This document shows, in pieces, positions 1-64,000 of a stretch of DNA of 64,000 nucleotides. The stretch comes from a bacterium (lineage in GTDB: Bacteria > Armatimonadota > Fimbriimonadia > Fimbriimonadales > Fimbriimonadaceae): NCBI GenBank assembly GCA_027483535.1, contig JAIXUN010000002.1, positions 1,302,001-1,366,000 of the forward strand, given 5' to 3'. The stretch's first letter is position 1. Each line of letters begins with the position of its first letter. The translations under genes were made by a program, and so were the position numbers. The notes beneath the pieces were generated by a model. It worked only from the letters and a program-made list of their open reading frames with translations. It was not told the origin of the DNA and did no database searches.

Positions 1-1
1 A

Positions 2-94
2 GCAGGCAAGTATAAGCTCATCATCGACGTGGATGGAGTCACTTCGGAAACGACGATCGAAGTGCTAGAACCAACCGCGCCGATCGGCTACTAA
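2..94 (+). CDS. C-terminal end of an unidentified protein (cut by window edge)
   Basis: An open frame enters from the left edge and ends at TAA 92-94, encoding about 30 residues that include GKYKLIIDVDG and end EPTAPIGY. The pattern Gly-x-Tyr-x-(hydrophobic)-x-Val-Asp-Gly resembles the last beta strands of a BNR/VPS10-type sialidase-like repeat protein, where a Gly-Thr-Tyr...Val-x-Gly segment is common, but the piece is too short to name. A strong terminator follows 12 bases after the stop, which supports this being a real gene end. Confidence 0.5.
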   Translation, partial: AGKYKLIIDVDGVTSETTIEVLEPTAPIGY

Positions 95-106
95 CCGAAC
101 CATAAG

Positions 107-156
107 ATCCCTCTGATCTGGAGAATGTTGAATTCTCTGGATTAGGGGGATTTTTT
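107..156 (+). terminator. Rho-independent terminator of the truncated left-edge gene
   Basis: A 20-base-pair stem (107-126 with 132-151) closes a 5-base loop and runs straight into six T residues. Four of the pairs are G-U wobbles and none is mismatched. It separates the left-edge gene from the aldo/keto reductase. Confidence 0.85.
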
Positions 157-200
157 GATTTTTCCCGCCTTATCGAGCGTAGACTCGGGACGAGGGAACC

Positions 201-1184
201 ATGCATTACACCCACCTTGGCCGAACCGGATTATTAGTCAGTCGCCTCTGTTTGGGCACCATGAATTTTGGTGTCGATACTTCGAAAGAGGACGCGTTCC
301 GAATCATGGACCGTGCCCTCGAACTGGGCATCAACTTCTTTGACACCGCCGACATCTACGGCTGGAAACTGGGCGAGGGCATCACCGAGAACATTATCGG
401 TGAGTGGTTCGCTCTAGGCGGGGAGCGGCGTGAGCTGGTGGTGCTGGCGACCAAGCTTTACAACCCCATGGGCAGCGGACTGCAAGAGAAGTGGCCCAAC
501 ACGGAGAAGGTAAGCGCTCTCCACATTCGAAGAGCATGCGATGCGAGTCTCAAGCGCATGCAGACGGATTACATCGATCTATATCAGATGCACCATATCT
601 ACCGGGACGCTCCTTGGGATGAGGTTTGGGAAGCGTTTGAAGTGTTGCGCCACCAGGGGAAAATTCTTTACGCGGGTAGCTCCAACTTCGCGGCTTGGAA
701 CATCGTTCAGGCGAACGAAACCGCCAAGCGACGCAACTATCTTGGCCTTGTTTCTGAGCAGAGCAAGTATTCGCTCATTCAACGCGAAATCGAACTCGAA
801 GTGGCTCCGGCTTGCGAAGCATACGGCGTTGGAATCATTCCTTGGTCCCCGCTCGGAAGTGGCGTCCTGGGCGGCGTCATGAAGACCGAAGGCGGCGTTC
901 GAAGGCGCGGCGACTGGACGAAGAGCATTCTCGAAAAGCAGGGCGACCAGCTTCTGGCATGGGAGAATCTTTGCGAAGAGATTGGCGAACAACCCGCCGA
1001 TGTTGCTCTGGCTTGGACTCTAAGCAAGTCGTACGTGACGGGCCCGATCATTGGTCCAAGAACCATCGAACAACTGGAAGGTTCGATGCGTGCTCTGGAG
1101 ATCAACATCGATGCCGAGCTAAACGAGAAGATTGACGCCATCTTCCCGCCGTTCAAGACGGCTCCCGAGCACTACGCCTGGTAA
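201..1184 (+). CDS. Aldo/keto reductase, voltage-gated K+ channel beta-subunit-like
   Basis: A 327-residue NADPH-dependent oxidoreductase of the aldo/keto reductase superfamily. It should be a cytoplasmic TIM barrel reducing aldehydes or ketones; the substrate cannot be told. The catalytic tetrad is readable: Asp48 and Tyr53 in FFDTADIYG, Lys85 in LATKL and His131 in LYQMHH. Near the C-terminus PIIGPRTIEQLE is the usual phosphate-binding loop of the cofactor site. The start is ATG 201 preceded by GAGGG; length is normal for the family (310-340). It stands alone between a terminator upstream and a convergent lipoprotein gene downstream. The family is certain, the substrate unknown. Confidence 0.9.
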   Translation: MHYTHLGRTGLLVSRLCLGTMNFGVDTSKEDAFRIMDRALELGINFFDTADIYGWKLGEGITENIIGEWFALGGERRELVVLATKLYNPMGSGLQEKWPNTEKVSALHIRRACDASLKRMQTDYIDLYQMHHIYRDAPWDEVWEAFEVLRHQGKILYAGSSNFAAWNIVQANETAKRRNYLGLVSEQSKYSLIQREIELEVAPACEAYGVGIIPWSPLGSGVLGGVMKTEGGVRRRGDWTKSILEKQGDQLLAWENLCEEIGEQPADVALAWTLSKSYVTGPIIGPRTIEQLEGSMRALEINIDAELNEKIDAIFPPFKTAPEHYAW

Positions 1185-1190
1185 ATCAAA

Positions 1191-1221
1191 AAAGCCCCCG
1201 CGTATAGAACGCGGGGGCTTT
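1191..1221 (-). terminator. Rho-independent terminator, probably bidirectional
   Basis: A 12-base-pair perfect stem (1191-1202 with 1210-1221) has a 7-base loop. On the minus strand it ends in TTTTTT, which suits the lipoprotein gene ending at 1240. On the plus strand the T tract is only three long, so it may also serve the aldo/keto reductase less efficiently. Confidence 0.8.
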
Positions 1222-1239
1222 CAAGTGAGGACAGATTTT

Positions 1240-1683
1240 TTACGCCTTGACGCGAGTGAACTTCGTGTCGCCTTTGGCGCCCTTCTGGACCATCGTATCT
1301 GCGCCCTCAAAAGAGATTCCTTGAACGCCGGACATTTTGCCTGCGAGGTCTTCTTTCTTCAGCTGAGCTTCGACCAGCGGACGAGCCATTGCCGGAAGCT
1401 TGGAAGTGTCGACATCGACCTTTGCAAACTTGTGCTCAAGCTTCGTACCGTCGAAGGTGTACGTTCCGGTCGCCGTCATCTTCAGAGCAATCGGCTTCTG
1501 CATGTCGAGGATCGCCGTCACATTCGAACCTGCGTACTCGACAACGAACTTAGCTTCGGATCCCGCAGGGAGACCTTCTACGTTCGCCGCGCTGGATTCC
1601 CATTTTCCTTCAACCGACGGCTTAGAGCAGCCGACTAAACCGACCGCAGAAACAACAAAGAAGACAACCGCGAGCTTTCGCAT
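1240..1683 (-). CDS. Small secreted lipoprotein (paralogue of the next gene)
   Basis: A 147-residue protein with a lipoprotein signal: MRKLAVVFFVVSAVGLVGC, lipobox LVGC, so the mature protein starts at Cys19 and is lipid-anchored. The mature part begins SKPSVEGKWE and carries a GTYTFDG beta-strand motif; it looks like a small all-beta domain. I do not recognise a named family. It is clearly homologous to the gene at 1778-2218 over the whole length, and both end in TRVKA/TRVKG, so this is a tandem duplication. The start at 1683 is chosen because it gives a clean signal peptide and sits 6 bases after a TATAGT box. An in-frame codon at 1704 would add seven residues. Confidence 0.75.
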   Translation of the reverse strand: MRKLAVVFFVVSAVGLVGCSKPSVEGKWESSAANVEGLPAGSEAKFVVEYAGSNVTAILDMQKPIALKMTATGTYTFDGTKLEHKFAKVDVDTSKLPAMARPLVEAQLKKEDLAGKMSGVQGISFEGADTMVQKGAKGDTKFTRVKA

Positions 1684-1689
1684 ACGGTC

Positions 1690-1695
1690 ACTATA
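1690..1695 (-). promoter_or_regulatory. -10 hexamer for a leaderless-type start
   Basis: TATAGT lies 6 bases upstream of the ATG at 1683, so transcription would start at or next to the start codon. The same arrangement, with near-identical flanking bases, precedes the paralogue at 2218. Confidence 0.5.
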
Positions 1696-1777
1696 CAAGG
1701 TCACTGTAGAGGTCGGTTCGTGATTGCCGTCACAAATCGTGCTGGAATCTGATCCTAGATCGCCGATGGCTATAGCC

Positions 1778-2218
1778 TTAGCCCTTTACGCGGGTGAATT
1801 TTTGCGTGACCGATTTATCCTTCTGGATCATCGTATCGCCCTCAAAGGTCACCTCGTTCGAGGTCGACATTTGCTTTGCCATGACATCGGACTTTAACTG
1901 GCCTTCCAGCATTGGCCGAACCGCAGCCGGAACCTTTGACATGTCGGTCTCGACCTTGGTGAACTTGTGGGTCACCACTTTGCCATCGAAAGTGTAAGTC
2001 CCCGTGGCGGTCACCTTTATGGCAATCGGCTGCTTCATGTCCATCACGACCGTCACGTTCGAACCAGCGTAATCGGCCGTTAGATTCATCTGGGCCGAAG
2101 GAGGCAAGCCTTGCATGGTTGCACCCACCGATTCCCATTTGCCTTCTACAGATGGTTTGGAGCAGCCGATAAGGCCGATCGCAGAGACGACAAACAGTGC
2201 AACGCCGAGCTTACGCAT
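1778..2218 (-). CDS. Small secreted lipoprotein (paralogue of the previous gene)
   Basis: A 146-residue lipoprotein with signal MRKLGVALFVVSAIGLIGC (lipobox LIGC) and mature start SKPSVEGKWE, identical to its neighbour at that point. Shared motifs are YAGSNVT, GTYTFDG and a C-terminal KFTRVKG. The family is unknown; a small beta-rich domain is likely. The start at 2218 gives the signal peptide and lies 6 bases after TATATT; the longer frame from 2233 would add five unlikely residues. No terminator separates the two copies, but each has its own promoter-like box, so independent expression is possible. Confidence 0.75.
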   Translation of the reverse strand: MRKLGVALFVVSAIGLIGCSKPSVEGKWESVGATMQGLPPSAQMNLTADYAGSNVTVVMDMKQPIAIKVTATGTYTFDGKVVTHKFTKVETDMSKVPAAVRPMLEGQLKSDVMAKQMSTSNEVTFEGDTMIQKDKSVTQKFTRVKG

Positions 2219-2224
2219 ACGATC

Positions 2225-2230
2225 AATATA
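2225..2230 (-). promoter_or_regulatory. -10 hexamer for a leaderless-type start
   Basis: TATATT is followed by six bases and then the ATG at 2218. This is the duplicate of the element at 1690-1695. Confidence 0.5.
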
Positions 2231-2316
2231 CAAGACGGTCCTGTGCGGGGTTTCGAAAATGCTTCCCGAAATCGGACCGTATACGCCTTCAGGCCGCTAA
2301 AGACCATCACGTCTGG

Positions 2317-3330
2317 CTACCGCTTGATTCGAGCCAGGTACCCAGCTTCGCGCCCACCGAAGTGGCCGAAACCGGTGAGAAACCATTCGCTAGAGGTGGC
2401 AGCGACGGAAGTGACTGATTCCAGAGACCATCCGCTAACGGAGACCCCTTTGGCTTTCAGCCATTCAGACAAAAGCCGGCCCTCGAACCCCTTCGGCGTC
2501 TTCACCCAGGCCATCGCGCGCTCTCCGACCGATCCCCCGATCAGGGAACCGTCGCGAGAAATACTCTTCGCCAGAACGGCCTCGCTAACCAAGGTTTTCT
2601 GTGGATTCGGGAGCAGAGTTGGATTGCTACCAAGCCAGACAACCGCTCGGGTTTGCTTACTGTTGTGGGCGAGACCCACCGTGATTGTGCCAGTAGCGTC
2701 AATGCCGTGCGCCGCACCCTCTTTCATTCCTTTCGGGAGCTTGAGAAGTGTGGTCTTCTTGAGTGTGCCTACAAACGGCATGGTTTCCACGCCATCGGAG
2801 GCGATCCCGCACACGGTTTGCCCTTTGCCGTCGATACCCGTGGGCATGAGGCGCTCGTAAAGATCCACGGGCGGTAGGAAACTTGGTTTTTGGCCGGGAG
2901 TCCAAAGAAAGGCTTGAGTCTCTTCCGCACCTTCTGCGTAGCCCGTCACAACTAAGCCGTTGTCCGACACCCCATAGGCAAAGGAATCTTCAACGCCTTC
3001 CAGTTTGGGGAAGAGGGTTAGTTTTCCAGCCGAGAAAGCATAGGCGCGACCTGCTCGACCGACAATGACCTTTCCGCCCTGCGACACCGCTTGAGTGTAA
3101 ACATCGTCGACGGTGGTGGAAGGTCGAAAGCGCGTGATGTTACCGGAGCGGAACACGAACGGATTTCCGGGGGCAAACTGTCCAACAATGGTGCCGCCGT
3201 CGGGGGAGATCGCGTACGGGTGCGGCGCGGGGAGTCCGCCAGATCGAGGGATCACGGTTATGCTTCCTCCCTTGCCGTTGTCGATCATCGTGGATGCCGC
3301 AACAAGTAGGGAAGTGAGGACCGCACTCAT
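2317..3330 (-). CDS. Secreted HAF-repeat (propeller-like) protein
   Basis: A 337-residue protein with an N-terminal signal (MSAVLTSLLVAASTMI). Short repeats of about 40-50 residues follow, each with a Gly-hydrophobic-Ser/Asp-x-x-Gly turn: YAISPDGGTIVGQF, YGVSDNGLVVTGYA, TGIDGKGQTVCGIA, HGIDATGTITVGLA and KSISRDGSLIGGSV. This is the pattern of the HAF family of extracellular repeats, which probably form a beta-propeller. A PEP-CTERM anchor, seen in many HAF proteins, is absent. The function is unknown. ATG 3330 is preferred; a TTG at 3339 is in frame. A GATAAT box lies 8 bases before 3330. Confidence 0.7.
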   Translation of the reverse strand: MSAVLTSLLVAASTMIDNGKGGSITVIPRSGGLPAPHPYAISPDGGTIVGQFAPGNPFVFRSGNITRFRPSTTVDDVYTQAVSQGGKVIVGRAGRAYAFSAGKLTLFPKLEGVEDSFAYGVSDNGLVVTGYAEGAEETQAFLWTPGQKPSFLPPVDLYERLMPTGIDGKGQTVCGIASDGVETMPFVGTLKKTTLLKLPKGMKEGAAHGIDATGTITVGLAHNSKQTRAVVWLGSNPTLLPNPQKTLVSEAVLAKSISRDGSLIGGSVGERAMAWVKTPKGFEGRLLSEWLKAKGVSVSGWSLESVTSVAATSSEWFLTGFGHFGGREAGYLARIKR

Positions 3331-3338
3331 GAGCTTCA

Positions 3339-3344
3339 ATTATC
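3339..3344 (-). promoter_or_regulatory. -10-like box before the HAF-repeat gene
   Basis: GATAAT lies 8 bases before the ATG at 3330, a near-leaderless spacing. If the TTG at 3339 were the true start, this box would overlap it, which argues for 3330. Confidence 0.35.
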
Positions 3345-3368
3345 GGTCTGAGGAAGAGCAGGACGCAC

Positions 3369-3403
3369 AAAAAAATCCCCGAAGCGGCACCGCTTCGGGG
3401 ATT
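3369..3403 (-). terminator. Rho-independent terminator of the oligopeptidase gene
   Basis: A 14-base-pair stem (3374-3387 with 3390-3403) is followed on the minus strand by a run of T residues. It lies 13 bases past the stop of the peptidase gene at 3416. Confidence 0.85.
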
Positions 3404-3415
3404 CATGAGGAGAAT

Positions 3416-5539
3416 TTACTGCCGTGCGAGATTCAGGCTGCTCAGCACGAATGTGTACATTTCGGCGACTTCCTTATATCGCTCGTAGCGACCAGAAGCT
3501 CCGCCATGACCTGCATCCATGTTGCATCGCAGGAGCAACGCATTGGAGTCGGTCTTGTTAGCGCGCATCTTGGCCACGTACTTCGCAGGCTCCCAGTACA
3601 TCACCTGCGAGTCGTTGATCGACGTGTTAACCAAGATGTCGGGATAGACCTTGGGCACGATGTTGTCGTAGGGCGAATATTTGATCATCCAGTCGTACTG
3701 CGATTTGACCTTTGGATTGCCCCATTCGACGAACTCGCCCACGGTGAGCGGAAGAGTCTCGTCGAGCATCGTATTGATGACGTCAACGAACGGTACGTCC
3801 AAAATGGCCGCCTTGCAGAGGGTTGGTCGTAAGTTGACCACCGCTCCGATGAGCAAACCTCCGGCGCTGCCACCGTTGATAGCCATTCGGCTCGGCGAGG
3901 TGTAGCCCTTCTTTACCAAGTAGTCGGCACAGTCGATGAAGTCCGTGAAGGTGTTCATCTTCTTGCCCATCTTTCCGTCTTCGTACCACGGCAGTCCGAA
4001 CTCACCGCCGCCACGAATGTGAGCAATCGCAAAGATAAAGCCTCGGTCAAGAAGGCTCAATCGCGAAACGGAGAAGTACGGATCGCTCGGAGCCCCGTAA
4101 CTGCCGTAGGCGTAAAGCATGAGGGGCGTTTTGTTCGAAGGGACGGTCGACTTCTTCCTGACCAACGAGATTGGGACCCGCGTCTTGCCGTCTCGTGCCG
4201 TTGCCCAAACAACGGACGAAACGTAATCCGATGGCTTGTAACCGCCAAGGACAGGTGCCCTCTTGAGCAGCTTCGACTTTCCAGATTTCACCTCGTACTC
4301 GTAAGTGGATTCGGGCAGTCGAAGAGAAGTGAACTCGTACCGAATCGTTTTGGTGTCGTACTCGGGGTTTGCGCCAAGGCTGATCGTGCCTGGTGAGTCC
4401 TCCGTCTTGAGAGGTGTGAGCTTGCCCGTTTTGTAGTCTCGAAGAGCAAGTTGGGTGAAACCACCTTCGCGCTGAGAAACCACCATGAAGTCTTTGAAGC
4501 AAGCAACGCCCGAAAGAACCGACATCGGACGGTGAGGGATCACCTCCTTCCAATTGGAAGCGCCGGGTCGAGAGATCGGTGCCCGAACAAGCCGGAAGTT
4601 CGCTCCCTTGTCGTTGGTGCTGATGAAGAACTCGTTCTTATAAGCGTCGACTTGCAGCTTCGACTTGGTTCCGCGTTTCGCAATGAGCGTCGGGGATCCT
4701 GTCGGCCGATCGAGCGGGAGGTAGTGAACCTCGTTCGTGTCTTTCGAACCGATATCGATGAAGAGGAAGCGGTCGTCGTTAGACTTCCCGATGGAAGTCC
4801 AAAACAGCTCGTCTTTCTCTTCCACCACCAGCTTAGGCTTGGATTTGGAACCGACGGTGTAGCGCCAAACTTTGTCCCAACGCTTCGCCTTATCTTCGGT
4901 GACAAAGAAAATGGTTTTGGAGTCGCTCGCCCAGACCAACTGGTTCGCCTTTCCAATCTCGTCGGAAAGGATTTTTCCAGTTTGAAGATCCTTGATCTTG
5001 ACGTAGTACTCCCGGAATCCGGTGTAGTCGGTGGAGTAAGCCAGGTACCGCGAGTTCGGAGAAACTTCCGTTGCTCCCAGGCTGAAGAACTTCTTGCCCT
5101 TTGCAAGAGCGTTCCCGTCCACGATCACTTCTTCTTTCCCTTGCAGAGACCCCTTCTTTCGACAAATGAGCGGATACTCCTTGCCCTTTTCAAACCGCGA
5201 ATAGTAATAGTAGCCCTTGCTGAGATACGGGACGTCTGAATCGTCTTCCTTGATCCGACCGATGATCTCTTTGTAAAGAGACTCCTTTAGATCAGAGAAC
5301 GGGCTCAGAATCGCGTCCGTGTAGGCGTTTTCGGCGTTAAGGTGGGCGATGGTCTCTTTAGAAGACTTGGTTCGAATCCAATGATAGGGATCGTTTCGCT
5401 TTTGCCCATGCAGAGTGGTGATGTGATCCACCTTCTTGGCAATGGGAGCGTCCGCGATCGTTCCATCGAGCTGACCCGAAGCGAAGGTCGCTAGCGAGCA
5501 GATCGCGAGGATCGTCGCCGGAAAGTTGAATTTAGACAT
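3416..5539 (-). CDS. S9 prolyl-oligopeptidase-family peptidase, oligopeptidase B-like, secreted
   Basis: A 707-residue serine peptidase with an N-terminal seven-bladed propeller region and a C-terminal alpha/beta-hydrolase domain. The nucleophile is Ser558 in NGGSAGGLLIG; the catalytic Asp is in SINDSQVMYWEPAKY and the His in DAGHGGASGRYER. The segment DVPFVDVINTMLDETLPLT and EWGNP are hallmarks of oligopeptidase B, which cuts short peptides after Arg/Lys. Unlike cytoplasmic PtrB it has a signal peptide (MSKFNFPATILAICSLATFASGQ, with SGQ a likely cleavage region), so it should act in the periplasm or outside. Start 5539 is chosen for the signal peptide; an in-frame GTG at 5551 exists. Specificity is inferred from the family. 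Confidence 0.9.
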   Translation of the reverse strand: MSKFNFPATILAICSLATFASGQLDGTIADAPIAKKVDHITTLHGQKRNDPYHWIRTKSSKETIAHLNAENAYTDAILSPFSDLKESLYKEIIGRIKEDDSDVPYLSKGYYYYSRFEKGKEYPLICRKKGSLQGKEEVIVDGNALAKGKKFFSLGATEVSPNSRYLAYSTDYTGFREYYVKIKDLQTGKILSDEIGKANQLVWASDSKTIFFVTEDKAKRWDKVWRYTVGSKSKPKLVVEEKDELFWTSIGKSNDDRFLFIDIGSKDTNEVHYLPLDRPTGSPTLIAKRGTKSKLQVDAYKNEFFISTNDKGANFRLVRAPISRPGASNWKEVIPHRPMSVLSGVACFKDFMVVSQREGGFTQLALRDYKTGKLTPLKTEDSPGTISLGANPEYDTKTIRYEFTSLRLPESTYEYEVKSGKSKLLKRAPVLGGYKPSDYVSSVVWATARDGKTRVPISLVRKKSTVPSNKTPLMLYAYGSYGAPSDPYFSVSRLSLLDRGFIFAIAHIRGGGEFGLPWYEDGKMGKKMNTFTDFIDCADYLVKKGYTSPSRMAINGGSAGGLLIGAVVNLRPTLCKAAILDVPFVDVINTMLDETLPLTVGEFVEWGNPKVKSQYDWMIKYSPYDNIVPKVYPDILVNTSINDSQVMYWEPAKYVAKMRANKTDSNALLLRCNMDAGHGGASGRYERYKEVAEMYTFVLSSLNLARQ

Positions 5540-5610
5540 ACTGGAATCCACAGTTTAGACGGTGTTCGACGGTTCTATAAGAGCCCGCCGACCGGTATCT
5601 TCAAATCCTA

Positions 5611-6300
5611 TTGAACACTCTTCCGTCAGCGCTGATTACCACTTTGGCCCAATGGGAGGTTCCCTGCGAACCCGATGTTTTGGAGCGCTGGTTTGAGTAC
5701 GAGCGAGAACTGTATAGGGTTAACGAAACCACCAACCTAACCCGAGTGCCGCAAAGCGAAGCGTGGGCAAGGCACTTGCTGGACTCGCTGACTCTGCTGC
5801 CGCTGATTCCTGAAGGCGCGGAGGTACTGGATCTTGGCACCGGCCCCGGATTGCCGGGCTTTGCGATCGCCCTGTTTCGACCCGATCTGAAAGTGACCTG
5901 TGTTGACTCAGCAGGGAAGATGATCGGGTTTCTCAAAGAACAGGTCTTGCCCAACCTGACTGCGCACCAAATCCGGATCGAAGAGTGGGACAGTAGGGAG
6001 GAGTTCGACTTCGTCACGGGTCGCGCCCTTGCGCCTCTTCCGGTTCAATTGGAGCTTAGCGCGCACCTTTGCCGAAAAGGCGGGCTGGTCGTGCCCCTTC
6101 GAACCCCTAACGATGATCTCTGGAACGATGCCTTCGCTCAACTTGGAATCACGCTGCGAGAAACTCGAACCGTGCCCGTTCCCAGTGGAGACGGAGAAGA
6201 GATTTTGCGCGTGCTTCCCGTCTACGCAAAGATAAAATCGACACCCGCGAAGTTTCCGCGAACTTGGGTGCAAATGAAGTCTAAGCCCCTTGGCGGGTAG
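5611..6300 (+). CDS. rsmG: 16S rRNA (guanine527-N7)-methyltransferase RsmG
   Basis: A 229-residue SAM-dependent methyltransferase that modifies G527 of 16S rRNA in the 530 loop; loss gives low-level streptomycin resistance in other bacteria. Seen here: N-terminal NETTNLTRV, the HLLDSLTLLP segment, the SAM-binding loop VLDLGTGPGLPGFAIA, VDSAGKMIGFLKE, FDFVTGRALAPL and the C-terminal KFPRTW/KPLGG. The start is TTG 5611, which gives the family N-terminus; no good Shine-Dalgarno is visible. It is not next to the cell-division genes gidA/parAB as in many bacteria; the Pup-ligase homologue follows 46 bases downstream and may be co-transcribed. Confidence 0.93.
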   Translation: MNTLPSALITTLAQWEVPCEPDVLERWFEYERELYRVNETTNLTRVPQSEAWARHLLDSLTLLPLIPEGAEVLDLGTGPGLPGFAIALFRPDLKVTCVDSAGKMIGFLKEQVLPNLTAHQIRIEEWDSREEFDFVTGRALAPLPVQLELSAHLCRKGGLVVPLRTPNDDLWNDAFAQLGITLRETRTVPVPSGDGEEILRVLPVYAKIKSTPAKFPRTWVQMKSKPLGG

Positions 6301-6346
6301 CCAAATGCGGTTCAAAAACGTCTAAACGGCGTAGATAGGAACATTC

Positions 6347-7825
6347 ATGCAAAAGCCCCACGAGCGGATCTTTGGAGTCGAGACGGAATTCGGCTGCCTA
6401 GTAGCTGATGAGACGCTTGGAAATCCGGCCGGGGCGGTTGAGGCGATCAAAGACTACGCGTTTTACGACATGAAGGTCGGAGCGCTGGATCTGCACTCTC
6501 GCGATGAAGTCTTTGAGCCTGCAGAATCGGGTGGGTTCCTCATCAATGGCGCCCGGCTTTACATCGATGCGGTCGGGTCTCACTTGGAGTACGCCACCGC
6601 CGAGTGTCGGTCGATCAAGGACCTGATCGCAAACGATCGAGCGGGACACAAACTCATCGTACGTGCGCTACGCGAACTGGGCCTCGACGATTCGATCAGC
6701 GTCTACAACAACTCGGTGGACCACTTCGGTGGACACACCTTTGGCTGTCACGAGAACTATCTGGTGAAGGCAGATGAAGAGTTGCTTGGGGGGCGAATCG
6801 ACCTCCTTTATCCGTTCCTTGTGACCCGGCAAATCTTCGCCGGAGTTGGGCGAGTCGGGGGCCATGTCCTCGTCTCCGGATTCCGACCTTCCTATCAGGA
6901 GATGGTTGAGAACCCCATCGACTACATCTGGGTGAGCAACGTTTACAGCGTGATCCCCGATCCCGACGTCAAGTTTCAGCTTTCCCAAAGGGCCGACCAC
7001 ATTCTGAAAACTGTCGCCTCAAGGGTGCGATTCAATCGGGCGCTCATCAATCCCAAGTGGGAGACTTTCTATTCCTACAATGGAATGACCCGCTTCCACG
7101 TGCTGTTCGGAGAGAGCAATCAAAACGAATACGCCTACGCGTTGAAGGTGGGCACCACCCGGCTTGCAATTAGAACTTGTGAAGACGGGATCGCGCCATA
7201 CGACGTTCAGCTCTCTTCGCCGCTCATCGCAATGCGACAGATTTCGCGCGACGAGAGCTATCGCTGGCTCTCCGAGCGTTTGATGGGCGGCACGATCTCT
7301 GCCATTGATGTTCAACGCGCTTACTTAGAGGTGGCTCAGGTTTACCGAGGCGAATCGGAGGAAACCGATTGGGTCCTTAACGAGTGGGAGGCCACCTTGA
7401 ACGGTCTGGAGAAAGACCCGATGGAGATGGGCGATCGTTTGGACTGGGTCGCCAAGAAGAAGATTGTCGAGAGCTACATGGAGTCGGAAAAGTTGGATTG
7501 GTCGGATGACGCTCTCCACTCCGTCGATCTCGAGTATCACAACATCAACCCGGAGCTCTCCCTCTATGGTGCCTGGTGCGAGATGCACCCGGTTCGCAAG
7601 ATGGTTTCGGAGCTCGATGTGACCATGGCGGTCACCGACCCCCCAGAGGACACTCGTGCAAAGGGCCGAGCCAAGCTGATCGAGAAAATTCTCGCAAGGA
7701 AGCGCCCCGGACAGTACGCCATCGACTGGAACGGTGTGCAGTACGACAAGGCACGCTATGTCGAAATGAACGACCCGTTCGAAACCTACGAGAAGGTTCA
7801 GGATCAGTGGGGCAACGAAATCTGA
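6347..7825 (+). CDS. Pup--protein ligase / Pup deamidase family protein (PafA/Dop-like)
   Basis: A 492-residue member of the carboxylate-amine-ligase-fold family of PafA and Dop, which join or remove the small modifier Pup on lysines of target proteins. The ATP/Mg site is seen at Glu12 and Glu14 in IFGVETEFG. The catalytic Asp is Asp74 in NGARLYIDAVGSHLEYATAE. NNSVDHFGGHTFGCHENYL and YPFLVTRQIFAGVG follow, as in PafA. The central LKVGTTRLAI and late DLEYHNI and AVTDPPEDTRA also match the family. The spacing from the first Glu to the catalytic Asp has no long Dop-loop, and the VGSH context favours the ligase PafA over Dop. No Pup, UBact, proteasome subunit or Mpa ATPase gene lies in the window. 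Confidence 0.88.
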   Translation: MQKPHERIFGVETEFGCLVADETLGNPAGAVEAIKDYAFYDMKVGALDLHSRDEVFEPAESGGFLINGARLYIDAVGSHLEYATAECRSIKDLIANDRAGHKLIVRALRELGLDDSISVYNNSVDHFGGHTFGCHENYLVKADEELLGGRIDLLYPFLVTRQIFAGVGRVGGHVLVSGFRPSYQEMVENPIDYIWVSNVYSVIPDPDVKFQLSQRADHILKTVASRVRFNRALINPKWETFYSYNGMTRFHVLFGESNQNEYAYALKVGTTRLAIRTCEDGIAPYDVQLSSPLIAMRQISRDESYRWLSERLMGGTISAIDVQRAYLEVAQVYRGESEETDWVLNEWEATLNGLEKDPMEMGDRLDWVAKKKIVESYMESEKLDWSDDALHSVDLEYHNINPELSLYGAWCEMHPVRKMVSELDVTMAVTDPPEDTRAKGRAKLIEKILARKRPGQYAIDWNGVQYDKARYVEMNDPFETYEKVQDQWGNEI

Positions 7826-7844
7826 TCGCTCAACAAGCGATCAG
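7822..7844. terminator. Hairpin shared by two convergent gene ends
   Basis: A perfect 9-base-pair stem (7822-7830 with 7836-7844) has a 5-base loop. It contains the stop codon of the PafA/Dop-like gene in one arm and overlaps the stop of ispH in the other. There is no long T tract, so it may be an mRNA 3'-end stabiliser or a weak bidirectional terminator. Confidence 0.5.
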
Positions 7845-8788
7845 GATTTCGCCATTGCTAACTGAATCAAGTCGCGAGAGGGCTTGAACGTTACGTCCTC
7901 TCGGATCGTCTCCAATACCTCGACGCTCACATCGGTGCGTCCCTTAATGAGCTCGCCAATGATCGCCTCGACCAAAACTTCAGGCGTGGATGCGCCCGAC
8001 GAGATTCCGACCGTCTTGTAATCGGTCTTCCATTCCGCCTTTACTTCCTCCGGCGACATGAGCAGGTGAGCCTCGGTGCCGAGTTGCTCGGCCACTTCGC
8101 GCAGGCGGTTGCTGTTCGAAGAGGTTGTGGAGCCAACGACGAGAATCAGATCGGACTGCTGGGCGAGATCTCGGATCGCCATTTGGCGGTTGGTGGTCGC
8201 GTAGCAGATGTCGCCTTTGGGTGGCTTTTCGATGTGCGGGAATCGGCGCTCCAAAACGGAGAGAGTTGCGTTAACCTCGTCTACGCTCAGCGTCGTCTGG
8301 GTGAGAACGGCCAATTTTTCGTAGTGAGGGAGGTCAAGTTTCTCCGCGTCCTCGGGCGTTTCGACAAGAACCATTCGGTCCGGTGCCTCACCCATCGTCC
8401 CCTCTGCTTCCACGTGACCCTCGTGTCCGATGTAGACCATGAAGTAGCCCTTGGCGGCGTAGTGCTTGGCCTCGTTGTGGACCTTGGTGACGAGCGGGCA
8501 GGTGGCGTCGATGATTGTGAGGTTGCGCTCTTTGCTTTGTCTGCGCACTTCTGGAGAAACGCCGTGGGCGGAATAGACCACCACCGAGCCAGAAGGGATG
8601 TCGTCGATATCCTCGACAAAAATCACTCCGCGAGACTCGAAACTCTTGACGACCCATTCGTTGTGGACGATCGCGTGGCGTACGTAAAGCGGCGCGCCAT
8701 GAATCTTGAGGGCAAGGTCTACAACCTCGATTGCGTAGGCGACGCCTGCGCAGAAGCCTCTGGGAGCGGCAAGAAGGATTCGATCCAC
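7841..8788 (-). CDS. ispH: 4-hydroxy-3-methylbut-2-enyl diphosphate reductase (IspH)
   Basis: A 315-residue iron-sulfur enzyme, the last step of the MEP pathway, making IPP and DMAPP from HMBPP. The three cluster cysteines are Cys13 (APRGFCAGV), Cys97 (DATCPLVTKVH) and Cys195 (DICYATTNRQ). SAHGVSPEV and VVGSTTSSNSNRLREVA are further family motifs. GTG 8788 is preferred over the longer open frame from 8959: it gives the normal family N-terminus, lies 6 bases after TACACT, and the extra 57 residues look like non-coding translation. No other MEP gene is in the window. Confidence 0.95.
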   Translation of the reverse strand: MDRILLAAPRGFCAGVAYAIEVVDLALKIHGAPLYVRHAIVHNEWVVKSFESRGVIFVEDIDDIPSGSVVVYSAHGVSPEVRRQSKERNLTIIDATCPLVTKVHNEAKHYAAKGYFMVYIGHEGHVEAEGTMGEAPDRMVLVETPEDAEKLDLPHYEKLAVLTQTTLSVDEVNATLSVLERRFPHIEKPPKGDICYATTNRQMAIRDLAQQSDLILVVGSTTSSNSNRLREVAEQLGTEAHLLMSPEEVKAEWKTDYKTVGISSGASTPEVLVEAIIGELIKGRTDVSVEVLETIREDVTFKPSRDLIQLAMAKS

Positions 8789-8794
8789 GATTAA

Positions 8795-8800
8795 AGTGTA
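8795..8800 (-). promoter_or_regulatory. -10 hexamer for a leaderless ispH transcript
   Basis: TACACT stands six bases before the GTG at 8788. No Shine-Dalgarno is visible, so a leaderless mRNA is likely. Confidence 0.45.
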
Positions 8801-8855
8801 TCTAACCTTCGAGAACGAAAAACGTTGCGAACACCTTCTGTTGGGGCAGATCGAT

Positions 8856-9650
8856 CTAGATGAGCGATTGTCCGCCGTCGACAAACAACTCGGTCCCGGT
8901 GATGTGGTCGGCCGCATCGGAAGCAAGGAAAAGAATCGCCTTCGCCACCTGATCCGCATCGGCGGGTTCCCAGCCCGTTAATGGAATGTTGCCTTCCGGA
9001 TATTTGCGCGGCACTCCAACGGGGCGATCGCTCAACCAAGTGGTGCTGTCGCCGATGTTGGTTTTCACCCCGCCCGGACAAACCGTGTTGACTCGAATAC
9101 GGAACGGTCCTAGTTCGTGGGCGAGCATCTTCGAGAGAGCGGCTTGACCCGCTTTGCTCACGGCGTACACCGAAAGACCCCCGCCTCCGAAGTAACGGGT
9201 TCCATTGATGGAGGAGGTGATCACAATGGACCCACCACGCTCCTTCATGTGCGGCACCGCAGCTTGCACGCTGATGAACGTGCCTCGAAGGTTGATGTTC
9301 ATCGTGCGATCGAACTCTTCGATAGGGATTTGTTCGAGGGCTCCCCAAAGCCCGTTGATCCCCGCGTTCGCGACCAGGATGTCGAGTCGTCCGAGTTCGG
9401 TGACCACATTGTCGATAGCCGATTTATGTGCCTCAGCGTCGGCGACATCGACTTCCCATGCTCTTGCCGAGCCACCGTGACGATGAATCTCCGCAACAAC
9501 GTCGTTCGCGCCAACGTCGTTCCGGTCGAGAATTGCCACTACCGCGCCCTGGGCCGCAAGGTGGCAAGCGGTCGCCCGCCCAATGCCCGATGCGCCTCCG
9601 GTAACGATGGCGACGCGGCCTTCCAGACTCAAAAAATTTGGGGTGATCAT
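8856..9650 (-). CDS. Short-chain dehydrogenase/reductase (SDR)
   Basis: A 264-residue classical SDR, an NAD(P)-dependent oxidoreductase with a Rossmann fold. Seen are TGGASGIG for cofactor binding, LVANAGING, the catalytic Ser-Tyr-Lys in SSINGTRY and YAVSKAGQ, NTVCPGGVKT, and the C-terminal FVDGGQSLI that helps form the tetramer. Asp42 after the second strand (AILDRND) suggests NAD(H) preference. The substrate is unknown. The gene is upstream of ispH on the same strand, 67 bases away, and ispH has its own promoter-like box, so they need not be one unit. Confidence 0.88.
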   Translation of the reverse strand: MITPNFLSLEGRVAIVTGGASGIGRATACHLAAQGAVVAILDRNDVGANDVVAEIHRHGGSARAWEVDVADAEAHKSAIDNVVTELGRLDILVANAGINGLWGALEQIPIEEFDRTMNINLRGTFISVQAAVPHMKERGGSIVITSSINGTRYFGGGGLSVYAVSKAGQAALSKMLAHELGPFRIRVNTVCPGGVKTNIGDSTTWLSDRPVGVPRKYPEGNIPLTGWEPADADQVAKAILFLASDAADHITGTELFVDGGQSLI

Positions 9651-9714
9651 GGGACAGACGGTTTCCCGTCAGCCCTATAGTTTGACCGCAATCTCCCCAG
9701 CGAAAGGGCGAATG

Positions 9715-9723
9715 TGCTAAACT
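9715..9723 (+). promoter_or_regulatory. Extended -10 promoter candidate for nusA-ylxR-infB
   Basis: TGCTAAACT fits an extended -10 element (TGn plus a TANNNT hexamer). It would start a leader of about 80 bases ahead of nusA. No plus-strand gene lies between 7825 and here, so nusA needs a promoter in this divergent gap. Confidence 0.45.
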
Positions 9724-9750
9724 AACGTTACAGTAAGGGCGCCGATTGAA

Positions 9751-9774
9751 GGGTGGCTTAAGGCCACCTTTTTT
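9751..9774 (+). terminator. Terminator-like hairpin in the nusA leader (possible attenuator)
   Basis: The stem GGTGGC/GCCACC (9752-9757 with 9763-9768) has a 5-base loop and is followed by six T residues. It lies between the probable promoter and nusA, with no upstream plus-strand gene for it to terminate. Premature termination controlled by NusA itself is therefore a reasonable idea. Confidence 0.6.
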
Positions 9775-9807
9775 ATTCACAACCCCTGACAAGTTAAGGA
9801 GGAGTCG

Positions 9808-10854
9808 ATGGACATTTTGCAAGAGCTCAATCAGATTGCGCAAGAGCGTGACCTGCCGTTAGCCGAGCTGCAGCGCGAATTGGAAGAAGCGCTGGCGGCC
9901 GCGTATCGCCGATACGTGGGTGCTCGTGGGGAAGTGAGCGTGAAACTCGACCCTAAAAAGGGTTGGACAGTTTCGGTAGAGAAGGAAGTAGTGGGTGTAG
10001 TTACCGACCCCTCTCTGCAGATCAGCCTCGCCGAAGCGCTCAAGCGCAAGTCGGATGCCGAGGTTGGCGACTTCATTGAAGTCGACGTCGATCCGAACCG
10101 CTTTGGCCGAATCGCGGCCCAAACCGCGAAGCAAGTCCTCTCGCAAAAGCTGCGAGACGCAGAAACGCGCCGCATTCATGACGTTTTCGCCGAGAAGCTA
10201 GACGATGTCGTAACCGGACAAGTCAGCCGAAAGGACGGTCAAAACGTTTACGTCAACGTCAACAAAGTGGAAGCCGAGCTTCCAAAGCGAGAACAGGTTC
10301 CCACCGAGCCGTACCGCCTGAACGATCGCCTGAAGGTGTTCGTTTACAAGGTGGACGATTCTCAGCGACGCCTGCGAGTGATTGTCAGCCGAACGCACCC
10401 CAAGCTTCTCAAGCGACTTTTCGAAATCGAAGTCCCCGAGATCGCTTCCGGCGTAGTTGTGATCAAGAACGTTGCTCGCGAGGCGGGTCAACGGGCGAAG
10501 ATCGCGGTTTACAGCACAGACGAGCGCGTCGATCCGATCGGCGCATGCATCGGCCCGCGAGGCGTTCGCGTACAAGCGATCACCGAAGAGCTTTACGATG
10601 AGAAGATCGACGTGGTCCTCTACAAAGAGGATCCGAAAGAATTCATCATCGAAGCCCTCTCTCCGGCAAAGGTCAACTCCATCAGGTTGAACGAAAACGA
10701 GAAGAGCGCTTACGTCATTGTTCCCGATGGGCAACTCTCACTAGCCATTGGCAAGGGCGGACAAAACGTTCGACTGGCAGCCAAGCTTACGGAGTGGAAA
10801 ATCGACATTCGAAGCGAAAGCCAAGCCGCTTCTGAAAAGGGTGGAGCAAGGTGA
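9808..10854 (+). CDS. nusA: Transcription termination/antitermination factor NusA
   Basis: A 348-residue RNA-polymerase-associated factor for pausing, termination and antitermination. Domains in order: N-terminal RNAP-binding domain (about 1-125), S1 (about 130-200, with GQVSRKDGQNVYVNV), then KH1 and KH2 (about 205-345, with GPRGVRVQAI and AIGKGGQNVRLAAKL). The C-terminal acidic repeats of E. coli NusA are absent, as in most bacteria. The start is ATG 9808 with a strong AAGGAGG. It leads the operon nusA-ylxR-infB. The usual upstream gene rimP is missing here. Confidence 0.97.
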   Translation: MDILQELNQIAQERDLPLAELQRELEEALAAAYRRYVGARGEVSVKLDPKKGWTVSVEKEVVGVVTDPSLQISLAEALKRKSDAEVGDFIEVDVDPNRFGRIAAQTAKQVLSQKLRDAETRRIHDVFAEKLDDVVTGQVSRKDGQNVYVNVNKVEAELPKREQVPTEPYRLNDRLKVFVYKVDDSQRRLRVIVSRTHPKLLKRLFEIEVPEIASGVVVIKNVAREAGQRAKIAVYSTDERVDPIGACIGPRGVRVQAITEELYDEKIDVVLYKEDPKEFIIEALSPAKVNSIRLNENEKSAYVIVPDGQLSLAIGKGGQNVRLAAKLTEWKIDIRSESQAASEKGGAR

Positions 10855-10864
10855 TGTCCACCCA

Positions 10865-11113
10865 ATGCCGATTCGAACTTGTATAGCATGTAAGCACAAA
10901 GCGGATCCATCTAGCTTTTTGCGCGTCTCTCGAGGGATCTCGGGAGGCGTTGCTTTGTTTGCGGGTCATGGTCGCAGTGCGTACCTATGCCGCGCCGAGA
11001 CCTGCATCCAAGAGGGCCTTAAGAAAGGCCGTCTCGACCGCGCCTTGAAAGGCGCAATCACAGATTTTGAACGCCTGGCGCTCAAGAACCAACTGTTATG
11101 TCAACTGAGGTAA
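10865..11113 (+). CDS. ylxR: YlxR family RNA-binding / nucleoid-associated protein
   Basis: An 82-residue DUF448 protein, the usual partner between nusA and infB. It has MPIRTCIACKHK, then GHGRSAYLCRAETC and a basic helix GLKKGRLDRALKG. Four cysteines in two Cys-x2-Cys/Cys-x4-Cys pairs suggest metal binding in this version. The family binds RNA or DNA and modulates transcription. The start ATG 10865 lies 10 bases past the nusA stop; an upstream in-frame GTG within nusA is possible. The 3' end overlaps infB by 16 bases, which implies translational coupling. Confidence 0.85.
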   Translation: MPIRTCIACKHKADPSSFLRVSRGISGGVALFAGHGRSAYLCRAETCIQEGLKKGRLDRALKGAITDFERLALKNQLLCQLR

Positions 11114-13035
11114 AGAAGAAAGCAATGACCGCGAATATCGCCGAACTGGCTAGCGAGTTTGAGATCAGGCCTGGACAGGTGTATCTCGTGCTCAACGACT
11201 TAGGAATTGAGCACGATGGAGTCTCCTTTGAGGTCGATAACGATACGCTCGATCTCGTTCGAGCAGGCTCACTGGAGCAACTTGAGTCCAAACTGATCGC
11301 ACTTAAGCCCGGCTGCACGCCGCGAGATATCGCGCTCGCCCTGGGAATCGGACAACCCGAGATTCAGAAGGCGATGATTTCCAAGTTCCGCATCATGAAA
11401 GCGGTTGGAAACGCCCTGACCGATGAAGAAGCTACGAAGATTGTTGAAAGCTACGGATTTGAGGTCACCTTTAAAGAGGCCGCCAAGCCAAAGCCCAAAG
11501 CATCCGACGCCCCCAAGAAGGGCGGAGCGATCAAGCGATCGCCCGTCGTGACCATCATGGGTCACGTCGACCACGGTAAGACCAGCCTTCTCGACTACAT
11601 TCGAAAGGCGAATGTCGCCGCGAAGGAAGCGGGCGGTATCACCCAGCACATCGGTGCGTACCAAGTCGAACTCCCGGAAGGTCTCATCACCTTCCTCGAC
11701 ACCCCGGGCCACGCAGCGTTTACGAACATGCGTGCTCGCGGAGCCAAAGTCACCGACATCGCCATTCTGGTGGTTGCCGCTGACGACGGCATCATGCCCC
11801 AAACGGCAGAAGCCATCCAGCACATTCTGGCTGCGGATTGTCCGATGATCGTTGCGGTCAACAAGATCGACAAACCTTCCGCAAACCCGGACCGAGTGCT
11901 CCAGCAGCTTCCCGAACACAACGTGATTCCAGAGGCGTACGGTGGACAGGTCATCACGCAGAACGTTTCCGCACACACCGGCGAAGGCGTTCCCGAGCTT
12001 CTGGAACTCATCCTTCTGCAAGCCGACGTGATGGAACTGAAGGCAGACCCTAAGGGCGAGCTGAAGGGCGTTGTCATCGAGGCCAAGCTTGAAAAGGGAA
12101 GAGGCCCCGTCGCAACACTTCTGATTCAAAACGGAACGCTCAAAACGGGTGATTCGATCGTCGTGGGCAACACCTACGGTCGAATCAAGGCCATGACCGA
12201 CTATCGGGGCGAAAAGCTGACCGAGGCGGGACCTTCGGTACCGGTTGAGATTCTTGGTCTCAACGAAGTGCCGGGCGCGGGTGACACCCTCCAGTGGTTC
12301 GTCGATGAGAAGTCCGCTCGTGAGGTTGCAGACAACCGAGTCATGGGCGACCGGATCAAGTCGATGACAACGGCTAGCCGGGGTCTTACCCTTAGCAAGC
12401 TGCGTCAGCGCATGCAAGACGACGGTCTCCGAGTCTTGAACCTCATCGTTAAGGCAGACGTTCAAGGTTCGGTGGAAGCCGTCAAGGGCATGCTCGAGAA
12501 GGTTCGGAACTCGGAAGTCGAGTGCAAAATCATCCTCAGCGGTGTTGGCTCTATCAATAAGGCAGACGTCGATCTCGCCGCGGCTTCGGAATCCATCATC
12601 GTTGGCTTTAACTCGAAGCCAGAAGGTGAGGCGAAGAAGGAAGCCGAGAAGCGGAAGGTTGAAATCCGAACTTATTCGATCATCTACGAACTGATCGAAG
12701 ACATCGAAGCGGCTGTTAAGGGAATGCTCGCTCCGAAGTTCGAGGAGCACGAACTTGGAACCATCGAGATTCGGGTCCGCCTCTCGTTCTCCAAGAAGGG
12801 GCTTATCGCGGGTTCGTACGTTCAAGAAGGCAAGGTCACTCGAAACGCGAAGGTACGGATCAAGCGTGGTCGAGAGGTTGTCTACGAAGGTTCGGTGGCA
12901 ACGCTCAAGCACCTTAAGGACGACGTTCGCGAAGTCACCATGGGAATGGAGTGCGGTATCACATTCGATAACTGGGAAGACTTCCAAGAGGGCGATATCG
13001 TGGAAGCCTACGAACTCGTCCAAGTCAACGAGTAA
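11098..13035 (+). CDS. infB: Translation initiation factor IF-2
   Basis: A 645-residue GTPase that places initiator tRNA on the 30S subunit and drives subunit joining. It has a short N-terminal region (about 1-140, far shorter than in E. coli). The G domain follows with G1 GHVDHGKTS, G2 GGITQHIGAYQV, G3 DTPGHAAF, G4 NKID and G5 SAHTGEG. Domains II, III and C2 (EAAVKGMLAPKFEE onward) complete it. The chosen ATG 11098 overlaps ylxR; an alternative ATG 11125 just before TANIAELASEF is also credible. A strong terminator follows, so rbfA is not in this operon. Confidence 0.96.
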   Translation: MSTEVKKKAMTANIAELASEFEIRPGQVYLVLNDLGIEHDGVSFEVDNDTLDLVRAGSLEQLESKLIALKPGCTPRDIALALGIGQPEIQKAMISKFRIMKAVGNALTDEEATKIVESYGFEVTFKEAAKPKPKASDAPKKGGAIKRSPVVTIMGHVDHGKTSLLDYIRKANVAAKEAGGITQHIGAYQVELPEGLITFLDTPGHAAFTNMRARGAKVTDIAILVVAADDGIMPQTAEAIQHILAADCPMIVAVNKIDKPSANPDRVLQQLPEHNVIPEAYGGQVITQNVSAHTGEGVPELLELILLQADVMELKADPKGELKGVVIEAKLEKGRGPVATLLIQNGTLKTGDSIVVGNTYGRIKAMTDYRGEKLTEAGPSVPVEILGLNEVPGAGDTLQWFVDEKSAREVADNRVMGDRIKSMTTASRGLTLSKLRQRMQDDGLRVLNLIVKADVQGSVEAVKGMLEKVRNSEVECKIILSGVGSINKADVDLAAASESIIVGFNSKPEGEAKKEAEKRKVEIRTYSIIYELIEDIEAAVKGMLAPKFEEHELGTIEIRVRLSFSKKGLIAGSYVQEGKVTRNAKVRIKRGREVVYEGSVATLKHLKDDVREVTMGMECGITFDNWEDFQEGDIVEAYELVQVNE

Positions 13036-13062
13036 TACTCTAGGTACCACGTTAAGACTATT

Positions 13063-13101
13063 AAAAGAGTCCTGCATTAAAGATCAATGCAGGACTCTTT
13101 T
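13063..13101 (+). terminator. Rho-independent terminator of the nusA-infB operon
   Basis: A 16-base-pair perfect stem (13063-13078 with 13086-13101) with a 7-base loop ends in TTTT. A TATAAT box for the next gene begins only four bases later. Confidence 0.85.
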
Positions 13102-13104
13102 GCG

Positions 13105-13110
13105 TATAAT
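13105..13110 (+). promoter_or_regulatory. Consensus -10 box for a leaderless-type start
   Basis: A perfect TATAAT is followed by 7 bases and the GTG at 13118. The -35 region would fall inside the terminator stem and does not resemble TTGACA. Confidence 0.55.
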
Positions 13111-13117
13111 GCCCACT

Positions 13118-13942
13118 GTGTCTGGGCAATCCAACGGAGTCTCCAAAGGCGGACGTTCCTTCAAGGCTCATCAAATTCAGTTCCCTGAAAAAGGGATTTA
13201 CGTTGGCTTCCTTAATCAGGCGTTCGACTTTGTGCGCGCGCGCCCTTCGCTGTGGATTCAAGCTTCCTTTTGGACGTTGCTGTTGTGGTTTGGTCCGACA
13301 ACTGCCCACCTCATCTTCAAAAATCCGTGGCTCACGACCTGGCCGTGGAGCCCGCCCATTGAGAACTTGCCGCCATCTGTCAAGTTACTGAGTAACATCC
13401 AGGACTACTTCATCTCCTGCTTTTTTAGTTCCGTTGCAACCTGCTTTACAGTCGGTATGGGAAAGATGGCGATCTTGCAGTATCGAAAGCAGGAAGTGAC
13501 AATAGGCGTCCTGTTTAGCCCTCTCGAACGATTCGGAGCTATCTATCTCGTTAACTTCTTTACCGGAATCGTTGCGGGGCTTGGTTTATGCTTCTTCGTG
13601 CTCCCCGGCTTGTACCTGTCGGGCAGGCTCTTTTTTGCACCTTTCTTCATAGGCATCGACAACTGCGGTTTCGGGGAGGCGATAAGCAAATCTTGGAAGG
13701 TTAGTGCGGACTACGTTTTCGGCATTCTGCTGATTGCGGCTATGTCGTGGTTTGCGTCGGTGCTCGGTGCCGTCTTGTTTGGCGTCGGGCTCCTCATGAC
13801 GATGCCCGTTTTCGGGATCGTTATGGGACTCACTTACGCGACTTTCCGAGAGGATGGTCCACGACCAAAAAATAGTGGTTATCCCGACAGGTCCAAAAGG
13901 CGGCGTGCTTCCGAGATCCCGAACGAAGAACCAGAGCTTTAG
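13118..13942 (+). CDS. Multi-pass membrane protein, tandem paralogue A
   Basis: A 274-residue integral membrane protein with about six hydrophobic segments. Among them are IQASFWTLLLWFGPTTAHLI, a segment through IVAGLGLCFFVLPGLYLSGR, and a late GVGLLMTMPVFGIVMGLTYA. The C-tail is basic then acidic (KRRRASEIPNEEPEL). LPGLYLSGRLFFAPFF...A..KSWKVS resembles the membrane domain of DUF975/glycerophosphodiesterase-type membrane proteins. The function is unknown. The true start is GTG 13118; the open frame runs back into infB but this start has TATAAT just upstream. The neighbour at 14022 has the same core motifs, so these are duplicates. Confidence 0.75.
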   Translation: MSGQSNGVSKGGRSFKAHQIQFPEKGIYVGFLNQAFDFVRARPSLWIQASFWTLLLWFGPTTAHLIFKNPWLTTWPWSPPIENLPPSVKLLSNIQDYFISCFFSSVATCFTVGMGKMAILQYRKQEVTIGVLFSPLERFGAIYLVNFFTGIVAGLGLCFFVLPGLYLSGRLFFAPFFIGIDNCGFGEAISKSWKVSADYVFGILLIAAMSWFASVLGAVLFGVGLLMTMPVFGIVMGLTYATFREDGPRPKNSGYPDRSKRRRASEIPNEEPEL

Positions 13943-14008
13943 GAGTCTACGTTGAAACATCCAGACCCTTCGGTGTATTGGAGCATAGACAAGTGGCTTA
14001 AGTCTGTC

Positions 14009-14014
14009 TAAAAT
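14009..14014 (+). promoter_or_regulatory. -10 hexamer for a leaderless-type start
   Basis: TAAAAT is followed by 7 bases and the GTG at 14022, the same geometry as the upstream paralogue. Confidence 0.45.
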
Positions 14015-14021
14015 ATCAGCC

Positions 14022-14783
14022 GTGGAAAACAACTATCCTCCGACAAATCCTCAATCGAACTACCAGCGTGGTGGCGGGGGATGGGTCCGCCCAGCCGGCG
14101 TTTACTTTGAGCTGATCGGCGAGTCGTTCAATCTGCTGAAAGCGCAACTCGGCGTTTGGCTCGGTGCCAGCTTCATCACCGGGCTCATCTACTACGGACT
14201 CGCTATCGTCGTAGGCTTCGGCACTAACTTTCTGATTTATGGCTCGATCCTTGGAGACCCGTCTCCGAACCCCGACATACCCAAGCTGATACAGTCCTAC
14301 GTCCTTTCAACGCTGGCAGGAACGGTTACGGCCTCGATCCTCATGTGCTTCTTCTGCGGATTCGGGCGCATGGCGATCCTTCAGTCGCAGGGTCAACAAC
14401 TGACAATTAGCGAGCTTTTTGTTCCGTTCAAAAACTTTGGTGGAGTGTTCGTTGCGTCGCTCGTCTACTCGCTGGCAACCACTTTAGGCTCCGTCCTTTG
14501 TATCATTCCCGGTATTTACCTAACTGGTCGGCTTTGCCTTGCACCGTACTATGCGGGAATTCGTGGCGACTCGGCTGGTGCAGCATTAACTGAGGCGTGG
14601 AATGTCTCCAAGCCGCATGCGTGGGGACTTTTCGGGTTGTTCCTTGTGGCTGGCATAGTGAGCGGTCTTGGCATTCTGCTTTGCGGAGTTGGGATTCTAT
14701 TCACCTTCCCGATTCTTGGAATGGTGATGGGGCTTACGTACGCAACGTTCGCTCAGCAACAGAATCCGGTGCCGCAAGCGTAA
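14022..14783 (+). CDS. Multi-pass membrane protein, tandem paralogue B
   Basis: A 253-residue membrane protein with an N-terminal polar tail rich in Asn/Gln/Gly (NNYPPTNPQSNY) and about six membrane segments. It shares with its neighbour FGRMAILQ (GKMAILQ there), IPGIYLTGRLCLAPYY, EAWNVSKPHAWG and FPILGMVMGLTYATF. The function is unknown; the GPGG-like tail and fold resemble the DUF975-type membrane domain. The start is GTG 14022. The gene for Dps follows 32 bases downstream and may be read from the same promoter. Confidence 0.75.
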   Translation: MENNYPPTNPQSNYQRGGGGWVRPAGVYFELIGESFNLLKAQLGVWLGASFITGLIYYGLAIVVGFGTNFLIYGSILGDPSPNPDIPKLIQSYVLSTLAGTVTASILMCFFCGFGRMAILQSQGQQLTISELFVPFKNFGGVFVASLVYSLATTLGSVLCIIPGIYLTGRLCLAPYYAGIRGDSAGAALTEAWNVSKPHAWGLFGLFLVAGIVSGLGILLCGVGILFTFPILGMVMGLTYATFAQQQNPVPQA

Positions 14784-14815
14784 GATAAATTGCCGCATCG
14801 CGGTGGACCCAGACT

Positions 14816-15280
14816 ATGTACGAACTGAAACTATCGGGCGAGAATCGTGAGGCTCTCGCCCGAGCCCTTCAAGGAACCCTCACCGACCTCGTTGCTCTAG
14901 GGCTCGCGGTGAAACAAGCGCATTGGAACGTCGTGGGGCCCTCTTTCAAGCCCGTCCACGAGCATCTTGACGAACTGCGCGACGAGTTGGACGAGTTCGT
15001 CGACGAGATTGCCGAGCGGATGGTCGCTCTGAGCATTTCTCCGAATGGACAAGTGAGCGACGTTGCCGCCATCACTCGGGACGACCTGCTGCCTCGCGGC
15101 TGGATTCAGGATTCCGACGTGGTGCGGCTGATTGCCTCCGCCTTGTACAACACCAACCTGCACGTTCGCGAACTCATGGCGACGATCGAGGAGATCGATA
15201 CAGTCACCGCCGATCTGATGCATGAAGTTGTCGCGGGACTCGAAAAGCAGTTGTGGATGTTCCGAGCCCAAGTGCGCTAA
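14816..15280 (+). CDS. dps: Dps family DNA-binding ferritin-like protein
   Basis: A 154-residue mini-ferritin. Dps forms a 12-subunit shell that oxidises Fe(II) with peroxide and protects DNA. The inter-subunit ferroxidase ligands are visible in VKQAHWNVVGPSF, HEHLDELRDELDEF and VDEIAERM (His, His, Asp, Glu). LSISPNGQ follows as in the family. The N-terminus is short and not strongly basic, so direct DNA binding by a lysine-rich tail is unlikely. The start ATG 14816 is preceded by GGTGG. It ends in a hairpin that includes the stop codon. Confidence 0.92.
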   Translation: MYELKLSGENREALARALQGTLTDLVALGLAVKQAHWNVVGPSFKPVHEHLDELRDELDEFVDEIAERMVALSISPNGQVSDVAAITRDDLLPRGWIQDSDVVRLIASALYNTNLHVRELMATIEEIDTVTADLMHEVVAGLEKQLWMFRAQVR

Positions 15281-15292
15281 CCGCGCACTTGG
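15268..15292 (+). terminator. Hairpin with the dps stop codon in its loop
   Basis: A perfect 10-base-pair stem (15268-15277 with 15283-15292) encloses a loop of TAACC that holds the TAA of dps. There is no T tract after it. It may protect the mRNA end or act as a weak terminator before convergent murQ. Confidence 0.45.
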
Positions 15293-15300
15293 AACTCAAA

Positions 15301-16122
15301 TTAGGCGGGCTGGTTTGTCTGGTTGAGAACGGCCAGCACGGTGCGGATGTTCCAATCGTGCTGCTCCAACAGTTCGAGCGCTTCGTCTTTTGTCGCATTA
15401 GATAGCTCGGTTACGATCCGCGCGCAGCGATCTTTCAGCTTCACGTTCTTGGCCTTCACATCGACCATTAGGTTCTCAATGACCTTTCCGCTAAGAACCA
15501 TGCTCGCGGTGGAGATTCGGTTGAGCGCCAACTTCTGAGCCGTACCCGCCTTCAAGCGAGTCGAGCCGGTTAAGACTTCCGGCCCGGTATCGAGCAAGAT
15601 TCCTAAATCGGCTTCCAGCAGAATCGAAGTGTTCTTGTTGTTCGAGATTCCGCAGGTCCAAATGCCCTTTTCGCGGGCGTGGCGAATACCGGCAACCACG
15701 AAGGGGGTGCTACCACTCGCGGCCAGACCTATGACGACGTCACGCGATTCCAGGTTGTAAGCATTGAGCTCAAGCACGGCCGCCAGCGGATCATCTTCTG
15801 CATCCTCCACGGCGACATTCGTTGCCTTATTGCCGCCACTGACGATCGCGATAAATCGATCACTTTCGATGCCAAAGGTCGGAGGCATCTCTGCCGCATC
15901 GGCGGTGGCGATTCGACCCGAGGTGCCCGATCCTAAGTAGAAAATGCGTCCTCCGGCAAGAAAGGCCTCGGATACCTTGGTTGCGGCCAGGGCGAGCGCA
16001 TCTTCGACCCCCTGGAGCGCTCGAAAAACGGCGTGCTCTTCTTCGTTCATCAGTCGAACGATATCCTTCGCGCTCATTTTGTCGAGCCCGTACGATCGGG
16101 GGTTTCTAGACTCAGTTCCCAT
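15301..16122 (-). CDS. murQ: N-acetylmuramic acid 6-phosphate etherase MurQ
   Basis: A 273-residue SIS-domain lyase that removes the D-lactate ether from MurNAc-6-phosphate to give GlcNAc-6-phosphate in cell-wall recycling. Seen: IFYLGSGTSGRIA, the sugar-phosphate loop GLAASGSTPFV, and the signature DTGPEVLTGSTRLKAGTA followed by KLALNRISTASM. The C-terminal helices end in a UBA-like segment (ALELLEQHDWNIRTVLAVL), as in MurQ. The start ATG 16122 overlaps the end of the kinase gene by 11 bases, so the two are translated together and very probably act in one pathway. Confidence 0.95.
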   Translation of the reverse strand: MGTESRNPRSYGLDKMSAKDIVRLMNEEEHAVFRALQGVEDALALAATKVSEAFLAGGRIFYLGSGTSGRIATADAAEMPPTFGIESDRFIAIVSGGNKATNVAVEDAEDDPLAAVLELNAYNLESRDVVIGLAASGSTPFVVAGIRHAREKGIWTCGISNNKNTSILLEADLGILLDTGPEVLTGSTRLKAGTAQKLALNRISTASMVLSGKVIENLMVDVKAKNVKLKDRCARIVTELSNATKDEALELLEQHDWNIRTVLAVLNQTNQPA

Positions 16123-17008
16123 GGTTCATTTCTCTCGCTAGTTCCACCGCGCCACGTAAAGGCGGCTTGGTGAGCTTTGCGATTTGCAGGTGTCGCTTCG
16201 GAAGGTATCCGGCTAGCTTTTCCTCAAGAGTGATCTTGAAGTGGTTGCCCGCTTTCCAGACTCCGCCACTCAAAGTGATTCGTACCTCTTCTTGGTCGGT
16301 GTGATGTTGAAGGATGTGCCCGACGATCACTTTGGCAAGTGCATCCATGTTGCGCTCAATGCTTTGGAGGGCGTAGTCGTGCCCCATCGCGGCATCGTTG
16401 CCAACCGCCCGGGCCAACTTCGCAAGCACTGTCGCTGGACTCGGACCCCGATAAACCGCCGCAACGATATCTGGTTCTTCTAAAGACCCAAAAACTTCCT
16501 GCACGGTGTTTACAAGATACGGAGAGGCTTCGGTTCTCCGGTTCAAGAATTGCACCAGGGCGTCGCGACCAAAGTAGAAGCCGCTTCCTTCATCGCCAAG
16601 AATGTAGCCCCGCCCGCCGCTCTTAACGATCTTTCCACCGGAGCGAGAACACACAAGCGATCCCGTGCCCGCGATGACGCAAAGGTCGGTTCCGGGTGCC
16701 GCGTAGAGAGCGGCGGTGTAGTCCGGTTCGGCGCGCAACTCTGCCGATGGAAAAAACTCTCTCAAAAGACCAATCGCCTTCTCTCGAATCTGCTCGTTGA
16801 TCAGCCCGGCGAAACAGCCGCATACGAAATCGGGCTCGGGGCAGTCTTTGATCGCGTGAGCCAGATTGCGTCGAATCCGACTTTCTGGCGTACTTACAAG
16901 GTTCGCGGCACCGCTCTGACCTTGATAGAGAATATCATCAGGTTCGGAACCGACGGCAAGAACTCGACTCGAGGAACCCCCGCAATCTAGGCCAACAAAC
17001 ACCGCCAT
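16112..17008 (-). CDS. N-acetyl amino-sugar kinase, BadF/BadG/BcrA/BcrD ATPase family
   Basis: A 298-residue ASKHA-fold kinase. The phosphate-1 motif is FVGLDCGGSSSR, phosphate-2 is VIAGTGSLVCS, and the GGRGYILGDEGSGFYFGR motif marks the GlcNAc kinase/MurK branch of the BadF family. Its overlap with murQ suggests it phosphorylates MurNAc and/or GlcNAc from wall turnover, giving MurNAc-6-P for MurQ, as MurK does in Clostridium. The start is ATG 17008 with TTGGA before it. The substrate is inferred from context; the family is clear. Confidence 0.85.
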   Translation of the reverse strand: MAVFVGLDCGGSSSRVLAVGSEPDDILYQGQSGAANLVSTPESRIRRNLAHAIKDCPEPDFVCGCFAGLINEQIREKAIGLLREFFPSAELRAEPDYTAALYAAPGTDLCVIAGTGSLVCSRSGGKIVKSGGRGYILGDEGSGFYFGRDALVQFLNRRTEASPYLVNTVQEVFGSLEEPDIVAAVYRGPSPATVLAKLARAVGNDAAMGHDYALQSIERNMDALAKVIVGHILQHHTDQEEVRITLSGGVWKAGNHFKITLEEKLAGYLPKRHLQIAKLTKPPLRGAVELAREMNHGN

Positions 17009-17019
17009 TCCAACTCGAT

Positions 17020-18849
17020 ATGATACCGTCCGAGAATCTGAGAGACCGAGCGTGTAGGACCTATCTCTGGGTCCGAATTCTTTCTATTCTCACCCTCATC
17101 CTCACCGCCACAATCGTCAACGGTGCCGAGAAAAAGCGTTTTGGACTCGTTCTTATCGCTCCAACGGCCGCCGGGACCCCCAACATCGCTCTCAACGCGC
17201 GTCACCCCTTGTGGGTGAAATGGCCCCCTGTAAACGACCGTTCCGGCACCGAGCACATGCTGATGATACGTCTGGGGAGGCTCCTCGATGTCTCCGAAGG
17301 GCTGTTCAACGTTCGCGAAGAGAACCCACCCACCAATCCGCTTTTTCCCTATCGCCCCCTTTTGCCCGAGCGTCTGGAGCAGGTTCTGAAGTTTGGGAGG
17401 AGCGAGCACCCCGCACGTCCTCGGACGCCTTTCCGGATCAAGACTTCAGTAGCAGAGGCGGGTAGTCGCACCACGCTCAACCGACTCCTCTTGCCGTTGA
17501 CCCTTGGTGAGTCAGGCCCGGATGGTAGTGCTGGGGAAGTCTGGGTCACCGAAGCGAAGAGTTGGGATGCGGTGGCGCGCGACGCGGCTCCCCTCGATCG
17601 GGTCATGGTGCTGGAATACCCTCCCCTTCAAAGTCGAGACCACTCGCGAGCGTGGCTTTGGAAGGGTTTTTCATTCGGCAATTCCGCGAATCTGAAGGAC
17701 GTCCCCATGCTGCAGGGCTCTCTGCCGGGTCTCCTCACGCCCGAGATTCTCCTGACACTTCTGGTCGAACCCGAACGGATGCCCACCGAACCCCTCCAGG
17801 CGGGTCCAGACGATGATCCTTCGATTTGGGTGCAGTTCTTGGCGGAGCGCGGCAAACAGCTCACGACGGGGATGCTCGTCTTCTGGGCCATTGCGACCCT
17901 GATCGGTTTTGTTCTTGTCGCAAAAGAGGTTGCAGGCGGCATCGCCGTCGGTCTACTTACCTGGGCAGCCGCTTTACCCGTCGTTACCTTCTTGGGGAGC
18001 CAAGCCCACCATTTGGTCGAGGTTCCCACGATCCCTCTCATCATTGGAGTGCTAACGGTTCTGCTTGTTGGCGGGGTCGCGATTCTACTCCACAAATCGA
18101 AGCTGCTCACCCGGCCCAGCGAGGATGGAATCTTGGCAGCAACGTTTTGGCTCGGATGGATCGGAACCGGCGGCATGCTGCTTTCCGATCCCGTGTTTTC
18201 CCTCTTCTCTCCAGCGGCAAGACCATGGTCGGTACCTTGGCCGAGCGAGTTCACCGCCGCCATGGTGGGCTACTCGTGCCTGATTCCGCTTTCGCGGCCC
18301 GTTTGGTCCCCAACAAGGTTGGGCGCCGCCATCGTGCTTGGTGGAGTTGTGCTAGCCAAGTTGGCGGGCATCTACTCGCAGTCCCCCGTCCATCTAGCGA
18401 CCATTTGCGCCTTTACGATCCTTGCTTGGCTGTGTGCGACGGGCATTCGGATTCAGCCCACCCTTTTTGTGTTGGTAGCAAACCCATTTGTCCTTTTCCA
18501 GCTAACTCAAGGGCAGTGGACAATCTCAAAGTTCGGAGCGCAACTTGCTGCGACTCCAGAACGCGCAACCGATTTCTTTACGGTTGTTCCCGGATTAGGA
18601 GCTTGGAGCGTGCTCCTTGTTGTTTGCGTCCTGGCCGGACTGGCACTCTTCTCCAGTGCCTACTCGGGTTACCGATTGAGACGGACGGCCTTTGGTCGTG
18701 CAAATCTTAGATGGGTTCAAACAACCTTTCTCGCGCTCGTGGGGCTGACTCTTACCGAGCCAAGTTGGATCGGGCTCGGAGGAACGTTCCTGATGGTTAC
18801 GGTTCCTCCGATTCTCGCCCTAGGCGCCCACGAACCTGAACTGTTCTAA
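17020..18849 (+). CDS. Large membrane protein of unknown function
   Basis: A 609-residue protein with a probable signal/first helix (LSILTLILTATIVNGA, about 20-35). A soluble extracytoplasmic region of about 250 residues follows, rich in Pro and charged residues. From about 285 onward there are roughly nine or ten membrane helices, for example GMLVFWAIATLIGFVLV and AGGIAVGLLTWAAALPVVTF. The first half has a fragment LIAPTAAGTPNI and ESGPDGSAGEVWV but no motif I can assign. It is divergent from the kinase gene, with only 11 bases between the starts. No function is proposed. Confidence 0.65.
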   Translation: MIPSENLRDRACRTYLWVRILSILTLILTATIVNGAEKKRFGLVLIAPTAAGTPNIALNARHPLWVKWPPVNDRSGTEHMLMIRLGRLLDVSEGLFNVREENPPTNPLFPYRPLLPERLEQVLKFGRSEHPARPRTPFRIKTSVAEAGSRTTLNRLLLPLTLGESGPDGSAGEVWVTEAKSWDAVARDAAPLDRVMVLEYPPLQSRDHSRAWLWKGFSFGNSANLKDVPMLQGSLPGLLTPEILLTLLVEPERMPTEPLQAGPDDDPSIWVQFLAERGKQLTTGMLVFWAIATLIGFVLVAKEVAGGIAVGLLTWAAALPVVTFLGSQAHHLVEVPTIPLIIGVLTVLLVGGVAILLHKSKLLTRPSEDGILAATFWLGWIGTGGMLLSDPVFSLFSPAARPWSVPWPSEFTAAMVGYSCLIPLSRPVWSPTRLGAAIVLGGVVLAKLAGIYSQSPVHLATICAFTILAWLCATGIRIQPTLFVLVANPFVLFQLTQGQWTISKFGAQLAATPERATDFFTVVPGLGAWSVLLVVCVLAGLALFSSAYSGYRLRRTAFGRANLRWVQTTFLALVGLTLTEPSWIGLGGTFLMVTVPPILALGAHEPELF

Positions 18850-18857
18850 TTGGGGCG

Positions 18858-20549
18858 CTAGAACTTCAAGTACTGCTGAAGGTTCGCGCGTTGCTCCGGA
18901 GTGGCAAATGGACTCACCTGAATCCGGTAATCCCCTGCTACATATCGCCGACCCGCGATCGTGAGGGATAGCTCCTCCGAGCCTCGGCGGACCTGTAGCA
19001 CCATATCGTCCCCTTTCGCCGTACCCGAAACGATCTGATCTCCCGGCTTGAGCCCAGAGTCCTTGATCGAGGGGCCAATCGAAAGCACCTTCGACTCTAA
19101 GTCCAGCGTGAACCAGGGGTCGAGATAAGACTTTCCAGGCTCGATCAAACGCAGTCCAAAGTGTTCCAGCACCGAGTAATCCAACTCTTCGGGAGTCTCG
19201 ATCATGCTGTTCAGCTTCTTCGTGAGGTTCACCCCTGCGATCTCATTGATTGCGGTGACGAGCTGCTTTTCGCTGAACCCTGAATTCGGGAGTCGATGCT
19301 CTTTGTAGAGCTTTCGGAAAAGATCATCGAGGGAGCGAGTCCCCTTGGAAGCCCGGCGAATCTCTAGATCCAGCAGGAATCCCATGACGAGCCCTTTGTT
19401 GTAGTAGGACAGGTCATCGACGCCGAATCCGCCATTCTCCCAAGCTTTCCGACCCGCGTCGGCAACGGAGAGCTTCAGGCGAGTTTTGCTCATCTGAAGC
19501 GTTTCAATCTCGTTTGCCATCTCTTCGATGAGCCACGAAGCGGGGCGGAGTCCGGACTGGTAGGTGTGGACCTTCGCGTAGTAGTCGGTCACGCCTTCTG
19601 CGAACCACAGAGAGCCTGTTCGGACGGGTTGGGTGTAGTCAAAGGGTCCAAGCACATCGGGACGAATCTGTTTTACGTTCCAGGTGTGGAAGAACTCGTG
19701 GGCGATCAGGTCATCCATGCCGAGCACTTGCGCATTCGGTGTTGCCAGAACGGTGCTCGCCCGGTGTTCGAGCCCGCCTCCAAAGTCCCCGACTTCGAGG
19801 TGGACAATGTAGACGTATCGCTTGAACGGGTACTCCCCAAACATCTTTTTCGCGGGAATGGAGAGCTTGCGGAACCTTTCCGTTTCTTCATCGACCAGGC
19901 AACGAATACGCTCCCCAGCGACCCAAATCACTTCGAACGGAGTGCCGTCCACTTGGAACGTCTTGCGAATAAATCGTCCGAGTTGGATCGGGTGGTCGAT
20001 GAACTCATCGTAGTCCGCCGCAGAGTAAACGCCTGCGTTGGAGTCCATTCCCGTGGCGATATCCCAGCCTCCGGGAAGGTTGAAGGTGACTCGATGACTC
20101 TCTTTCTCTCGACCCAGGACGTGGACAAATGCGGCCGGACCGTTCAAAAACGCCGAATACTCTCGCACATGCACGCCAAAGAAACCAAGGCCCGCATCGG
20201 TGCCACGAACGCGATACTGGAACGAGATCGGCGTCTTCTTAGGGTTCTGGACTTCCCACGCCCGCTTCTCGCGGAGGAACGACATCTTAAGCGCTCGCCC
20301 GGATGGGTCCAGCGCACGAACGTCGTACATCGAGTTTTGGTAGTTGAGGATGAAGTAGAAACCGGGGCACCAAGCGGGAATGCGGAAGGTCTCTTTCTCT
20401 TTTGCGTTGGGGAAGGTGACGCCCACTCGCACCGCTCGCGCTGTCGGTTCAACCGCTACTCGGTAATCAATCTGAGCCTGGCTGACGACGGCGAGAAAGG
20501 GAAGAAAGCCGACTAGGGCTCGTTTGACCACATTTGTAAAGAAATTCAT
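18858..20549 (-). CDS. M61 family metallopeptidase with C-terminal PDZ domain
   Basis: A 563-residue secreted zinc peptidase of the M61 (glycyl aminopeptidase) family. It has a signal peptide (RALVGFLPFLAVVSQAQ) and an N-terminal beta-rich domain with IPAWCPGFYFILNYQNSM. The zinc site is His284-Glu285-x-x-His288 in HEFFHTWNVKQIRP, with the third ligand Glu318 in WFAEGVTDYY. The C-terminal part contains a PDZ domain (IGPSIKDSGLKPGDQIVSG). It probably trims peptides in the periplasm. The gene ends 8 bases from the convergent unknown membrane gene, with no visible terminator between them. Confidence 0.88.
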   Translation of the reverse strand: MNFFTNVVKRALVGFLPFLAVVSQAQIDYRVAVEPTARAVRVGVTFPNAKEKETFRIPAWCPGFYFILNYQNSMYDVRALDPSGRALKMSFLREKRAWEVQNPKKTPISFQYRVRGTDAGLGFFGVHVREYSAFLNGPAAFVHVLGREKESHRVTFNLPGGWDIATGMDSNAGVYSAADYDEFIDHPIQLGRFIRKTFQVDGTPFEVIWVAGERIRCLVDEETERFRKLSIPAKKMFGEYPFKRYVYIVHLEVGDFGGGLEHRASTVLATPNAQVLGMDDLIAHEFFHTWNVKQIRPDVLGPFDYTQPVRTGSLWFAEGVTDYYAKVHTYQSGLRPASWLIEEMANEIETLQMSKTRLKLSVADAGRKAWENGGFGVDDLSYYNKGLVMGFLLDLEIRRASKGTRSLDDLFRKLYKEHRLPNSGFSEKQLVTAINEIAGVNLTKKLNSMIETPEELDYSVLEHFGLRLIEPGKSYLDPWFTLDLESKVLSIGPSIKDSGLKPGDQIVSGTAKGDDMVLQVRRGSEELSLTIAGRRYVAGDYRIQVSPFATPEQRANLQQYLKF

Positions 20550-20615
20550 AGGGCGACGCTATCGGGGATGGTTCAGAAATACATACGTTCCAACAGGGGG
20601 TGGGTTATCCCGGCA

Positions 20616-21368
20616 TTAAAAGCCGGCTTGCGACAAAAGCGCGCCTAGCACGGGTCTGGCGCGAGCGAGTTGCTCATCGTCAAACTGACCTTCAAGGCTC
20701 ATCTTTCCGTCGTAACCAAGCTCCTTGAGGCGCTTGAGGAAGCCGATCACCTGGGCGTCGTCTTCCTGTGGGAGGGTGCGCGCGATGCTGGATAGGTGTA
20801 CGTGAACCGGAAGGTGGGGAAGTTGTGCTTCCCAGAACGCTTTGGAGGGTGTCTCGAGTCCACCTTCTCGCCCATCAAAGTCCCACTCTTTCAGGACGTG
20901 ATAGGCATCGGCGGTGTAACCCAATCCTTCAGCATGAAGCGCAAGCGCGAGCTTGCCAAGATCGGTACCGACATTCGTTTCGGTTCGATTGAGCGACTCG
21001 GGTACGAGCGGAAGGTGCGGAAACGCCTCTTGCATGGCTTTGACGATGCTGACAAAGGACGCAAGGCCAACTTCGGGACCTTCGGGGTGCTTTCGCTGTC
21101 CACCGCTTCCGATAACCATCAACTCGGCATATACAGCCGCGGCGCAAACTCCGACGATCTCCACGTGCTCGACGGGGTCAAACGACCCGTCATAAATGTT
21201 GACGCCTCCCGGGAAGAAGAGATTGGTCGCCTCAACGTCGGCCGTGACGTACGGCGCAGGGGACCAGCCCTCCTCGCGCATCGGGGCGGCAGCGACTTCG
21301 ATGTAATCGAAGCCTGCCGACTTCCACTTTTCCGACTGATCAATAGACGTACAGGCTCCGAATCGCAT
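20616..21368 (-). CDS. Sugar phosphate isomerase/epimerase-like TIM-barrel protein
   Basis: A 250-residue protein of the xylose-isomerase-like TIM-barrel superfamily (AP endonuclease 2 fold). Supporting segments are FGACTSIDQSEKWKSAGFDY at the N-terminus, VIGSGGQRKHPEG, LVPESLNRTETN with the metal-ligand Glu, YTADAYHVLKE with Asp/His, and VHVHLSSIARTLP. A late MSLEGQF supplies another Glu. These residues fit a divalent-metal site. The substrate is unknown; such proteins act on sugars, inositols or hydroxypyruvate. Start 21368 (MRFGACTS) is chosen over 21434, which lies inside the upstream ATPase gene; the gap to that gene is 11 bases. Confidence 0.75.
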   Translation of the reverse strand: MRFGACTSIDQSEKWKSAGFDYIEVAAAPMREEGWSPAPYVTADVEATNLFFPGGVNIYDGSFDPVEHVEIVGVCAAAVYAELMVIGSGGQRKHPEGPEVGLASFVSIVKAMQEAFPHLPLVPESLNRTETNVGTDLGKLALALHAEGLGYTADAYHVLKEWDFDGREGGLETPSKAFWEAQLPHLPVHVHLSSIARTLPQEDDAQVIGFLKRLKELGYDGKMSLEGQFDDEQLARARPVLGALLSQAGF

Positions 21369-21379
21369 ACGGCGTAAGC

Positions 21380-22669
21380 CTACTTGATTGCCGCGCTGTG
21401 AACGGCTCGTACCACTTCGTCCGGACTGGTCCAACCCGCCATTGCCTTGGCCCGACCATCGTCGAGCATGGTTCGGAATCCTTGCCGGTGCGCCGCCTTT
21501 GCCAGCGACTCATGATCGTGGCTGGAAGCGATCGCAGCGCGGAATTCAGGAGTGCCAAGCGCAAGTTCAAAGATGCCAACACGACCCTTGTATCCGGATC
21601 CTCGGCAATCTGGGCAGCCCTTTCCAACCATGAACTTGCCATTCGCAAGGTCGGCTCGGGTGAGCTTGAGCTGGTCGATCTCGTCCTGGGTGGGCTGGTA
21701 AGGCACACGGCACTTGTAGCAGGTGAGACGAACCAGTCGCTGAGCGAGGATTGCGACGGTAACACCGGAGATGAGGTAGCGCTCGGCGTTCATGTCCACC
21801 ATCCGGCTGATGGTTTCCAGTGCGTTGTTCGTGTGCAAGGTCGAGAGGACCAAGTGTCCGGTGAGTCCCGCTTGGATACCGATCGAGAGCGACTCGGGGT
21901 CGCGCATCTCACCGACCAGCATGACGTCGGGGTCTTGTCGCAGGAACGATCGCATGACCCGGCTGAATCCGACACGCTCCGAAACCTGCACTTGGCAGAT
22001 GTTCTTGTCGTATTCGTACTCGATCGGGTCTTCAACCGTGACGACGTTTCTAGTCAAAGCGTCGATCTGGTTGATGGAAGCGTAAAGAGTGGACGTCTTT
22101 CCGGAACCCGTAGGGCCGGTGACAAGAATCAGACCGTAAGGCGCCTTGATCGCCCGTCTCCACTTGGAAAGGACGTCTCGTGGCATTCCCAGCTTGGTGA
22201 GGTCGACTTTCATCGCTGCTGGGTCGAGAATCCGCATAACGATCTTCTCGCCGTTCAGAGAGGGAAGACAAGAAGCACGGCAACTGAGGCGACGCCCCAT
22301 GTACTCCATCTCAATTCGCCCGTCTTGAGGCTCGCGCTGCTCGTCGATCCTCATGCCTGCCGACAACTTCAAACGAGCCAGAACGTTGGATGCTTGCTCC
22401 GAAGGCAGGGAACCAACGGTGTGGAGCACGCCATCTTGGCGGTACCGAATGCGTAATTGCTCGCGTTCGGGCTGCAGGTGGATGTCGCTGGTCCTTGTTT
22501 CCAGCGCATTCATCATGATGTTATCCACGATGCCCACCGCGATCGATTGATCGCTATTGCCGCCCATTTCGCGAATGTTTGCGCCCTCGCGCAGAATCAG
22601 ACGGAATCGCTTGGCGGCGCCGAAATTCGTTTGTGCGTAGTCGTTAAGCATGTCGGCCTTCTGCATCAT
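21380..22669 (-). CDS. GspE/PilB-type secretion or pilus ATPase
   Basis: A 429-residue hexameric ATPase of the type II secretion/type IV pilus assembly family. Seen are SDIHLQPEREQLRIRYRQDG (N2 domain), Walker A GPTGSGKTSTLYASI, the Asp box VTVEDPIEYEYD, Walker B MLVGEMRDPES, the His box GHLVLSTLHTNNA, and the four-Cys zinc site CYKC...CPDCRGSGYKGR typical of PilB/GspE and absent from PilT. The N-terminal GspE-N1 domain is missing, so it is shorter than PilB (about 570). No pilin or secretin gene is adjacent. Start 22669 is used; ATG 22651 after AAGG and a TATGAT box is an alternative. Confidence 0.88.
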   Translation of the reverse strand: MMQKADMLNDYAQTNFGAAKRFRLILREGANIREMGGNSDQSIAVGIVDNIMMNALETRTSDIHLQPEREQLRIRYRQDGVLHTVGSLPSEQASNVLARLKLSAGMRIDEQREPQDGRIEMEYMGRRLSCRASCLPSLNGEKIVMRILDPAAMKVDLTKLGMPRDVLSKWRRAIKAPYGLILVTGPTGSGKTSTLYASINQIDALTRNVVTVEDPIEYEYDKNICQVQVSERVGFSRVMRSFLRQDPDVMLVGEMRDPESLSIGIQAGLTGHLVLSTLHTNNALETISRMVDMNAERYLISGVTVAILAQRLVRLTCYKCRVPYQPTQDEIDQLKLTRADLANGKFMVGKGCPDCRGSGYKGRVGIFELALGTPEFRAAIASSHDHESLAKAAHRQGFRTMLDDGRAKAMAGWTSPDEVVRAVHSAAIK

Positions 22670-22674
22670 ACTGT
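22669..22674 (+). promoter_or_regulatory. -10 hexamer for a leaderless-type start, in a divergent gap
   Basis: TACTGT is followed by 6 bases and the ATG at 22681. It overlaps the start codon of the divergent ATPase gene, so the two promoters would interleave in about 20 bases. Confidence 0.4.
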
Positions 22675-22680
22675 GATCCG

Positions 22681-23598
22681 ATGCCGCGCCCCAACCTGTA
22701 TTTGATCGTTACGATCTTGTTTTGGGGCTTCAACTTCATTTCCCTCAAGTTTTTGTTCGAGGACTTCACGCCTCCGGGACTACTTTTCGCCCGCTATTGG
22801 TTCACCTGGCTTTGCTTAATTGGACTGTGCGTGCTCCAAAAGAAGGCTTGGTGGCCGCCCAAAGAAGATCGTGGACGACTGTGGTTCTCTGGATTTCTTT
22901 CGATGGGGTTGTACATGGTGCTCTTCTTCGAAGGCACGAATCTCACCACCCCTGCCGAGGCGGCGATCATCCTCGCGACTTCGCCGATCTTTACGGGTCT
23001 GTTTAGCGTTCTGAAGGGTGATGAGAAACTTTCGAAACTAAGATTGGTAAGCGCCCTGGTTTCGTTTGTTGGTGTGGTCTTGGTGATCCTCGGCCGACCA
23101 CTCTCGGTGGAAGGACACCTGACCGGGAACCTGATTGTGCTTCTCTCTTCGGTGACCTGGGCATGGTCGGTGGTCTCCCTTAAGCCGATGCTCTCGAAGT
23201 ACACGCCAGTCCAGGCATTCACGATGGCCTTTGGTGGCGCCGCGCCCCTCGTGTTCCTGTATGGGCTGGGACCTTTCCTAAAGACTCCGTTCCAACAGAT
23301 CGATATCTACAACTGGGGGCATTTCGTGCAGGTGGTCTTGGGAAGCGGATTGATCGCGTTCGTGTCGTACTACAAAGGGGTGGAGCAACTTGGAACGTCG
23401 CGTGCGGTGATGTACCAGTTCCTTGTACCGCCGCTAACGGTGGGTTATGCGTTCTGGCTGCGAGGAGAGCGCCTTGCTGTGATGCAGTTTTGGGGTTTGG
23501 CAATCATCCTCTCCGCCCTCATTCTGGGGCAACAACAGCAACTCGCCTCGAACCTAAAGCGATCTCTATTCGGTGGGCAAGGCGAAAAGGCCCCGTAG
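22681..23598 (+). CDS. EamA/DMT superfamily transporter
   Basis: A 305-residue integral membrane protein with ten predicted helices in two EamA repeats. The first starts LYLIVTILFWGFNFISLKFL and includes EAAIILATSPIFTGLFSVL; the second starts VLLSSVTWAWSVVSLKPML and includes MYQFLVPPLTVGYAFWLRGE. The family exports metabolites or amino acids; the substrate cannot be told. The start ATG 22681 is set by the TACTGT box 6 bases upstream. grpE follows 26 bases later with its own promoter-like box. Confidence 0.9.
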   Translation: MPRPNLYLIVTILFWGFNFISLKFLFEDFTPPGLLFARYWFTWLCLIGLCVLQKKAWWPPKEDRGRLWFSGFLSMGLYMVLFFEGTNLTTPAEAAIILATSPIFTGLFSVLKGDEKLSKLRLVSALVSFVGVVLVILGRPLSVEGHLTGNLIVLLSSVTWAWSVVSLKPMLSKYTPVQAFTMAFGGAAPLVFLYGLGPFLKTPFQQIDIYNWGHFVQVVLGSGLIAFVSYYKGVEQLGTSRAVMYQFLVPPLTVGYAFWLRGERLAVMQFWGLAIILSALILGQQQQLASNLKRSLFGGQGEKAP

Positions 23599-23605
23599 CC
23601 CTCAT

Positions 23606-23614
23606 TGGTACAAT
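23606..23614 (+). promoter_or_regulatory. Extended -10 candidate for grpE-glmM
   Basis: TGGTACAAT fits TGn plus a TANNNT hexamer. It lies 10 bases before the grpE ATG at 23625, so the transcript would have only a few leader bases, and the GAGGGG between would be largely untranscribed. Confidence 0.4.
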
Positions 23615-23624
23615 AGAGGGGAAA

Positions 23625-24242
23625 ATGAACGACCCTCTGAATGTCGATGTCAATCTTTCGGAGGAGACCTCGGCTCAAGTTTCTGCGGCCGAAAAGACGG
23701 AATCCTCCAACGTGAACGATCCTTCCCAAGCCAACGCTGAAGCTCCCAAAGAGTCGGGAGGCAGCAACCCCGAAGGGCAAGATCTTCGTCCCATCGTAGA
23801 AAAGCTCGCCGGCGAACTGGCTCAAAAGCAAGAAGAGCTTTTGCGAACCATGGCCGACTTCCAAAACTTTCGGAAGAGAACTCAGACCGAAGCGGCTCAA
23901 CTCCGAAAGTTTGCGGCTCAATCGCTTGTCGAGTCCCTGCTGCCAATCCTTGACAACTTCGAGCGGACCCTCCGAGCAGCGGAGTCCGGCGCAACCATGG
24001 AATCCCTCGTCGGAGGAGTTGGCGCTGTCGAAAGGCAATTAAAGAGCATTCTCGAAGCCCAGGGCCTTGAGCGAATCGTGAGCGTGGGGCAGCCTTTCGA
24101 CGCGGAGATTCATGAGGCGCTAGCCGTGGTTGCAACAGAAGATCACGAGCCGGACACCGTGATGGACGAAATCGAAGCGGGTTACCGAATGGGTGATCGA
24201 ATCATCCGACCCGCCAAGGTGCGAGTCGCGGGGCAGCCATGA
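23625..24242 (+). CDS. grpE: Nucleotide exchange factor GrpE
   Basis: A 205-residue co-chaperone that releases ADP from DnaK. An acidic, disordered N-terminal part (about 1-65) leads into a long coiled coil (VEKLAGELAQKQEELLRTMA with DFQNFRKRTQTEAAQLRKF) and a C-terminal beta domain (VSVGQPFDAEIHEALAVV, GYRMGDRIIRPAKVRVA). Start 23625 is chosen by GAGGGG and the normal family length; the frame is open further back into the transporter gene. dnaK and dnaJ are not here; instead grpE overlaps glmM by four bases (ATGA). Confidence 0.95.
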   Translation: MNDPLNVDVNLSEETSAQVSAAEKTESSNVNDPSQANAEAPKESGGSNPEGQDLRPIVEKLAGELAQKQEELLRTMADFQNFRKRTQTEAAQLRKFAAQSLVESLLPILDNFERTLRAAESGATMESLVGGVGAVERQLKSILEAQGLERIVSVGQPFDAEIHEALAVVATEDHEPDTVMDEIEAGYRMGDRIIRPAKVRVAGQP

Positions 24243-25618
24243 GCCGGAAATACTTCGGCACCGACGGCATTCGAGGTGTCGCGAACCAAAAGCTGACGCC
24301 CGAACTGGCTCTAGATCTTGGGCGAGCGGCGGGTCGTTATTTGAACGACGTTGGCTCGCACAAGCGAGTCGTCATCGGTCGCGATACTCGGCGCTCTGGT
24401 CCCATGTTGGGAGCGGCGCTCGCGGCAGGATTCAACGCGGCAGGAATCGACACCGTGTCCATTGGTATTGCACCAACCCCGGCGGTCTCCTACATCGCTC
24501 GGGAAGGCGATTTCGACATGGGGATTGTCATTTCCGCCAGCCACAACCCGGCTCCGGATAACGGGATCAAACTGCTTGGTCACGATGGCAAGAAGCTCGC
24601 CGACGAAACCGAGCTCCGCATCGAGAATCTGATGGCCGATTCGTTCGTTCGCCCCATCGGAGCCAACGTCGGCGCGCTGTTGCAGGATTCCAGCCTCTCC
24701 GAGTCCTACATGAAGTTCCTGGAGACGGTCGTTCCTGAACGACTCGACGGCATGAGAGTGGCTGTCGACGGAGCCAATGGCGCGGCCCATGCCATGGGTC
24801 CGGAGATCCTCCGACGCCTTGGTGCCGAAGTGGTTGCGATCTGTACGGAGCCGGACGGCATGAACATCAACGATCATTGCGGAGCCACCCACCCCGAGCG
24901 GGTACAGGAGTTGACCAAGGAATCGGGTTGCTCGGTTGGGGTTGCATTTGACGGCGATGCCGACCGAGCCGTGTTCAGCGACGTGCAGGGACGACTCATC
25001 AACGGCGACCGTTTGCTGGGTATTGTCGCCTCCTACTGGCAGTCGCAAGGCGAGCTCAATCCGCCGATCGTTGTTGGTACGGTGATGAGCAACGGCGGTT
25101 TTGAACAGTATCTCGCCGGAAAGGGCATTTCTCTTGAACGCACGCCCGTGGGAGATAAGTACGTCGCCCAGAAAATTGCAGAAGCTTCGGCGCTCCTTGG
25201 CGGCGAGCAAAGCGGTCACATCATCTTCCCGCAACGACAGCCAACCGGAGACGGTCTGGTTACCATGCTCGAGTTCCTCCGGGTGCTCAAGCGATCTGGA
25301 AGAACGGCGGAAGAGTTCTTCGCCGATTACGACGCTTGGCCACAACTGCTGATCAACGTGACCGTTGCCGACCGATCGACTTGGAACGATGGTGAGTTGG
25401 TACAGGCAACATTGGCCGACTCGGAGCGCAAGCTAGTGGGTCATGGTCGCATGAACGTTCGCGCAAGCGGCACTCAGCCGATGGTTCGCGTAATGGTCGA
25501 AGCGGACAACTTTGGGCTCCGTGATGACGTCGCCGAGTCGATTGTCGCGGCGATGGTTAAAGAAGCGGGCGGAGCCGTTTACAGCCGAGTTGATCTCACC
25601 TATTCCCTCGGCGAGTGA
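24239..25618 (+). CDS. glmM: Phosphoglucosamine mutase GlmM
   Basis: A 459-residue enzyme converting glucosamine-6-phosphate to glucosamine-1-phosphate for UDP-GlcNAc synthesis. It begins KYFGTDGIRGVAN. The phosphoserine loop is VISASHNPAPDNGIK, the Mg site DGDADRA, the sugar loop GEQSGHIIF and the phosphate loop RASGTQPMVRVMVEA. GTDGIRG at the N-terminus separates GlmM from phosphomannomutases. It is translationally coupled to grpE, an unusual pairing, and coaX follows 23 bases on. Confidence 0.95.
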   Translation: MSRKYFGTDGIRGVANQKLTPELALDLGRAAGRYLNDVGSHKRVVIGRDTRRSGPMLGAALAAGFNAAGIDTVSIGIAPTPAVSYIAREGDFDMGIVISASHNPAPDNGIKLLGHDGKKLADETELRIENLMADSFVRPIGANVGALLQDSSLSESYMKFLETVVPERLDGMRVAVDGANGAAHAMGPEILRRLGAEVVAICTEPDGMNINDHCGATHPERVQELTKESGCSVGVAFDGDADRAVFSDVQGRLINGDRLLGIVASYWQSQGELNPPIVVGTVMSNGGFEQYLAGKGISLERTPVGDKYVAQKIAEASALLGGEQSGHIIFPQRQPTGDGLVTMLEFLRVLKRSGRTAEEFFADYDAWPQLLINVTVADRSTWNDGELVQATLADSERKLVGHGRMNVRASGTQPMVRVMVEADNFGLRDDVAESIVAAMVKEAGGAVYSRVDLTYSLGE

Positions 25619-25641
25619 TATATTCGGCGAAGGATTGATTG

Positions 25642-26406
25642 ATGCCTAGTTTGCTCGCCATCGACGTCGGCAATAGCCACACCGTGTTTGGGGTGTATCA
25701 GGAGGGGCGATGGGTCGCCACTTGGCGTCATCGGACCGACATTGAATCGACCGAGGACGAATTAGCCGCTTGGCTTAAGTCCATGTTCGACCTAGCCGGG
25801 ATGGAGTTCGGAGTGCGAAGAGCGGTCTGCGCCAGCGTCGTCCCGGGAATGGATGCGGTGCTGACCTCGCTCGTCAGTCGCTATTTTGGGCTCCAGCTGA
25901 AGTTCCTGCGCGGCGACTCCAATCACGGGGTTCCGGTCGATTACACGCCGCCGACGTCAGTTGGTGCGGACCGGATTGCGAACGCTATCGGTGGTCTAGC
26001 CATCGCGCCTGCCCCGTTGATCGTTGTTGACCTTGGAACGGCTACCACTTTTGACGTGATCGACGGAACGGGGAAGTACACGGGTGGGGCGATCCTTACC
26101 GGCATTGGGACCTCCCTTCAAAGTCTTGTTTCGCGGACGGCAAAGCTCCCTGCCATTGAACTCAAGGCCCCCGCAACGGCCATTGGAAAAACAACCATTC
26201 ACTCGATTGAGAGCGGCATGATGTTTGGGTACGCGGGGGCGATCGACGCCCTTGTTCACCGCATCGAAAAGGAACTAGGTGCGAAGGCGACCGTCCTCAC
26301 TACGGGCGGGCTAGGAGGCGTGTTCCTGGATCTTTGTGAACGCATCGATCGTTACGAGCCCATGCTCACGCTCGATGGATTGCGCCTCTTCGACGAAATG
26401 TCGTAA
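25642..26406 (+). CDS. coaX: Type III pantothenate kinase CoaX
   Basis: A 254-residue ASKHA-fold kinase for the first step of coenzyme A synthesis. Motifs are LLAIDVGNSHTVFGVY (phosphate), TPPTSVGADRIANAIGG, VVDLGTATTFDVID and GGAILTGIGTSLQSLV, with TTGGLGGVF near the end. The ATG 25642 is preferred to a TTG one codon earlier, since AAGG stands at a good distance. It is the likely last gene of grpE-glmM-coaX. Confidence 0.95.
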   Translation: MPSLLAIDVGNSHTVFGVYQEGRWVATWRHRTDIESTEDELAAWLKSMFDLAGMEFGVRRAVCASVVPGMDAVLTSLVSRYFGLQLKFLRGDSNHGVPVDYTPPTSVGADRIANAIGGLAIAPAPLIVVDLGTATTFDVIDGTGKYTGGAILTGIGTSLQSLVSRTAKLPAIELKAPATAIGKTTIHSIESGMMFGYAGAIDALVHRIEKELGAKATVLTTGGLGGVFLDLCERIDRYEPMLTLDGLRLFDEMS

Positions 26407-26412
26407 ACAAAA

Positions 26413-26440
26413 ATGCCCTGACCGTTTCCAGTCAGGGCAT
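26413..26440 (-). terminator. Terminator between convergent coaX and the caspase-fold gene
   Basis: A 10-base-pair stem (26413-26422 with 26431-26440) encloses an 8-base loop. On the minus strand it runs into TTTTTG, past the stop at 26463. On the plus strand CCTTCC follows, so termination of coaX there may be weaker. Confidence 0.75.
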
Positions 26441-26462
26441 CCTTCCACTGTCCGATTACTTC

Positions 26463-27749
26463 TTAGAAACCGCGGTCGTTATCCACGTTGACGGTCATCG
26501 GAAGCGTGGGAGTTTGGCGAGTGTTGCCACCCGTGGAACCCTTTCGCGTCTTATAGAAGACCTGCCAGCAGAACTCCTTGAGATAGATGACTTGGGTTCG
26601 GGTCTCAGCCAGAACATCCGCGATGGAGTTTGCGTAAACGCCAATCTGCTTTCCTTGTCGGAAGATCGTCGAAAGACCTTCGCCGGGCATCGTGGAGTTG
26701 CACTGAGCAAGTCGACCCACTTGCGGAAGTTCGGCTCCGAAGTATCGATTGTTCAACTCGGGTCGAGGCACTTCAAAGAACGCGTAAGTGTGCGCACCTT
26801 TCGCTCGGAAGAACCCATAGAGTTCATCCTTCGGGAGCATCGAAGCGGTATCGGTCGCGATTTCGGTATCGACTCCGGCGAGGAAGTCCTTGCCGTCGAT
26901 GTTTACGCCCTGACCAACAAAGTAGATGAACAGGGTGGCGTCTTCCGGCATTCGCGCCGCAAGGGCCTTAGCCGTTGCTCGCAACTGGTTTGCGGTTGCG
27001 TTCAGCACGACCTCCGTGTTCTCAGGAGCGTAGCCTGCATGGGCGTTGAGTGCCTCCCGAATGATTGCGGCATCATCCGCAGCATGGGGAATGCTGCCGC
27101 CCCGAATTCTAGATTCGGACTGACCGATGATCAGAGCAAACTTATTGGCGACGAACGGCACCGTTCCGGTCAGCGGAATCGCGGGCTGAGTTGGGTTGGA
27201 AGTGGTCGGGTTCGTCGTTGGCGATTGCGGGTTGAGTACAGCAAGCTCTTCGGGTGCGAACAGTTCCGTATCAACTTTCCAATTCAGATTGCCTTTCGAA
27301 GCCTCATACGAAGCATCGACAGCCTTTCGCTTCTCCACGTTTCCGCGTCGGGCGTAAACGTTGCTAAGAATGTAGAACGTCTCCCGGGAGAACTGCTTCT
27401 TGTCCAAAAGGGCCTGCAGTTCGGTTCCGACCTGATCCAGAAGTTCGTTGGCTTCCGGCGAAGAGTTCACCGCACCGAATCGATAGCCGCAGTAGGCCGC
27501 AAGGAAGTTCGGAGAGTACGGGGATCCGTTCCGCCATCGACGCTGTTCGGTAGGGGGTCCAGGAAGGAGCGTAGGAGCAGAAACATCTTCTGGTCGGTAG
27601 GCAATGGCCTGCTGGAACGACTTTCGCGCTTCCAGCCATTTGCCTTCTTTCCCGAGTTTGAGCCCGTCTTCGTAAGCCGAGGTCCATCCCTGACCAAATG
27701 CCGATCCGGCAAGCAGGCCGAGAACGCTTAGAACTAGTGATCGCTTCAT
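26463..27749 (-). CDS. Secreted TPR-like plus caspase-fold protein lacking the catalytic dyad
   Basis: A 428-residue protein with a signal peptide (SLVLSVLGLLAGSAFGQ). A TPR-like unit follows (SAYEDGLKLGKEGKWLEARK, about 24-52), then a Pro/Thr linker (about 172-198) and a caspase-like (C14) domain at about 202-395. The fold markers are KFALIIGQ, ADDAAIIREALNAHAGY and DATLFIYFVGQG. In active members the last motif is YFSGHG with the catalytic His; here it is Gln280. The Cys segment (DxCHSG) is replaced by AFFEVPRPEL, so it should not be a protease. It is the last gene of an envelope operon, 9 bases after a barrel protein gene, with AAGGAAAGGA before the start. Confidence 0.78.
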   Translation of the reverse strand: MKRSLVLSVLGLLAGSAFGQGWTSAYEDGLKLGKEGKWLEARKSFQQAIAYRPEDVSAPTLLPGPPTEQRRWRNGSPYSPNFLAAYCGYRFGAVNSSPEANELLDQVGTELQALLDKKQFSRETFYILSNVYARRGNVEKRKAVDASYEASKGNLNWKVDTELFAPEELAVLNPQSPTTNPTTSNPTQPAIPLTGTVPFVANKFALIIGQSESRIRGGSIPHAADDAAIIREALNAHAGYAPENTEVVLNATANQLRATAKALAARMPEDATLFIYFVGQGVNIDGKDFLAGVDTEIATDTASMLPKDELYGFFRAKGAHTYAFFEVPRPELNNRYFGAELPQVGRLAQCNSTMPGEGLSTIFRQGKQIGVYANSIADVLAETRTQVIYLKEFCWQVFYKTRKGSTGGNTRQTPTLPMTVNVDNDRGF

Positions 27750-27757
27750 TCCTTTCC

Positions 27758-28891
27758 TTATTTGTCGAATCGATAGGTCAGACCAAAGACCAAGTCATTG
27801 CCCCCGGTTCGCGGGAAAGCGTAGTTGATATCGAAGGAGTATGGTGCGTTGTTTGGTCGATAGCCAAAGCCTAGCGTGAACGCGCTTCGATCGCCAAATC
27901 CATTTCCGCCCGACGGGACGCCGATGTAGCCAAGCCGAATTGGGAACGTTCCCGAGCCCTTGACAAGGTTGTATTCGGCACCAAGTCCGAAGGTGGCCGT
28001 GGTGTCGCGATCGAGTAGCGAAGAAGCCTTTCCACCGAAGAAGTAGTTCATCTGAGCGGCATAAACGATGAAGTCGTTGCCTCCACCCACTCCATCTCGG
28101 CGGAAGGTGATTCCGCCGCTGATCATGCCCGGGATTCGATCGTAAATCGCCGCCGTCGCTTCGTTGCCGCCGATATCGATCGGGGTTCGAACGCTAAGAC
28201 CGTAGCTGACGTTCGGTCGCTTCTTGTCGATGATTTGGACGCCTGCCACCAAACCCACACCAAAACCGGTTTCCGAGTTATTGGTGTTTGCGTACGGTGT
28301 GTTGTTGCTCAGGGTGCCTACCGCTCGGTTCGAAACCAGTTGGTTGGCAAACACGATGCCGTAACCCCAACTTGTGTTCTGATCCGAGGTAGTCCGTCCC
28401 AACGAAAGTGCGAAGAATTCGGTCTTTGCTTTGATTTGCTCGACGTAGTTGTTCACCGTGAAGGGCGGGCTTTGAAGACCCGTTCCAAACCGTGTGTCGT
28501 CGACGAATCCACCAACCGAGTACGAGAAGCCCAAGGTGCCGTCGGCGCCCTTCTTCACCGCGCTGAGCGGCATGGTGTAGCCAAGGTGGGTGATTGCGCT
28601 TCCGCCTCGGAATCCTTGCGTGTCCGTGATCGGGTCGGCGATGTTGCCTTGAAGTCGTGTATCCGATCGGGGCAAGTTTCGATAGGACAGACCAAGATTG
28701 CGCCCCCGAATGTAGCCCAGACCGGCCGGGTTGTTGATGGCAGAGAGCGTATCCGCTCCTGTCACTCCCATGGAACTACCGGCACCAAGCGACCGGCTAC
28801 CTGCGTCGAACGCATTGAGTAGATCCGGGATTTGGGCGTGGCCGATTGTTGCGCCCGAAACCAGAAGAAGTAATCCAAGTAAACGCTTCAT
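27758..28891 (-). CDS. Outer-membrane beta-barrel protein, PorV/FadL-like
   Basis: A 377-residue protein with signal peptide LLGLLLLVSGATIGHAQ. The motif SLGAGSSMGVTGADTLSAIN followed by NPAGLG is typical of the PorV/PorQ and FadL-like barrels, where a hatch precedes the strands. The rest alternates hydrophobic and polar residues and ends in an aromatic-rich strand (LVFGLTYRFDK), as outer-membrane barrels do. It implies a diderm envelope. The start ATG 28891 has GGAG before it. The genes on each side are 9 and 18 bases away, so this is one operon with the Ig-like and caspase-fold proteins. Confidence 0.75.
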   Translation of the reverse strand: MKRLLGLLLLVSGATIGHAQIPDLLNAFDAGSRSLGAGSSMGVTGADTLSAINNPAGLGYIRGRNLGLSYRNLPRSDTRLQGNIADPITDTQGFRGGSAITHLGYTMPLSAVKKGADGTLGFSYSVGGFVDDTRFGTGLQSPPFTVNNYVEQIKAKTEFFALSLGRTTSDQNTSWGYGIVFANQLVSNRAVGTLSNNTPYANTNNSETGFGVGLVAGVQIIDKKRPNVSYGLSVRTPIDIGGNEATAAIYDRIPGMISGGITFRRDGVGGGNDFIVYAAQMNYFFGGKASSLLDRDTTATFGLGAEYNLVKGSGTFPIRLGYIGVPSGGNGFGDRSAFTLGFGYRPNNAPYSFDINYAFPRTGGNDLVFGLTYRFDK

Positions 28892-28909
28892 GCTTTTGCT
28901 CCGGGTGGC

Positions 28910-29902
28910 TTACCGACTTCGCCCCCGGGTCCCAATGTTAATAGTTTGCTCTTGTCGTGTGGCAACATTTCCGGCTTTATCGACGGCGGTTACCACAACT
29001 TTGAAAGACGAAGGAAGCTTGCCGCTTCGATGCCGAATTCGTCCGACGTATTGCCAAGTATTTGCGCCCTGTGCTCCAAACGATCGCCGCGCGGCTCGTC
29101 CAAGGAAGGTTCCGTCAGTTCGTTGAAGAACCACGTCGATGCCGGTGATATCCACCGAGTCGCTGAACTGGTCGCGAATCGTGACAACGACATTGATGTC
29201 GGTTCGAGGGCGAATGGGAGTGTCGCCCCGGGGGAAATCGATCGAGGAACTGGGTTGGAGCCTGTCGACCGTGCAGTTGATGGAAAAGTTGAAAGCGTTG
29301 TCGGCTTGATCTCGTGCGTTGAGCTGGATCGTTTGCGTTCCGTCTCGTTCCAGGGTCGTCGAGTTCCAATCCACGCTCAGCGAAGTCTCGGTGGTGCCGG
29401 AGTTGTTTGGGATGTCGGCGTTGTTGACCGTTACCCGCCAGGTCTTCATGAACTGCTCCAGAAGATCGAAGCGGACCCGTACTGTGCCCTTTACGAAGGA
29501 GCCTTGAGCAGGCGAGAAGTTCAACAGCTTCGGAGTCAAGGTATCAACCGTGACCTCCAGAGAAACCGGAGTGTAAGTGTTTCCCGGCTCCTCGACCGTC
29601 ACGTTGATGGTGTAGGCGCCTTGCGGAGAGGTCTCACTGAAGTTGACAGGCAACGACCCAGAGGCCTTGCCGTCAGTATCGGGCGTGTAATCCGACCGCA
29701 AAATCGTTGAACCCGTCGGCCCGACGACAGTGGCTATGACCGTTCCTTTTACAACCGCTTGCCTAACGTTATAAGTCAGCGAGTTGTTCTTTCCCAGGAA
29801 CTGACCCGAAGAAGGCGAGGTCACCGTAAGGGTGCCCGCAGCAGCGTAGGCCGACAGCCATCCAAGGGCAACGGCAGCGACAGCGCGAAACGCATTGTTC
29901 AT
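28910..29902 (-). CDS. Secreted multi-domain Ig-like (beta-sandwich) protein
   Basis: A 330-residue exported protein with signal AVAAVALGWLSAYAAAG. Three beta-sandwich domains of about 90-100 residues can be seen: LTVTSPSSGQFLGKNNSLTY, then LNFSPAQGSFVKGTVRVRFD with LNARDQADNAFNFSINCTVD, then SSIDFPRGDTPIRP with VVVTAVDKAGNVAT. The ARDQADN and VDKAGN turns are typical of Ig-like/Big domains. It has a strong GGAGTGGAG before ATG 29902 and is the first gene of the operon with the barrel and the caspase-fold protein. It may be an extracellular or periplasmic adhesion or scaffold protein; the role is not known. Confidence 0.7.
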   Translation of the reverse strand: MNNAFRAVAAVALGWLSAYAAAGTLTVTSPSSGQFLGKNNSLTYNVRQAVVKGTVIATVVGPTGSTILRSDYTPDTDGKASGSLPVNFSETSPQGAYTINVTVEEPGNTYTPVSLEVTVDTLTPKLLNFSPAQGSFVKGTVRVRFDLLEQFMKTWRVTVNNADIPNNSGTTETSLSVDWNSTTLERDGTQTIQLNARDQADNAFNFSINCTVDRLQPSSSIDFPRGDTPIRPRTDINVVVTIRDQFSDSVDITGIDVVLQRTDGTFLGRAARRSFGAQGANTWQYVGRIRHRSGKLPSSFKVVVTAVDKAGNVATRQEQTINIGTRGRSR

Positions 29903-29941
29903 AACTCCACTCCAAATTCGGACTTCACCGAAGAAACTCCT

Positions 29942-30742
29942 TTACGGTTGTAGCACAAACCGGTTCACGAACTCCGCAAAACCGCCTTCCTCATTGCTCG
30001 CAACCGTTACCTTTGCGATGTTTTTAACTTCAGGGTGGGCATTTGCCACCGCTCCAGATAATCCGCACCACTCCAGCATCGTTAAATCGTTGAGGTAGTC
30101 CCCAATTGCGGCGACTTCTTCACGATCAACGCCATACCTTTCGGCAAGGCATTGTAACCCGGTTCCTTTATCGGCGTTTGCAGGCAAAAACTCTAGGTAT
30201 TCAGGTTCGGATTCGGTGGTGAAGATCGGGAGATGAGCCATCTGCGGCTCGAGGTCGGCCCGACGAGCCGGGATGTTCTCCGGGGCATCGGTCACCATCA
30301 ACTTATAGTGGTGCAGTTGGACGAACTCTTCCCAGCTTGAAATCTCAATGACGGGAATGTTGACTCGCGAGGCGTAAACCTGACCCCATTTAGACGGAAA
30401 CACGAACCTCGGACCTTCTGGCGTGTATGCCGTCAGTTGAAGTTGATTCTCGCGGCAGTAGTTGAACGCAATCTCAACGGCCTCTTGCGGAATCCTGGCC
30501 GCTCGAATGACCTCCCGTTCTGCGCTCAGGACGACAACACCGTTGCTCGCGATCAGCGGTCCAACGACTTCCAACTCCGCGGCGAACAGGTCAATGGATT
30601 GAGCGGCGCGACCACTCGCCAGAACAACGGTTAGCCCGGCGTTCAACGCGGCATGAATGGCGGCTTTTGCCTGGGGATGGGGACGCCGATCGTGCGTCAG
30701 GAGAGTGCCATCTAGATCGCTAACCAACCACTTAATTGCCAT
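29942..30742 (-). CDS. HAD superfamily hydrolase, Cof type
   Basis: A 266-residue phosphatase of the Cof/YidA branch. Motif I is LVSDLDGTLLTH with both catalytic Asp, motif II is VVLASGRAAQS, motif III Lys is in YKLMVTD, and motif IV is AIGDYLNDLTMLEW, where the more usual GDxxNDxxM is well kept. The C2 cap lies between motifs II and III. Such enzymes dephosphorylate sugar phosphates, FMN or similar. It ends 40 bases before the Ig-like gene on the same strand and is divergent from cheW. Confidence 0.88.
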   Translation of the reverse strand: MAIKWLVSDLDGTLLTHDRRPHPQAKAAIHAALNAGLTVVLASGRAAQSIDLFAAELEVVGPLIASNGVVVLSAEREVIRAARIPQEAVEIAFNYCRENQLQLTAYTPEGPRFVFPSKWGQVYASRVNIPVIEISSWEEFVQLHHYKLMVTDAPENIPARRADLEPQMAHLPIFTTESEPEYLEFLPANADKGTGLQCLAERYGVDREEVAAIGDYLNDLTMLEWCGLSGAVANAHPEVKNIAKVTVASNEEGGFAEFVNRFVLQP

Positions 30743-30766
30743 TTTGCCGGTAATTCTGCCAATCCG

Positions 30767-30794
30767 TAAAGAAGCCGGTATGCGATTCCGAAAA
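30767..30794 (+). promoter_or_regulatory. Candidate sigma-28 (FliA) promoter for the chemotaxis-fliD genes
   Basis: TAAA at 30767-30770 and TCCGAAAA at 30787-30794 match the sigma-28 elements TAAA and GCCGATAA (6 of 8 in the second), with 16 bases between; 15 is usual. It sits in the divergent gap before cheW, and the genes behind it are chemotaxis and flagellar. Confidence 0.35.
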
Positions 30795-30840
30795 CTACTC
30801 TACAGGGCGCATGCGCTCTTACGGACGGAGACGTAATAGT

Positions 30841-31284
30841 ATGGCAACCAACACCCTCGGGACTGCCGAAGAACAGCTCGTTGTTTTTCGCCTTGATTCG
30901 GAAACCTATGGAATTGATATTTTTCGAGTCAACGAAATCATCCGACTTCGCGAAATCACCCCGATCCCCCAAGCCGATGCTCACATCCGCGGTCTCGTGA
31001 ACCTGCGTGGCAAAACAATCCCGGTCGTCGATCTGCGATCGAGATTCGGTCTTTGCTCCGCCGAGGCTTCCGAACACGCCCGAATCATCGTGGTGGACAC
31101 CGACGAAGGCAATGTGGGAGTGATTGTTGATGAAGTGCGTGAAGTCATCACGATCGAGAGTTCGAGCGTTGAGGAGACCCCTCCGCTTGTTTCTGGCATC
31201 AGCAATGACTTTGTTCGCGGGGTTGCCAACCAAGATGGCCACCTCGTGACCCTTCTTGATCTTGACAAGGCGCTCGGCGCCTAA
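30841..31284 (+). CDS. cheW: Chemotaxis coupling protein CheW
   Basis: A 147-residue adaptor that links chemoreceptors to the kinase CheA. Family segments are QLVVFRLDSETYGIDIFRVN, EITPIPQADAHIRGLVNLRG, IPVVDLRSRFGL and RIIVVDTDEGNVGVIVDEVR. The ATG 30841 (MATNTLG) is chosen with GGAG upstream; the frame begins earlier at 30811 but the extra residues are arginine-rich and unlikely. It is the first gene of cheW-cheA-HDOD-fliD. No receptor (MCP), CheB, CheR or CheY lies in the window. Confidence 0.93.
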   Translation: MATNTLGTAEEQLVVFRLDSETYGIDIFRVNEIIRLREITPIPQADAHIRGLVNLRGKTIPVVDLRSRFGLCSAEASEHARIIVVDTDEGNVGVIVDEVREVITIESSSVEETPPLVSGISNDFVRGVANQDGHLVTLLDLDKALGA

Positions 31285-31317
31285 CCTTCCTTCGTCCTTT
31301 GGATCCCTACGAACCCC

Positions 31318-33453
31318 ATGAGCACCGAACTTGACATGACTCAGTACCTCGACCTCTTTTTGCAAGAGGCCGAGGAACAGTTGGAGATTCTCGAAAAAGA
31401 AACGCTCCTTCTTGAGAAAGACCCAACCGATGATCGGATGAATGCCATTTTTCGGGCCGCGCATACCTTAAAGGGCAGTGGTCGGGCGATGGGATTCATC
31501 AATCTGGCCGATCTCACGCACGAGATGGAGAACGTTCTGGACCTCCTCAGGTCAAAGAAGCTCCACGTCAATACGCGAATTGCGGATGCGCTCCTGCGCT
31601 GCTTAGACACTCTGCGTGATGCAACGGCATCGATTGCCGATGGAAACGGTGACCAGGTTCAAGCAAAGGAACTCATTCAAGAACTGATCGCCTGTCAATC
31701 TCCTTCCGGCGAAAGCCAGGCTCCATCGAACTCCGTTTCCGCTACGGCATCTTCCGTCGCAGAGAGATTCGAGTTGTCATTGACCCCGGACGTGGTCGAG
31801 GCGCTGAACGCGGCAGGCAAGGAGCAATCCGTTTGGGTTGCCAAGGTGGTGCTGACCCAGGACTGCGTGATGAAATACGTGCGTGTGTTCATGGTCATTA
31901 ACGCACTCCAAGGGGGCGGAGAGTTTCTTGCTAGCAGTCCCAATCGGGAAGATCTTGAAGAAGAGAAGTTTGACTACGAATTCGCCCTTGTCTTCAGCCA
32001 CGAGGGGGCAGAAGAGGAAATCGTTAAGTCGATCAAGAGTGTCGGCGAAATCGAATCTGTGGTCGTTACGAAGTGGTCTCCCGAGTTGGCTGGAGGGGAG
32101 CATGGCGATCCTGCTGCTACATCCTCGTCGCTCACTCCTACCCCAGCGTCTATAACGCCCGCATCGAATGCAGAAGCGGTCGCTGATGCCGTCGTCGAAA
32201 CCGTCCGACCCGAGACCGGTCCTGCCCCTGCAGCCGCTTCGAAAGCAGCAGGGAAGAAATCGGAATCTGGACAAACCATCCGCGTCGATGTTGCCCGGCT
32301 AGACGAACTGATGAATCTCGTCGGTGAACTCGTCATCGACAGAACCCGGCTTTCGCAGATTGGGGCAACCCTCGCCGCCAAATATGAACTCGACGAGAAC
32401 GTTGAGGGACTGGCCGAAACGGTTGGGCACATCTCGAGAATTACGGCCGACCTTCAAGACCAGATCATGAAGGCGCGAATGCTCCCGATTGAAACCGTCT
32501 TGAACAGGTTCCCCCGAATGGTTCGGGACCTCGCTCAAAAGATCGGAAAAGAGATCGACCTGAAGCTTGAAGGTGGAGAGACAGAACTCGATCGGTCCGT
32601 CATCGAAGTCATCGGTGACCCGCTCCTTCACATTCTTCGAAACTCCATCGACCACGGTATCGAATTGCCCGGCGATCGAGAACTTGCCGGAAAGTCTCGT
32701 GCTGGAAACGTCACCGTGCGTGCACGCCACCAAGAGAACCACATTGTCATCGAAATCGAAGATGACGGTCGAGGTATCGATGTCGAGCGGGTCAAGGCCA
32801 AGGCGGTCTCGACTGGCATGATCTCGGCCGAAGCAGCGGAGAGGATGTCTGAAAAGGATGCTCTCCAGTTGATCTTTGCAAGCGGGTTATCGACAGCGGC
32901 TCAAGTAAGCGAGATTTCGGGTCGGGGCGTGGGCATGGACATCGTCCGGTCCAACCTCGTGAAGCTCGGTGGAATCATTGACCTCGAAACCAAAATGGGC
33001 GAGGGTACCAAGTTCAGCCTGCGCCTTCCGCTCACCCTCGCGATCATCCGAGGACTCCTCGTTCGAGTTGCTGAGGTCATCTATGTCGTTCCGCTCGGAT
33101 CGGTGATTGAGACCCTCCTGATCGCGCAAGACGAGGTTCAAAGCGTGAACGGAAAAGAGGTGGTGGTCATTCGAGGCGTCACCACTCCGATTGTTCGGTT
33201 GCGCTCCGTTTTTGGGAACAACCTGAGCACGGCTGAAGAAGAGACCGAACATTACGTTGTTGTGGTCGGAGTTGCCGAGAATCGCGTCGGCCTGGTGGTC
33301 GACAAGCTCGTTGGAGAGCAGGAAGTCGTTATCAAATCCATCAGCCGATTCTGTGGCGAGCTCAAGGGCATCAGCGGCGCCACGATCTTGGGTAACGGAA
33401 ATGTGGCCCTGATTGTGGATGTGAACGGCGTGCTTGCGAAAGTGGGGAGTTAG
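31318..33453 (+). CDS. cheA: Chemotaxis histidine kinase CheA
   Basis: A 711-residue kinase. Domains: P1 HPt (1-110) with phosphorylated His49 in AHTLKGSGRAMG; a P2-like CheY-binding domain (about 155-260); a Pro/Ala/Ser linker; P3 dimer helices (about 318-390, DVARLDELMNLVGELVIDR); P4 ATPase with N box HILRNSIDHG and G boxes DDGRGID and GRGVGMD; and the P5 CheW-like domain (about 570-711). All key motifs are intact. It follows cheW by 33 bases. The Shine-Dalgarno is weak, so coupling to cheW is possible. Confidence 0.96.
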   Translation: MSTELDMTQYLDLFLQEAEEQLEILEKETLLLEKDPTDDRMNAIFRAAHTLKGSGRAMGFINLADLTHEMENVLDLLRSKKLHVNTRIADALLRCLDTLRDATASIADGNGDQVQAKELIQELIACQSPSGESQAPSNSVSATASSVAERFELSLTPDVVEALNAAGKEQSVWVAKVVLTQDCVMKYVRVFMVINALQGGGEFLASSPNREDLEEEKFDYEFALVFSHEGAEEEIVKSIKSVGEIESVVVTKWSPELAGGEHGDPAATSSSLTPTPASITPASNAEAVADAVVETVRPETGPAPAAASKAAGKKSESGQTIRVDVARLDELMNLVGELVIDRTRLSQIGATLAAKYELDENVEGLAETVGHISRITADLQDQIMKARMLPIETVLNRFPRMVRDLAQKIGKEIDLKLEGGETELDRSVIEVIGDPLLHILRNSIDHGIELPGDRELAGKSRAGNVTVRARHQENHIVIEIEDDGRGIDVERVKAKAVSTGMISAEAAERMSEKDALQLIFASGLSTAAQVSEISGRGVGMDIVRSNLVKLGGIIDLETKMGEGTKFSLRLPLTLAIIRGLLVRVAEVIYVVPLGSVIETLLIAQDEVQSVNGKEVVVIRGVTTPIVRLRSVFGNNLSTAEEETEHYVVVVGVAENRVGLVVDKLVGEQEVVIKSISRFCGELKGISGATILGNGNVALIVDVNGVLAKVGS

Positions 33454-33459
33454 GGAGAA

Positions 33460-34341
33460 ATGAGTAAGGCGGAGAACGAGTTTTACATCGTCCGGAAGAG
33501 CTTGGAGCAATCGCTTCGAGAGCTTCCGCCGTTGCCGACTGCGGTAACGAAGGTGTTGCAGGAAATGCAGCAAGCAGAACCGAGTGCGGCGAACGTCGAA
33601 AAGATCATCGCAGGTGATCAAGCGCTCGCTTCAAAAGTGCTCCGGGTCGTCAATTCTGCCTACTACGGTGTTTCCCGGCAAGTCACCAACGTTGGCCAGG
33701 CAATCATCATTCTTGGCCTCCAACAGGTTCGCAACATCGTTTTGAGCGTAGGCAGCATGGCTGCGTTCAATGCGAAAACTCCGCGTCAGTTGGAGACCAT
33801 GCAACGTTTTTGGCAACACTCTTTTGGTTGCGGAGCGGTTTGCAATCTCCTTTCACCGCACGTGGGTTGGGACCGTAAGAAGACCGAAACCGCTTTCACG
33901 GGCGGCATCCTGCACGACATCGGACGCCTATTCCTGTTCTGCAACTTTGGCAACACGTACGACAAATTGATCGACGTTGCCAACGAGATGGAGATCACTT
34001 TTGAAGAAGCGGAAGTGAAGATGCTCGGCATGGGTCATGGCGCCATCGGCGGAATCATCGCCGAGAAGTGGGGCTTGCCGGTCGCACTGGTGAACTGCAT
34101 CCGTAATCACGAGGGGCCGTTCGAAACATTGCCAGACGAACTGACCTCGGTGATCCACTTTGGGGACTGGCTGAACAAGAAGATTTACTTCGAAGGGAGA
34201 GACGTCAAATTGGGCGAACTCGATCCTCTGGTCAAAGAATGGTTGAACTTAACCGATGACCACTTCGAGCAGATCGCTGTTCAAACCTGGAACAAGGTTG
34301 AAGAGGCGAAAGAGATGTTCGGGATGTCTCAAGCGGCTTAA
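33460..34341 (+). CDS. HDOD domain signalling protein
   Basis: A 293-residue protein with an HDOD domain, a relative of the HD phosphodiesterase fold without its full metal site. Seen: LRELPPLPTAVTKVLQEMQQ, KIIAGDQALASKVLRVVNSA, IILGLQQVRNIVLSVG and, later, GILHDIGRLFLF with an HD-like motif, AIGGIIAEKWGLP and ALVNCIRNHEGPFE. HDOD proteins often sit in signalling and motility operons; the task here is probably linked to chemotaxis or c-di-GMP control. It has a good GGGAG before ATG 33460, 6 bases past cheA. Confidence 0.88.
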   Translation: MSKAENEFYIVRKSLEQSLRELPPLPTAVTKVLQEMQQAEPSAANVEKIIAGDQALASKVLRVVNSAYYGVSRQVTNVGQAIIILGLQQVRNIVLSVGSMAAFNAKTPRQLETMQRFWQHSFGCGAVCNLLSPHVGWDRKKTETAFTGGILHDIGRLFLFCNFGNTYDKLIDVANEMEITFEEAEVKMLGMGHGAIGGIIAEKWGLPVALVNCIRNHEGPFETLPDELTSVIHFGDWLNKKIYFEGRDVKLGELDPLVKEWLNLTDDHFEQIAVQTWNKVEEAKEMFGMSQAA

Positions 34342-34353
34342 AGAGGGAAAGCA

Positions 34354-36618
34354 ATGAGCGTTGGATCTAGTCTTACAGGAGTGACTTTCGGAGGTCTCAG
34401 CAGTGGGATCGATACCGATAGCATCATCTCTCGACTTATTCAGTTAGAACAAGTCCCGATCCAGCGGATCCAACGTCAAGCCGCGGTGCTCCAGCAGCGC
34501 TCGCAGGTGTACGGCACGTTCCTTTCGAAGATTCAAACTTTCGGTCAGGCTGCCAACTCATTGAACTCCTTTGGTGCGTTCAACCCGATGTCGACGGCCT
34601 CTTCAGCATCGACGGTAGCTGCGATCACGGCGACACCCTCTGCAACGGAAGGGCGATACGACCTTCGTGTTTCCAAGCTAGCATCGGCGCACAAAATCGG
34701 TACGACCGCGCAAGCATCGGTCGAGGCGGCCCTCTCGCAAACGGGCACGTTTACGATCAATGGAAAGGCCATCGCCGTTGAATCGACCGACAGTCTCAAG
34801 TCCATCGCGGTGAAAATCAACGATGCGCGAGTGGGAGTCACGGCGAGCCTTATCGATGGTGGAACGGGTTCCGCGTTCTTGACGCTAACCGCCAACAACT
34901 CCGGCGCTGAAAACAAATTGATCCTGGCAGATGTGTCCGGTAGCGTTCTGCAGAACATCGGGGTTCTCACAGGTTCCACTTCGGTCGCGAATGCGTCTGG
35001 AACCACCGCCCAGGGTTTCAAGTTCAGCAGCGCTTCGACCAACGTTCAATCGATGCTCGGCGCGACGGGGCTCACGAATCAGACCATCCAAATCAACGGA
35101 TCAAACGTTGACATAAACTTGTCGGCAGATTCTCTCCAGGCAATCTCGGACCGAATCAACACGGCTGGGATCAGCGGGGTTTCCGCCTCGGTAGAGACCA
35201 TTATTGACGGGTCGAACACGAGCTATCGGTTGAACGTGACCGGAGCGACGACTTTCACGGATTCGGGTTCCACGCTTCAAGCCTTGGGAATCGTTCAGCG
35301 TGCGGCTGGGAATCAGCTCACGGGAGCACAGGACGCCGAATTCTCCCTTGACGGCATCAACCTGAAGTCGAAGACAAACACGGTGACAACCGTTGTCCCC
35401 GGCGCGACGATAACGCTGATCAAGGCTAACGAGACCACACCCGAGCAAGCTTTGCTCACCATTTCTCGAGATCCCGGTCAGATCAAAACTCGGATCGGAG
35501 AGTTCCTTTCAGCATTCAACGATGCTCAGCAGTTCATTAGAGACGCGAGCCAGTTCGATGCCGAGACCTTTGAAGCGGGGCCTCTATTCGGCGACTCCAC
35601 GGCGCAGCAGTTCGAGGCGACCGCCGTCCAGCAGATTTTCCAGAACGTCCCCGGACTAACGGGCACGTACACGAACCTCGCTAGCATCGGCTTCTCTCTC
35701 AGCAAAGAGGGCCAACTTGAGGTCGACGACGCGCAACTTGACAAGGCACTCGCCGAGAATCCGGACGCGGTGAAGAGATTGTTCCAGAACGTGGGAACGT
35801 CCTCCAACCAGCAACTCACCTACGTGAGCAGCACCGCAAAGAGCAAAGCCAGTCCTTCAACAGGCTATGCGGTGAACGTCACTCAACTGGCGACCAAGAG
35901 CTATCTCTCGGCCGGAACTCCGCAAACGGGTCCAAGCACCTCGCTAGAAACGTTGACCTTCGGCGGAGCGATGTTTGGTTCGCAGAACATTGAGGTGACG
36001 CTCGATATTGGCTCGACCCTCTCTTCAACGATTGCGAAAATCAACAGCGATCCTCGACTTCGTGACTTCCTTGTCGCGAGCGAAGATAGCGGAGCGTTGA
36101 AGGTCGAATCGAAACGGTGGGGAACCGGTGGCCGGTTTACGCTTTTCAGTAACCAAACGGGCACGGGCTTAAACTCGGGCGTCGGTCCTGGTGGAACGGG
36201 CACTCGCTACGATGGGCTTGATGTTGCGGGAACTATCGCAGGACAGGCAGCAACAGGTTTCGGACAGTTCTTGACTGGAGCGGCGACCAATACCGTCGCC
36301 GAGGGACTCCAAGTTCAGTACACGGGAACCACGACCGGAGCCGTTGGATCGATGATCTTTACGAAAGGTCAAGGTCCGTTGCTATCCGAACTTTCTCAAA
36401 CGTTTACCGACGCCTCCAACGGTCTCGTCGCTTCTGCACAAAAATCGCTCGACGCTCAAGTTGAGCAGATGAACAAGCAGATCGAAGACCTCAACAAGGC
36501 GGTCCAACAGAAAACCATCGACCTTCGGACGAAGTTCGCGGCTATGGAACAAGCGATCACCGCCGCCCAGCAACAAGGGCAGCGGCTTTCGGCGATGACG
36601 CAATCAAATGCGCGTTAA
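34354..36618 (+). CDS. fliD: Flagellar hook-associated protein 2 (filament cap) FliD
   Basis: A 754-residue flagellar cap protein that helps flagellin polymerise at the tip. The N-terminus GVTFGGLSSGIDTDSIISRL and the following coiled coil match FliD-N. A flagellin-IN type motif (GTFTINGKAIAVES, AVKINDARVGVTASLIDG) is clear. The C-terminal coiled coil (VEQMNKQIEDLNKAVQQKTI) closes it. It is far longer than E. coli FliD (468) because of extra middle domains; GRYDLRVSKLASA near residue 100 and GYAVNVTQLATK near 503 suggest an internal duplication. No fliS or fliC follows. Its end overlaps the convergent permease gene by 15 bases. Confidence 0.9.
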   Translation: MSVGSSLTGVTFGGLSSGIDTDSIISRLIQLEQVPIQRIQRQAAVLQQRSQVYGTFLSKIQTFGQAANSLNSFGAFNPMSTASSASTVAAITATPSATEGRYDLRVSKLASAHKIGTTAQASVEAALSQTGTFTINGKAIAVESTDSLKSIAVKINDARVGVTASLIDGGTGSAFLTLTANNSGAENKLILADVSGSVLQNIGVLTGSTSVANASGTTAQGFKFSSASTNVQSMLGATGLTNQTIQINGSNVDINLSADSLQAISDRINTAGISGVSASVETIIDGSNTSYRLNVTGATTFTDSGSTLQALGIVQRAAGNQLTGAQDAEFSLDGINLKSKTNTVTTVVPGATITLIKANETTPEQALLTISRDPGQIKTRIGEFLSAFNDAQQFIRDASQFDAETFEAGPLFGDSTAQQFEATAVQQIFQNVPGLTGTYTNLASIGFSLSKEGQLEVDDAQLDKALAENPDAVKRLFQNVGTSSNQQLTYVSSTAKSKASPSTGYAVNVTQLATKSYLSAGTPQTGPSTSLETLTFGGAMFGSQNIEVTLDIGSTLSSTIAKINSDPRLRDFLVASEDSGALKVESKRWGTGGRFTLFSNQTGTGLNSGVGPGGTGTRYDGLDVAGTIAGQAATGFGQFLTGAATNTVAEGLQVQYTGTTTGAVGSMIFTKGQGPLLSELSQTFTDASNGLVASAQKSLDAQVEQMNKQIEDLNKAVQQKTIDLRTKFAAMEQAITAAQQQGQRLSAMTQSNAR

Positions 36619-37803
36619 GACTTCTTCCTTGTTGAACGTTCGGATGGCGTAAACCAAAGCCGCAGCTGACAAAACGATTCCAAGCACGATCGTGATCGCG
36701 ATTCCGACTCCGTCGTACTTTCCGAGGAGTGCTTGTCGAAGGGCGTTCGCGCTGTTGAGAACAGGCACAAAGCTCACCCATCGGGCACTGCCGGCATCGG
36801 TGAGACCGATTACCTGACTGAATACGGCGGGTAGAACCACGACAAAGCTGGCCTGAGCCAAGTAAGTTTGGGCCTCGCGAGTGTTCTTCGCGAAGGCACT
36901 CACTGCCAGCAGCATGCTTGCGAAAAGGGCGATGGTTGGAAGCAAGACGAGCAGCATCACAAGTGCACCCGTCGCCGAAACCTGCAATCCGCCTTCAAGC
37001 AGTCTTTCCATTCCTGGCAAGGGAAGTTTGGTCCCCGCGATGAGGGCGATGAAGGCGGAGAGCGTAGCCACGCTGCAAGCTGCGGCCAGTGCCAGGAGCT
37101 TGCCAAGACAAATGTTCAAGCGCGACGTCGGTGAGATAAGGAGGGTCTCCAGCGTTTGCCGCTCTTTCTCCCCGCTCACAATGTCGGACGCAATGCTCAT
37201 GCCCCCGTAGAACGCCCAAATGATGATCAAGTAAGGGATGAGTTGAACTAGAACTTCCGCAGTCGAGGTTTCACCCACCTTCACTTTCACGCGCTCGACG
37301 GAGATGGGTCTCACGAGGCTTTTGTCGAGGTTGTTCTTTGTGAGCAACTGCTCAAGAACCCCGTCGTTGACCTTCCCGATCACTGTTTCGATAACGGACA
37401 AAGCGATCTGCGCCTTTTGCTCGCCAGGGTCGAAGAGCGCCTTCAGGGTGCTTCCTTTCCCTGCGGCGAGATTCTGCTCCAGTCCAGTTCCGAAATCGAG
37501 AACGAGTCTCGCCTTTCCATCCTTAATCAGCTTTTCGCCCGCCTCGACGGTTGCGACCTCTTCCACCTTGATTTCGCCCTTCTTCATGGCGTTCACGATG
37601 GCCTCATCGATCTTCCCTTGGGGCTTGCCAACAACGTGGATAGTGGTGGTGGCGGCTTTCTTGACGCTTGCCCCGATGATGCCAAATAGGGCGAACATCA
37701 GGAAGACACTAAAGAACGGTCCGACCACCATGGCAGAACGCGATCGCTTGTCTCGCAAGATGTCGCGGACCTCTTTTTTGAAGACGGCTAAGATGGCGTT
37801 CAT
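36604..37803 (-). CDS. ABC-2 type exporter permease (NatB-like)
   Basis: A 399-residue membrane protein. It has an N-terminal helix (MVVGPFFSVFLMFALFGIIG), a soluble extracytoplasmic domain of about 150 residues, then five or six helices beginning near LIPYLIIIWAFYGGMSIASD. SGEKERQTLETLLISPTSR is the hallmark of ABC-2 permeases of the NatB type. With the ATPase upstream it probably exports sodium or another small cation or drug, but the substrate is not shown by sequence. The start ATG 37803 overlaps the stop of the ATPase gene (ATGA). Confidence 0.88.
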   Translation of the reverse strand: MNAILAVFKKEVRDILRDKRSRSAMVVGPFFSVFLMFALFGIIGASVKKAATTTIHVVGKPQGKIDEAIVNAMKKGEIKVEEVATVEAGEKLIKDGKARLVLDFGTGLEQNLAAGKGSTLKALFDPGEQKAQIALSVIETVIGKVNDGVLEQLLTKNNLDKSLVRPISVERVKVKVGETSTAEVLVQLIPYLIIIWAFYGGMSIASDIVSGEKERQTLETLLISPTSRLNICLGKLLALAAACSVATLSAFIALIAGTKLPLPGMERLLEGGLQVSATGALVMLLVLLPTIALFASMLLAVSAFAKNTREAQTYLAQASFVVVLPAVFSQVIGLTDAGSARWVSFVPVLNSANALRQALLGKYDGVGIAITIVLGIVLSAAALVYAIRTFNKEEVLTRI

Positions 37804-38552
37804 TTCAGGGAGACTCCTCGTTGGTATCCAACAATTTTCAGGAAGGCCTGTTCAAGGGAGTTGGATTGGTGACGCTCCTTGAGCGCACTCACCATCCCGA
37901 AATCGCAGACGATGCCGTCGTGGATAACCGCAACTTCGTCGCATAGTCGTTCGACCTCGCTCATGATGTGGGTGCAATAGACGACGGTTTTCCCTTGGGT
38001 CTTCACCTCTTCAACAAACTCCATGACGTCCTGTGACATCACGACGTCTAGGCCAGAGGTTGGCTCGTCAAAGAAGAGCACAGGCGGATCGTGCAAGATC
38101 GTCCGGGCGATGTTCACCCGTTGCTTCTGTCCGGTTGAGAGTTTGTCGCAGAGACCATCCGCGTAGCTCTCGATCCCAAATCGCTTCATCACGTACTCGA
38201 CTCGGTTTTTGAGTTCGGGTTGAGGGATTCCGTAAAGTGCTCCGAAATACTCCAACACCTCTACCGGGGTCAAGCGACCATAGAGTGCGGTGGAAGTGGA
38301 CATGAACCCGATCGAGGCTCGGACCTGCTCGGATTGGGTCACGATATCGAACCCGTTCACCTTCGCGGAGCCCGCGGTTGGCTTAATCACGGTAGAGAGC
38401 ATCCGAAGGAACGTGGACTTACCCGCACCGTTCCTTCCGAGCAATCCTAGAATTCGTCCCGGCGTGGCGCTGAGCGTAACCGACTGAACGGCCGCTACTT
38501 TGCCACGCTTGCCATCCACGAACTCCTTGGATAGGCCGTGAGTTTCAATCAT
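37800..38552 (-). CDS. ABC transporter ATP-binding protein (NatA-like)
   Basis: A 250-residue nucleotide-binding subunit. Walker A is [17 protein letters not shown], the signature [16 protein letters not shown], Walker [13 protein letters not shown], and the switch His is in [12 protein letters not shown]. It is the ABC-2/NatA type. It is coupled to the permease gene that follows, so the pair makes a dimer-plus-dimer exporter. ATG 38552 is preceded by AGGTT, and TAAGAT lies 8 bases upstream. Confidence 0.92.
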
Positions 38553-38592
38553 TGCAACCTATCTTACGGTGTGTGGAAGCCGAAGTAGGGAT

Positions 38593-39012
38593 TTAGTCTC
38601 GTTTTTGAAAATGAAGGCTCGCCGAGTTGATGCAATATCGAAGGCCTGTCGGCACTTTCCACATAACTCCATCCGGGAAAACGTGGCCTAGGTGGCCCTT
38701 GCAGTTTCGGCAAACCACCTCAACTCGGCGCATGCCGAGCGTGTTGTCCTCGATCTCTTCGACTTTCTCTTTGTCGAGCGCATCGTAGAAGGAAGGCCAG
38801 CCGCATCCGGATTCAAATTTCTGATCGGACGAAAACAGCTCCGCTCCGCAGCCTCGACAGACGTAAACGCCTTCGTCGTGGTTGTCCCAGTACTCGCCCG
38901 TGAAAGCGCGCTCGGTTCCTTTCTCACGCAGGACGTGATACTGCTGTTTTGTCAGGAGACCCTTCCAGTCTTCTTCCGTAAAGTTCGAGACGTCTTTTGG
39001 TTCGTTGGACAT
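38593..39012 (-). CDS. msrB: Peptide-methionine (R)-S-oxide reductase MsrB
   Basis: A 139-residue repair enzyme that reduces methionine-R-sulfoxide. Two Cys-x-x-Cys pairs bind zinc: [10 protein letters not shown] and [13 protein letters not shown]. The catalytic Cys is in [11 protein letters not shown] near the C-terminus; [14 protein letters not shown] is conserved and its Cys is a candidate resolving residue. No signal peptide is present, so it acts in the cytoplasm. It follows mscL by 44 bases on the same strand. Confidence 0.95.
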
Positions 39013-39056
39013 GATGCTTTTCTCTTTACGGAAGAAACTGGGGGTTTGTCCGGGGT

Positions 39057-39500
39057 CTAGCCTTTTTGCTTCAGAAGATCCCGGATTTCAGCAAGGAGCA
39101 CTTCTTGTGCGGGTGGCTCTGGGGCCGGTGCGGGTGCTGCTGCGGGTTCAGCCTTTTTAGCCTTGTTGGCGGCCTTTACGATCAAGAAGAGGACGAAGCC
39201 GACCGCGATAAAGTTGATCACTGCGGCGAGGAATGCCCCATAACCAAGAACGACGGCGCCTGCTTTCGTTGCTTCGTCGATGGTGGCGTACGGACCAGGG
39301 GTTTTCCCGTCTTTGATGGCCACAAACGTCTTATCGAGGTTGCCTTGCCCGGTGAAAGAGAGGATCAAACCGATGATCGGGTTGAGCAAGTTATTAACGA
39401 CCGCGTCGACGATTTTTCCGAACGCTCCGCCAATGATCACACCAATGGCAAGATCTAGAACGTTGCCACGGTTAATAAAATCACGAAATTCTTTCAGCAT
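39057..39500 (-). CDS. mscL: Large-conductance mechanosensitive channel MscL
   Basis: A 147-residue channel that opens under osmotic downshock. N-terminal [20 protein letters not shown] and [17 protein letters not shown] form the gate helix; [24 protein letters not shown] is the second helix. Between them is a periplasmic loop; the tail is Ala/Pro-rich ([13 protein letters not shown]) and ends in the C-terminal bundle helix. Start 39500 is chosen because family members begin MLKEF; a GTG at 39509 is in frame. Confidence 0.96.
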
Positions 39501-39573
39501 AGAGTTCACCCGGTCGGGAAGATCCCGACCGTAAACCCCAATATCTTAACAGGAAGACCAGGTGGAAGTCTTC

Positions 39574-41181
39574 CTACATGCGGAAGAGGCTGAACCCAGG
39601 CGGCTGCTCGGGAGCGTTCAACGAAGCTTCGTAACCGAGAGCGACCACCCTGCGAGTATCGACTGGATCAATGATCCCGTCGTCCCACAACCTTCCGGTG
39701 GAGTAGTAGCAACTTGCTTCTTCCTCGTACTTCGCCAAGGTCGGGCCCTTGAATGCCGTCTCTTCTTCGGGAGTGAAAGCCTTGCCTTGGGCGGCAAGTT
39801 GATCTTTCTTAACCGTGAGCAGGACGTTCGCGGCTTGCTCTCCGCCCATGACCGAGATCTTGGCGTTTGGCCACATCCAAAGTTGCCGTGGGCTATATGC
39901 TCTGCCGCACATTCCGTAGTTTCCGGCGCCGTAAGACCCGCCGACGATCACGGTGAACTTCGGAACGGTTGCCGTGCTGACGGCGGTCACCAACTTGGCA
40001 CCGTTCTTTGCGATCCCCTCGTTCTCGTACTTCCGACCCACCATGAACCCGGTGATGTTCTGCAAGAACAGGATGGGGATTTGGCGTTGGCAGCAGAGCT
40101 CAATGAAGTGGGCTCCCTTAAGGGCGCTCTCGCTGAACAAGATCCCATCGTTGGCGATCACGCCAAACAGGTGTCCTTGAATGCGCCCGAACCCACAGAT
40201 CAGCGTTGTGCCGTAGCGAGCCTTAAACTCGTGCATCTTCGACCCATCGAGCAATCTCGCCAGGACTTCACGCATCTTCATCGGATGCTTCGTGTCCGAA
40301 GGGACGAGCGAGTAAAGGTCTTCTGCAGGGAAATTCGGCTCCACCGGAGATTCGAAATGGGGAGAAACGCGCCTTCGATTCGGGATGCTTTCGGCGATGC
40401 TCCGCACGATTTCCAGGGCATGCTCGTCGTCTTCTGCCAAGTGGTCGGCAACGCCCGATAGCCGTGTATGAACGTCTCCGCCGCCGAGATCTTCTGTGGA
40501 GACTTCCTCGCCCGTGGCCGCCTTCACCAGCGGGGGACCACCCAAGAAGATAGTGCCCTGATTCTTTACGATGATCGATTCATCCGACATCGCGGGCACG
40601 TACGCACCACCTGCGGTACAAGAACCGAGAACGGCCGCAATCTGCGGGATTCCCTTCGAGCTCAGTTGAGCTTGATTGTAAAAGATCCGCCCGAAGTGAT
40701 CACGGTCGGGAAAAACCTCGGCCTGCAACGGAAGAAAGGCCCCGCCGGAATCCACTAGGTAGATGCACGGCAGATGATTTTCTAGCGCGATTTCTTGGGC
40801 TCGGAGGTGCTTTTTGACGGTGATCGGGAAGTAGGTCCCGCCTTTCACCGTGGCATCGTTCGCGACAACCACGCACTCTTTTCCTTGAATACGACCGATA
40901 CCCGTGACGATGCCCGCGCTCGGGGCTTCATCGCCGTACATGCCCGAAGCGGCAAGGGAACTGAACTCCAGGAAAGGGCTGCCGGGGTCAAGAAGTCGCT
41001 CAACTCGCTCACGAGCAAGGAGCTTTCCTCTCGAGCGGTGCTTCTCCACCGCGGCGCTTCCGCCTCCTTCCAGAGCCTTTGCCGTGCGTACTCGGAACTC
41101 CTGCAACTGCGGCTCAAAGGCGGCGCGGTTGGCTCGGAATTCATCGTCGTTGATGTTGATCTGAGATTGGATCGGTTCCAA
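39574..41181 (-). CDS. Acyl-CoA carboxylase carboxyltransferase (methylcrotonyl-CoA carboxylase beta-like)
   Basis: A 535-residue carboxyltransferase of the crotonase fold. [73 protein letters not shown] and the C-terminal [18 protein letters not shown] point to 3-methylcrotonyl-CoA carboxylase beta (leucine breakdown) rather than propionyl-CoA carboxylase. It needs a biotin carboxylase/BCCP alpha subunit, which is not next to it. The start is TTG 41181. No other leucine-degradation gene is near. Confidence 0.88.
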
Positions 41182-41478
41182 GGTGATCTAAAGAATACCG
41201 CTGGGGCGAATGGCTCCACGGGGAATCCCATCCTTGTGTTCGTGTGAGGCGGGTCATGAACTAAAGATGAAGATTCACAATGTCATCGAACGAAGCGTTC
41301 CCTCGTTCGTTTATCCGTTTAAAGTCCCATTCTTTGACACATGCCGGTAATTGGCGGAACAAACTCCTTCCACGGATTCGTTGGTTGGATGGAGATCCGA
41401 TTCAGGAGTGCCGGTTCGTTCGCGGTGGATGCACGGTTGAACGTATGGAAAACTGAATGTGGGGAAGTCGGAAGGTAA
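41182..41478. other. Divergent intergenic region
   Basis: About 300 bases between two divergent genes. It holds a weak hairpin (7-base-pair stem, 41287-41293 with 41303-41309, followed by TTT). I see no ORF with a convincing start, no RNA gene and no clear promoter; both flanking genes must be driven from here. Confidence 0.4.
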
Positions 41479-43293
41479 ATGGCAGGTAAGCGCGCGCTTG
41501 TAACGGTTTTGTTGACCGATGCGGTCTCGTTCTCGACAAAGATTCGGGAGGACGAGGCGGGGGCGTTGGCGGCTTTGGAAGCCGACTTCGAGATCATTCG
41601 AACCGTCGCGAAGTCAAAGGAGGGTTCGGTCCTCAAGTCCACGGGCGATGGGCTCCTCGTCATTTTTGAGAGCGCAGGTCTTGCGGTGGAAGCGGCGCTG
41701 GAAATGCAACGTTCGCTGACAGGGCGAGATGAGAAACACCTCGTTCACCGAATTGGCGTGCACTTGAGCGATATCGTGCTCGATGAGGCGGATGCGCACG
41801 GCGACGGCGTGAATATCGCCTCTCGTCTCCAAGAGCTTGCCGCTCCCGGAACCGTGGCCGTTTCCAAGGTCACTTACGACGTTATCCAAAGCCGAATTGG
41901 AACCGAAGTGAAGTTCCTCGGCAAGAAGAAGCTCAAAGGAATTCCCGAGCCGGTCGATGTCGTTGAGATTTCTCCTCAGGGTCTGAAGCGGGCTCACAAA
42001 GCTCCGGCGGGCCTCAGGAACCTTGCCCTGACCATGGTTTCCTTTGGCGTTCTTGCGTTTGTCGTTGGCGGACTCTTTTACGCCTACAAGACGCTGGAAG
42101 AGAAGATCGCCTCGAACAGAGCGACCTCGAAAGAGACCGTCGTCTATCGAGACCGCCCAATCTATATCAAGCAGAACGCACCGAGCCAAGTCGCTCAGAC
42201 ACCCGGCGCCGGAACATCCAATCCGCCCGTTCCTTCGGGTTCTTCGGGGGTAGCTCCGGCGTCAAGCACGAAGCCCAATACCGTTCCCGGTTCAAAAATC
42301 GATCCTGCCAAGACCTCTCCAAAGAACACCGAAGTCGCGACGAAAGTGACCCCTCCAGACCCAGAGGCACCGCCTCTCGTCGATACGGGCGAATCGTTCA
42401 CACCGATGCCGAATGCGGGCGAAGATTTCGCGAAGGCGATGGAGTCTGTTCGTGAGGCGATGAACATGAAGGAGCGAATCGAACTGGAAGCGGCACTGAA
42501 AGCTTGTGACGCGATTCTGGTAAGAATCGGCGACACGGATCTTCCCGGCTACGATCGGCTGATGACCTCCGTCTCAGAAAAGAAACCGGGGCCGAACCAG
42601 GGTCGGTTACGACAAGTCGTGTTCGTGGCTGGGAAGGAGAAGGTTGAGGACCTCACTGAAAGTTTTGAATACGGGGACTATGCCGAACTTGCCCGAGTCG
42701 TTCGCGAGAAGGCTACCGATAGCGAGGGTACAGATGGACTCATTCAACGGTCACTCGCCCGGCACTACGAGCGGTGCCGGATTTATCCGCTCAACGTCGC
42801 GAGCAACTTGTCGAAATATTCGGCGAGCGCGCCCTTGAAACTCGGCACCAGTGGTGCTTCGGCTTGGCTTCAGAACGGCGACATCCACTTCAAAGACGCG
42901 GCGGAGAAGCTGCACGTGATCCGGGTGAAGACCGCCTCGCCGAACCTGTTGATCCTTATCGGCGGCGAAATGCTTCGTGGAAAGCTCGAAGATTCGGAAG
43001 AGTTCACGAAGAACTTCGTTGCGTTCGTCAATGAATTTCCGTTCCGAAGGGTCGGCCAAGGAGGCTTTCAGTTCCAAGGTATGCCGGGAACCCTGCCGAT
43101 GCCTCCGAAACCCAGGAATCCTGCGAAAAAGGAAGGAGGCGGGGAGCGCATCAACAGGTTCCGAAAGGATGCGAATGGGAATTCCTTGTTCGATGGCGTA
43201 ATAAAGCCCCCTGAATCCCAGTTTGATAACGAGCGCAGCCGGGACGAGGAACTTCTGGGCTCGACCACTTCCGGCGAGACCAGCGGTGCCTGA
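41479..43293 (+). CDS. Class III adenylyl cyclase-type membrane protein
   Basis: A 604-residue protein with an N-terminal cytoplasmic class III cyclase domain (about 5-170), one membrane helix (about 178-200, MVSFGVLAFVVGGLFYAYK) and a large C-terminal part after a Pro/Ser/Thr linker. Metal Asp residues are in VLLTDAVSFS and STGDGLLVIF; VNIASRLQELA carries the Asn and Arg of the transition state. The Lys of LKSTGD and Asp of HGDGVNIA fit ATP rather than GTP, so cAMP is the likely product. The C-terminal region is charged and of unknown fold. The start ATG 41479 has GGAAGG. Confidence 0.8.
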   Translation: MAGKRALVTVLLTDAVSFSTKIREDEAGALAALEADFEIIRTVAKSKEGSVLKSTGDGLLVIFESAGLAVEAALEMQRSLTGRDEKHLVHRIGVHLSDIVLDEADAHGDGVNIASRLQELAAPGTVAVSKVTYDVIQSRIGTEVKFLGKKKLKGIPEPVDVVEISPQGLKRAHKAPAGLRNLALTMVSFGVLAFVVGGLFYAYKTLEEKIASNRATSKETVVYRDRPIYIKQNAPSQVAQTPGAGTSNPPVPSGSSGVAPASSTKPNTVPGSKIDPAKTSPKNTEVATKVTPPDPEAPPLVDTGESFTPMPNAGEDFAKAMESVREAMNMKERIELEAALKACDAILVRIGDTDLPGYDRLMTSVSEKKPGPNQGRLRQVVFVAGKEKVEDLTESFEYGDYAELARVVREKATDSEGTDGLIQRSLARHYERCRIYPLNVASNLSKYSASAPLKLGTSGASAWLQNGDIHFKDAAEKLHVIRVKTASPNLLILIGGEMLRGKLEDSEEFTKNFVAFVNEFPFRRVGQGGFQFQGMPGTLPMPPKPRNPAKKEGGGERINRFRKDANGNSLFDGVIKPPESQFDNERSRDEELLGSTTSGETSGA

Positions 43294-43342
43294 CACCGTA
43301 GGCACGCGATCGGGACTTTTCTTGATCTTGTAGGTCACACCC

Positions 43343-43846
43343 ATGGCTCTAACGGTTGCTGACCTTGCCCACGCTAACGAAACGTTAAAGGCCCTGGTTG
43401 GCCTTCCTTTGACGGACATGTGGCGATACGGTGAGTTTCAGAAGTTTGAGTTGGGTGAGCAAAAGCCGTTTGTCAATCGTAAAGGCCAAGCCGTGACCCG
43501 TGCCGATTGGGGACTAGTCGTGAACTGTAAATGGCGGATCGAGGGCCCAGCAAGTTTCATCCTGTGCTCAGATCACTTCGACTCGGAACAGGGGCGACAA
43601 GACAGTCATGCCAAGGAGTTCTATCACTCGCTAAGGAAAGTGCCACCTGTGGTTCGTGCTGTTGAGGTGCGAGCGAACGGTGAACTCATGCTCTCATTCA
43701 CAAACGGCTATTCGCTATCTATGGAACCGATCGAAAACAGAGATATTGACGATGAAAACTGGCGCCTCATGCCACCCGAAGAGGATTCAAGAAGTGATCT
43801 AGTGCTCTGGGGCGGCTATCTTGACTGGAGCCTGAGCAAAGATTAG
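43343..43846 (+). CDS. Small hypothetical protein
   Basis: A 167-residue soluble protein with no signal peptide or membrane helix. Segments such as DWGLVVNCKWRIEGPASFIL, HSLRKVPPVVRAVEV and the acidic C-terminus (MPPEEDSRSDLVLWGGYLDW) resemble small domains of single-domain immunity-like proteins, but I cannot assign one. No toxin gene is beside it, so this is only a resemblance. The start ATG 43343 has a weak Shine-Dalgarno. Confidence 0.55.
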   Translation: MALTVADLAHANETLKALVGLPLTDMWRYGEFQKFELGEQKPFVNRKGQAVTRADWGLVVNCKWRIEGPASFILCSDHFDSEQGRQDSHAKEFYHSLRKVPPVVRAVEVRANGELMLSFTNGYSLSMEPIENRDIDDENWRLMPPEEDSRSDLVLWGGYLDWSLSKD

Positions 43847-43891
43847 TCACCTGCAGAGCTGAGACAGAATTGTCTAGAGGAGGTGAGAAGT

Positions 43892-43967
43892 TGGTCGGGG
43901 CGGCCAGATTCGAACTGACGACCTCATGCTCCCAAAGCACGCGCGCTACCAACTGCGCCACGCCCCG
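43892..43967 (-). tRNA. tRNA-Pro (UGG)
   Basis: On the minus strand a full cloverleaf can be folded: acceptor CGGGGCG/CGCCCCG, D stem GCGC/GCGC, anticodon stem CGTGC/GCATG with loop TTTGGGA (anticodon TGG), a five-base variable loop, T loop TTCGAAT and discriminator A. The CCA end is encoded. It is 76 bases including CCA. Confidence 0.93.
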
Positions 43968-44051
43968 ATGCGTTGTGTGTACAACGAAGTCAAAAGGGTA
44001 CCCGAAGATGTTGGACGGTAAGAGACGTCTGGGGTTCAATGGAGGGGTTTA

Positions 44052-45350
44052 ATGGCTGCCCCGACTCCTTTTTCGTTCTCCTTTCAAGAGGCGGTTGATT
44101 TCCTATCCGGACTAGCTCCTAGGGGTTGGCGTCTGGGTCTTGATCGAATGGAGGAGTTCGTTCGACTTGCCGGACTGCAACCATTCACAAAGGGGCCAGA
44201 AAAGCCTTCTTACGTCCACGTAGCCGGAACCAACGGGAAAGGATCGACCACTGCGTTCTTGCAGGCAATGCTCATTGCCCAGGGTTATCGAACGGGCTCG
44301 TATTTCAGCCCGTTTGTCTACGACCCTCGGGAGAGAGTGCAGGTTGGCTACGAACTGATTCCACGGGAGGACTTTGCCAGAGGAATCAGTGAACTCGCCA
44401 CGATCGCTAGGAAACTGGAGGGCACCGAGTTTGAAGGAATCACCGAATTCGAACTTAAAACGGCCCTTGGATTCTGGTTTTGGCAGCAGCAGCAGTGCGA
44501 GGCGGTAGCCCTCGAAGTCGGACTGGGAGGGCGACTGGATGCGACAAACGTGATCGAGCCCGCAGCGTCCGTTATCGTATCAATTGGCTGGGATCACATG
44601 CTGATCCTGGGAAACAGCTTAGAAGAGATCGCTTGGGAAAAAGCGGGTGTGATCAAGCCGGGTAAGCCCGTGGTAGTGGGTCGAATGGCTCCGGCAGCAG
44701 CAGGTGCGATCCAGCGGCGAATCGAGGAAGTAGGCGCCGAAGCGTGGTGGATCGATCGAGAGATTGCGATCGAATCACGCAAGGATGGCGTTCGAGTTTC
44801 GACCCCAGGTGGCACTGCGACTCTCCACCCTAGTCTGTTTGGAGAGATTCAGCATCATAATTCAGCGCTTGCCATTGCGGCGTTGGAAATGGGCGGACTA
44901 CTTCGAGACAGGGAAGTGGCGGCCACGGGGGCGGCCTTGGCCCGTATTCCCGGGCGTTTCCAGCGGATTGAGGCGCTTGGGAAAACGTGGATTCTGGACG
45001 GAGCGCACAACGTAGATGCGGGTCAGATCCTCGCCAAGCAACTTGAAGAGGCAGAGCTGTCAAATGTCGCCCTACTCACCGGGATGCTTCAAGGACACGA
45101 TCCGGAGCCGTTCTATGAGAATCTCTTTCCTTTTGTGGAAGAGGTTTACGTGAGCCGAATCGACTTCCACCGGACAATGGCCCCGAACGACCTGTTGCCC
45201 CTTTTTACCGACCGAAAACTCCCGGCGCACTCTTTTGAGGAGGCGGCGACCGCTATTGCAGCCGCCGCAGGGAGTGAGGCCAGGGTGATCTTGGTAACGG
45301 GAAGCTTCTATCTAGTGGGCGAAATTATGCGGCAGCTGCTTCAAGCTTGA
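44052..45350 (+). CDS. folC: Folylpolyglutamate synthase / dihydrofolate synthase FolC
   Basis: A 432-residue Mur-ligase-like enzyme that adds glutamate to folates. The P-loop is HVAGTNGKGSTTAFL; other motifs are TGSYFSPFVYDPRERVQV, FELKTALGFWFW, VALEVGLGGRLDATNVI and ILDGAHNVDAG. The start ATG 44052 follows GGAGGGG at a good distance. accD, its usual partner in many operons, is absent. Its 3' end overlaps the convergent gene at 45325 by 26 bases. Confidence 0.93.
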   Translation: MAAPTPFSFSFQEAVDFLSGLAPRGWRLGLDRMEEFVRLAGLQPFTKGPEKPSYVHVAGTNGKGSTTAFLQAMLIAQGYRTGSYFSPFVYDPRERVQVGYELIPREDFARGISELATIARKLEGTEFEGITEFELKTALGFWFWQQQQCEAVALEVGLGGRLDATNVIEPAASVIVSIGWDHMLILGNSLEEIAWEKAGVIKPGKPVVVGRMAPAAAGAIQRRIEEVGAEAWWIDREIAIESRKDGVRVSTPGGTATLHPSLFGEIQHHNSALAIAALEMGGLLRDREVAATGAALARIPGRFQRIEALGKTWILDGAHNVDAGQILAKQLEEAELSNVALLTGMLQGHDPEPFYENLFPFVEEVYVSRIDFHRTMAPNDLLPLFTDRKLPAHSFEEAATAIAAAAGSEARVILVTGSFYLVGEIMRQLLQA

Positions 45351-45594
45351 CTTGATCGTGAGTTACTTCCGAGACGATGTCTCGAATCTCCGGTCGTTGT
45401 CGAAGGATCTTGATGATGAGACCCATCTCAGCCGCCATGTCGGTGAAGGTTGCGTTGGGCATCGGTTTCACTGCCCCTCGCATGTAGAGGACTCCGTGCA
45501 TGACGTACATGTCGGCGCGAGTCACATCGATACCTCGTCGAGCAAACTCGGCTCGGGCAATTCGTTGTCCGCGGAAATCGTTTTGATCAACCAT
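45325..45594 (-). CDS. Small BON-like protein of unknown role
   Basis: An 89-residue soluble protein with no export signal. Its core DVTRADMYVMHGVLYMRGAV resembles the beta-alpha unit of BON domains (hydrophobic-x-Gly-x-hydrophobic-x-Gly-x-Val), and the next helix (TFTDMAAEMGLIIKILRQRP) ends in EIRDIVSEV. BON domains bind lipids or other membranes; the match is weak. The start ATG 45594 has GGTG before it. The C-terminal end overlaps folC on the other strand. Confidence 0.55.
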   Translation of the reverse strand: MVDQNDFRGQRIARAEFARRGIDVTRADMYVMHGVLYMRGAVKPMPNATFTDMAAEMGLIIKILRQRPEIRDIVSEVTHDQVKLEAAAA

Positions 45595-45681
45595 GACACC
45601 GTTTTCGTTCCGTAGAGTTTGCGAATGATGCCTAGTAACGCATCCAGCCGGTAATCAAAACCGACGGAACTACCGGCTAAT

Positions 45682-45715
45682 AAAAAAACGTGGTCGGATA
45701 ATTCCGACCACGTTT
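45682..45715 (-). terminator. Rho-independent terminator of the pyrophosphatase gene
   Basis: A 13-base-pair perfect stem (45686-45698 with 45703-45715) has a 4-base loop. On the minus strand it runs into a T tract, 18 bases past the stop of hppA at 45734. Confidence 0.88.
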
Positions 45716-45733
45716 CAGGTTCAGGGGGCCGAC

Positions 45734-48700
45734 TTAGATGTCGTCGCCGGCGTGCTGCAGCGATTCGCTGAGCGAGCCTTGCTTGGCCTTATAGACCGCG
45801 AAGGCGAGCAGCGCCACCGAAAGCAAGGTGACTCCAACGCTTGCCGCGATCGGCATTGGCTGAATAACCACTCCTGCCAACAGCAGACCCACAAGGTTCA
45901 TGACCTTGATGAGCGGGTTGAGCGCCGGACCGGCGGTGTCCTTGAACGGATCGCCAACCGTGTCGCAGACAACCGATGCCTTGTGAGCCTCGGTGCCCTT
46001 GCCGCCGAACATGCCATCTTCGATGACCTTCTTCGCGTTGTCCCACATGCCGCCCGAGTTGGACAGCAGAACCGCCATGAGTTGACCGCTAGCGATGGCT
46101 CCGGCAAGGAATCCACCGAGCGCTTGCGCTCCGGCTAGGTTGTAGTAACCGTTTCCAATGGCGACCGGGGCCTTACCGATCGAGAAGCCAAAGGCAACCG
46201 CGATAGGCAGACAGATCGCGAGGATTCCCGGGCCAAGGAGCTCTTTCTGGGCCGCCTTCGTAACAATAGCTACGCAAGCGCCGTAATCGGGCTCTTCCGT
46301 TCCCTCAAGAATTCCCGGCTTGGCTCGGAACTGGCGTCGAACCTCTTGGATGAGGTCGAATGCCGACCGACCTACCGCGTTGATCGCAAAGGCCGAGAAG
46401 AGGAACGGTGCCGCCGCGCCGATCAGGAGACCAAGGAAGATCTCCGGAACATCCAAGCGCAAGCCGAACGACTCTAGCTTTGCCGATTCAATGAACGAGT
46501 GGAACAGAGCGACCGAAGCAACAACCGCCGTGGCGATTGCAAAGCCCTTTGTGAGAGCCTTGGTGGTGTTTCCTGCCGCGTCCAGACGTTGCAGAGAAGT
46601 CGCGCCGTACTCGTTCTCCTTGCCTTCGCCGCTCATCTCGTAAACGCCCTGAGCGTTGTCGGAGATCGGTCCAAAGGTGTCCATCGCAAGGATGTAGCCC
46701 GTGGTGGTGAGAAGGCCAAGACCGACCAAAGCCACTCCGTAGAAGCCCAGAATCTGCGATCCAAAGACCGCAGCGGGGAACAGATAGAGCGGAAGGAGAA
46801 GGCCACCGACGATGGCGAGCGTCATGAACACGCTAGACTCGGCGCCGTACGCAAAGCCTTGAATGATCATTGGCGCCGGACCTGCGGTCGCAACACCGGC
46901 CACCTCTTGGACAGGCTTCTTGGTTGCTGACACGTAGTAGTTGGTCAGCATCTCAATAACGATGGCAAGCACGATGCCGAACGAGACCGCACAACCGAAT
47001 GCCCACCAAGGCACCGTCTGTGTTCGGAAGGTCGCGATTCCCATGTTCAGCGGCTGAGGTCCGGCTGTTGCGGACGGGTCCCGCTGGCGATCCTCTGCAT
47101 ACTTCTTCATCTCCGATGGCTCGGCGCGGAAGAACTGCTTGGTCGCGATGAACTGGCTGACATCAGGCAACCGATGCGGTCGGCTGAGGACGTTAGCCTT
47201 GTCCACTCCGGGCTCGAGGCTTCGATCCTCGATGGCCATCATGAACATGTCTTCTTTGCGGTTGTAGAAGAACTCCACTCGAGCCTCGGCCAGTTTGGTG
47301 GCCTTGAACTCTCCGCCCACATTCTTGGCGTTTTCCGTGACGCGCTTCAGCTGATCATCGAGGACCTTGGCCGAAATTGGACCGACCCATACCGTTTGGC
47401 TCTCGGCTCGGGCAGGAGAAATCTCTTTGCCCTTCGGATCCTTCTGAGCAGGAATCTTGGTCTCGACCTTGAACCGAACGACAACATACTTGTCGGCGCC
47501 CGTGGTGAAGTACCGATCCTTCATTGAGACGAACTCGGTTGCACCGCCGCCCATCTCATCGCTCTTAGCGGTTGCGTAGGCGAGGGCAGGGATCGAATTG
47601 GCGTCAACGTCACTCGGAAGAACGACTTCGTAATCCTTGATGGCTTCCGGTGCCTTGAATCGGGAGAAGTCGAGTCCGATCATCTCTCGAATTTCGCTCT
47701 CCAGAGCATTCTCCGCACCCGGTTGACTCATGTCTTCGGGCTCCATGCGGAGGTCCTTAAACTTTTGATCCTCGCGAATCTCCTTCGGAGTGATCTGGAA
47801 CGGCTTCTTGTTCAGGGCGTTCGCTTGGCGATCACGAATCTCGCGAATCGCTTGAGCCTCGTCGTAGCTGTACTTGGTAAGTGGGACGACCTCGTAGCTC
47901 TTGACGTTGTTCATCATCACGAACGCAAGAACAAACGAACCCGCCGCCGCGAGGGCCGCACCGACTCGGAATCCACCGAGGATCGGCTTGAGCGGATCGC
48001 TCTCCAGATCGTCGCTACCTTTCACGATGACCATGCCAACGATCGATGCCATGAGACCCGTGGCTGCGACCATCAGCGCGAAGAGAATGAGCTTCGGCCA
48101 GGTGTTCGAGTCGAAGACGGAAGCGGTTGCCGCTCCGAGAACGATGGATGCAACGAGGGTGACCTCGAACGACTCAAAGACGTCCGCTGCCATGCCTGCG
48201 CAGTCACCGACGTTGTCGCCAACGTTGTCTGCAATGACGGCCGGATTTCGGGGATCGTCTTCAGGAATACCTGCTTCGACCTTACCAACAAGGTCGGCTC
48301 CAACGTCCGCAGCCTTGGTGTAGATGCCACCGCCAACCCGCATAAAGAGTGCGGAGAGGGAAGCGCCAAATCCAAATCCAACTAGGAGAGTGGTTGCTTT
48401 GGCCGCGCCAAAAATGAGAATGCCCGTGGATCCAATGAGACCAATGCCGACCGTAATGAGACCGGAAACGGCACCTGCCTTGAATGCGCACTCCAGAGCG
48501 GCTCGGTTGCTGGTGAGAGCCGCCGTTGCCACACGCATGTTGCTGCGCACGGCAATGAGCATTCCCAAGCTTCCGGAGACATAGGAGGCGAGCACGCCAA
48601 GGACGAAGCAAACTGCAACGCCAATGGCAACTTCAGTTCCTTGCTGCTTGTACAGGGCAAACAGGCCGATGGCAAGCACTGCGATAAACAGCGCCATCAT

Positions 48701-49069
48701 TCGGATCTGTTGCACCAGGTAAGCCCGGGCACCGTCTTCAATGAATCGGCCGATTCGGCGCATTTTGTCGCCGACTGGCATCTTTTGAATCTGCTTGACC
48801 AACACGCCGCTGAACGCAATGGCAATGAATCCAAAGATCAGGGCGATATAGAGCCAGAACTGGTCCGCTTTGGGGATTCGGAGGACAACATTGTCCCCTT
48901 CCGCAGCGTGCGCAAAGAGGGAAAGGGAGGCGGCTAAAGCAGTAGTTAGAGCTTTTAAACCGGCTCTCGACGTTGAGAGACTAAGCCCCTGGTTCCTAGA
49001 ACCTTGCTGGGATAAGTCGGCAAATGCGGCGCCCGAGGCACGCCGCAGATCGTGCTGTTGTGACTTCAT
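45734..49069 (-). CDS. hppA: Membrane proton-translocating pyrophosphatase with a large soluble insert
   Basis: A 1111-residue membrane pyrophosphatase that pumps H+ (or Na+) using PPi; common ones have 680-770 residues. Intact family motifs: KAADVGADLVGKVEAGIPED with DDPRNPAVIADNVGDNVGDC, TFGPISDNAQGVYEMSG, and the late ADNDPKDTAG-like region GDPFKDTAGPALNPLIKVMN. Lys in DAAGNTTKALTKGFAIA (Ala in K+-dependent enzymes) points to a K+-independent form. About 295 residues (392-687) are inserted between two helices, ending just before VPWWAFGCAVSFGIVLAIVI. By family topology this loop is extracytoplasmic. The N-terminus is also longer, with Ala/Ser-rich sequence. Start 49069 is preferred to 49093. 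Confidence 0.9.
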   Translation of the reverse strand: MKSQQHDLRRASGAAFADLSQQGSRNQGLSLSTSRAGLKALTTALAASLSLFAHAAEGDNVVLRIPKADQFWLYIALIFGFIAIAFSGVLVKQIQKMPVGDKMRRIGRFIEDGARAYLVQQIRMMALFIAVLAIGLFALYKQQGTEVAIGVAVCFVLGVLASYVSGSLGMLIAVRSNMRVATAALTSNRAALECAFKAGAVSGLITVGIGLIGSTGILIFGAAKATTLLVGFGFGASLSALFMRVGGGIYTKAADVGADLVGKVEAGIPEDDPRNPAVIADNVGDNVGDCAGMAADVFESFEVTLVASIVLGAATASVFDSNTWPKLILFALMVAATGLMASIVGMVIVKGSDDLESDPLKPILGGFRVGAALAAAGSFVLAFVMMNNVKSYEVVPLTKYSYDEAQAIREIRDRQANALNKKPFQITPKEIREDQKFKDLRMEPEDMSQPGAENALESEIREMIGLDFSRFKAPEAIKDYEVVLPSDVDANSIPALAYATAKSDEMGGGATEFVSMKDRYFTTGADKYVVVRFKVETKIPAQKDPKGKEISPARAESQTVWVGPISAKVLDDQLKRVTENAKNVGGEFKATKLAEARVEFFYNRKEDMFMMAIEDRSLEPGVDKANVLSRPHRLPDVSQFIATKQFFRAEPSEMKKYAEDRQRDPSATAGPQPLNMGIATFRTQTVPWWAFGCAVSFGIVLAIVIEMLTNYYVSATKKPVQEVAGVATAGPAPMIIQGFAYGAESSVFMTLAIVGGLLLPLYLFPAAVFGSQILGFYGVALVGLGLLTTTGYILAMDTFGPISDNAQGVYEMSGEGKENEYGATSLQRLDAAGNTTKALTKGFAIATAVVASVALFHSFIESAKLESFGLRLDVPEIFLGLLIGAAAPFLFSAFAINAVGRSAFDLIQEVRRQFRAKPGILEGTEEPDYGACVAIVTKAAQKELLGPGILAICLPIAVAFGFSIGKAPVAIGNGYYNLAGAQALGGFLAGAIASGQLMAVLLSNSGGMWDNAKKVIEDGMFGGKGTEAHKASVVCDTVGDPFKDTAGPALNPLIKVMNLVGLLLAGVVIQPMPIAASVGVTLLSVALLAFAVYKAKQGSLSESLQHAGDDI

Positions 49070-49224
49070 GAGAAAGAAACCCCTTGAAATCAAACGCTTC
49101 CATGCAACGGATGCACTTGGCCGCTTGGATCGGTAGCGCTAACTTTATACCAGAACGGCTGATTTTTCAGTCACACAGAAGGATCACCGGGTTCTCCGGC
49201 GAGGCCACTTTTAACAAGACACGT

Positions 49225-49953
49225 CTACTTCAGAGAACGTGCTTCGGCGGTTGCTCCGTGAGCGGAGAGTTGCGCGACCAGGAGGTCTACTTTCATGCGG
49301 GGGAGACCTTGCAATAAGGTAACAGGAGTGTTCTCCAAGATGTCCTTAACCTGGTTCCGGTTAAGGGCCAACATCTGTTGCAGGGTGGTGATCACCTCTT
49401 CGGAAGATCTCCCCACTTCCACAAGAACAAGCTCGTACTGTTGGTCGTCGTCAACCACCGCAAAGCCCTTTGCGATGCGCTTGCCAGAATCTTTCCCTTC
49501 CTCTTGGAAAAGCTGAATCTCGCGGTTGCAGTGCTCGCAAAGAAGGGCCTCGGTTTTGGATGAGTAGTAGTTGAGACCGTTGCAGAAGCCGCACCGCACT
49601 TGACTCACCGAAAGAACAACGCCGCCAAGGATTGGAATCATCCGGTTGCAGGCAACGCAGGGTACGTCATCGTCGACAGGCTGCTCGATGAGATCGTTGC
49701 GCTCGAAGCAGAACGGGCATTTGATGGAAACCGAGGTGACCTGTTTCGCCTTTACGATCCAAAAAACACCGAATCCAATAAGACCGACCGCAGCAAAAAC
49801 AAGGATCCAAGCGAGGGGGACGAATCCACCGGAACCCTGGTACTTCAGCAGTAGAGCAGCGACCGCTGCGGAGGCGATTCCGCCGCCGATGAAGTAAAAG
49901 GCCTTCTCTGAATCCTGCTCAATAACATCGCTGGCGCGCTGAATCTTAGGCAT
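49225..49953 (-). CDS. Membrane zinc-ribbon protein with L7/L12-like C-terminal domain
   Basis: A 242-residue protein. Two helices (about 19-37 and 46-67) are followed by zinc-ribbon-like pairs CPFC (79-82) with CVAC (99-102) and CGFC (121-124) with CEHC (139-142). The last 70 residues (YELVLVEVGRSSEEVITTLQ through VKDILENTPVTLLQGLPRMK to LSAHGATAEARSLK) closely follow the pattern of the ribosomal L7/L12 C-terminal domain (ValLysxIle...LeuGluGlyxPro...GlyAlaxxGlu). Function is unknown. Start 49953 (MPKIQ) has AGGGA and a TATTAT box. Confidence 0.75.
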   Translation of the reverse strand: MPKIQRASDVIEQDSEKAFYFIGGGIASAAVAALLLKYQGSGGFVPLAWILVFAAVGLIGFGVFWIVKAKQVTSVSIKCPFCFERNDLIEQPVDDDVPCVACNRMIPILGGVVLSVSQVRCGFCNGLNYYSSKTEALLCEHCNREIQLFQEEGKDSGKRIAKGFAVVDDDQQYELVLVEVGRSSEEVITTLQQMLALNRNQVKDILENTPVTLLQGLPRMKVDLLVAQLSAHGATAEARSLK

Positions 49954-50003
49954 GTTTTCCCTGATAATAGTCAACCGGCAGGGTTCCTGCAAGTGGAGGG
50001 AAA

Positions 50004-50996
50004 TTACCTCATCGGCGCGGGAAGTGGCGTAATCCTTGTATTTCCTTTTCCAGGCTTAACCTTTTGCGGATTCTTACCCGCAGGTTTTTCTGGAACCGGG
50101 CGATCTGGCGACGAGGGTCCAATCGAGATCGAGGGATCACCCGCCGGGTCGCCATTATCCTCGCCTGGTCTCGTAACGTCTCCGTCGGTGGGCTTAGGCG
50201 CAGGTTTGGACCGCTCGGCGGGGTCCACCGCCGGGACAAACAGAACGTTTCGCTCGCCCTCTTCAAAGGTTGAAAAGGCGTAGTCTCTTCCGAGTTGCTG
50301 AATCATCTCAACCGGAGACATCTCTCGAAAGTCGACGACGACATCAGGATTCGGAAAGCCAGGTGCGAACTCGCAGCGAAGTCCACCGGAATCCGCGATC
50401 AGCTTCAGTGCTGCCATCAAGGGTGCCTTCGCCAGTTTCAACGACTTCTTTCGATGGAATTCGGGGACCCTTTCTCCAGAATCGGGTGCGTTGAGAAGAC
50501 CATCGTCGATCGGTTTTCCGGCCGCATCTAGGTTCGGCCCCGCCGCTCCATTGGTCATCTCCTGAGAGCCTTGCGGATACGTAGGGGGGCTCACCTGTGC
50601 GGTGTTTCCTTGCGATGTATTTGATCCGCCGTTTGGCGTCGGGGTCTCTGCAAAAGGTTGGCGCGGTATCTCGACGCGGGCCTGAACTTCCGGCGACTTC
50701 GATAGGATGCTTTGCGTCACCCCGCCAATGGCAACAACGGCAAGGACCGCCGCAAACGCGATCAGCGCGGGATGGAGGCCCCGAGTTGGCGAAACGGCCG
50801 GTTTCGGAGTGAATTTCGCCGGAGCGTCAACCGTTTGACCCGGTTTTCCTTGCTTCAAGGCGGCAACCATCTTGATGCGCTTATGCAGTTCTAAGCGATA
50901 GGAAGGATAGCGACGCTCGAAGTCCAGAACGTCCTCGGGTCGATTGGACTCCGCTATCTCCCATATGATCTGGTCGATATCGTTGGGAATCCTCAT
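50004..50996 (-). CDS. Probable anti-sigma-like membrane protein with STN-like domain
   Basis: A 330-residue protein coupled to the sigma-factor gene (ATGA overlap). The N-terminus (IDQIIWEIAESNRPEDVLDF) is helical, and a single helix lies at about 78-97 (ALIAFAAVLAVVAIGGVTQSI). A low-complexity linker rich in Pro/Gly/Asn/Thr follows. Then comes a domain about 190-265 (LKLAKAPLMAALKLIADSGG, CEFAPGFPNPDVVVDF, SPVEMIQQLGRDYAFSTFEE) that resembles the secretin/TonB N-terminal (STN) fold, and a Pro-rich tail. A cytoplasmic N-terminal anti-sigma part is inferred from position only; no zinc HxxxCxxC motif is seen. Confidence 0.6.
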   Translation of the reverse strand: MRIPNDIDQIIWEIAESNRPEDVLDFERRYPSYRLELHKRIKMVAALKQGKPGQTVDAPAKFTPKPAVSPTRGLHPALIAFAAVLAVVAIGGVTQSILSKSPEVQARVEIPRQPFAETPTPNGGSNTSQGNTAQVSPPTYPQGSQEMTNGAAGPNLDAAGKPIDDGLLNAPDSGERVPEFHRKKSLKLAKAPLMAALKLIADSGGLRCEFAPGFPNPDVVVDFREMSPVEMIQQLGRDYAFSTFEEGERNVLFVPAVDPAERSKPAPKPTDGDVTRPGEDNGDPAGDPSISIGPSSPDRPVPEKPAGKNPQKVKPGKGNTRITPLPAPMR

Positions 50997-51568
50997 GCTT
51001 CTTCCTGCTCCTCATAGTGAACCCTAAAGCGCTCTCGGGCTCGATAGAGCCGTGTTTTCACGGCGTTGACGTTGGAGCCCATCGCTTCGGCCATCTCTTG
51101 GAGGCTGAGCTCTTGCCAGTAGAAAAGAGTTAATAAGGCCCGATCGTTGGACGAGAGTTTGGCGAGGGCCGCTTCAACATTTGCATCGATCGTGGGGGTT
51201 GTCTCGTCCGGCGCGACCAGGTGATGGTCGACTTCATCAAGGTTGGTATGGCGGAAACGGAATCGCAGTTTCCTCGTTTCCTGAATCGACCGGTTCACGG
51301 CAATTCGATACAGCCACGTTCCAAATCGAGACCTGCGGTCGAACTTCGAAAGGTTTCTCAGCGCGAGGGTGAACACTTCTTGAGTAACGTCCTGGGCCTC
51401 TTCCGAATCCAACACGATGCCGCGAACGAGGGCTATCACCCGGGTGTGGTATTTGGCGTAGAGGCGTTGGAACTGGTCGCCTTCGCCCGCGAGAACGCGG
51501 TCGACGATGATTGAGTCATCGTCGAAAGGTTCTTGCATGCTCATTTTTTGGACCAGAATCCGGTTCAC
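50993..51568 (-). CDS. ECF-type RNA polymerase sigma factor
   Basis: A 191-residue group IV sigma factor. Region 2 includes DQFQRLYAKYHTRVIALVRG, EAQDVTQEVFTLALRN and RSRFGTWLYRIAVNRSIQ; region 4 is LSSNDRALLTLFYWQELSLQ then EMAEAMGSNVNAVKTRLYRA. It would recruit polymerase to stress or envelope promoters. The GTG 51568 overlaps the stop of the upstream glycosyltransferase-like gene (GTGA); in-frame ATGs at 51544 and 51538 are alternatives. It overlaps the downstream membrane-protein gene, so the two are a probable sigma/anti-sigma pair. Confidence 0.93.
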   Translation of the reverse strand: MNRILVQKMSMQEPFDDDSIIVDRVLAGEGDQFQRLYAKYHTRVIALVRGIVLDSEEAQDVTQEVFTLALRNLSKFDRRSRFGTWLYRIAVNRSIQETRKLRFRFRHTNLDEVDHHLVAPDETTPTIDANVEAALAKLSSNDRALLTLFYWQELSLQEMAEAMGSNVNAVKTRLYRARERFRVHYEEQEEA

Positions 51569-53055
51569 GCAAGTCTATTGACGCGCGAGAGGGCAATAGA
51601 CGTCACATCCGGGTTTACCGGTTCGTTTCTCGTGATCGGAGTTCCGGTTCGTTTCGAGAACTCTTCCTTCAGCTTCGACCCCGCAAAAACCGTGGTGCCG
51701 CCCAAGACCAAAACAACCATGGCAAGAGCTGGAAGGAGGCGCTCGCGAGTGAGTCGCCAGAAACCAAGGCCGAGGAAGAGGGCGATCGGTGCGATGGCGG
51801 GGTAGAGGTATCGGGCTTGAGCTTGGAAATACTTCCCGTTGAATCGCAGGAAGGCCAGCAGAACGAGCACGGTCAGAACGATCGCGAACACCTTCACCAC
51901 GGGTGAGAGAGATTCCTCTTGTTTAGAATCGTCTGCGTTTGCCGCTTTTTTGTTCAGGAGACCCGCCAGGTTGCCCAGGCCGCCAATGAGTAGGAACGCC
52001 AACACAAGTCGGTAGAGGGTGTTTTTGTCGGCGGCGGCGATGGCTCGACCGGAATCGTTGAGCCAAATGTCCATATAGCCGAACGCGCCAATGAACGACC
52101 TGGCGGTCCACCAGCCGATCCATTCACTCCAGTAAGCGAAATCTGAACCCGCCGCAGCCGCGATCGCGGATTTCTGAGCAGAACCCACAAACGCCTCATC
52201 GAAGGCTTTCAGCGCGAAGAAGTCTCCGTAAAGTTGCATGTTGCGCACAAGCCATGGCGCAGCGAGTAGTAGTCCAACAAAGGCGGCAATAACCAAGTGC
52301 TTTCTCGCCTCAGCGTTTCGTTGAACGATCGCGCCCACGAACAATGAGGGGATCACAAGAACGGCGGTGCTCTTCGTCAGAAGGGCGAGTCCAGTCAACC
52401 CGCCGATTTGAACTGCCGTTCGCATCGTCGGTTCGCCATTGGATTTTGCCAGCAGTAAAAGCACGCAGGAAATGAGGCAGAAGAGGAGAACGTCGTTATT
52501 GATCGCGCCGGAAAGCGCCACGTTCATTGGCAAGAACGCCGCGACTGAGGCGGCCATTGCCCCGACCTCCCATTTTCGAGAAGCGTAGAACGCGAACAGG
52601 CCGATGAGGAAAACGTTCGCCGCACCCAGAAGGGAATTGAGCCCCCGAATTTTGGTGCCGAAGCCGGCGTCTTCTGGTTTGGAATCGCCTGAAACCTTGT
52701 TGACCGCAGTTGCGAGCAGGTAGTAAAGCGGCGGCTGGTGGCTCTGGTAGCTCTCGTAGAGGTTCGGATCTTTCGGGTCGAAAATGGGGAACTTGCCCGT
52801 GCTTCCAAGAGAGCCGATGTAGTTTGCGTGCTGGCGCTCGTCTGGCGCCCCAATGTCCTTTGCCATGGCGGGACCACCTGTGTTGGGGTCTCGTTGATTC
52901 AGCAGAATGCCCTCGGTTCGATAAGGAGTGGAAGTAGCAAACCAAGTGGCAAGGAGAAAGTGAACCAAGGCGATGATCGCCAGCGCAATCTTGGCTTTTG
53001 CGGGAACCTGCAGCGTTGCGGGCGCTTCACTGTTCATCGCCACCAAGTTTGCCAC
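51565..53055 (-). CDS. Membrane glycosyltransferase-like protein (GT39/ArnT-type)
   Basis: A 496-residue protein with about 11-12 membrane helices (IALAIIALVHFLLATWFATS first; VMVLVLG-like near the end). The loop after helix 1 has DIGAPDERQHANYIGSLGST and QSHQPPLYYLLATAVN: Asp-Glu followed by Gln-Pro-Pro, as in dolichyl-phosphate-mannose or ArnT-like transferases (acidic pair plus a Q-P-P-L). Another marker is INNDVLLF. It likely transfers a lipid-linked sugar in the extracytoplasmic space. It is upstream of, and coupled to, the sigma gene, an odd neighbour. The start is GTG 53055 or ATG 53037. Confidence 0.72.
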   Translation of the reverse strand: MANLVAMNSEAPATLQVPAKAKIALAIIALVHFLLATWFATSTPYRTEGILLNQRDPNTGGPAMAKDIGAPDERQHANYIGSLGSTGKFPIFDPKDPNLYESYQSHQPPLYYLLATAVNKVSGDSKPEDAGFGTKIRGLNSLLGAANVFLIGLFAFYASRKWEVGAMAASVAAFLPMNVALSGAINNDVLLFCLISCVLLLLAKSNGEPTMRTAVQIGGLTGLALLTKSTAVLVIPSLFVGAIVQRNAEARKHLVIAAFVGLLLAAPWLVRNMQLYGDFFALKAFDEAFVGSAQKSAIAAAAGSDFAYWSEWIGWWTARSFIGAFGYMDIWLNDSGRAIAAADKNTLYRLVLAFLLIGGLGNLAGLLNKKAANADDSKQEESLSPVVKVFAIVLTVLVLLAFLRFNGKYFQAQARYLYPAIAPIALFLGLGFWRLTRERLLPALAMVVLVLGGTTVFAGSKLKEEFSKRTGTPITRNEPVNPDVTSIALSRVNRLA

Positions 53056-53185
53056 GTTTGCCGAGTGCTCCGAGCGGCCCGAACCACATCAACTTCGATG
53101 ATTTTGCAGAGGATTGGCTTCCAAAAAAGCAAAGAAACGTTACTATAGAAAGTGAATCCACGCCTTGGGTGGGGGAAAACCAGTT

Positions 53186-54160
53186 ATGACTTCGATGATC
53201 GGTTCCGTATTGGTCGTGGCGACGATGTTCGCCGGTGGACAGTCTCGCGATGGTTCGAGTGCGTTCGCCGCATTCGCAGAAGCGCTCAACAAAAAGCCCG
53301 CCCTCTCGGCGTCCATTAAGGTTCAGCAGGTAGGCGGAAGCTCCGTCACTTACCAAGTGGCGATGAAGAAGCCCGGTTTCCTTCGCGTCGATAAGCCCTC
53401 CGAGCTATTTGTGGCGGATGGAACGCAGATCACCGTGTTCGACAAGAAGGACAAGGTCTTCTACAAAAAGGCGCAAACTGCCGATGATCTGAAGCTTGCT
53501 CTGAAGGAAGAGGGCCTCAACATTGTTGCCCCGTTCTTTGACGCCAAGGCAGTTGCTCCCACAACAGTGCGAGACCTTGGAACGAAGGCGGTAGCGGGCG
53601 AGAACGTTCGCATCTTGGAAGCAGTTTTCGGTACGAAGAACGCCAAGGTCGTCACGCTGTACGTCCCAACGAACAACCTTCTCAAGCGAGCGCAGGTGGT
53701 TGTTGGTAAGGCAGATTCCCAAACCACTTCCGTGATTTCCGCTCAAATGGGAGAATCGGTAACGGATAGCTTCGCGTTCCAAGCGCCAGATGGAGCAACC
53801 GAAATCAGCTACGAAGACCTCATTTCTAGCCGATGGATCATGGACTTCGACGAAGCCATGTTGGTCGCCAAGCGAACGGGCAAGAAAGTGTTCGTGGACT
53901 TCATGGCCGATTGGTGCGGACCGTGCAAGCAGATGGATCGAGAGGTCTTCACCACCTCCGAGTTCAAGTCGCTTGGCAAGAAGCTCGTTTTCTGTAAGGT
54001 CAATATCGATTACAACCCGGCTCTGGCGGACAAGTACAAGGTCGATGCGATCCCGAACATGCACGTGATGACATCCGAGGCTCAATCCATCGGCAGCATC
54101 CTTGGCTCGATGGACACTTCGTCGTTCATGTCCAAAATTAACGGAATTCTCGGGCAGTAA
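53186..54160 (+). CDS. LolA-like domain fused to a thioredoxin domain
   Basis: A 324-residue exported protein (signal MTSMIGSVLVVATMFAGGQS). The N-terminal half (about 30-200: ALNKKPALSASIKVQQVGGS, KKPGFLRVDKPSELFVADGT, FDKKDKVFYKKAQ) has the beta-curl look of LolA/DUF2092. The C-terminal half is a thioredoxin fold with the redox pair Cys244-Gly-Pro-Cys247 in FMADWCGPCKQMDREVF and a cis-Pro in VDAIPNMHV. A periplasmic disulfide reductase or isomerase that also binds a lipid-like ligand is an inference. ATG 53186 follows GGGGG; TTG 53165 is in frame. Confidence 0.75.
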   Translation: MTSMIGSVLVVATMFAGGQSRDGSSAFAAFAEALNKKPALSASIKVQQVGGSSVTYQVAMKKPGFLRVDKPSELFVADGTQITVFDKKDKVFYKKAQTADDLKLALKEEGLNIVAPFFDAKAVAPTTVRDLGTKAVAGENVRILEAVFGTKNAKVVTLYVPTNNLLKRAQVVVGKADSQTTSVISAQMGESVTDSFAFQAPDGATEISYEDLISSRWIMDFDEAMLVAKRTGKKVFVDFMADWCGPCKQMDREVFTTSEFKSLGKKLVFCKVNIDYNPALADKYKVDAIPNMHVMTSEAQSIGSILGSMDTSSFMSKINGILGQ

Positions 54161-54186
54161 TCGCTCTTTTATCATCCGTTAGCATC

Positions 54187-54217
54187 GGGGACGGCGCTTC
54201 AAAGAGGCGTCGTCCCC
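54187..54217 (+). terminator. Terminator after the thioredoxin-fusion gene
   Basis: An 11-base-pair stem (54187-54197 with 54207-54217, one G-U pair) lies 27 bases past the stop and is followed by TATTTG. The T tract is short, so strength is uncertain. Confidence 0.55.
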
Positions 54218-54318
54218 TATTTGCAATGAATCCACGTGGTTCAGCCGATAATCTCAAATGAACTTAAATTGGGTGAGGTAACCTCCCGCCCTAGCGTAGC
54301 TTCACAGTGGAGATTTCG

Positions 54319-55458
54319 TTGAGCAACAAATCAGCCACGGCGACCGCCGAAAAAGCGGAGCCAGACCAACAACCCGTAGTCAGCCGTCCGAGCGATCTTC
54401 TTACGAAAGAAGAGCGCTTCGAGATGTGGATGCAGCTTTATTTGGCACGGTATTTTGACGTTCGACTGATCAAGGAAAAGAAGAGAGGTCGTTTGCGAGG
54501 AACGCTGTATTCATCGCACAACCAAGAGGCCATTATCGTCGGGTCGCTTTTTGGTTTGAAGCCCACGGATTGGATTAGCCCGATTCACCGCGATATGCCT
54601 GCCTTCTTCATGAAGGACATTCGATCAGGATGGGAGAACAATGACCGGATCGGAATGAGCGTCGAAGAAGTTTGCGCTCAGGTCTGGGGCAAAGTAGATT
54701 CCCCGGGTCGAGCCCGAGACAACTGGTCTCACATTGGTTCCCGCTCCAAACGAATCATCCACTCCACCTCGATGCTTGCCGGAACCATTCCGGTAGCGGC
54801 GGGTGTGGCTTATGCCGACCGACTCAACGGTGGCGACTCCGTAGTTATCACGTACAACGGCGAAGGTTCGACCGCACAAGGAATTTTCCACGAGGCGATC
54901 AACTATGCGGCCGTTCACAAGCTTCCGGTGGTCACGATTGTAGAAAACAACCAGTGGGCATACGGTACGCCTGTCGAACTCGAATGTCCGACCCCAGACG
55001 TCGCGGATCGCGCCAAGGGCTTTGGAATTCCTGGCTTGGTCGCGGATGGTCAAGACGTGTTTGACGTCTACGACAAGGTCATGCAGGCCGTGAACCACGC
55101 CCGTTCTGGCAGTGGTCCAAGCATTGTCGAGTGCAAGACTTTCCGTGCCTATGGTCACGGTGACCACGATGACGATCGCGCCGCCAGATATCGACCGGAA
55201 GACGAGGTCGTGCAAGGCCGAGGACGTGACCCGATCGCAGTTTGTCGCCAGCGACTTCTGGAACTCGGAGACATCGGATCCGACTTTGCAGAAAAGTGGG
55301 TTGCAGAAGGCAAGAGTGCTTCCGAGGCAACCAACGAGGACTTCCCGGAAAAGGTTGTGGAGTACTTGAACAAAGGCATCGATTTCGCAGTGGCATCGGC
55401 GCTGCCTCCAGCAGAAGAGGGTGGCATGTGGGTGTTTTACGAAGGAGGTTCTAAGTGA
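54319..55458 (+). CDS. 2-oxoacid dehydrogenase E1 component, alpha subunit
   Basis: A 379-residue thiamine-diphosphate enzyme subunit of a pyruvate or branched-chain 2-oxoacid dehydrogenase. Seen: YLARYFDVRLIKEKKRGRL, the thiamine region IPVAAGVAYAD, NGEGSTAQGIFHEAINYA (the usual GDG is GEG here), ENNQWAYGTPVEL, and the phosphorylation-loop-like HGDHDDDRAARYR. TTG 54319 is chosen because GGAG stands six bases before it; GTG 54307 would add four residues. GTGA overlaps the beta subunit start. E2 and E3 genes are not in the window. Confidence 0.9.
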   Translation: MSNKSATATAEKAEPDQQPVVSRPSDLLTKEERFEMWMQLYLARYFDVRLIKEKKRGRLRGTLYSSHNQEAIIVGSLFGLKPTDWISPIHRDMPAFFMKDIRSGWENNDRIGMSVEEVCAQVWGKVDSPGRARDNWSHIGSRSKRIIHSTSMLAGTIPVAAGVAYADRLNGGDSVVITYNGEGSTAQGIFHEAINYAAVHKLPVVTIVENNQWAYGTPVELECPTPDVADRAKGFGIPGLVADGQDVFDVYDKVMQAVNHARSGSGPSIVECKTFRAYGHGDHDDDRAARYRPEDEVVQGRGRDPIAVCRQRLLELGDIGSDFAEKWVAEGKSASEATNEDFPEKVVEYLNKGIDFAVASALPPAEEGGMWVFYEGGSK

Positions 55459-56468
55459 GCGCTACCGTAGATGCCCCGGCAATCCTGAAGAAGAACTACC
55501 TGACCGCCCTTAAGGAGGCGATCGACGAGGAGATGCTCAGAAACCCAGACATGATCTGTCAGGGTGAGGACATCGGTCTTCTGGGCGGCGCATTCGGCGT
55601 GACCGACGGTCTCCAAGCCAAGTATGGCAACAAGCGAGTTGTCGACATGCCTATCTCGGAGGCTGCGATCATCGGTTCTGCGGTCGGAATGGCGCTCAAC
55701 GGCAAGACCGTGATGGCCGAGATGCAGTTCATCGACTTCATCTCCTGCGGGTTCGACCAGATCGTCAACATGATGGCGACCTATCACTACCGAACCGCGG
55801 GCGAAGTCAACATGCCCGTCGTCGTTCGTGGTCCTGCAGGTGCTTATGGCGGTGGTGCTCTCTACCACAGCCAGATGAACGAAGCCTGGTTCTGCAACTC
55901 GCCCGGATTGAAGGTCGTTTGTCCTTCCACTCCGTACGACGCAAAGGGCCTGCTGAAAGCTTCTCTGCGAGACGGCAACCCCGTGATCTTCTTTGAGATC
56001 AAGGAACTCTATCGCCGACGCGAGTTGGAAGAAGAGTTGCCCAGCGAGGACTACATCGTTCCGCTCGGTAAAGCCGCGATTCGCCGAGAGGGAACGGACG
56101 TTACGTTCGTTTCTTACGGTCAGAACGTCTACCACTGCTTAGCGGCGGCTGACGAACTTGCGAAGCAAGGTGTTCATGCCGAAGTGATCGACATTCGCAC
56201 CTTGGTTCCGTTGGACGAGGAGACGATCTACAATTCGATCGCGAAAACCAATCGAGTGATCGTGGTAAACGAGGCTCCGATGACCTGCGGATTTGCAGGT
56301 GAGATCGTTGCTCGCATCACGACCAACGCGTTTGATCTTCTCGACGCGCCTCCGGTGCGAATCACTCGTCTGGACACTCCAGTGCCGTGGGTCAAGCCAT
56401 TGGAACTCTACGTTCTCCCGAGCGTCGAGAAACTGGTCAACGCCGCTCTCCAAACGGTTCGATACTAA
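55455..56468 (+). CDS. 2-oxoacid dehydrogenase E1 component, beta subunit
   Basis: A 337-residue partner of the alpha subunit. Typical are ALKEAIDEEMLRNPDMICQG, GEDIGLLGGAFGVTDGL, DMPISEAAIIGSAVGMALNG, MQFIDFISCGFDQIVNMMAT, VVRGPAGAYGGGALYHSQ, VVCPSTPYDAKGLLKAS, and C-terminal VIDIRTLVPLDEETIYNSI. It starts at GTG 55455, overlapping the alpha stop, with GAAGGAGG in front. Together they decarboxylate a 2-oxoacid and acylate the lipoyl group of E2. Pyruvate is the simplest guess; branched-chain acids are possible. Confidence 0.92.
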   Translation: MSATVDAPAILKKNYLTALKEAIDEEMLRNPDMICQGEDIGLLGGAFGVTDGLQAKYGNKRVVDMPISEAAIIGSAVGMALNGKTVMAEMQFIDFISCGFDQIVNMMATYHYRTAGEVNMPVVVRGPAGAYGGGALYHSQMNEAWFCNSPGLKVVCPSTPYDAKGLLKASLRDGNPVIFFEIKELYRRRELEEELPSEDYIVPLGKAAIRREGTDVTFVSYGQNVYHCLAAADELAKQGVHAEVIDIRTLVPLDEETIYNSIAKTNRVIVVNEAPMTCGFAGEIVARITTNAFDLLDAPPVRITRLDTPVPWVKPLELYVLPSVEKLVNAALQTVRY

Positions 56469-56490
56469 GGCAAGAGCCTTCGAACATTTC

Positions 56491-56523
56491 AGCCCCCGGT
56501 TCCGTCTGGAACTGGGGGCTTTT
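56491..56523 (+). terminator. Rho-independent terminator of the E1 operon
   Basis: A 13-base-pair stem (one G-U pair), arms 56491-56503 and 56508-56520, closes a 4-base loop and ends in TTTT. The next gene's most likely start codon begins within five bases of it. Confidence 0.8.
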
Positions 56524-56527
56524 CTCG

Positions 56528-57067
56528 TTGTACGGCAAGTTTTTTGGAAAGAATCGCAAGGAATCCAGGCGGCAGGGCTGGGTCGGCTTTCTTGTGCTCG
56601 TCGGCGGCAGCATGGCGCTGGGTGGTGGATTTCTCACCATCGTCTCCGCCTTTGGAACAGGAATCGGCGAGTGGGTGTTCACCCTTTTCAATGTCTTGAA
56701 GATTCTAACGATCACCGGAGCGTTGATGTGGGTGGTCGGCATGGTTCTGGCGTTCCAGACCGAGCGGACCCAGTTCAAAGGACCACAAACGGGGCTCGAC
56801 GGTGCTCGAGTCGTGGCGAGATTCGCGCTCGACAAGGCAGACGTTCTCTACACGGAAATGGGGATGATCGAATTCTTAGATAAGCCTCGCTACTTTGTCC
56901 GCCTGTACACCCCTCGCGACGGTTCTGTGGAGTATCGCTGTTCACCCGAGGTGTTCTGGATGTGCGGAGAGGGGCTCATCGGTAGGGCAGAGGTGCAAGG
57001 CAACTGGCTGGGCTCGTTCACGCCAACGGTTGGGGCACATTACACCGGGGTCGGAGAGTCCTTCTAA
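56528..57067 (+). CDS. Small two-helix membrane protein of unknown function
   Basis: A 179-residue protein: a short basic N-terminus (YGKFFGKNRKESRRQGW), two membrane helices (WVGFLVLVGGSMALGGGFLT; LKILTITGALMWVVGMVLAF) and a soluble C-terminal half (about 80-179) with LDGARVVARFALDKADVLYT, KPRYFVRLYTPRDGSVEYRC and SFTPTVGAHYTGV. No family is recognised. The TTG 56528 start is inferred from the N-terminus; it directly abuts a terminator, and no Shine-Dalgarno or -10 is visible, so the true start might be farther in. Confidence 0.55.
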   Translation: MYGKFFGKNRKESRRQGWVGFLVLVGGSMALGGGFLTIVSAFGTGIGEWVFTLFNVLKILTITGALMWVVGMVLAFQTERTQFKGPQTGLDGARVVARFALDKADVLYTEMGMIEFLDKPRYFVRLYTPRDGSVEYRCSPEVFWMCGEGLIGRAEVQGNWLGSFTPTVGAHYTGVGESF

Positions 57068-57074
57068 ACGACAA

Positions 57075-57104
57075 ACGGTCCGAAGATGGCAATCTTCGAA
57101 CCGT
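57075..57104. terminator. Hairpin between convergent genes (possible bidirectional terminator)
   Basis: A 12-base-pair stem with one internal C/A mismatch (57075-57087 with 57092-57104) has a 4-base loop. It lies between the small membrane gene and livG. T tracts on both sides are short. Confidence 0.5.
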
Positions 57105-57127
57105 ATCGCTCTGTTTGGTGAGTCTGC

Positions 57128-57898
57128 TTAGACCGCTTCGCCCAGATAAGCAGAGATGACTTTCGGGTTGTTCCGGATCTCTTCCGGAGGTCCTTGAGCA
57201 ATCTCTTCGCCGTGGTCGAGAACCACGATTCGCTCGCACAGTCCCATCACGAACTTCATGTCGTGCTCGATGAGAAGGACGGTCACGCCGAGTTGCTCTC
57301 GAATGGTCTTGACCATCTGAAGCAGTTCCACCTTCTCTTGAGGGTTCATGCCCGCGGCGGGCTCGTCGAGAAGGAGCAGCTTTGGCTTGGTGGCCAGGGC
57401 TCTGGCGATCTCCAAGCGACGCTGCATTCCGTAAGCGAGGTCGGCACTTCGAACGTTGGCAACGTCTCGAAGATCGACCAACTCCAGGAGCTCAAGAGCC
57501 TGGCCCTTCAATCGCTCGGTCTCGCTGATCGCCTTCGGGAAGTAGGCAAGTGCCGATCCCAAGGAGGATCGGTTCCGAAGGAATCCACCAACGACAACGT
57601 TCTCAAGCGCAGAGAGCGATCCAAAGAGCCTGATGTTCTGGAAAGTTCGGCAGATGCCCTTGTAGGCAATCTTATTCGCTGGGGTGCCGCCGATCGGTTT
57701 GCCCTCGAAAAGGATCGATCCGGCAGTTGGCTTGTAAACGCCCGTGATCAAGTTGAAGCACGTCGTCTTGCCAGCACCGTTTGGACCGATCAGACCAAAG
57801 AGCTGTCCTCGCTCGATCTCGAAGGAGACCTTGTTGACGGCGATGAGTCCGCCAAACTGGATCGTCGCTTCGGTGAGTTTCAGCAACGGTTCGCTCAT
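57128..57898 (-). CDS. livG: Branched-chain amino-acid-type ABC transporter ATPase LivG
   Basis: A 256-residue nucleotide-binding subunit. Walker A is GLIGPNGAGKTTCFNLITG, the signature-like segment is LAYGMQRRLEIARALA, Walker B LLLLDEPAAGMN, with H-loop IEHDMKFVM. The insert GICRTFQNIRLFGSLSALEN is typical of LivG. ATG 57898 after GGAGG overlaps the end of livM. LivF, the second ATPase of these importers, is not in the window; the next gene is convergent. Confidence 0.93.
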   Translation of the reverse strand: MSEPLLKLTEATIQFGGLIAVNKVSFEIERGQLFGLIGPNGAGKTTCFNLITGVYKPTAGSILFEGKPIGGTPANKIAYKGICRTFQNIRLFGSLSALENVVVGGFLRNRSSLGSALAYFPKAISETERLKGQALELLELVDLRDVANVRSADLAYGMQRRLEIARALATKPKLLLLDEPAAGMNPQEKVELLQMVKTIREQLGVTVLLIEHDMKFVMGLCERIVVLDHGEEIAQGPPEEIRNNPKVISAYLGEAV

Positions 57899-59097
57899 GC
57901 CGCCACCTCCACGTTCGGTACGTTCTTTTTGCCCAAGACCTTTTGCACCCAACTCCACGAGAATTCGTGGTGTCCAAAGATGCCTTGCGGCCTCAGGAGC
58001 ATAAGCACAACCAGTGTCACGGCTAGAAGGACCGTCCGTAGCTTGCTACCCGCGACTTCAGCCGCCAGACCGGGGATGTTCGCCAAGCCCGCTCCCAAAC
58101 CTGCAGCAAGCATAATTCCCGCAATCGTCAAGCCAATGACAACGACGGCTTTCGGCGGGGAAGACTTGTGATAGTGATCTTGAGCTCGCTTGATCAACGC
58201 AACGGTGATGATCAGCGCAATGCCGATCCCCACGATCATGCCCATCTTGACGTTGCTCAGGTCTCGAAGCTTCTCTGGAATGAGGAACAGGACAATGGCG
58301 GCGATAGAGGTTCCGGTAATTGATCCCGTACCTCCAAGAACAACCATCGTGACGATGAGGAAGCTCATGTCCATGGAGAAGGACTCGGGGGAAACGAACG
58401 CCAGGCCGTGACTGTACAGCGCCCCAGCAGCACCCGCGAAGGCGGATCCCAGAACGAATGCGCTCACCTTGACCTTCGTGAGATTAACGCCCATGGCGGC
58501 GCTCGCAATCTCGTCTTCTCGAACAGCCAAGAAACTCAATCCATGAGCTGTCTTCAGCAGGTTTCGACAAACCGCGATGCACAGAATGGCAAGAAGGACC
58601 ACCAAGAAGATCGATTGATACTTCAAGGGGTTGTTCATTCCATACGCTTTTCCGAGCACTTCCTGGTTCTTAGCGATGATCTTGACGATCTCGCCGAACC
58701 CTAGGGTGACAACGGCTAAGTAGTCGCCCCTAAGACGTAGCGATGGGATTCCTACGAGGAGACCCGCAAGGGCGGCGGTAATGGCTCCCGCGACGATCAT
58801 CAGCAGAACCCACGCCATTGGGTTCATTTGCGATTTCCACGCCAGTTTCGTGATCAGCGCGGCTGTGTAGGCGCCGATCATGTAAAACGCGGCGTGACCC
58901 ATCGAGAACTGGCCCGTGATGCCGTTGATCAGGTTGAGCGAGACCGCAAGCGTTACGTAGAGGCCTGCTAGAACGAATAGAAGCGCAACGAAGGAATTCT
59001 TCATTCCATCGATGGCTCCCTGAGCCGCGAAGGCACCAACGATCGCCAGCACTACGCTGACGATGCGAGTAAGCCAGAACTTAGCGGGGGACTTCAT
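57895..59097 (-). CDS. livM: Branched-chain amino-acid-type ABC permease LivM
   Basis: A 400-residue permease with about ten helices. Signature regions: LNLINGITGQFSMGHAAFYM, GVLVGIPSLRLRGDYLAVV-like segment (LAGLLVGIPSLRLRGDYLAV), TLGFGEIVKIIAKN and AVREDEIASAAMGVNLTKVK. The GDYLAVVTLG and AVREDE motifs are strong for LivM. It overlaps livG and livH by 4 bases each, so the three are translated together. It forms the inner-membrane channel with LivH. Confidence 0.93.
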   Translation of the reverse strand: MKSPAKFWLTRIVSVVLAIVGAFAAQGAIDGMKNSFVALLFVLAGLYVTLAVSLNLINGITGQFSMGHAAFYMIGAYTAALITKLAWKSQMNPMAWVLLMIVAGAITAALAGLLVGIPSLRLRGDYLAVVTLGFGEIVKIIAKNQEVLGKAYGMNNPLKYQSIFLVVLLAILCIAVCRNLLKTAHGLSFLAVREDEIASAAMGVNLTKVKVSAFVLGSAFAGAAGALYSHGLAFVSPESFSMDMSFLIVTMVVLGGTGSITGTSIAAIVLFLIPEKLRDLSNVKMGMIVGIGIALIITVALIKRAQDHYHKSSPPKAVVVIGLTIAGIMLAAGLGAGLANIPGLAAEVAGSKLRTVLLAVTLVVLMLLRPQGIFGHHEFSWSWVQKVLGKKNVPNVEVAA

Positions 59098-60275
59098 ACC
59101 TTGTCCACCTTGTTAGAGCCCAAGAGTCCGCCCGGCTTCACGAGCAAGACGAGGATAAGGATGATGAACGCAATCGCGTCGCGATACCCGTCGTAACCTG
59201 CCCAGTCGACCAGGTTCTCCGAGACACCCATGAGGAGTCCGCCGAGCACTGCACCGGGAATGTTTCCGATACCGCCGAGAACTGCCGCGACAAACGCCTT
59301 TACGCCCGGCGCCATTCCCATGAACGTGTCTATCTTGTTGCCACTGATGAACGTGGCCCACATCATTGCGCCTGCACCCGCCAAAACGGAGCCGATGAAG
59401 AACGTGAGCGACACGATTTTGTTGACGTTGATGCCCATCAGCGATGCGGCATTGAAGTCCAACGAAACCGCACGCATAGCTCTGCCCGGTTTGGTGAACA
59501 TGACCAAATAGGTCAGCCCAACCATGAGAACCAGTGTCGTGCCGAACATCAGCAACTTCGCTTTCGAAATGCTGATCGAGACGGCCCCGTTGTTAGCCTC
59601 GTTCTCGAGGTCTTTGATCTGACGGTCGATCTTGTCTCGTGCGTCGCGAAGTTCGGTTCCTTTGGGTGAGAGCTGGAACCGGCTCGTTTCAGACTTGAGT
59701 TGTTCATCAAACGCTGCCGCCGCCTCTTTGAGCTCTGGCCTCAGCTTCTTGGCCTCATCCAGCAAAGCAAGATTCTTGCCTTTGATGTCGAACTTTAGAT
59801 CTCCCTCAAGGCTTGCGGGCATCACTTTGCCATCGATCGCCTGAAACTTTCCTTCGAGCAGGAAGATCTGTCCGCCGTACTGGAAGAGTAGCGAAAGACC
59901 GATCGCGGTGATGAGTGAGGCAATTCGCGGATAGTTCCGAATCGGTCTGTAAGCGAATCGTTCAATGAGCAGCCCGAATCCGCCAGACGTTGCCATCGCG
60001 GTCAACAGCATGATCCCAAGGACCAACCACGACCCTTGTTGTGCCTGACCGTTCGGTCCGTGACCCATCCACCAAGACGCTAATAGGGCGCCGTAAGCAC
60101 CCAGCATAAAGACTTCGCCATGCGCAAAGTTGATGAGCTTTAGGACGCCATAGACCATGGTGTAGCCCAAGGCGATCAGCGCATAGATTGCGCCGAGCAT
60201 CAAACCATTAATAAGCTGCTGTGGCAGGGTCGCCAATTGGAACCCTGCCACAGGCAATAGAATAGGATCGATCAA
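59094..60275 (-). CDS. livH: Branched-chain amino-acid-type ABC permease LivH with an extra domain
   Basis: A 393-residue permease; ordinary LivH has about 290-310. Family motifs are intact: GLMLGAIYALIALGYTMVYG, LINFAHGEVFMLGAY, MRAVSLDFNAASLMGINVNK and AFVAAVLGGIGNIPGAVLGG. Between two helices (about 142-235) lies a charged segment with IKGKNLALLDEAKKLRPELK and SPKGTELRDARDKIDRQIKD, a helical or coiled-coil-like insert in what should be the extracytoplasmic loop. Start: TTG 60275, or GTG 60251, which is preceded 7 bases upstream by TATTCT. Confidence 0.9.
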   Translation of the reverse strand: MIDPILLPVAGFQLATLPQQLINGLMLGAIYALIALGYTMVYGVLKLINFAHGEVFMLGAYGALLASWWMGHGPNGQAQQGSWLVLGIMLLTAMATSGGFGLLIERFAYRPIRNYPRIASLITAIGLSLLFQYGGQIFLLEGKFQAIDGKVMPASLEGDLKFDIKGKNLALLDEAKKLRPELKEAAAAFDEQLKSETSRFQLSPKGTELRDARDKIDRQIKDLENEANNGAVSISISKAKLLMFGTTLVLMVGLTYLVMFTKPGRAMRAVSLDFNAASLMGINVNKIVSLTFFIGSVLAGAGAMMWATFISGNKIDTFMGMAPGVKAFVAAVLGGIGNIPGAVLGGLLMGVSENLVDWAGYDGYRDAIAFIILILVLLVKPGGLLGSNKVDKV

Positions 60276-60316
60276 TTTTCTGAGATCACTCGCTTGTTAG
60301 AAGTGGACGGAGATTA

Positions 60317-61591
60317 CTAGTTCAGCTTGTCGACGGTGTAGTCCGTCGCGAACTTTTGCCAACCGGTCGGGCCGTTTTTGACGACTTCGACGATGATGGC
60401 GCGCTTTGCGGGGTTGCCGTTTGCGCCCTTCAGCGTGATGTCGCCCGAAACTCCCTTGAAGTCCACGGTCTCTTCGAGAGCAGCGATCAGTTCCTTGGAG
60501 TTCTTGGCCTTCGCTCGCTTCAACGCGTCGAGGGTCAATGCCATGGCGTCGTAACCGAGTGCTGCCATCGTGGTCTCGGGGTCTTTCCCACCGGACTTGG
60601 CTCGCCAAGCCTTCAGGAAGGTCTTGACTTGCTCGCGATCGTCGCCGTTGTTGTAGTGGTTGCAGAAGAAACCACCCAAGATTGCTTCGCCGCCGCTGGT
60701 GAGGATTTGTGCGCTGTCCCAGCCGTCTCCACCAAGGAGCGGACCGCTGATGCCTGCCGCTCGGGCTTGCTTGGCAATCGGACCTACTTCGGTGAAGTAG
60801 CCGCTCAAGAACAGTCCCTCAGGATTCTTGGACTTGAGCTCCGTGAGCTTGCCCGAGTATTCAGAAGCTTGCTTACCGCCAGACTCGTAGAAGGCCTCGC
60901 CAACAATGGTTCCGCCGAGCTTTTCAAAGTGCTTCTTGAAGCTCTCCGAAAGACCTTGCGAGTAGGGAAGGTTGTTGTCGGTCATGACGCCGATCTTCTT
61001 GATGTTCAGGTCCTTGAATGCGAATGCAGCCATGACCGGACCTTGAAGATCGTCCGTGTAGCAGACTCGGAAAACGTGAGCACCTTCGTTGCTAAGGTCG
61101 GTCTTGGTTGCGCCGACGGCGACAACCGGAACGCCCTTGTCAAAAGCGGCTTTGGCAATCTGGATCGTGTTTCCGCTAGAAACCTCGCCGACGATCGCGA
61201 TGACGTTCTCGCCAAGCACTTTCTCGGTTGCGGTTTTGGCTTGCTCTTGCTTGGAAGCGGAGTCGCCGATGACGATCTCAACTTTCTTGCCGTCGATGCC
61301 GCCAGCCGCGTTGATTTCCTCAACCGCGAGCTTCGCGCCCTCGATTTGATCTTCGCCCCAGGGCTTCTGATCGCCGGTTACGCTCGCAACGACGCCCACC
61401 TTGATGGTGTCGCCTGCTTCAAAGCCAGGAGCGGTCGGAAGGGTTCTTCCACCCGCCGCGGTGGTACCACCACCTGCTGCAGGAGCATTGTTTGCTCCGC
61501 CAGACTCAGAACCGCCGCCATTGCACCCTACTAGGGCGCCGCCAAGGACTGCTGCGGCAGCCAAAATTGCTAAAGCTTTCTTCTCTTGCAT
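60317..61591 (-). CDS. Branched-chain amino-acid-type ABC substrate-binding lipoprotein
   Basis: A 424-residue periplasmic-binding protein (family 5/LivK). The lipobox is GALVGC after a hydrophobic signal (LAILAAAAVLGGALVGC), then a Gly/Ala/Ser linker. The binding fold contains VGVVASVTGDQKPWGEDQIE, AVEEINAAGGIDGKKVEIVI, EVSSGNTIQIAKAAFDKGVP and the second lobe FLSGYFTEVGPIAKQARAAG. It feeds LivH/M/G. ATG 61591 (MQEKKALA) is chosen for the lipoprotein signal; GTG 61651 is in frame but would bury the signal. It is 42 bases ahead of livH. Confidence 0.92.
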   Translation of the reverse strand: MQEKKALAILAAAAVLGGALVGCNGGGSESGGANNAPAAGGGTTAAGGRTLPTAPGFEAGDTIKVGVVASVTGDQKPWGEDQIEGAKLAVEEINAAGGIDGKKVEIVIGDSASKQEQAKTATEKVLGENVIAIVGEVSSGNTIQIAKAAFDKGVPVVAVGATKTDLSNEGAHVFRVCYTDDLQGPVMAAFAFKDLNIKKIGVMTDNNLPYSQGLSESFKKHFEKLGGTIVGEAFYESGGKQASEYSGKLTELKSKNPEGLFLSGYFTEVGPIAKQARAAGISGPLLGGDGWDSAQILTSGGEAILGGFFCNHYNNGDDREQVKTFLKAWRAKSGGKDPETTMAALGYDAMALTLDALKRAKAKNSKELIAALEETVDFKGVSGDITLKGANGNPAKRAIIVEVVKNGPTGWQKFATDYTVDKLN

Positions 61592-61668
61592 AGCAGTGCT
61601 ATCTCCCAATCGATTCCTCAATCCATACGAAGTTTGGTTAAGGTTCGACACCCAATAATGGTGCGACT

Positions 61669-61674
61669 AGTATA
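61669..61674 (-). promoter_or_regulatory. -10 candidate for the liv operon
   Basis: TATACT lies about 78 bases upstream of the chosen start 61591. No -35 box is convincing. Confidence 0.3.
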
Positions 61675-61776
61675 CAGGTTCAAACCGAGAATTCCACGGG
61701 GTTCGACTATCCTGGGAAAAGCCGCCTGATAGTAGACTCCGCATTAGGGTCGCGAAGGTCGCGATCAGATGGCAAC

Positions 61777-62580
61777 ATGACCGATCGGTACGCGAAAGCA
61801 GTAGAACAAGCGACAGAAGCCCTGAACTCAGGTCGATTCGAAGACGCCCTGAACGAGGCTCGCGGAGTCCTCGTCTTGGAGCCCGATCATGCCGACGCCA
61901 CGCTCCTGCAAGCAATCGCGCTTTCTCAACTCGGGCGAACCGAAGAGGCATCGGCTGCCTTTGTGCGTTCGGTCACCCTTGCCCCGGCCTCGGCCAAGGC
62001 TCGTTACAATGCGGCGGTTCACGAATTCAACGCGGGTAATCGAGACGTTGCACTCAGACTCACCAACGACGCTCTGATCATCGAGCCCAACCATGCATCC
62101 GCCAAGGACCTTCAGAGCCGAATCACGAAGGATGGTTCCTACCCAAAACTGGAAACTCCAGGTGTACAGGTCGTCGCGCCGAGGGGTCCGGGCTTCATCG
62201 ACAAGCTTGGACAGGGATGGATCGCGATCGGATTTACGCTATCGTTTGTGAACGCGGCAGCCTCGTTGGGGCAAACCGCGATGATGTCCGGATCTAAGGC
62301 CTACCAAGAACTTCAAGTAAGCCAGCCCAAGGAACTTTCGGAATTGATCGCGAAGGTTTCCGCCATCACGCAAGAAGTTCCGGCCCTCGTGCCGCTCGGC
62401 ATGCTCGACTACTTCTTGCGGATCGTTCTTTTGGTGTTCCTGGTTTTGGATCTCAACCATCGCCGCGGGAACTACGTCTGGCTTGTTCCGCTCATCCTCG
62501 CCGGCTGCTGCGGATTCAGCTGGGTGATTCTGCCGCTGTACCTTGTATTTGCGGTTTTGATGAAACGAAGCTCATCTTAA
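61777..62580 (+). CDS. TPR membrane protein
   Basis: A 267-residue protein with about three TPR repeats in the N-terminal half (YAKAVEQATEALNSGRFEDA; ATLLQAIALSQLGRTEEASA; ARYNAAVHEFNAGNRDVALR) and two to four hydrophobic segments in the C-terminal half (WIAIGFTLSFVNAAASLGQT, FLRIVLLVFLVLDL, VPLILAGCCGFSWVILPLYL). No signal peptide. The TPR part is cytoplasmic by inference and may hold partner proteins at the membrane. The function is unknown. Confidence 0.75.
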   Translation: MTDRYAKAVEQATEALNSGRFEDALNEARGVLVLEPDHADATLLQAIALSQLGRTEEASAAFVRSVTLAPASAKARYNAAVHEFNAGNRDVALRLTNDALIIEPNHASAKDLQSRITKDGSYPKLETPGVQVVAPRGPGFIDKLGQGWIAIGFTLSFVNAAASLGQTAMMSGSKAYQELQVSQPKELSELIAKVSAITQEVPALVPLGMLDYFLRIVLLVFLVLDLNHRRGNYVWLVPLILAGCCGFSWVILPLYLVFAVLMKRSSS

Positions 62581-62632
62581 GTACCGTTTTGAGAACGAAA
62601 CGGCGGGCTTATCCGTTATAGTTGGCAAGTCC

Positions 62633-63916
62633 ATGCACGCTATCGCCTTTGTAATCGCCTGCGCGTCGGCAAGTATGCCCTCCACTTTGCCGCTTGTCCT
62701 TGTTCAGCAGGCGAAGAAGCCCGCCACGAAGCCTGTCCAGAAGCCGGCTGCAAAGCCTACCGATGTGCCGACCAGCGCGCCGGAAAAGGCGATCGAAGTT
62801 CCTTTTCGGCTGGGTGATGACGCAATCATCGTGGATGCAAAGGTCAACGGTCGAAAGGTCTCACTGATGTTCGACACCGGGTTTAGCGGGTGGGTAGTTT
62901 GCGACGCAAACATCAATCTTGGAAAGACCACGGGCAAGATGACTCTTCGAGACTTTGTTGGAGAGTTTGAAGTCGACACGGTAAAGATCAACTCCCTCAC
63001 GCTCGGAGACGAAAAGATTCCGGTGAAGGACGCTGAAGCGGTCATGCAACCTGGTGCCGACTTCTCGTTTTCTTACAACACCCACTGCGACGGAATCATG
63101 GGCTTTTCCGTGATCAAAGACGTGATCACCGAGATCAACTTCGAGCGAAAAATGTTCATCTTTCACCCGAAGTCGAAGGACATCACGAAGGAGCCCGTCG
63201 ACAACAAAACCACTTTCCTTGCCTCGTTGCTCCCGATAGGCAATTCCTCGATGGAGATGCATGTCGATCTTGAGAACGGGAAGAGAATGGTTTTGGCTCT
63301 CGACACGGGTAACGCTTTCTTTGCGACAACGCACAAGGATGTTCTCGAGCGGGTGAATCTCTGGAAATCGGGCGACAAACCCGTTTTCATGAAGACCGCT
63401 TACGTCGCCTCTGGACCCGTCGATAGTTGGTACGCACAGGTTCCGAAGCTGAAAATTTACGGAGTCCCCGTCGAGTCCAGCATTTGGAGCATCATCGACC
63501 TTCCTTCAAGCTCGGCCGAACACGACGGCACGGTCGGGTACGGCTTCCTGAAGAACTTTAACATCGTCATCGACTACTCGCGGCGAAGAATCCAGCTCAA
63601 AAACTGGACGGGCAAAGTCGACGCGCCTCAGCCCGCCGACATCGGTCTTTCTGCGTACAACTCTCGCCGAGACAAAAAGATGATCGTCTACGCGCTCTCT
63701 CCTGAGGGGCCTGCGGAGAAGGCAGGTGTCAAGATTGGCGATGAAATCATCAGCGTCAACGATGTTTACGCTCTCAACCTTTCCAACCGGCGTCTGTTCG
63801 AAATGCTCCAGGGCGAAGTTGGAACAAAGGTCAACATCAGCTTGTCTCGCAAAGGCGTGGTGATGAACAAAGAGATCGAGCGAAAGCTCCTCGTCAACGC
63901 ACTCTCGTACAAGTAA
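62633..63916 (+). CDS. Secreted retropepsin-like aspartic protease with PDZ domain
   Basis: A 427-residue exported protein: signal (AIAFVIACASASMPSTLPLV), a Lys/Pro/Ala-rich linker (KKPATKPVQKPAAKP), then a clan AA aspartic-protease-like region with two Asp-Thr-Gly motifs, Asp81 (LMFDTGFSGWVV) and Asp224 (LALDTGNAFFATT). A PDZ domain follows (about 345-415, EGPAEKAGVKIGDEIISVND). Two DTG lobes in one chain resemble the pepsin layout. It is likely periplasmic. The start ATG 62633 lies 10 bases after TATAGT. Confidence 0.8.
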   Translation: MHAIAFVIACASASMPSTLPLVLVQQAKKPATKPVQKPAAKPTDVPTSAPEKAIEVPFRLGDDAIIVDAKVNGRKVSLMFDTGFSGWVVCDANINLGKTTGKMTLRDFVGEFEVDTVKINSLTLGDEKIPVKDAEAVMQPGADFSFSYNTHCDGIMGFSVIKDVITEINFERKMFIFHPKSKDITKEPVDNKTTFLASLLPIGNSSMEMHVDLENGKRMVLALDTGNAFFATTHKDVLERVNLWKSGDKPVFMKTAYVASGPVDSWYAQVPKLKIYGVPVESSIWSIIDLPSSSAEHDGTVGYGFLKNFNIVIDYSRRRIQLKNWTGKVDAPQPADIGLSAYNSRRDKKMIVYALSPEGPAEKAGVKIGDEIISVNDVYALNLSNRRLFEMLQGEVGTKVNISLSRKGVVMNKEIERKLLVNALSYK

Positions 63917-63934
63917 GCCAGCCGTTCAAATGCA

Positions 63935-63975
63935 AACGACCTCCGGATTCCGCTAAGGGAACGCCGGAGGTCGTT
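63935..63975 (+). terminator. Terminator after the aspartic-protease gene
   Basis: A 12-base-pair stem (63935-63946 with 63964-63975) with an inner 4-base-pair stem lies 18 bases past the stop. The T tract that follows is short (ACTTTG). The last 25 bases of the window hold nothing I can assign. Confidence 0.6.
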
Positions 63976-64000
63976 CACTTTGTGCTTGACCGTTAATCAG

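Follow-up and report, generated by a model that had tools for sequence, protein, structure and literature searches.

A probable UBact ligase gene set apart from its conjugation and proteasome partners in a Fimbriimonadales genome

A PafA/Dop-family gene between rsmG and ispH

The analyzed stretch of DNA (the window) comprises 64,000 nucleotides of a Fimbriimonadaceae genome assembly of 3.77 Mb in 4 contigs, which is 99.07% complete with 0.05% contamination. It contains an open reading frame that starts with ATG and encodes 492 residues without an internal stop (Table 1). The translated protein matches the PF03136 (Pup_ligase) profile from position 1 to 440 of 441 (395.8 bits, E 3.5e-118, gathering cut-off 25), and no other Pfam match is found at E values up to 1. 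A previous sequence-only reading had placed the gene in the PafA/Dop family, in agreement with this full-length match. The residues it pointed out are in place: Glu12 and Glu14, Asp74, and the NGARLYID and GCHENYL motifs. The two glutamates belong to the GhExE ATP/metal motif (PMC2588565), and together with D74 they do not vary in any of 17 sequences at the order level and 41 at the phylum level. One extra residue, A75, directly follows Asp74 and is succeeded by VGSH. Residues 173-208 form a region that exceeds the corresponding part of actinobacterial PafA and Dop by ~20 to 30 residues.

The reported position between rsmG and ispH is correct, and no modifier, proteasome or ATPase gene lies beside the PafA/Dop-family gene within the window. 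The rsmG gene is also found near pafA in one relative locus (L118). Elsewhere in the window, two similar, adjacent small lipoprotein-like reading frames (1240-1704 and 1778-2233, - strand) both contain GCSKPSVEGKWES and are likely the result of a tandem duplication.

Table 1 Positions in the window of the putative ligase gene, its sequence features and its neighbors
Feature	Position	Strand	Basis
Putative pafA-like UBact ligase gene	6347..7825	+	PF03136 match, NCBIfam scores, orthologues in UBact operons
E12 and E14 codons, GhExE ATP/metal motif (GVETE)	6380..6388	+	Invariant in 41 sequences
Catalytic Asp74 codon (= C. glutamicum PafA D64)	6566..6568	+	Alignment to 4b0t and 4bjr
GCHENYL core motif, residues 133-139	6743..6763	+	Translation, alignment
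Region with clade-specific insert, residues 173-208, between strand GRVGG and LSQRADH	6863..6970	+	Alignment
Alpha-loop, residues 218-231 (HILKTVASRVRFNR)	6998..7039	+	Alignment against Table 1 of PMC7947786
N235-P-K-W238, replacing NTRD(EPHAD)	7049..7060	+	K237 aligned with R207 of C. glutamicum PafA
Terminator-like hairpin where pafA and ispH converge	7822..7844		Pattern scan only
rsmG, upstream neighbor, outside the system	5611..6300	+	Translation
ispH, downstream neighbor, outside the system; marks relocated pafA site	7841..8959	-	Relative loci

Active-site positions point to a ligase

The NCBIfam models score the protein at 286.5 bits for PafA (TIGR03686) and 256.1 bits for Dop (TIGR03688), in both cases below the curated equivalog cut-offs of 551.3 and 492.3, respectively. 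An orthologue located in a UBact operon likewise stays under the TIGR03686 cut-off, with 307.4 bits. Since both scores are well below the curated values, assignment within the family needs other evidence.

Overall similarity is highest to Dop (4b0r, 5lrt, 7oyh, 9cku), in sequence (213 bits against solved Dop, 173 bits against solved PafA) as well as in fold, where the predicted model (mean pLDDT 86.7) gives Z 46 to Dop and Z 41 and 37 to PafA. Together with a best tree that unites the UBact-type PafA and UBact-type Dop groups, though at a support of only 74/60, this resemblance is what speaks for the protein being a second depupylase/deamidase instead of a ligase. The positions that separate the two enzymes (Hecht and colleagues, Table 1, PMC7947786) give a different picture. 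Of 20 such positions that could be compared in an alignment, the protein has the PafA state at 10 (51, 54, 65, 66, 67, 72, 74, 188, 195 and 439 in C. glutamicum numbering), the Dop state at 0 and neither state at 9 (50, 63, 190, 191, 192, 194, 196, 199 and 200); the remaining position, 73, is uninformative because Ac Dop also has Thr. A75 shifts one alignment column, V76 being taken as the V65 equivalent, and position 74 is a weak column, with Pro in most relatives as in Nonomuraea PafA.

The protein shares with actinomycetotal PafA (4b0t, 4bjr) the GhExE motif, the catalytic Asp, the VGSH..EYAT strand, the equivalents of H188 and S195, and the lack of a long Dop-loop. It reads DAVGSHLEY and NPKWETFYS where Dop has D-H-[AG]-H-P-E-Y and NTRDEPHAD, so that none of the three Dop marks, the D-H-[AG]-H strand after the catalytic Asp, the long Dop-loop and NTRDEPHAD, is present. 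The arginine that holds the phosphate in Dop (R227, the equivalent of C. glutamicum PafA R207; PMC8599861) is a lysine. On these active-site positions, we rejected a Dop identity drawn from overall similarity.

A profile search of the genome detected a second PF03136 protein at positions 7959-9446 of contig 3, adjoining UBact. This paralogue is Dop-type (317 versus 226 bits) and carries the Dop strand (DHGHPEY), an insert of Dop-loop length and NTRDEPHAD. With ligase-type markers in one protein and Dop marks in the other, the most plausible reading is that the window gene codes for the ligase and that the contig 3 paralogue is Dop, and a second Dop encoded in the window appears improbable.

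The partner genes are encoded at other sites of the genome

UBact has been reported in Armatimonadota. The UBact conjugation-proteasome system (PF20513, NF033388) was reportedly described by Lehmann and colleagues in 2017. The sequence-only reading regarded the gene as an orphan whose partner must be elsewhere or which has another substrate, and proposed a genome-wide search for a protein of 50-90 residues ending in Gly-Gln or Gly-Glu, for proteasome subunits and for an Mpa-like AAA ATPase. The first alternative is correct, as all of these are encoded in the genome. On contig 3, dop overlaps by 4 bases with a gene for a 58-residue UBact that ends in RSGQ (PF20513, 77.8 bits, cut-off 27.8; NF033388, 77.7 bits, cut-off 35), and the gene for the proteasome beta subunit (PrcB) follows UBact after a 2-base gap. 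A proteasome alpha-type protein (PrcA) is encoded on contig 1 at 2157063-2157719, with a TIGR03691 score of 61 bits that is under the cut-off of 139; its orthologues come after prcB in operons. An ARC/Mpa-type ATPase at 318205-319938 of the same contig has both proteasomal-ATPase OB domains and scores 438 bits against TIGR03689 (cut-off 505). The window gene is 849 kb from prcA and 990 kb from the ATPase gene, and dop-UBact-prcB lies on a different contig.

The modifier is of the UBact kind and not Pup: no match to PF05639 was found in the genome, while the C. glutamicum control was positive in the same search. We rejected HslV as the identity of the contig 1 alpha hit, as the bacterial 20S alpha model is the only NCBIfam model to match (with the sub-threshold score above) and the orthologues adjoin prcB in operons. 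Contamination as the source of contig 3 was rejected as well, given the completeness and low contamination of the assembly and the same split in single-contig relatives.

Actinobacterial Mpa has a GQYL tail. The ARC-type ATPase at L007:1363-3099 ends in EEVVRKSIV and not in GQYL, and the docking of an ATPase with this tail to the 20S particle may differ.

A probably once-joined cluster in stages of separation

In other Armatimonadota classes, pafA orthologues (~50-54% identity) close a cluster of the order [ARC-]dop-UBact-prcB-prcA-pafA, with the ATPase missing from some loci. The same order, with pafA last, is found in records titled Candidatus Bipolaricaulota, Candidatus Acetothermia and Candidatus Fraserbacteria. 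Ligase orthologues are co-located with UBact in L085-L087, most of L131-L150 and many of L151-L224. Among the Fimbriimonadales genomes fetched, three (G107, G109 and G111) retain an intact dop-UBact-prcB-prcA-pafA cluster; the ATPase is at a separate site in the Fimbriimonadales genomes checked, even in these three. In the loci read from the family of the window genome, only dop-UBact-prcB is still joined. Within Fimbriimonadales, ispH is a common neighbor of pafA, which it flanks in nine additional loci representing about eight genomes (L097, L099, L100, L103, L218, L219, L223, L228 and L229).

The single-contig genomes G015, G012, G060, G069 and G070 are split likewise, and their pafA lies 263-2184 kb away from UBact. 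Gaps in the assemblies therefore do not account for the scattering. We infer that the ancestral cluster broke up stepwise in Fimbriimonadales, a direction suggested by how widely the joined order occurs. As in the UBact system, the set comprises a UBact with a GQ or GE terminus, a pair of PF03136 enzymes, the subunits PrcA and PrcB, and an ARC-type ATPase; the difference is that the Fimbriimonadales genes occupy up to four loci, whereas most other members fetched have a single cluster.

Several genomes contain more than one UBact match. In L136 (G120:C4), two adjacent, divergent UBact genes at 8103-8288 and 8251-8442 (- strand) end in ARRYEQRSGQ and AKRYRQRSGQ, and two or three matches are also present in G114, G121, G135 and G150. 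This hints at UBact paralogues, possibly with different roles.

Among 113 Fimbriimonadales genomes, PF03136 is found in 109, UBact in 100, PrcA in 97 and ARC in 104. PF03136 is absent from three of the 88 good genomes (G067, G068 and G112), which also have no UBact, PrcA or ARC, apparently through loss of the whole system. G067 and G068 belong to one genus, with 1.5-Mb genomes that are ~97% complete, and the joint absences thus amount to about two independent losses. Hypergeometric values for co-occurrence are ~4e-5 to 9e-5, a calculation that ignores the relatedness of the genomes.

These observations bear on the proposal of a true orphan ligase, kept after loss of its modifier and acting with a substrate other than UBact. 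The window without a partner gene and a substrate-recognition patch unlike that of Pup ligases would fit it. The genome, however, encodes UBact, Dop, PrcA, PrcB and ARC, the orthologues in UBact operons of related lineages share the NPKW motif, and the good genomes without PF03136 also have no UBact, PrcA or ARC. The orphan status claimed at first has to be given up, along with the suggestion of another substrate, and we regard such an enzyme as highly improbable. The appearance of an orphan arises because a once-joined gene set appears to have been scattered around the genome in this bacterial group. An identity outside the PafA/Dop family, as a glutamate-cysteine ligase-like or GatB-like protein, is hardly conceivable, since the common carboxylate-amine ligase fold superfamily (PMC2588565) is all that speaks for it, while PF03136 is the sole Pfam match and the model has Z 46 and 41 to Dop and PafA but only 22 to YbdK and 15-16 to gamma-glutamylcysteine synthetases.

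A divergent substrate-facing loop

Major differences from actinomycetotal PafA can be observed at the substrate-facing surface. Besides the extra residue after the catalytic Asp and the insert before the alpha-loop, NPKW takes the place of NTRDEPHAD, and the alpha-loop resembles that of Pup ligases only at H218 and S225. R207 of C. glutamicum PafA, the Arg of NTRD, is the main substrate-recognition residue; pupylation of FabD in vitro and formation of the pupylome in vivo depend on it, whereas phospho-Pup is formed without it (PMC10465538). Its basic patch is gone in the window protein except for K237 (R207), with A142, T248, G463 and Q465 at the positions of R137, R218, R442 and K444.

NP[KR] is found in 110/110 PafA-type relatives, 101 of which have NPKW, and Lys occupies the R207 position in 108 of the 110. 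In other UBact phyla, outside the relatives counted (Nitrospirota, Verrucomicrobiota), NPKW may or may not apply. In Dop-type relatives, N[TSA]RD is present in 94 of 97, the other 3 not being scored. A loss of function through the missing NTRDEPHAD is unsupported, the change being fixed in all 110 relatives, intact operons included. Since both the catalytic residues and the motif are preserved, the NPKW loop and the missing basic patch look like a different substrate surface and not like decay. The divergent alpha-loop and K237 would then change the choice of substrate.

Origin of the UBact ligases

In a tree of 48 rows, the UBact-type ligases, actinobacterial PafA and actinobacterial Dop form well-supported groups, and the UBact-type Dop group is weaker (85/85). 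A grouping of UBact-type and Pup-type ligases against all Dop is absent from the best tree and costs 5.2 log-likelihood units, but it is not rejected (p-AU 0.40). UBact ligases grouped with actinobacterial Dop alone were rejected (p-AU 0.006). The actinobacterial references are few: a single Nonomuraea record, a record with a phage label and the alignments of solved structures. With this small sampling and the available signal, the tree is compatible with one as well as with two duplications at the origin of UBact and Pup ligases.

It is possible, although we consider it unlikely, that UBact ligases and Pup ligases go back to two separate duplications, the former having descended from a Dop-like ancestor. 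If so, two bacterial ubiquitin-like ligases would have evolved independently on one hydrolase/ligase scaffold, and the R137/R207/R218 patch would be replaced as substrate surface by the NPKW loop, the clade insert and the conserved alpha-loop residues R226, R228 and F229.

Two of the reference records deserve comment. MT835496.1 (L232, positions 4702-9395), labelled 'Bacteriophage sp.', carries a 1021-residue reading frame that matches both ARC and Dop, and in addition separate genes for PafA and for a Pup with a GGQ end. It is probably mislabelled actinobacterial DNA; the ARC-Dop fusion would be notable if real. NZ_LT559118.1 (L231), the 11.85-Mb 'plasmid I' of Nonomuraea gerenzanensis, contains a full Pup-proteasome locus and, judged on its size, looks like a chromosome filed as a plasmid.

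A probable complete UBact pathway in Fimbriimonadales

Very probably, the product of the window gene is the ligase of a UBact conjugation-proteasome system that is complete but has its genes spread over the genome. The basis is the presence of all parts, the intact catalytic residues, the ligase-type markers, the shared operon ancestry and the joint loss. Against a ligase stand the greater overall closeness to solved Dop, a score far below the PafA equivalog cut-off, a tree that does not show it grouping with Pup ligases, the largely missing basic patch and the location of the partners at other loci. On sequence comparison, the protein can be described as a UBact-type PafA, a kind already known, with an unusually divergent substrate-facing loop.

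The chemistry and order of steps in the pathway can be proposed as follows. First, the contig 3 Dop would convert the C-terminal Gln of the UBact sequence (...RSGQ) to Glu by deamidation. Using ATP, the window enzyme would then form a gamma-glutamyl phosphate on this Glu, and Asp74 would assist the attack of a substrate lysine on it, resulting in an isopeptide-linked UBact tag. Tagged proteins would be unfolded by the ARC ATPase into the 20S particle of PrcA and PrcB and degraded there, and Dop may be able to take the tags off.

The analysis removes a false orphan and places the full UBact-proteasome pathway in Fimbriimonadales, where the cluster appears to be coming apart in stages and seems to have been lost jointly in a few genomes. 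With the key substrate arginine of Pup ligases and its motif replaced throughout the lineage, the question arises how a UBact ligase picks its targets. A second question is whether the PafA/Dop scaffold gave rise to ligase activity on one occasion or on two.
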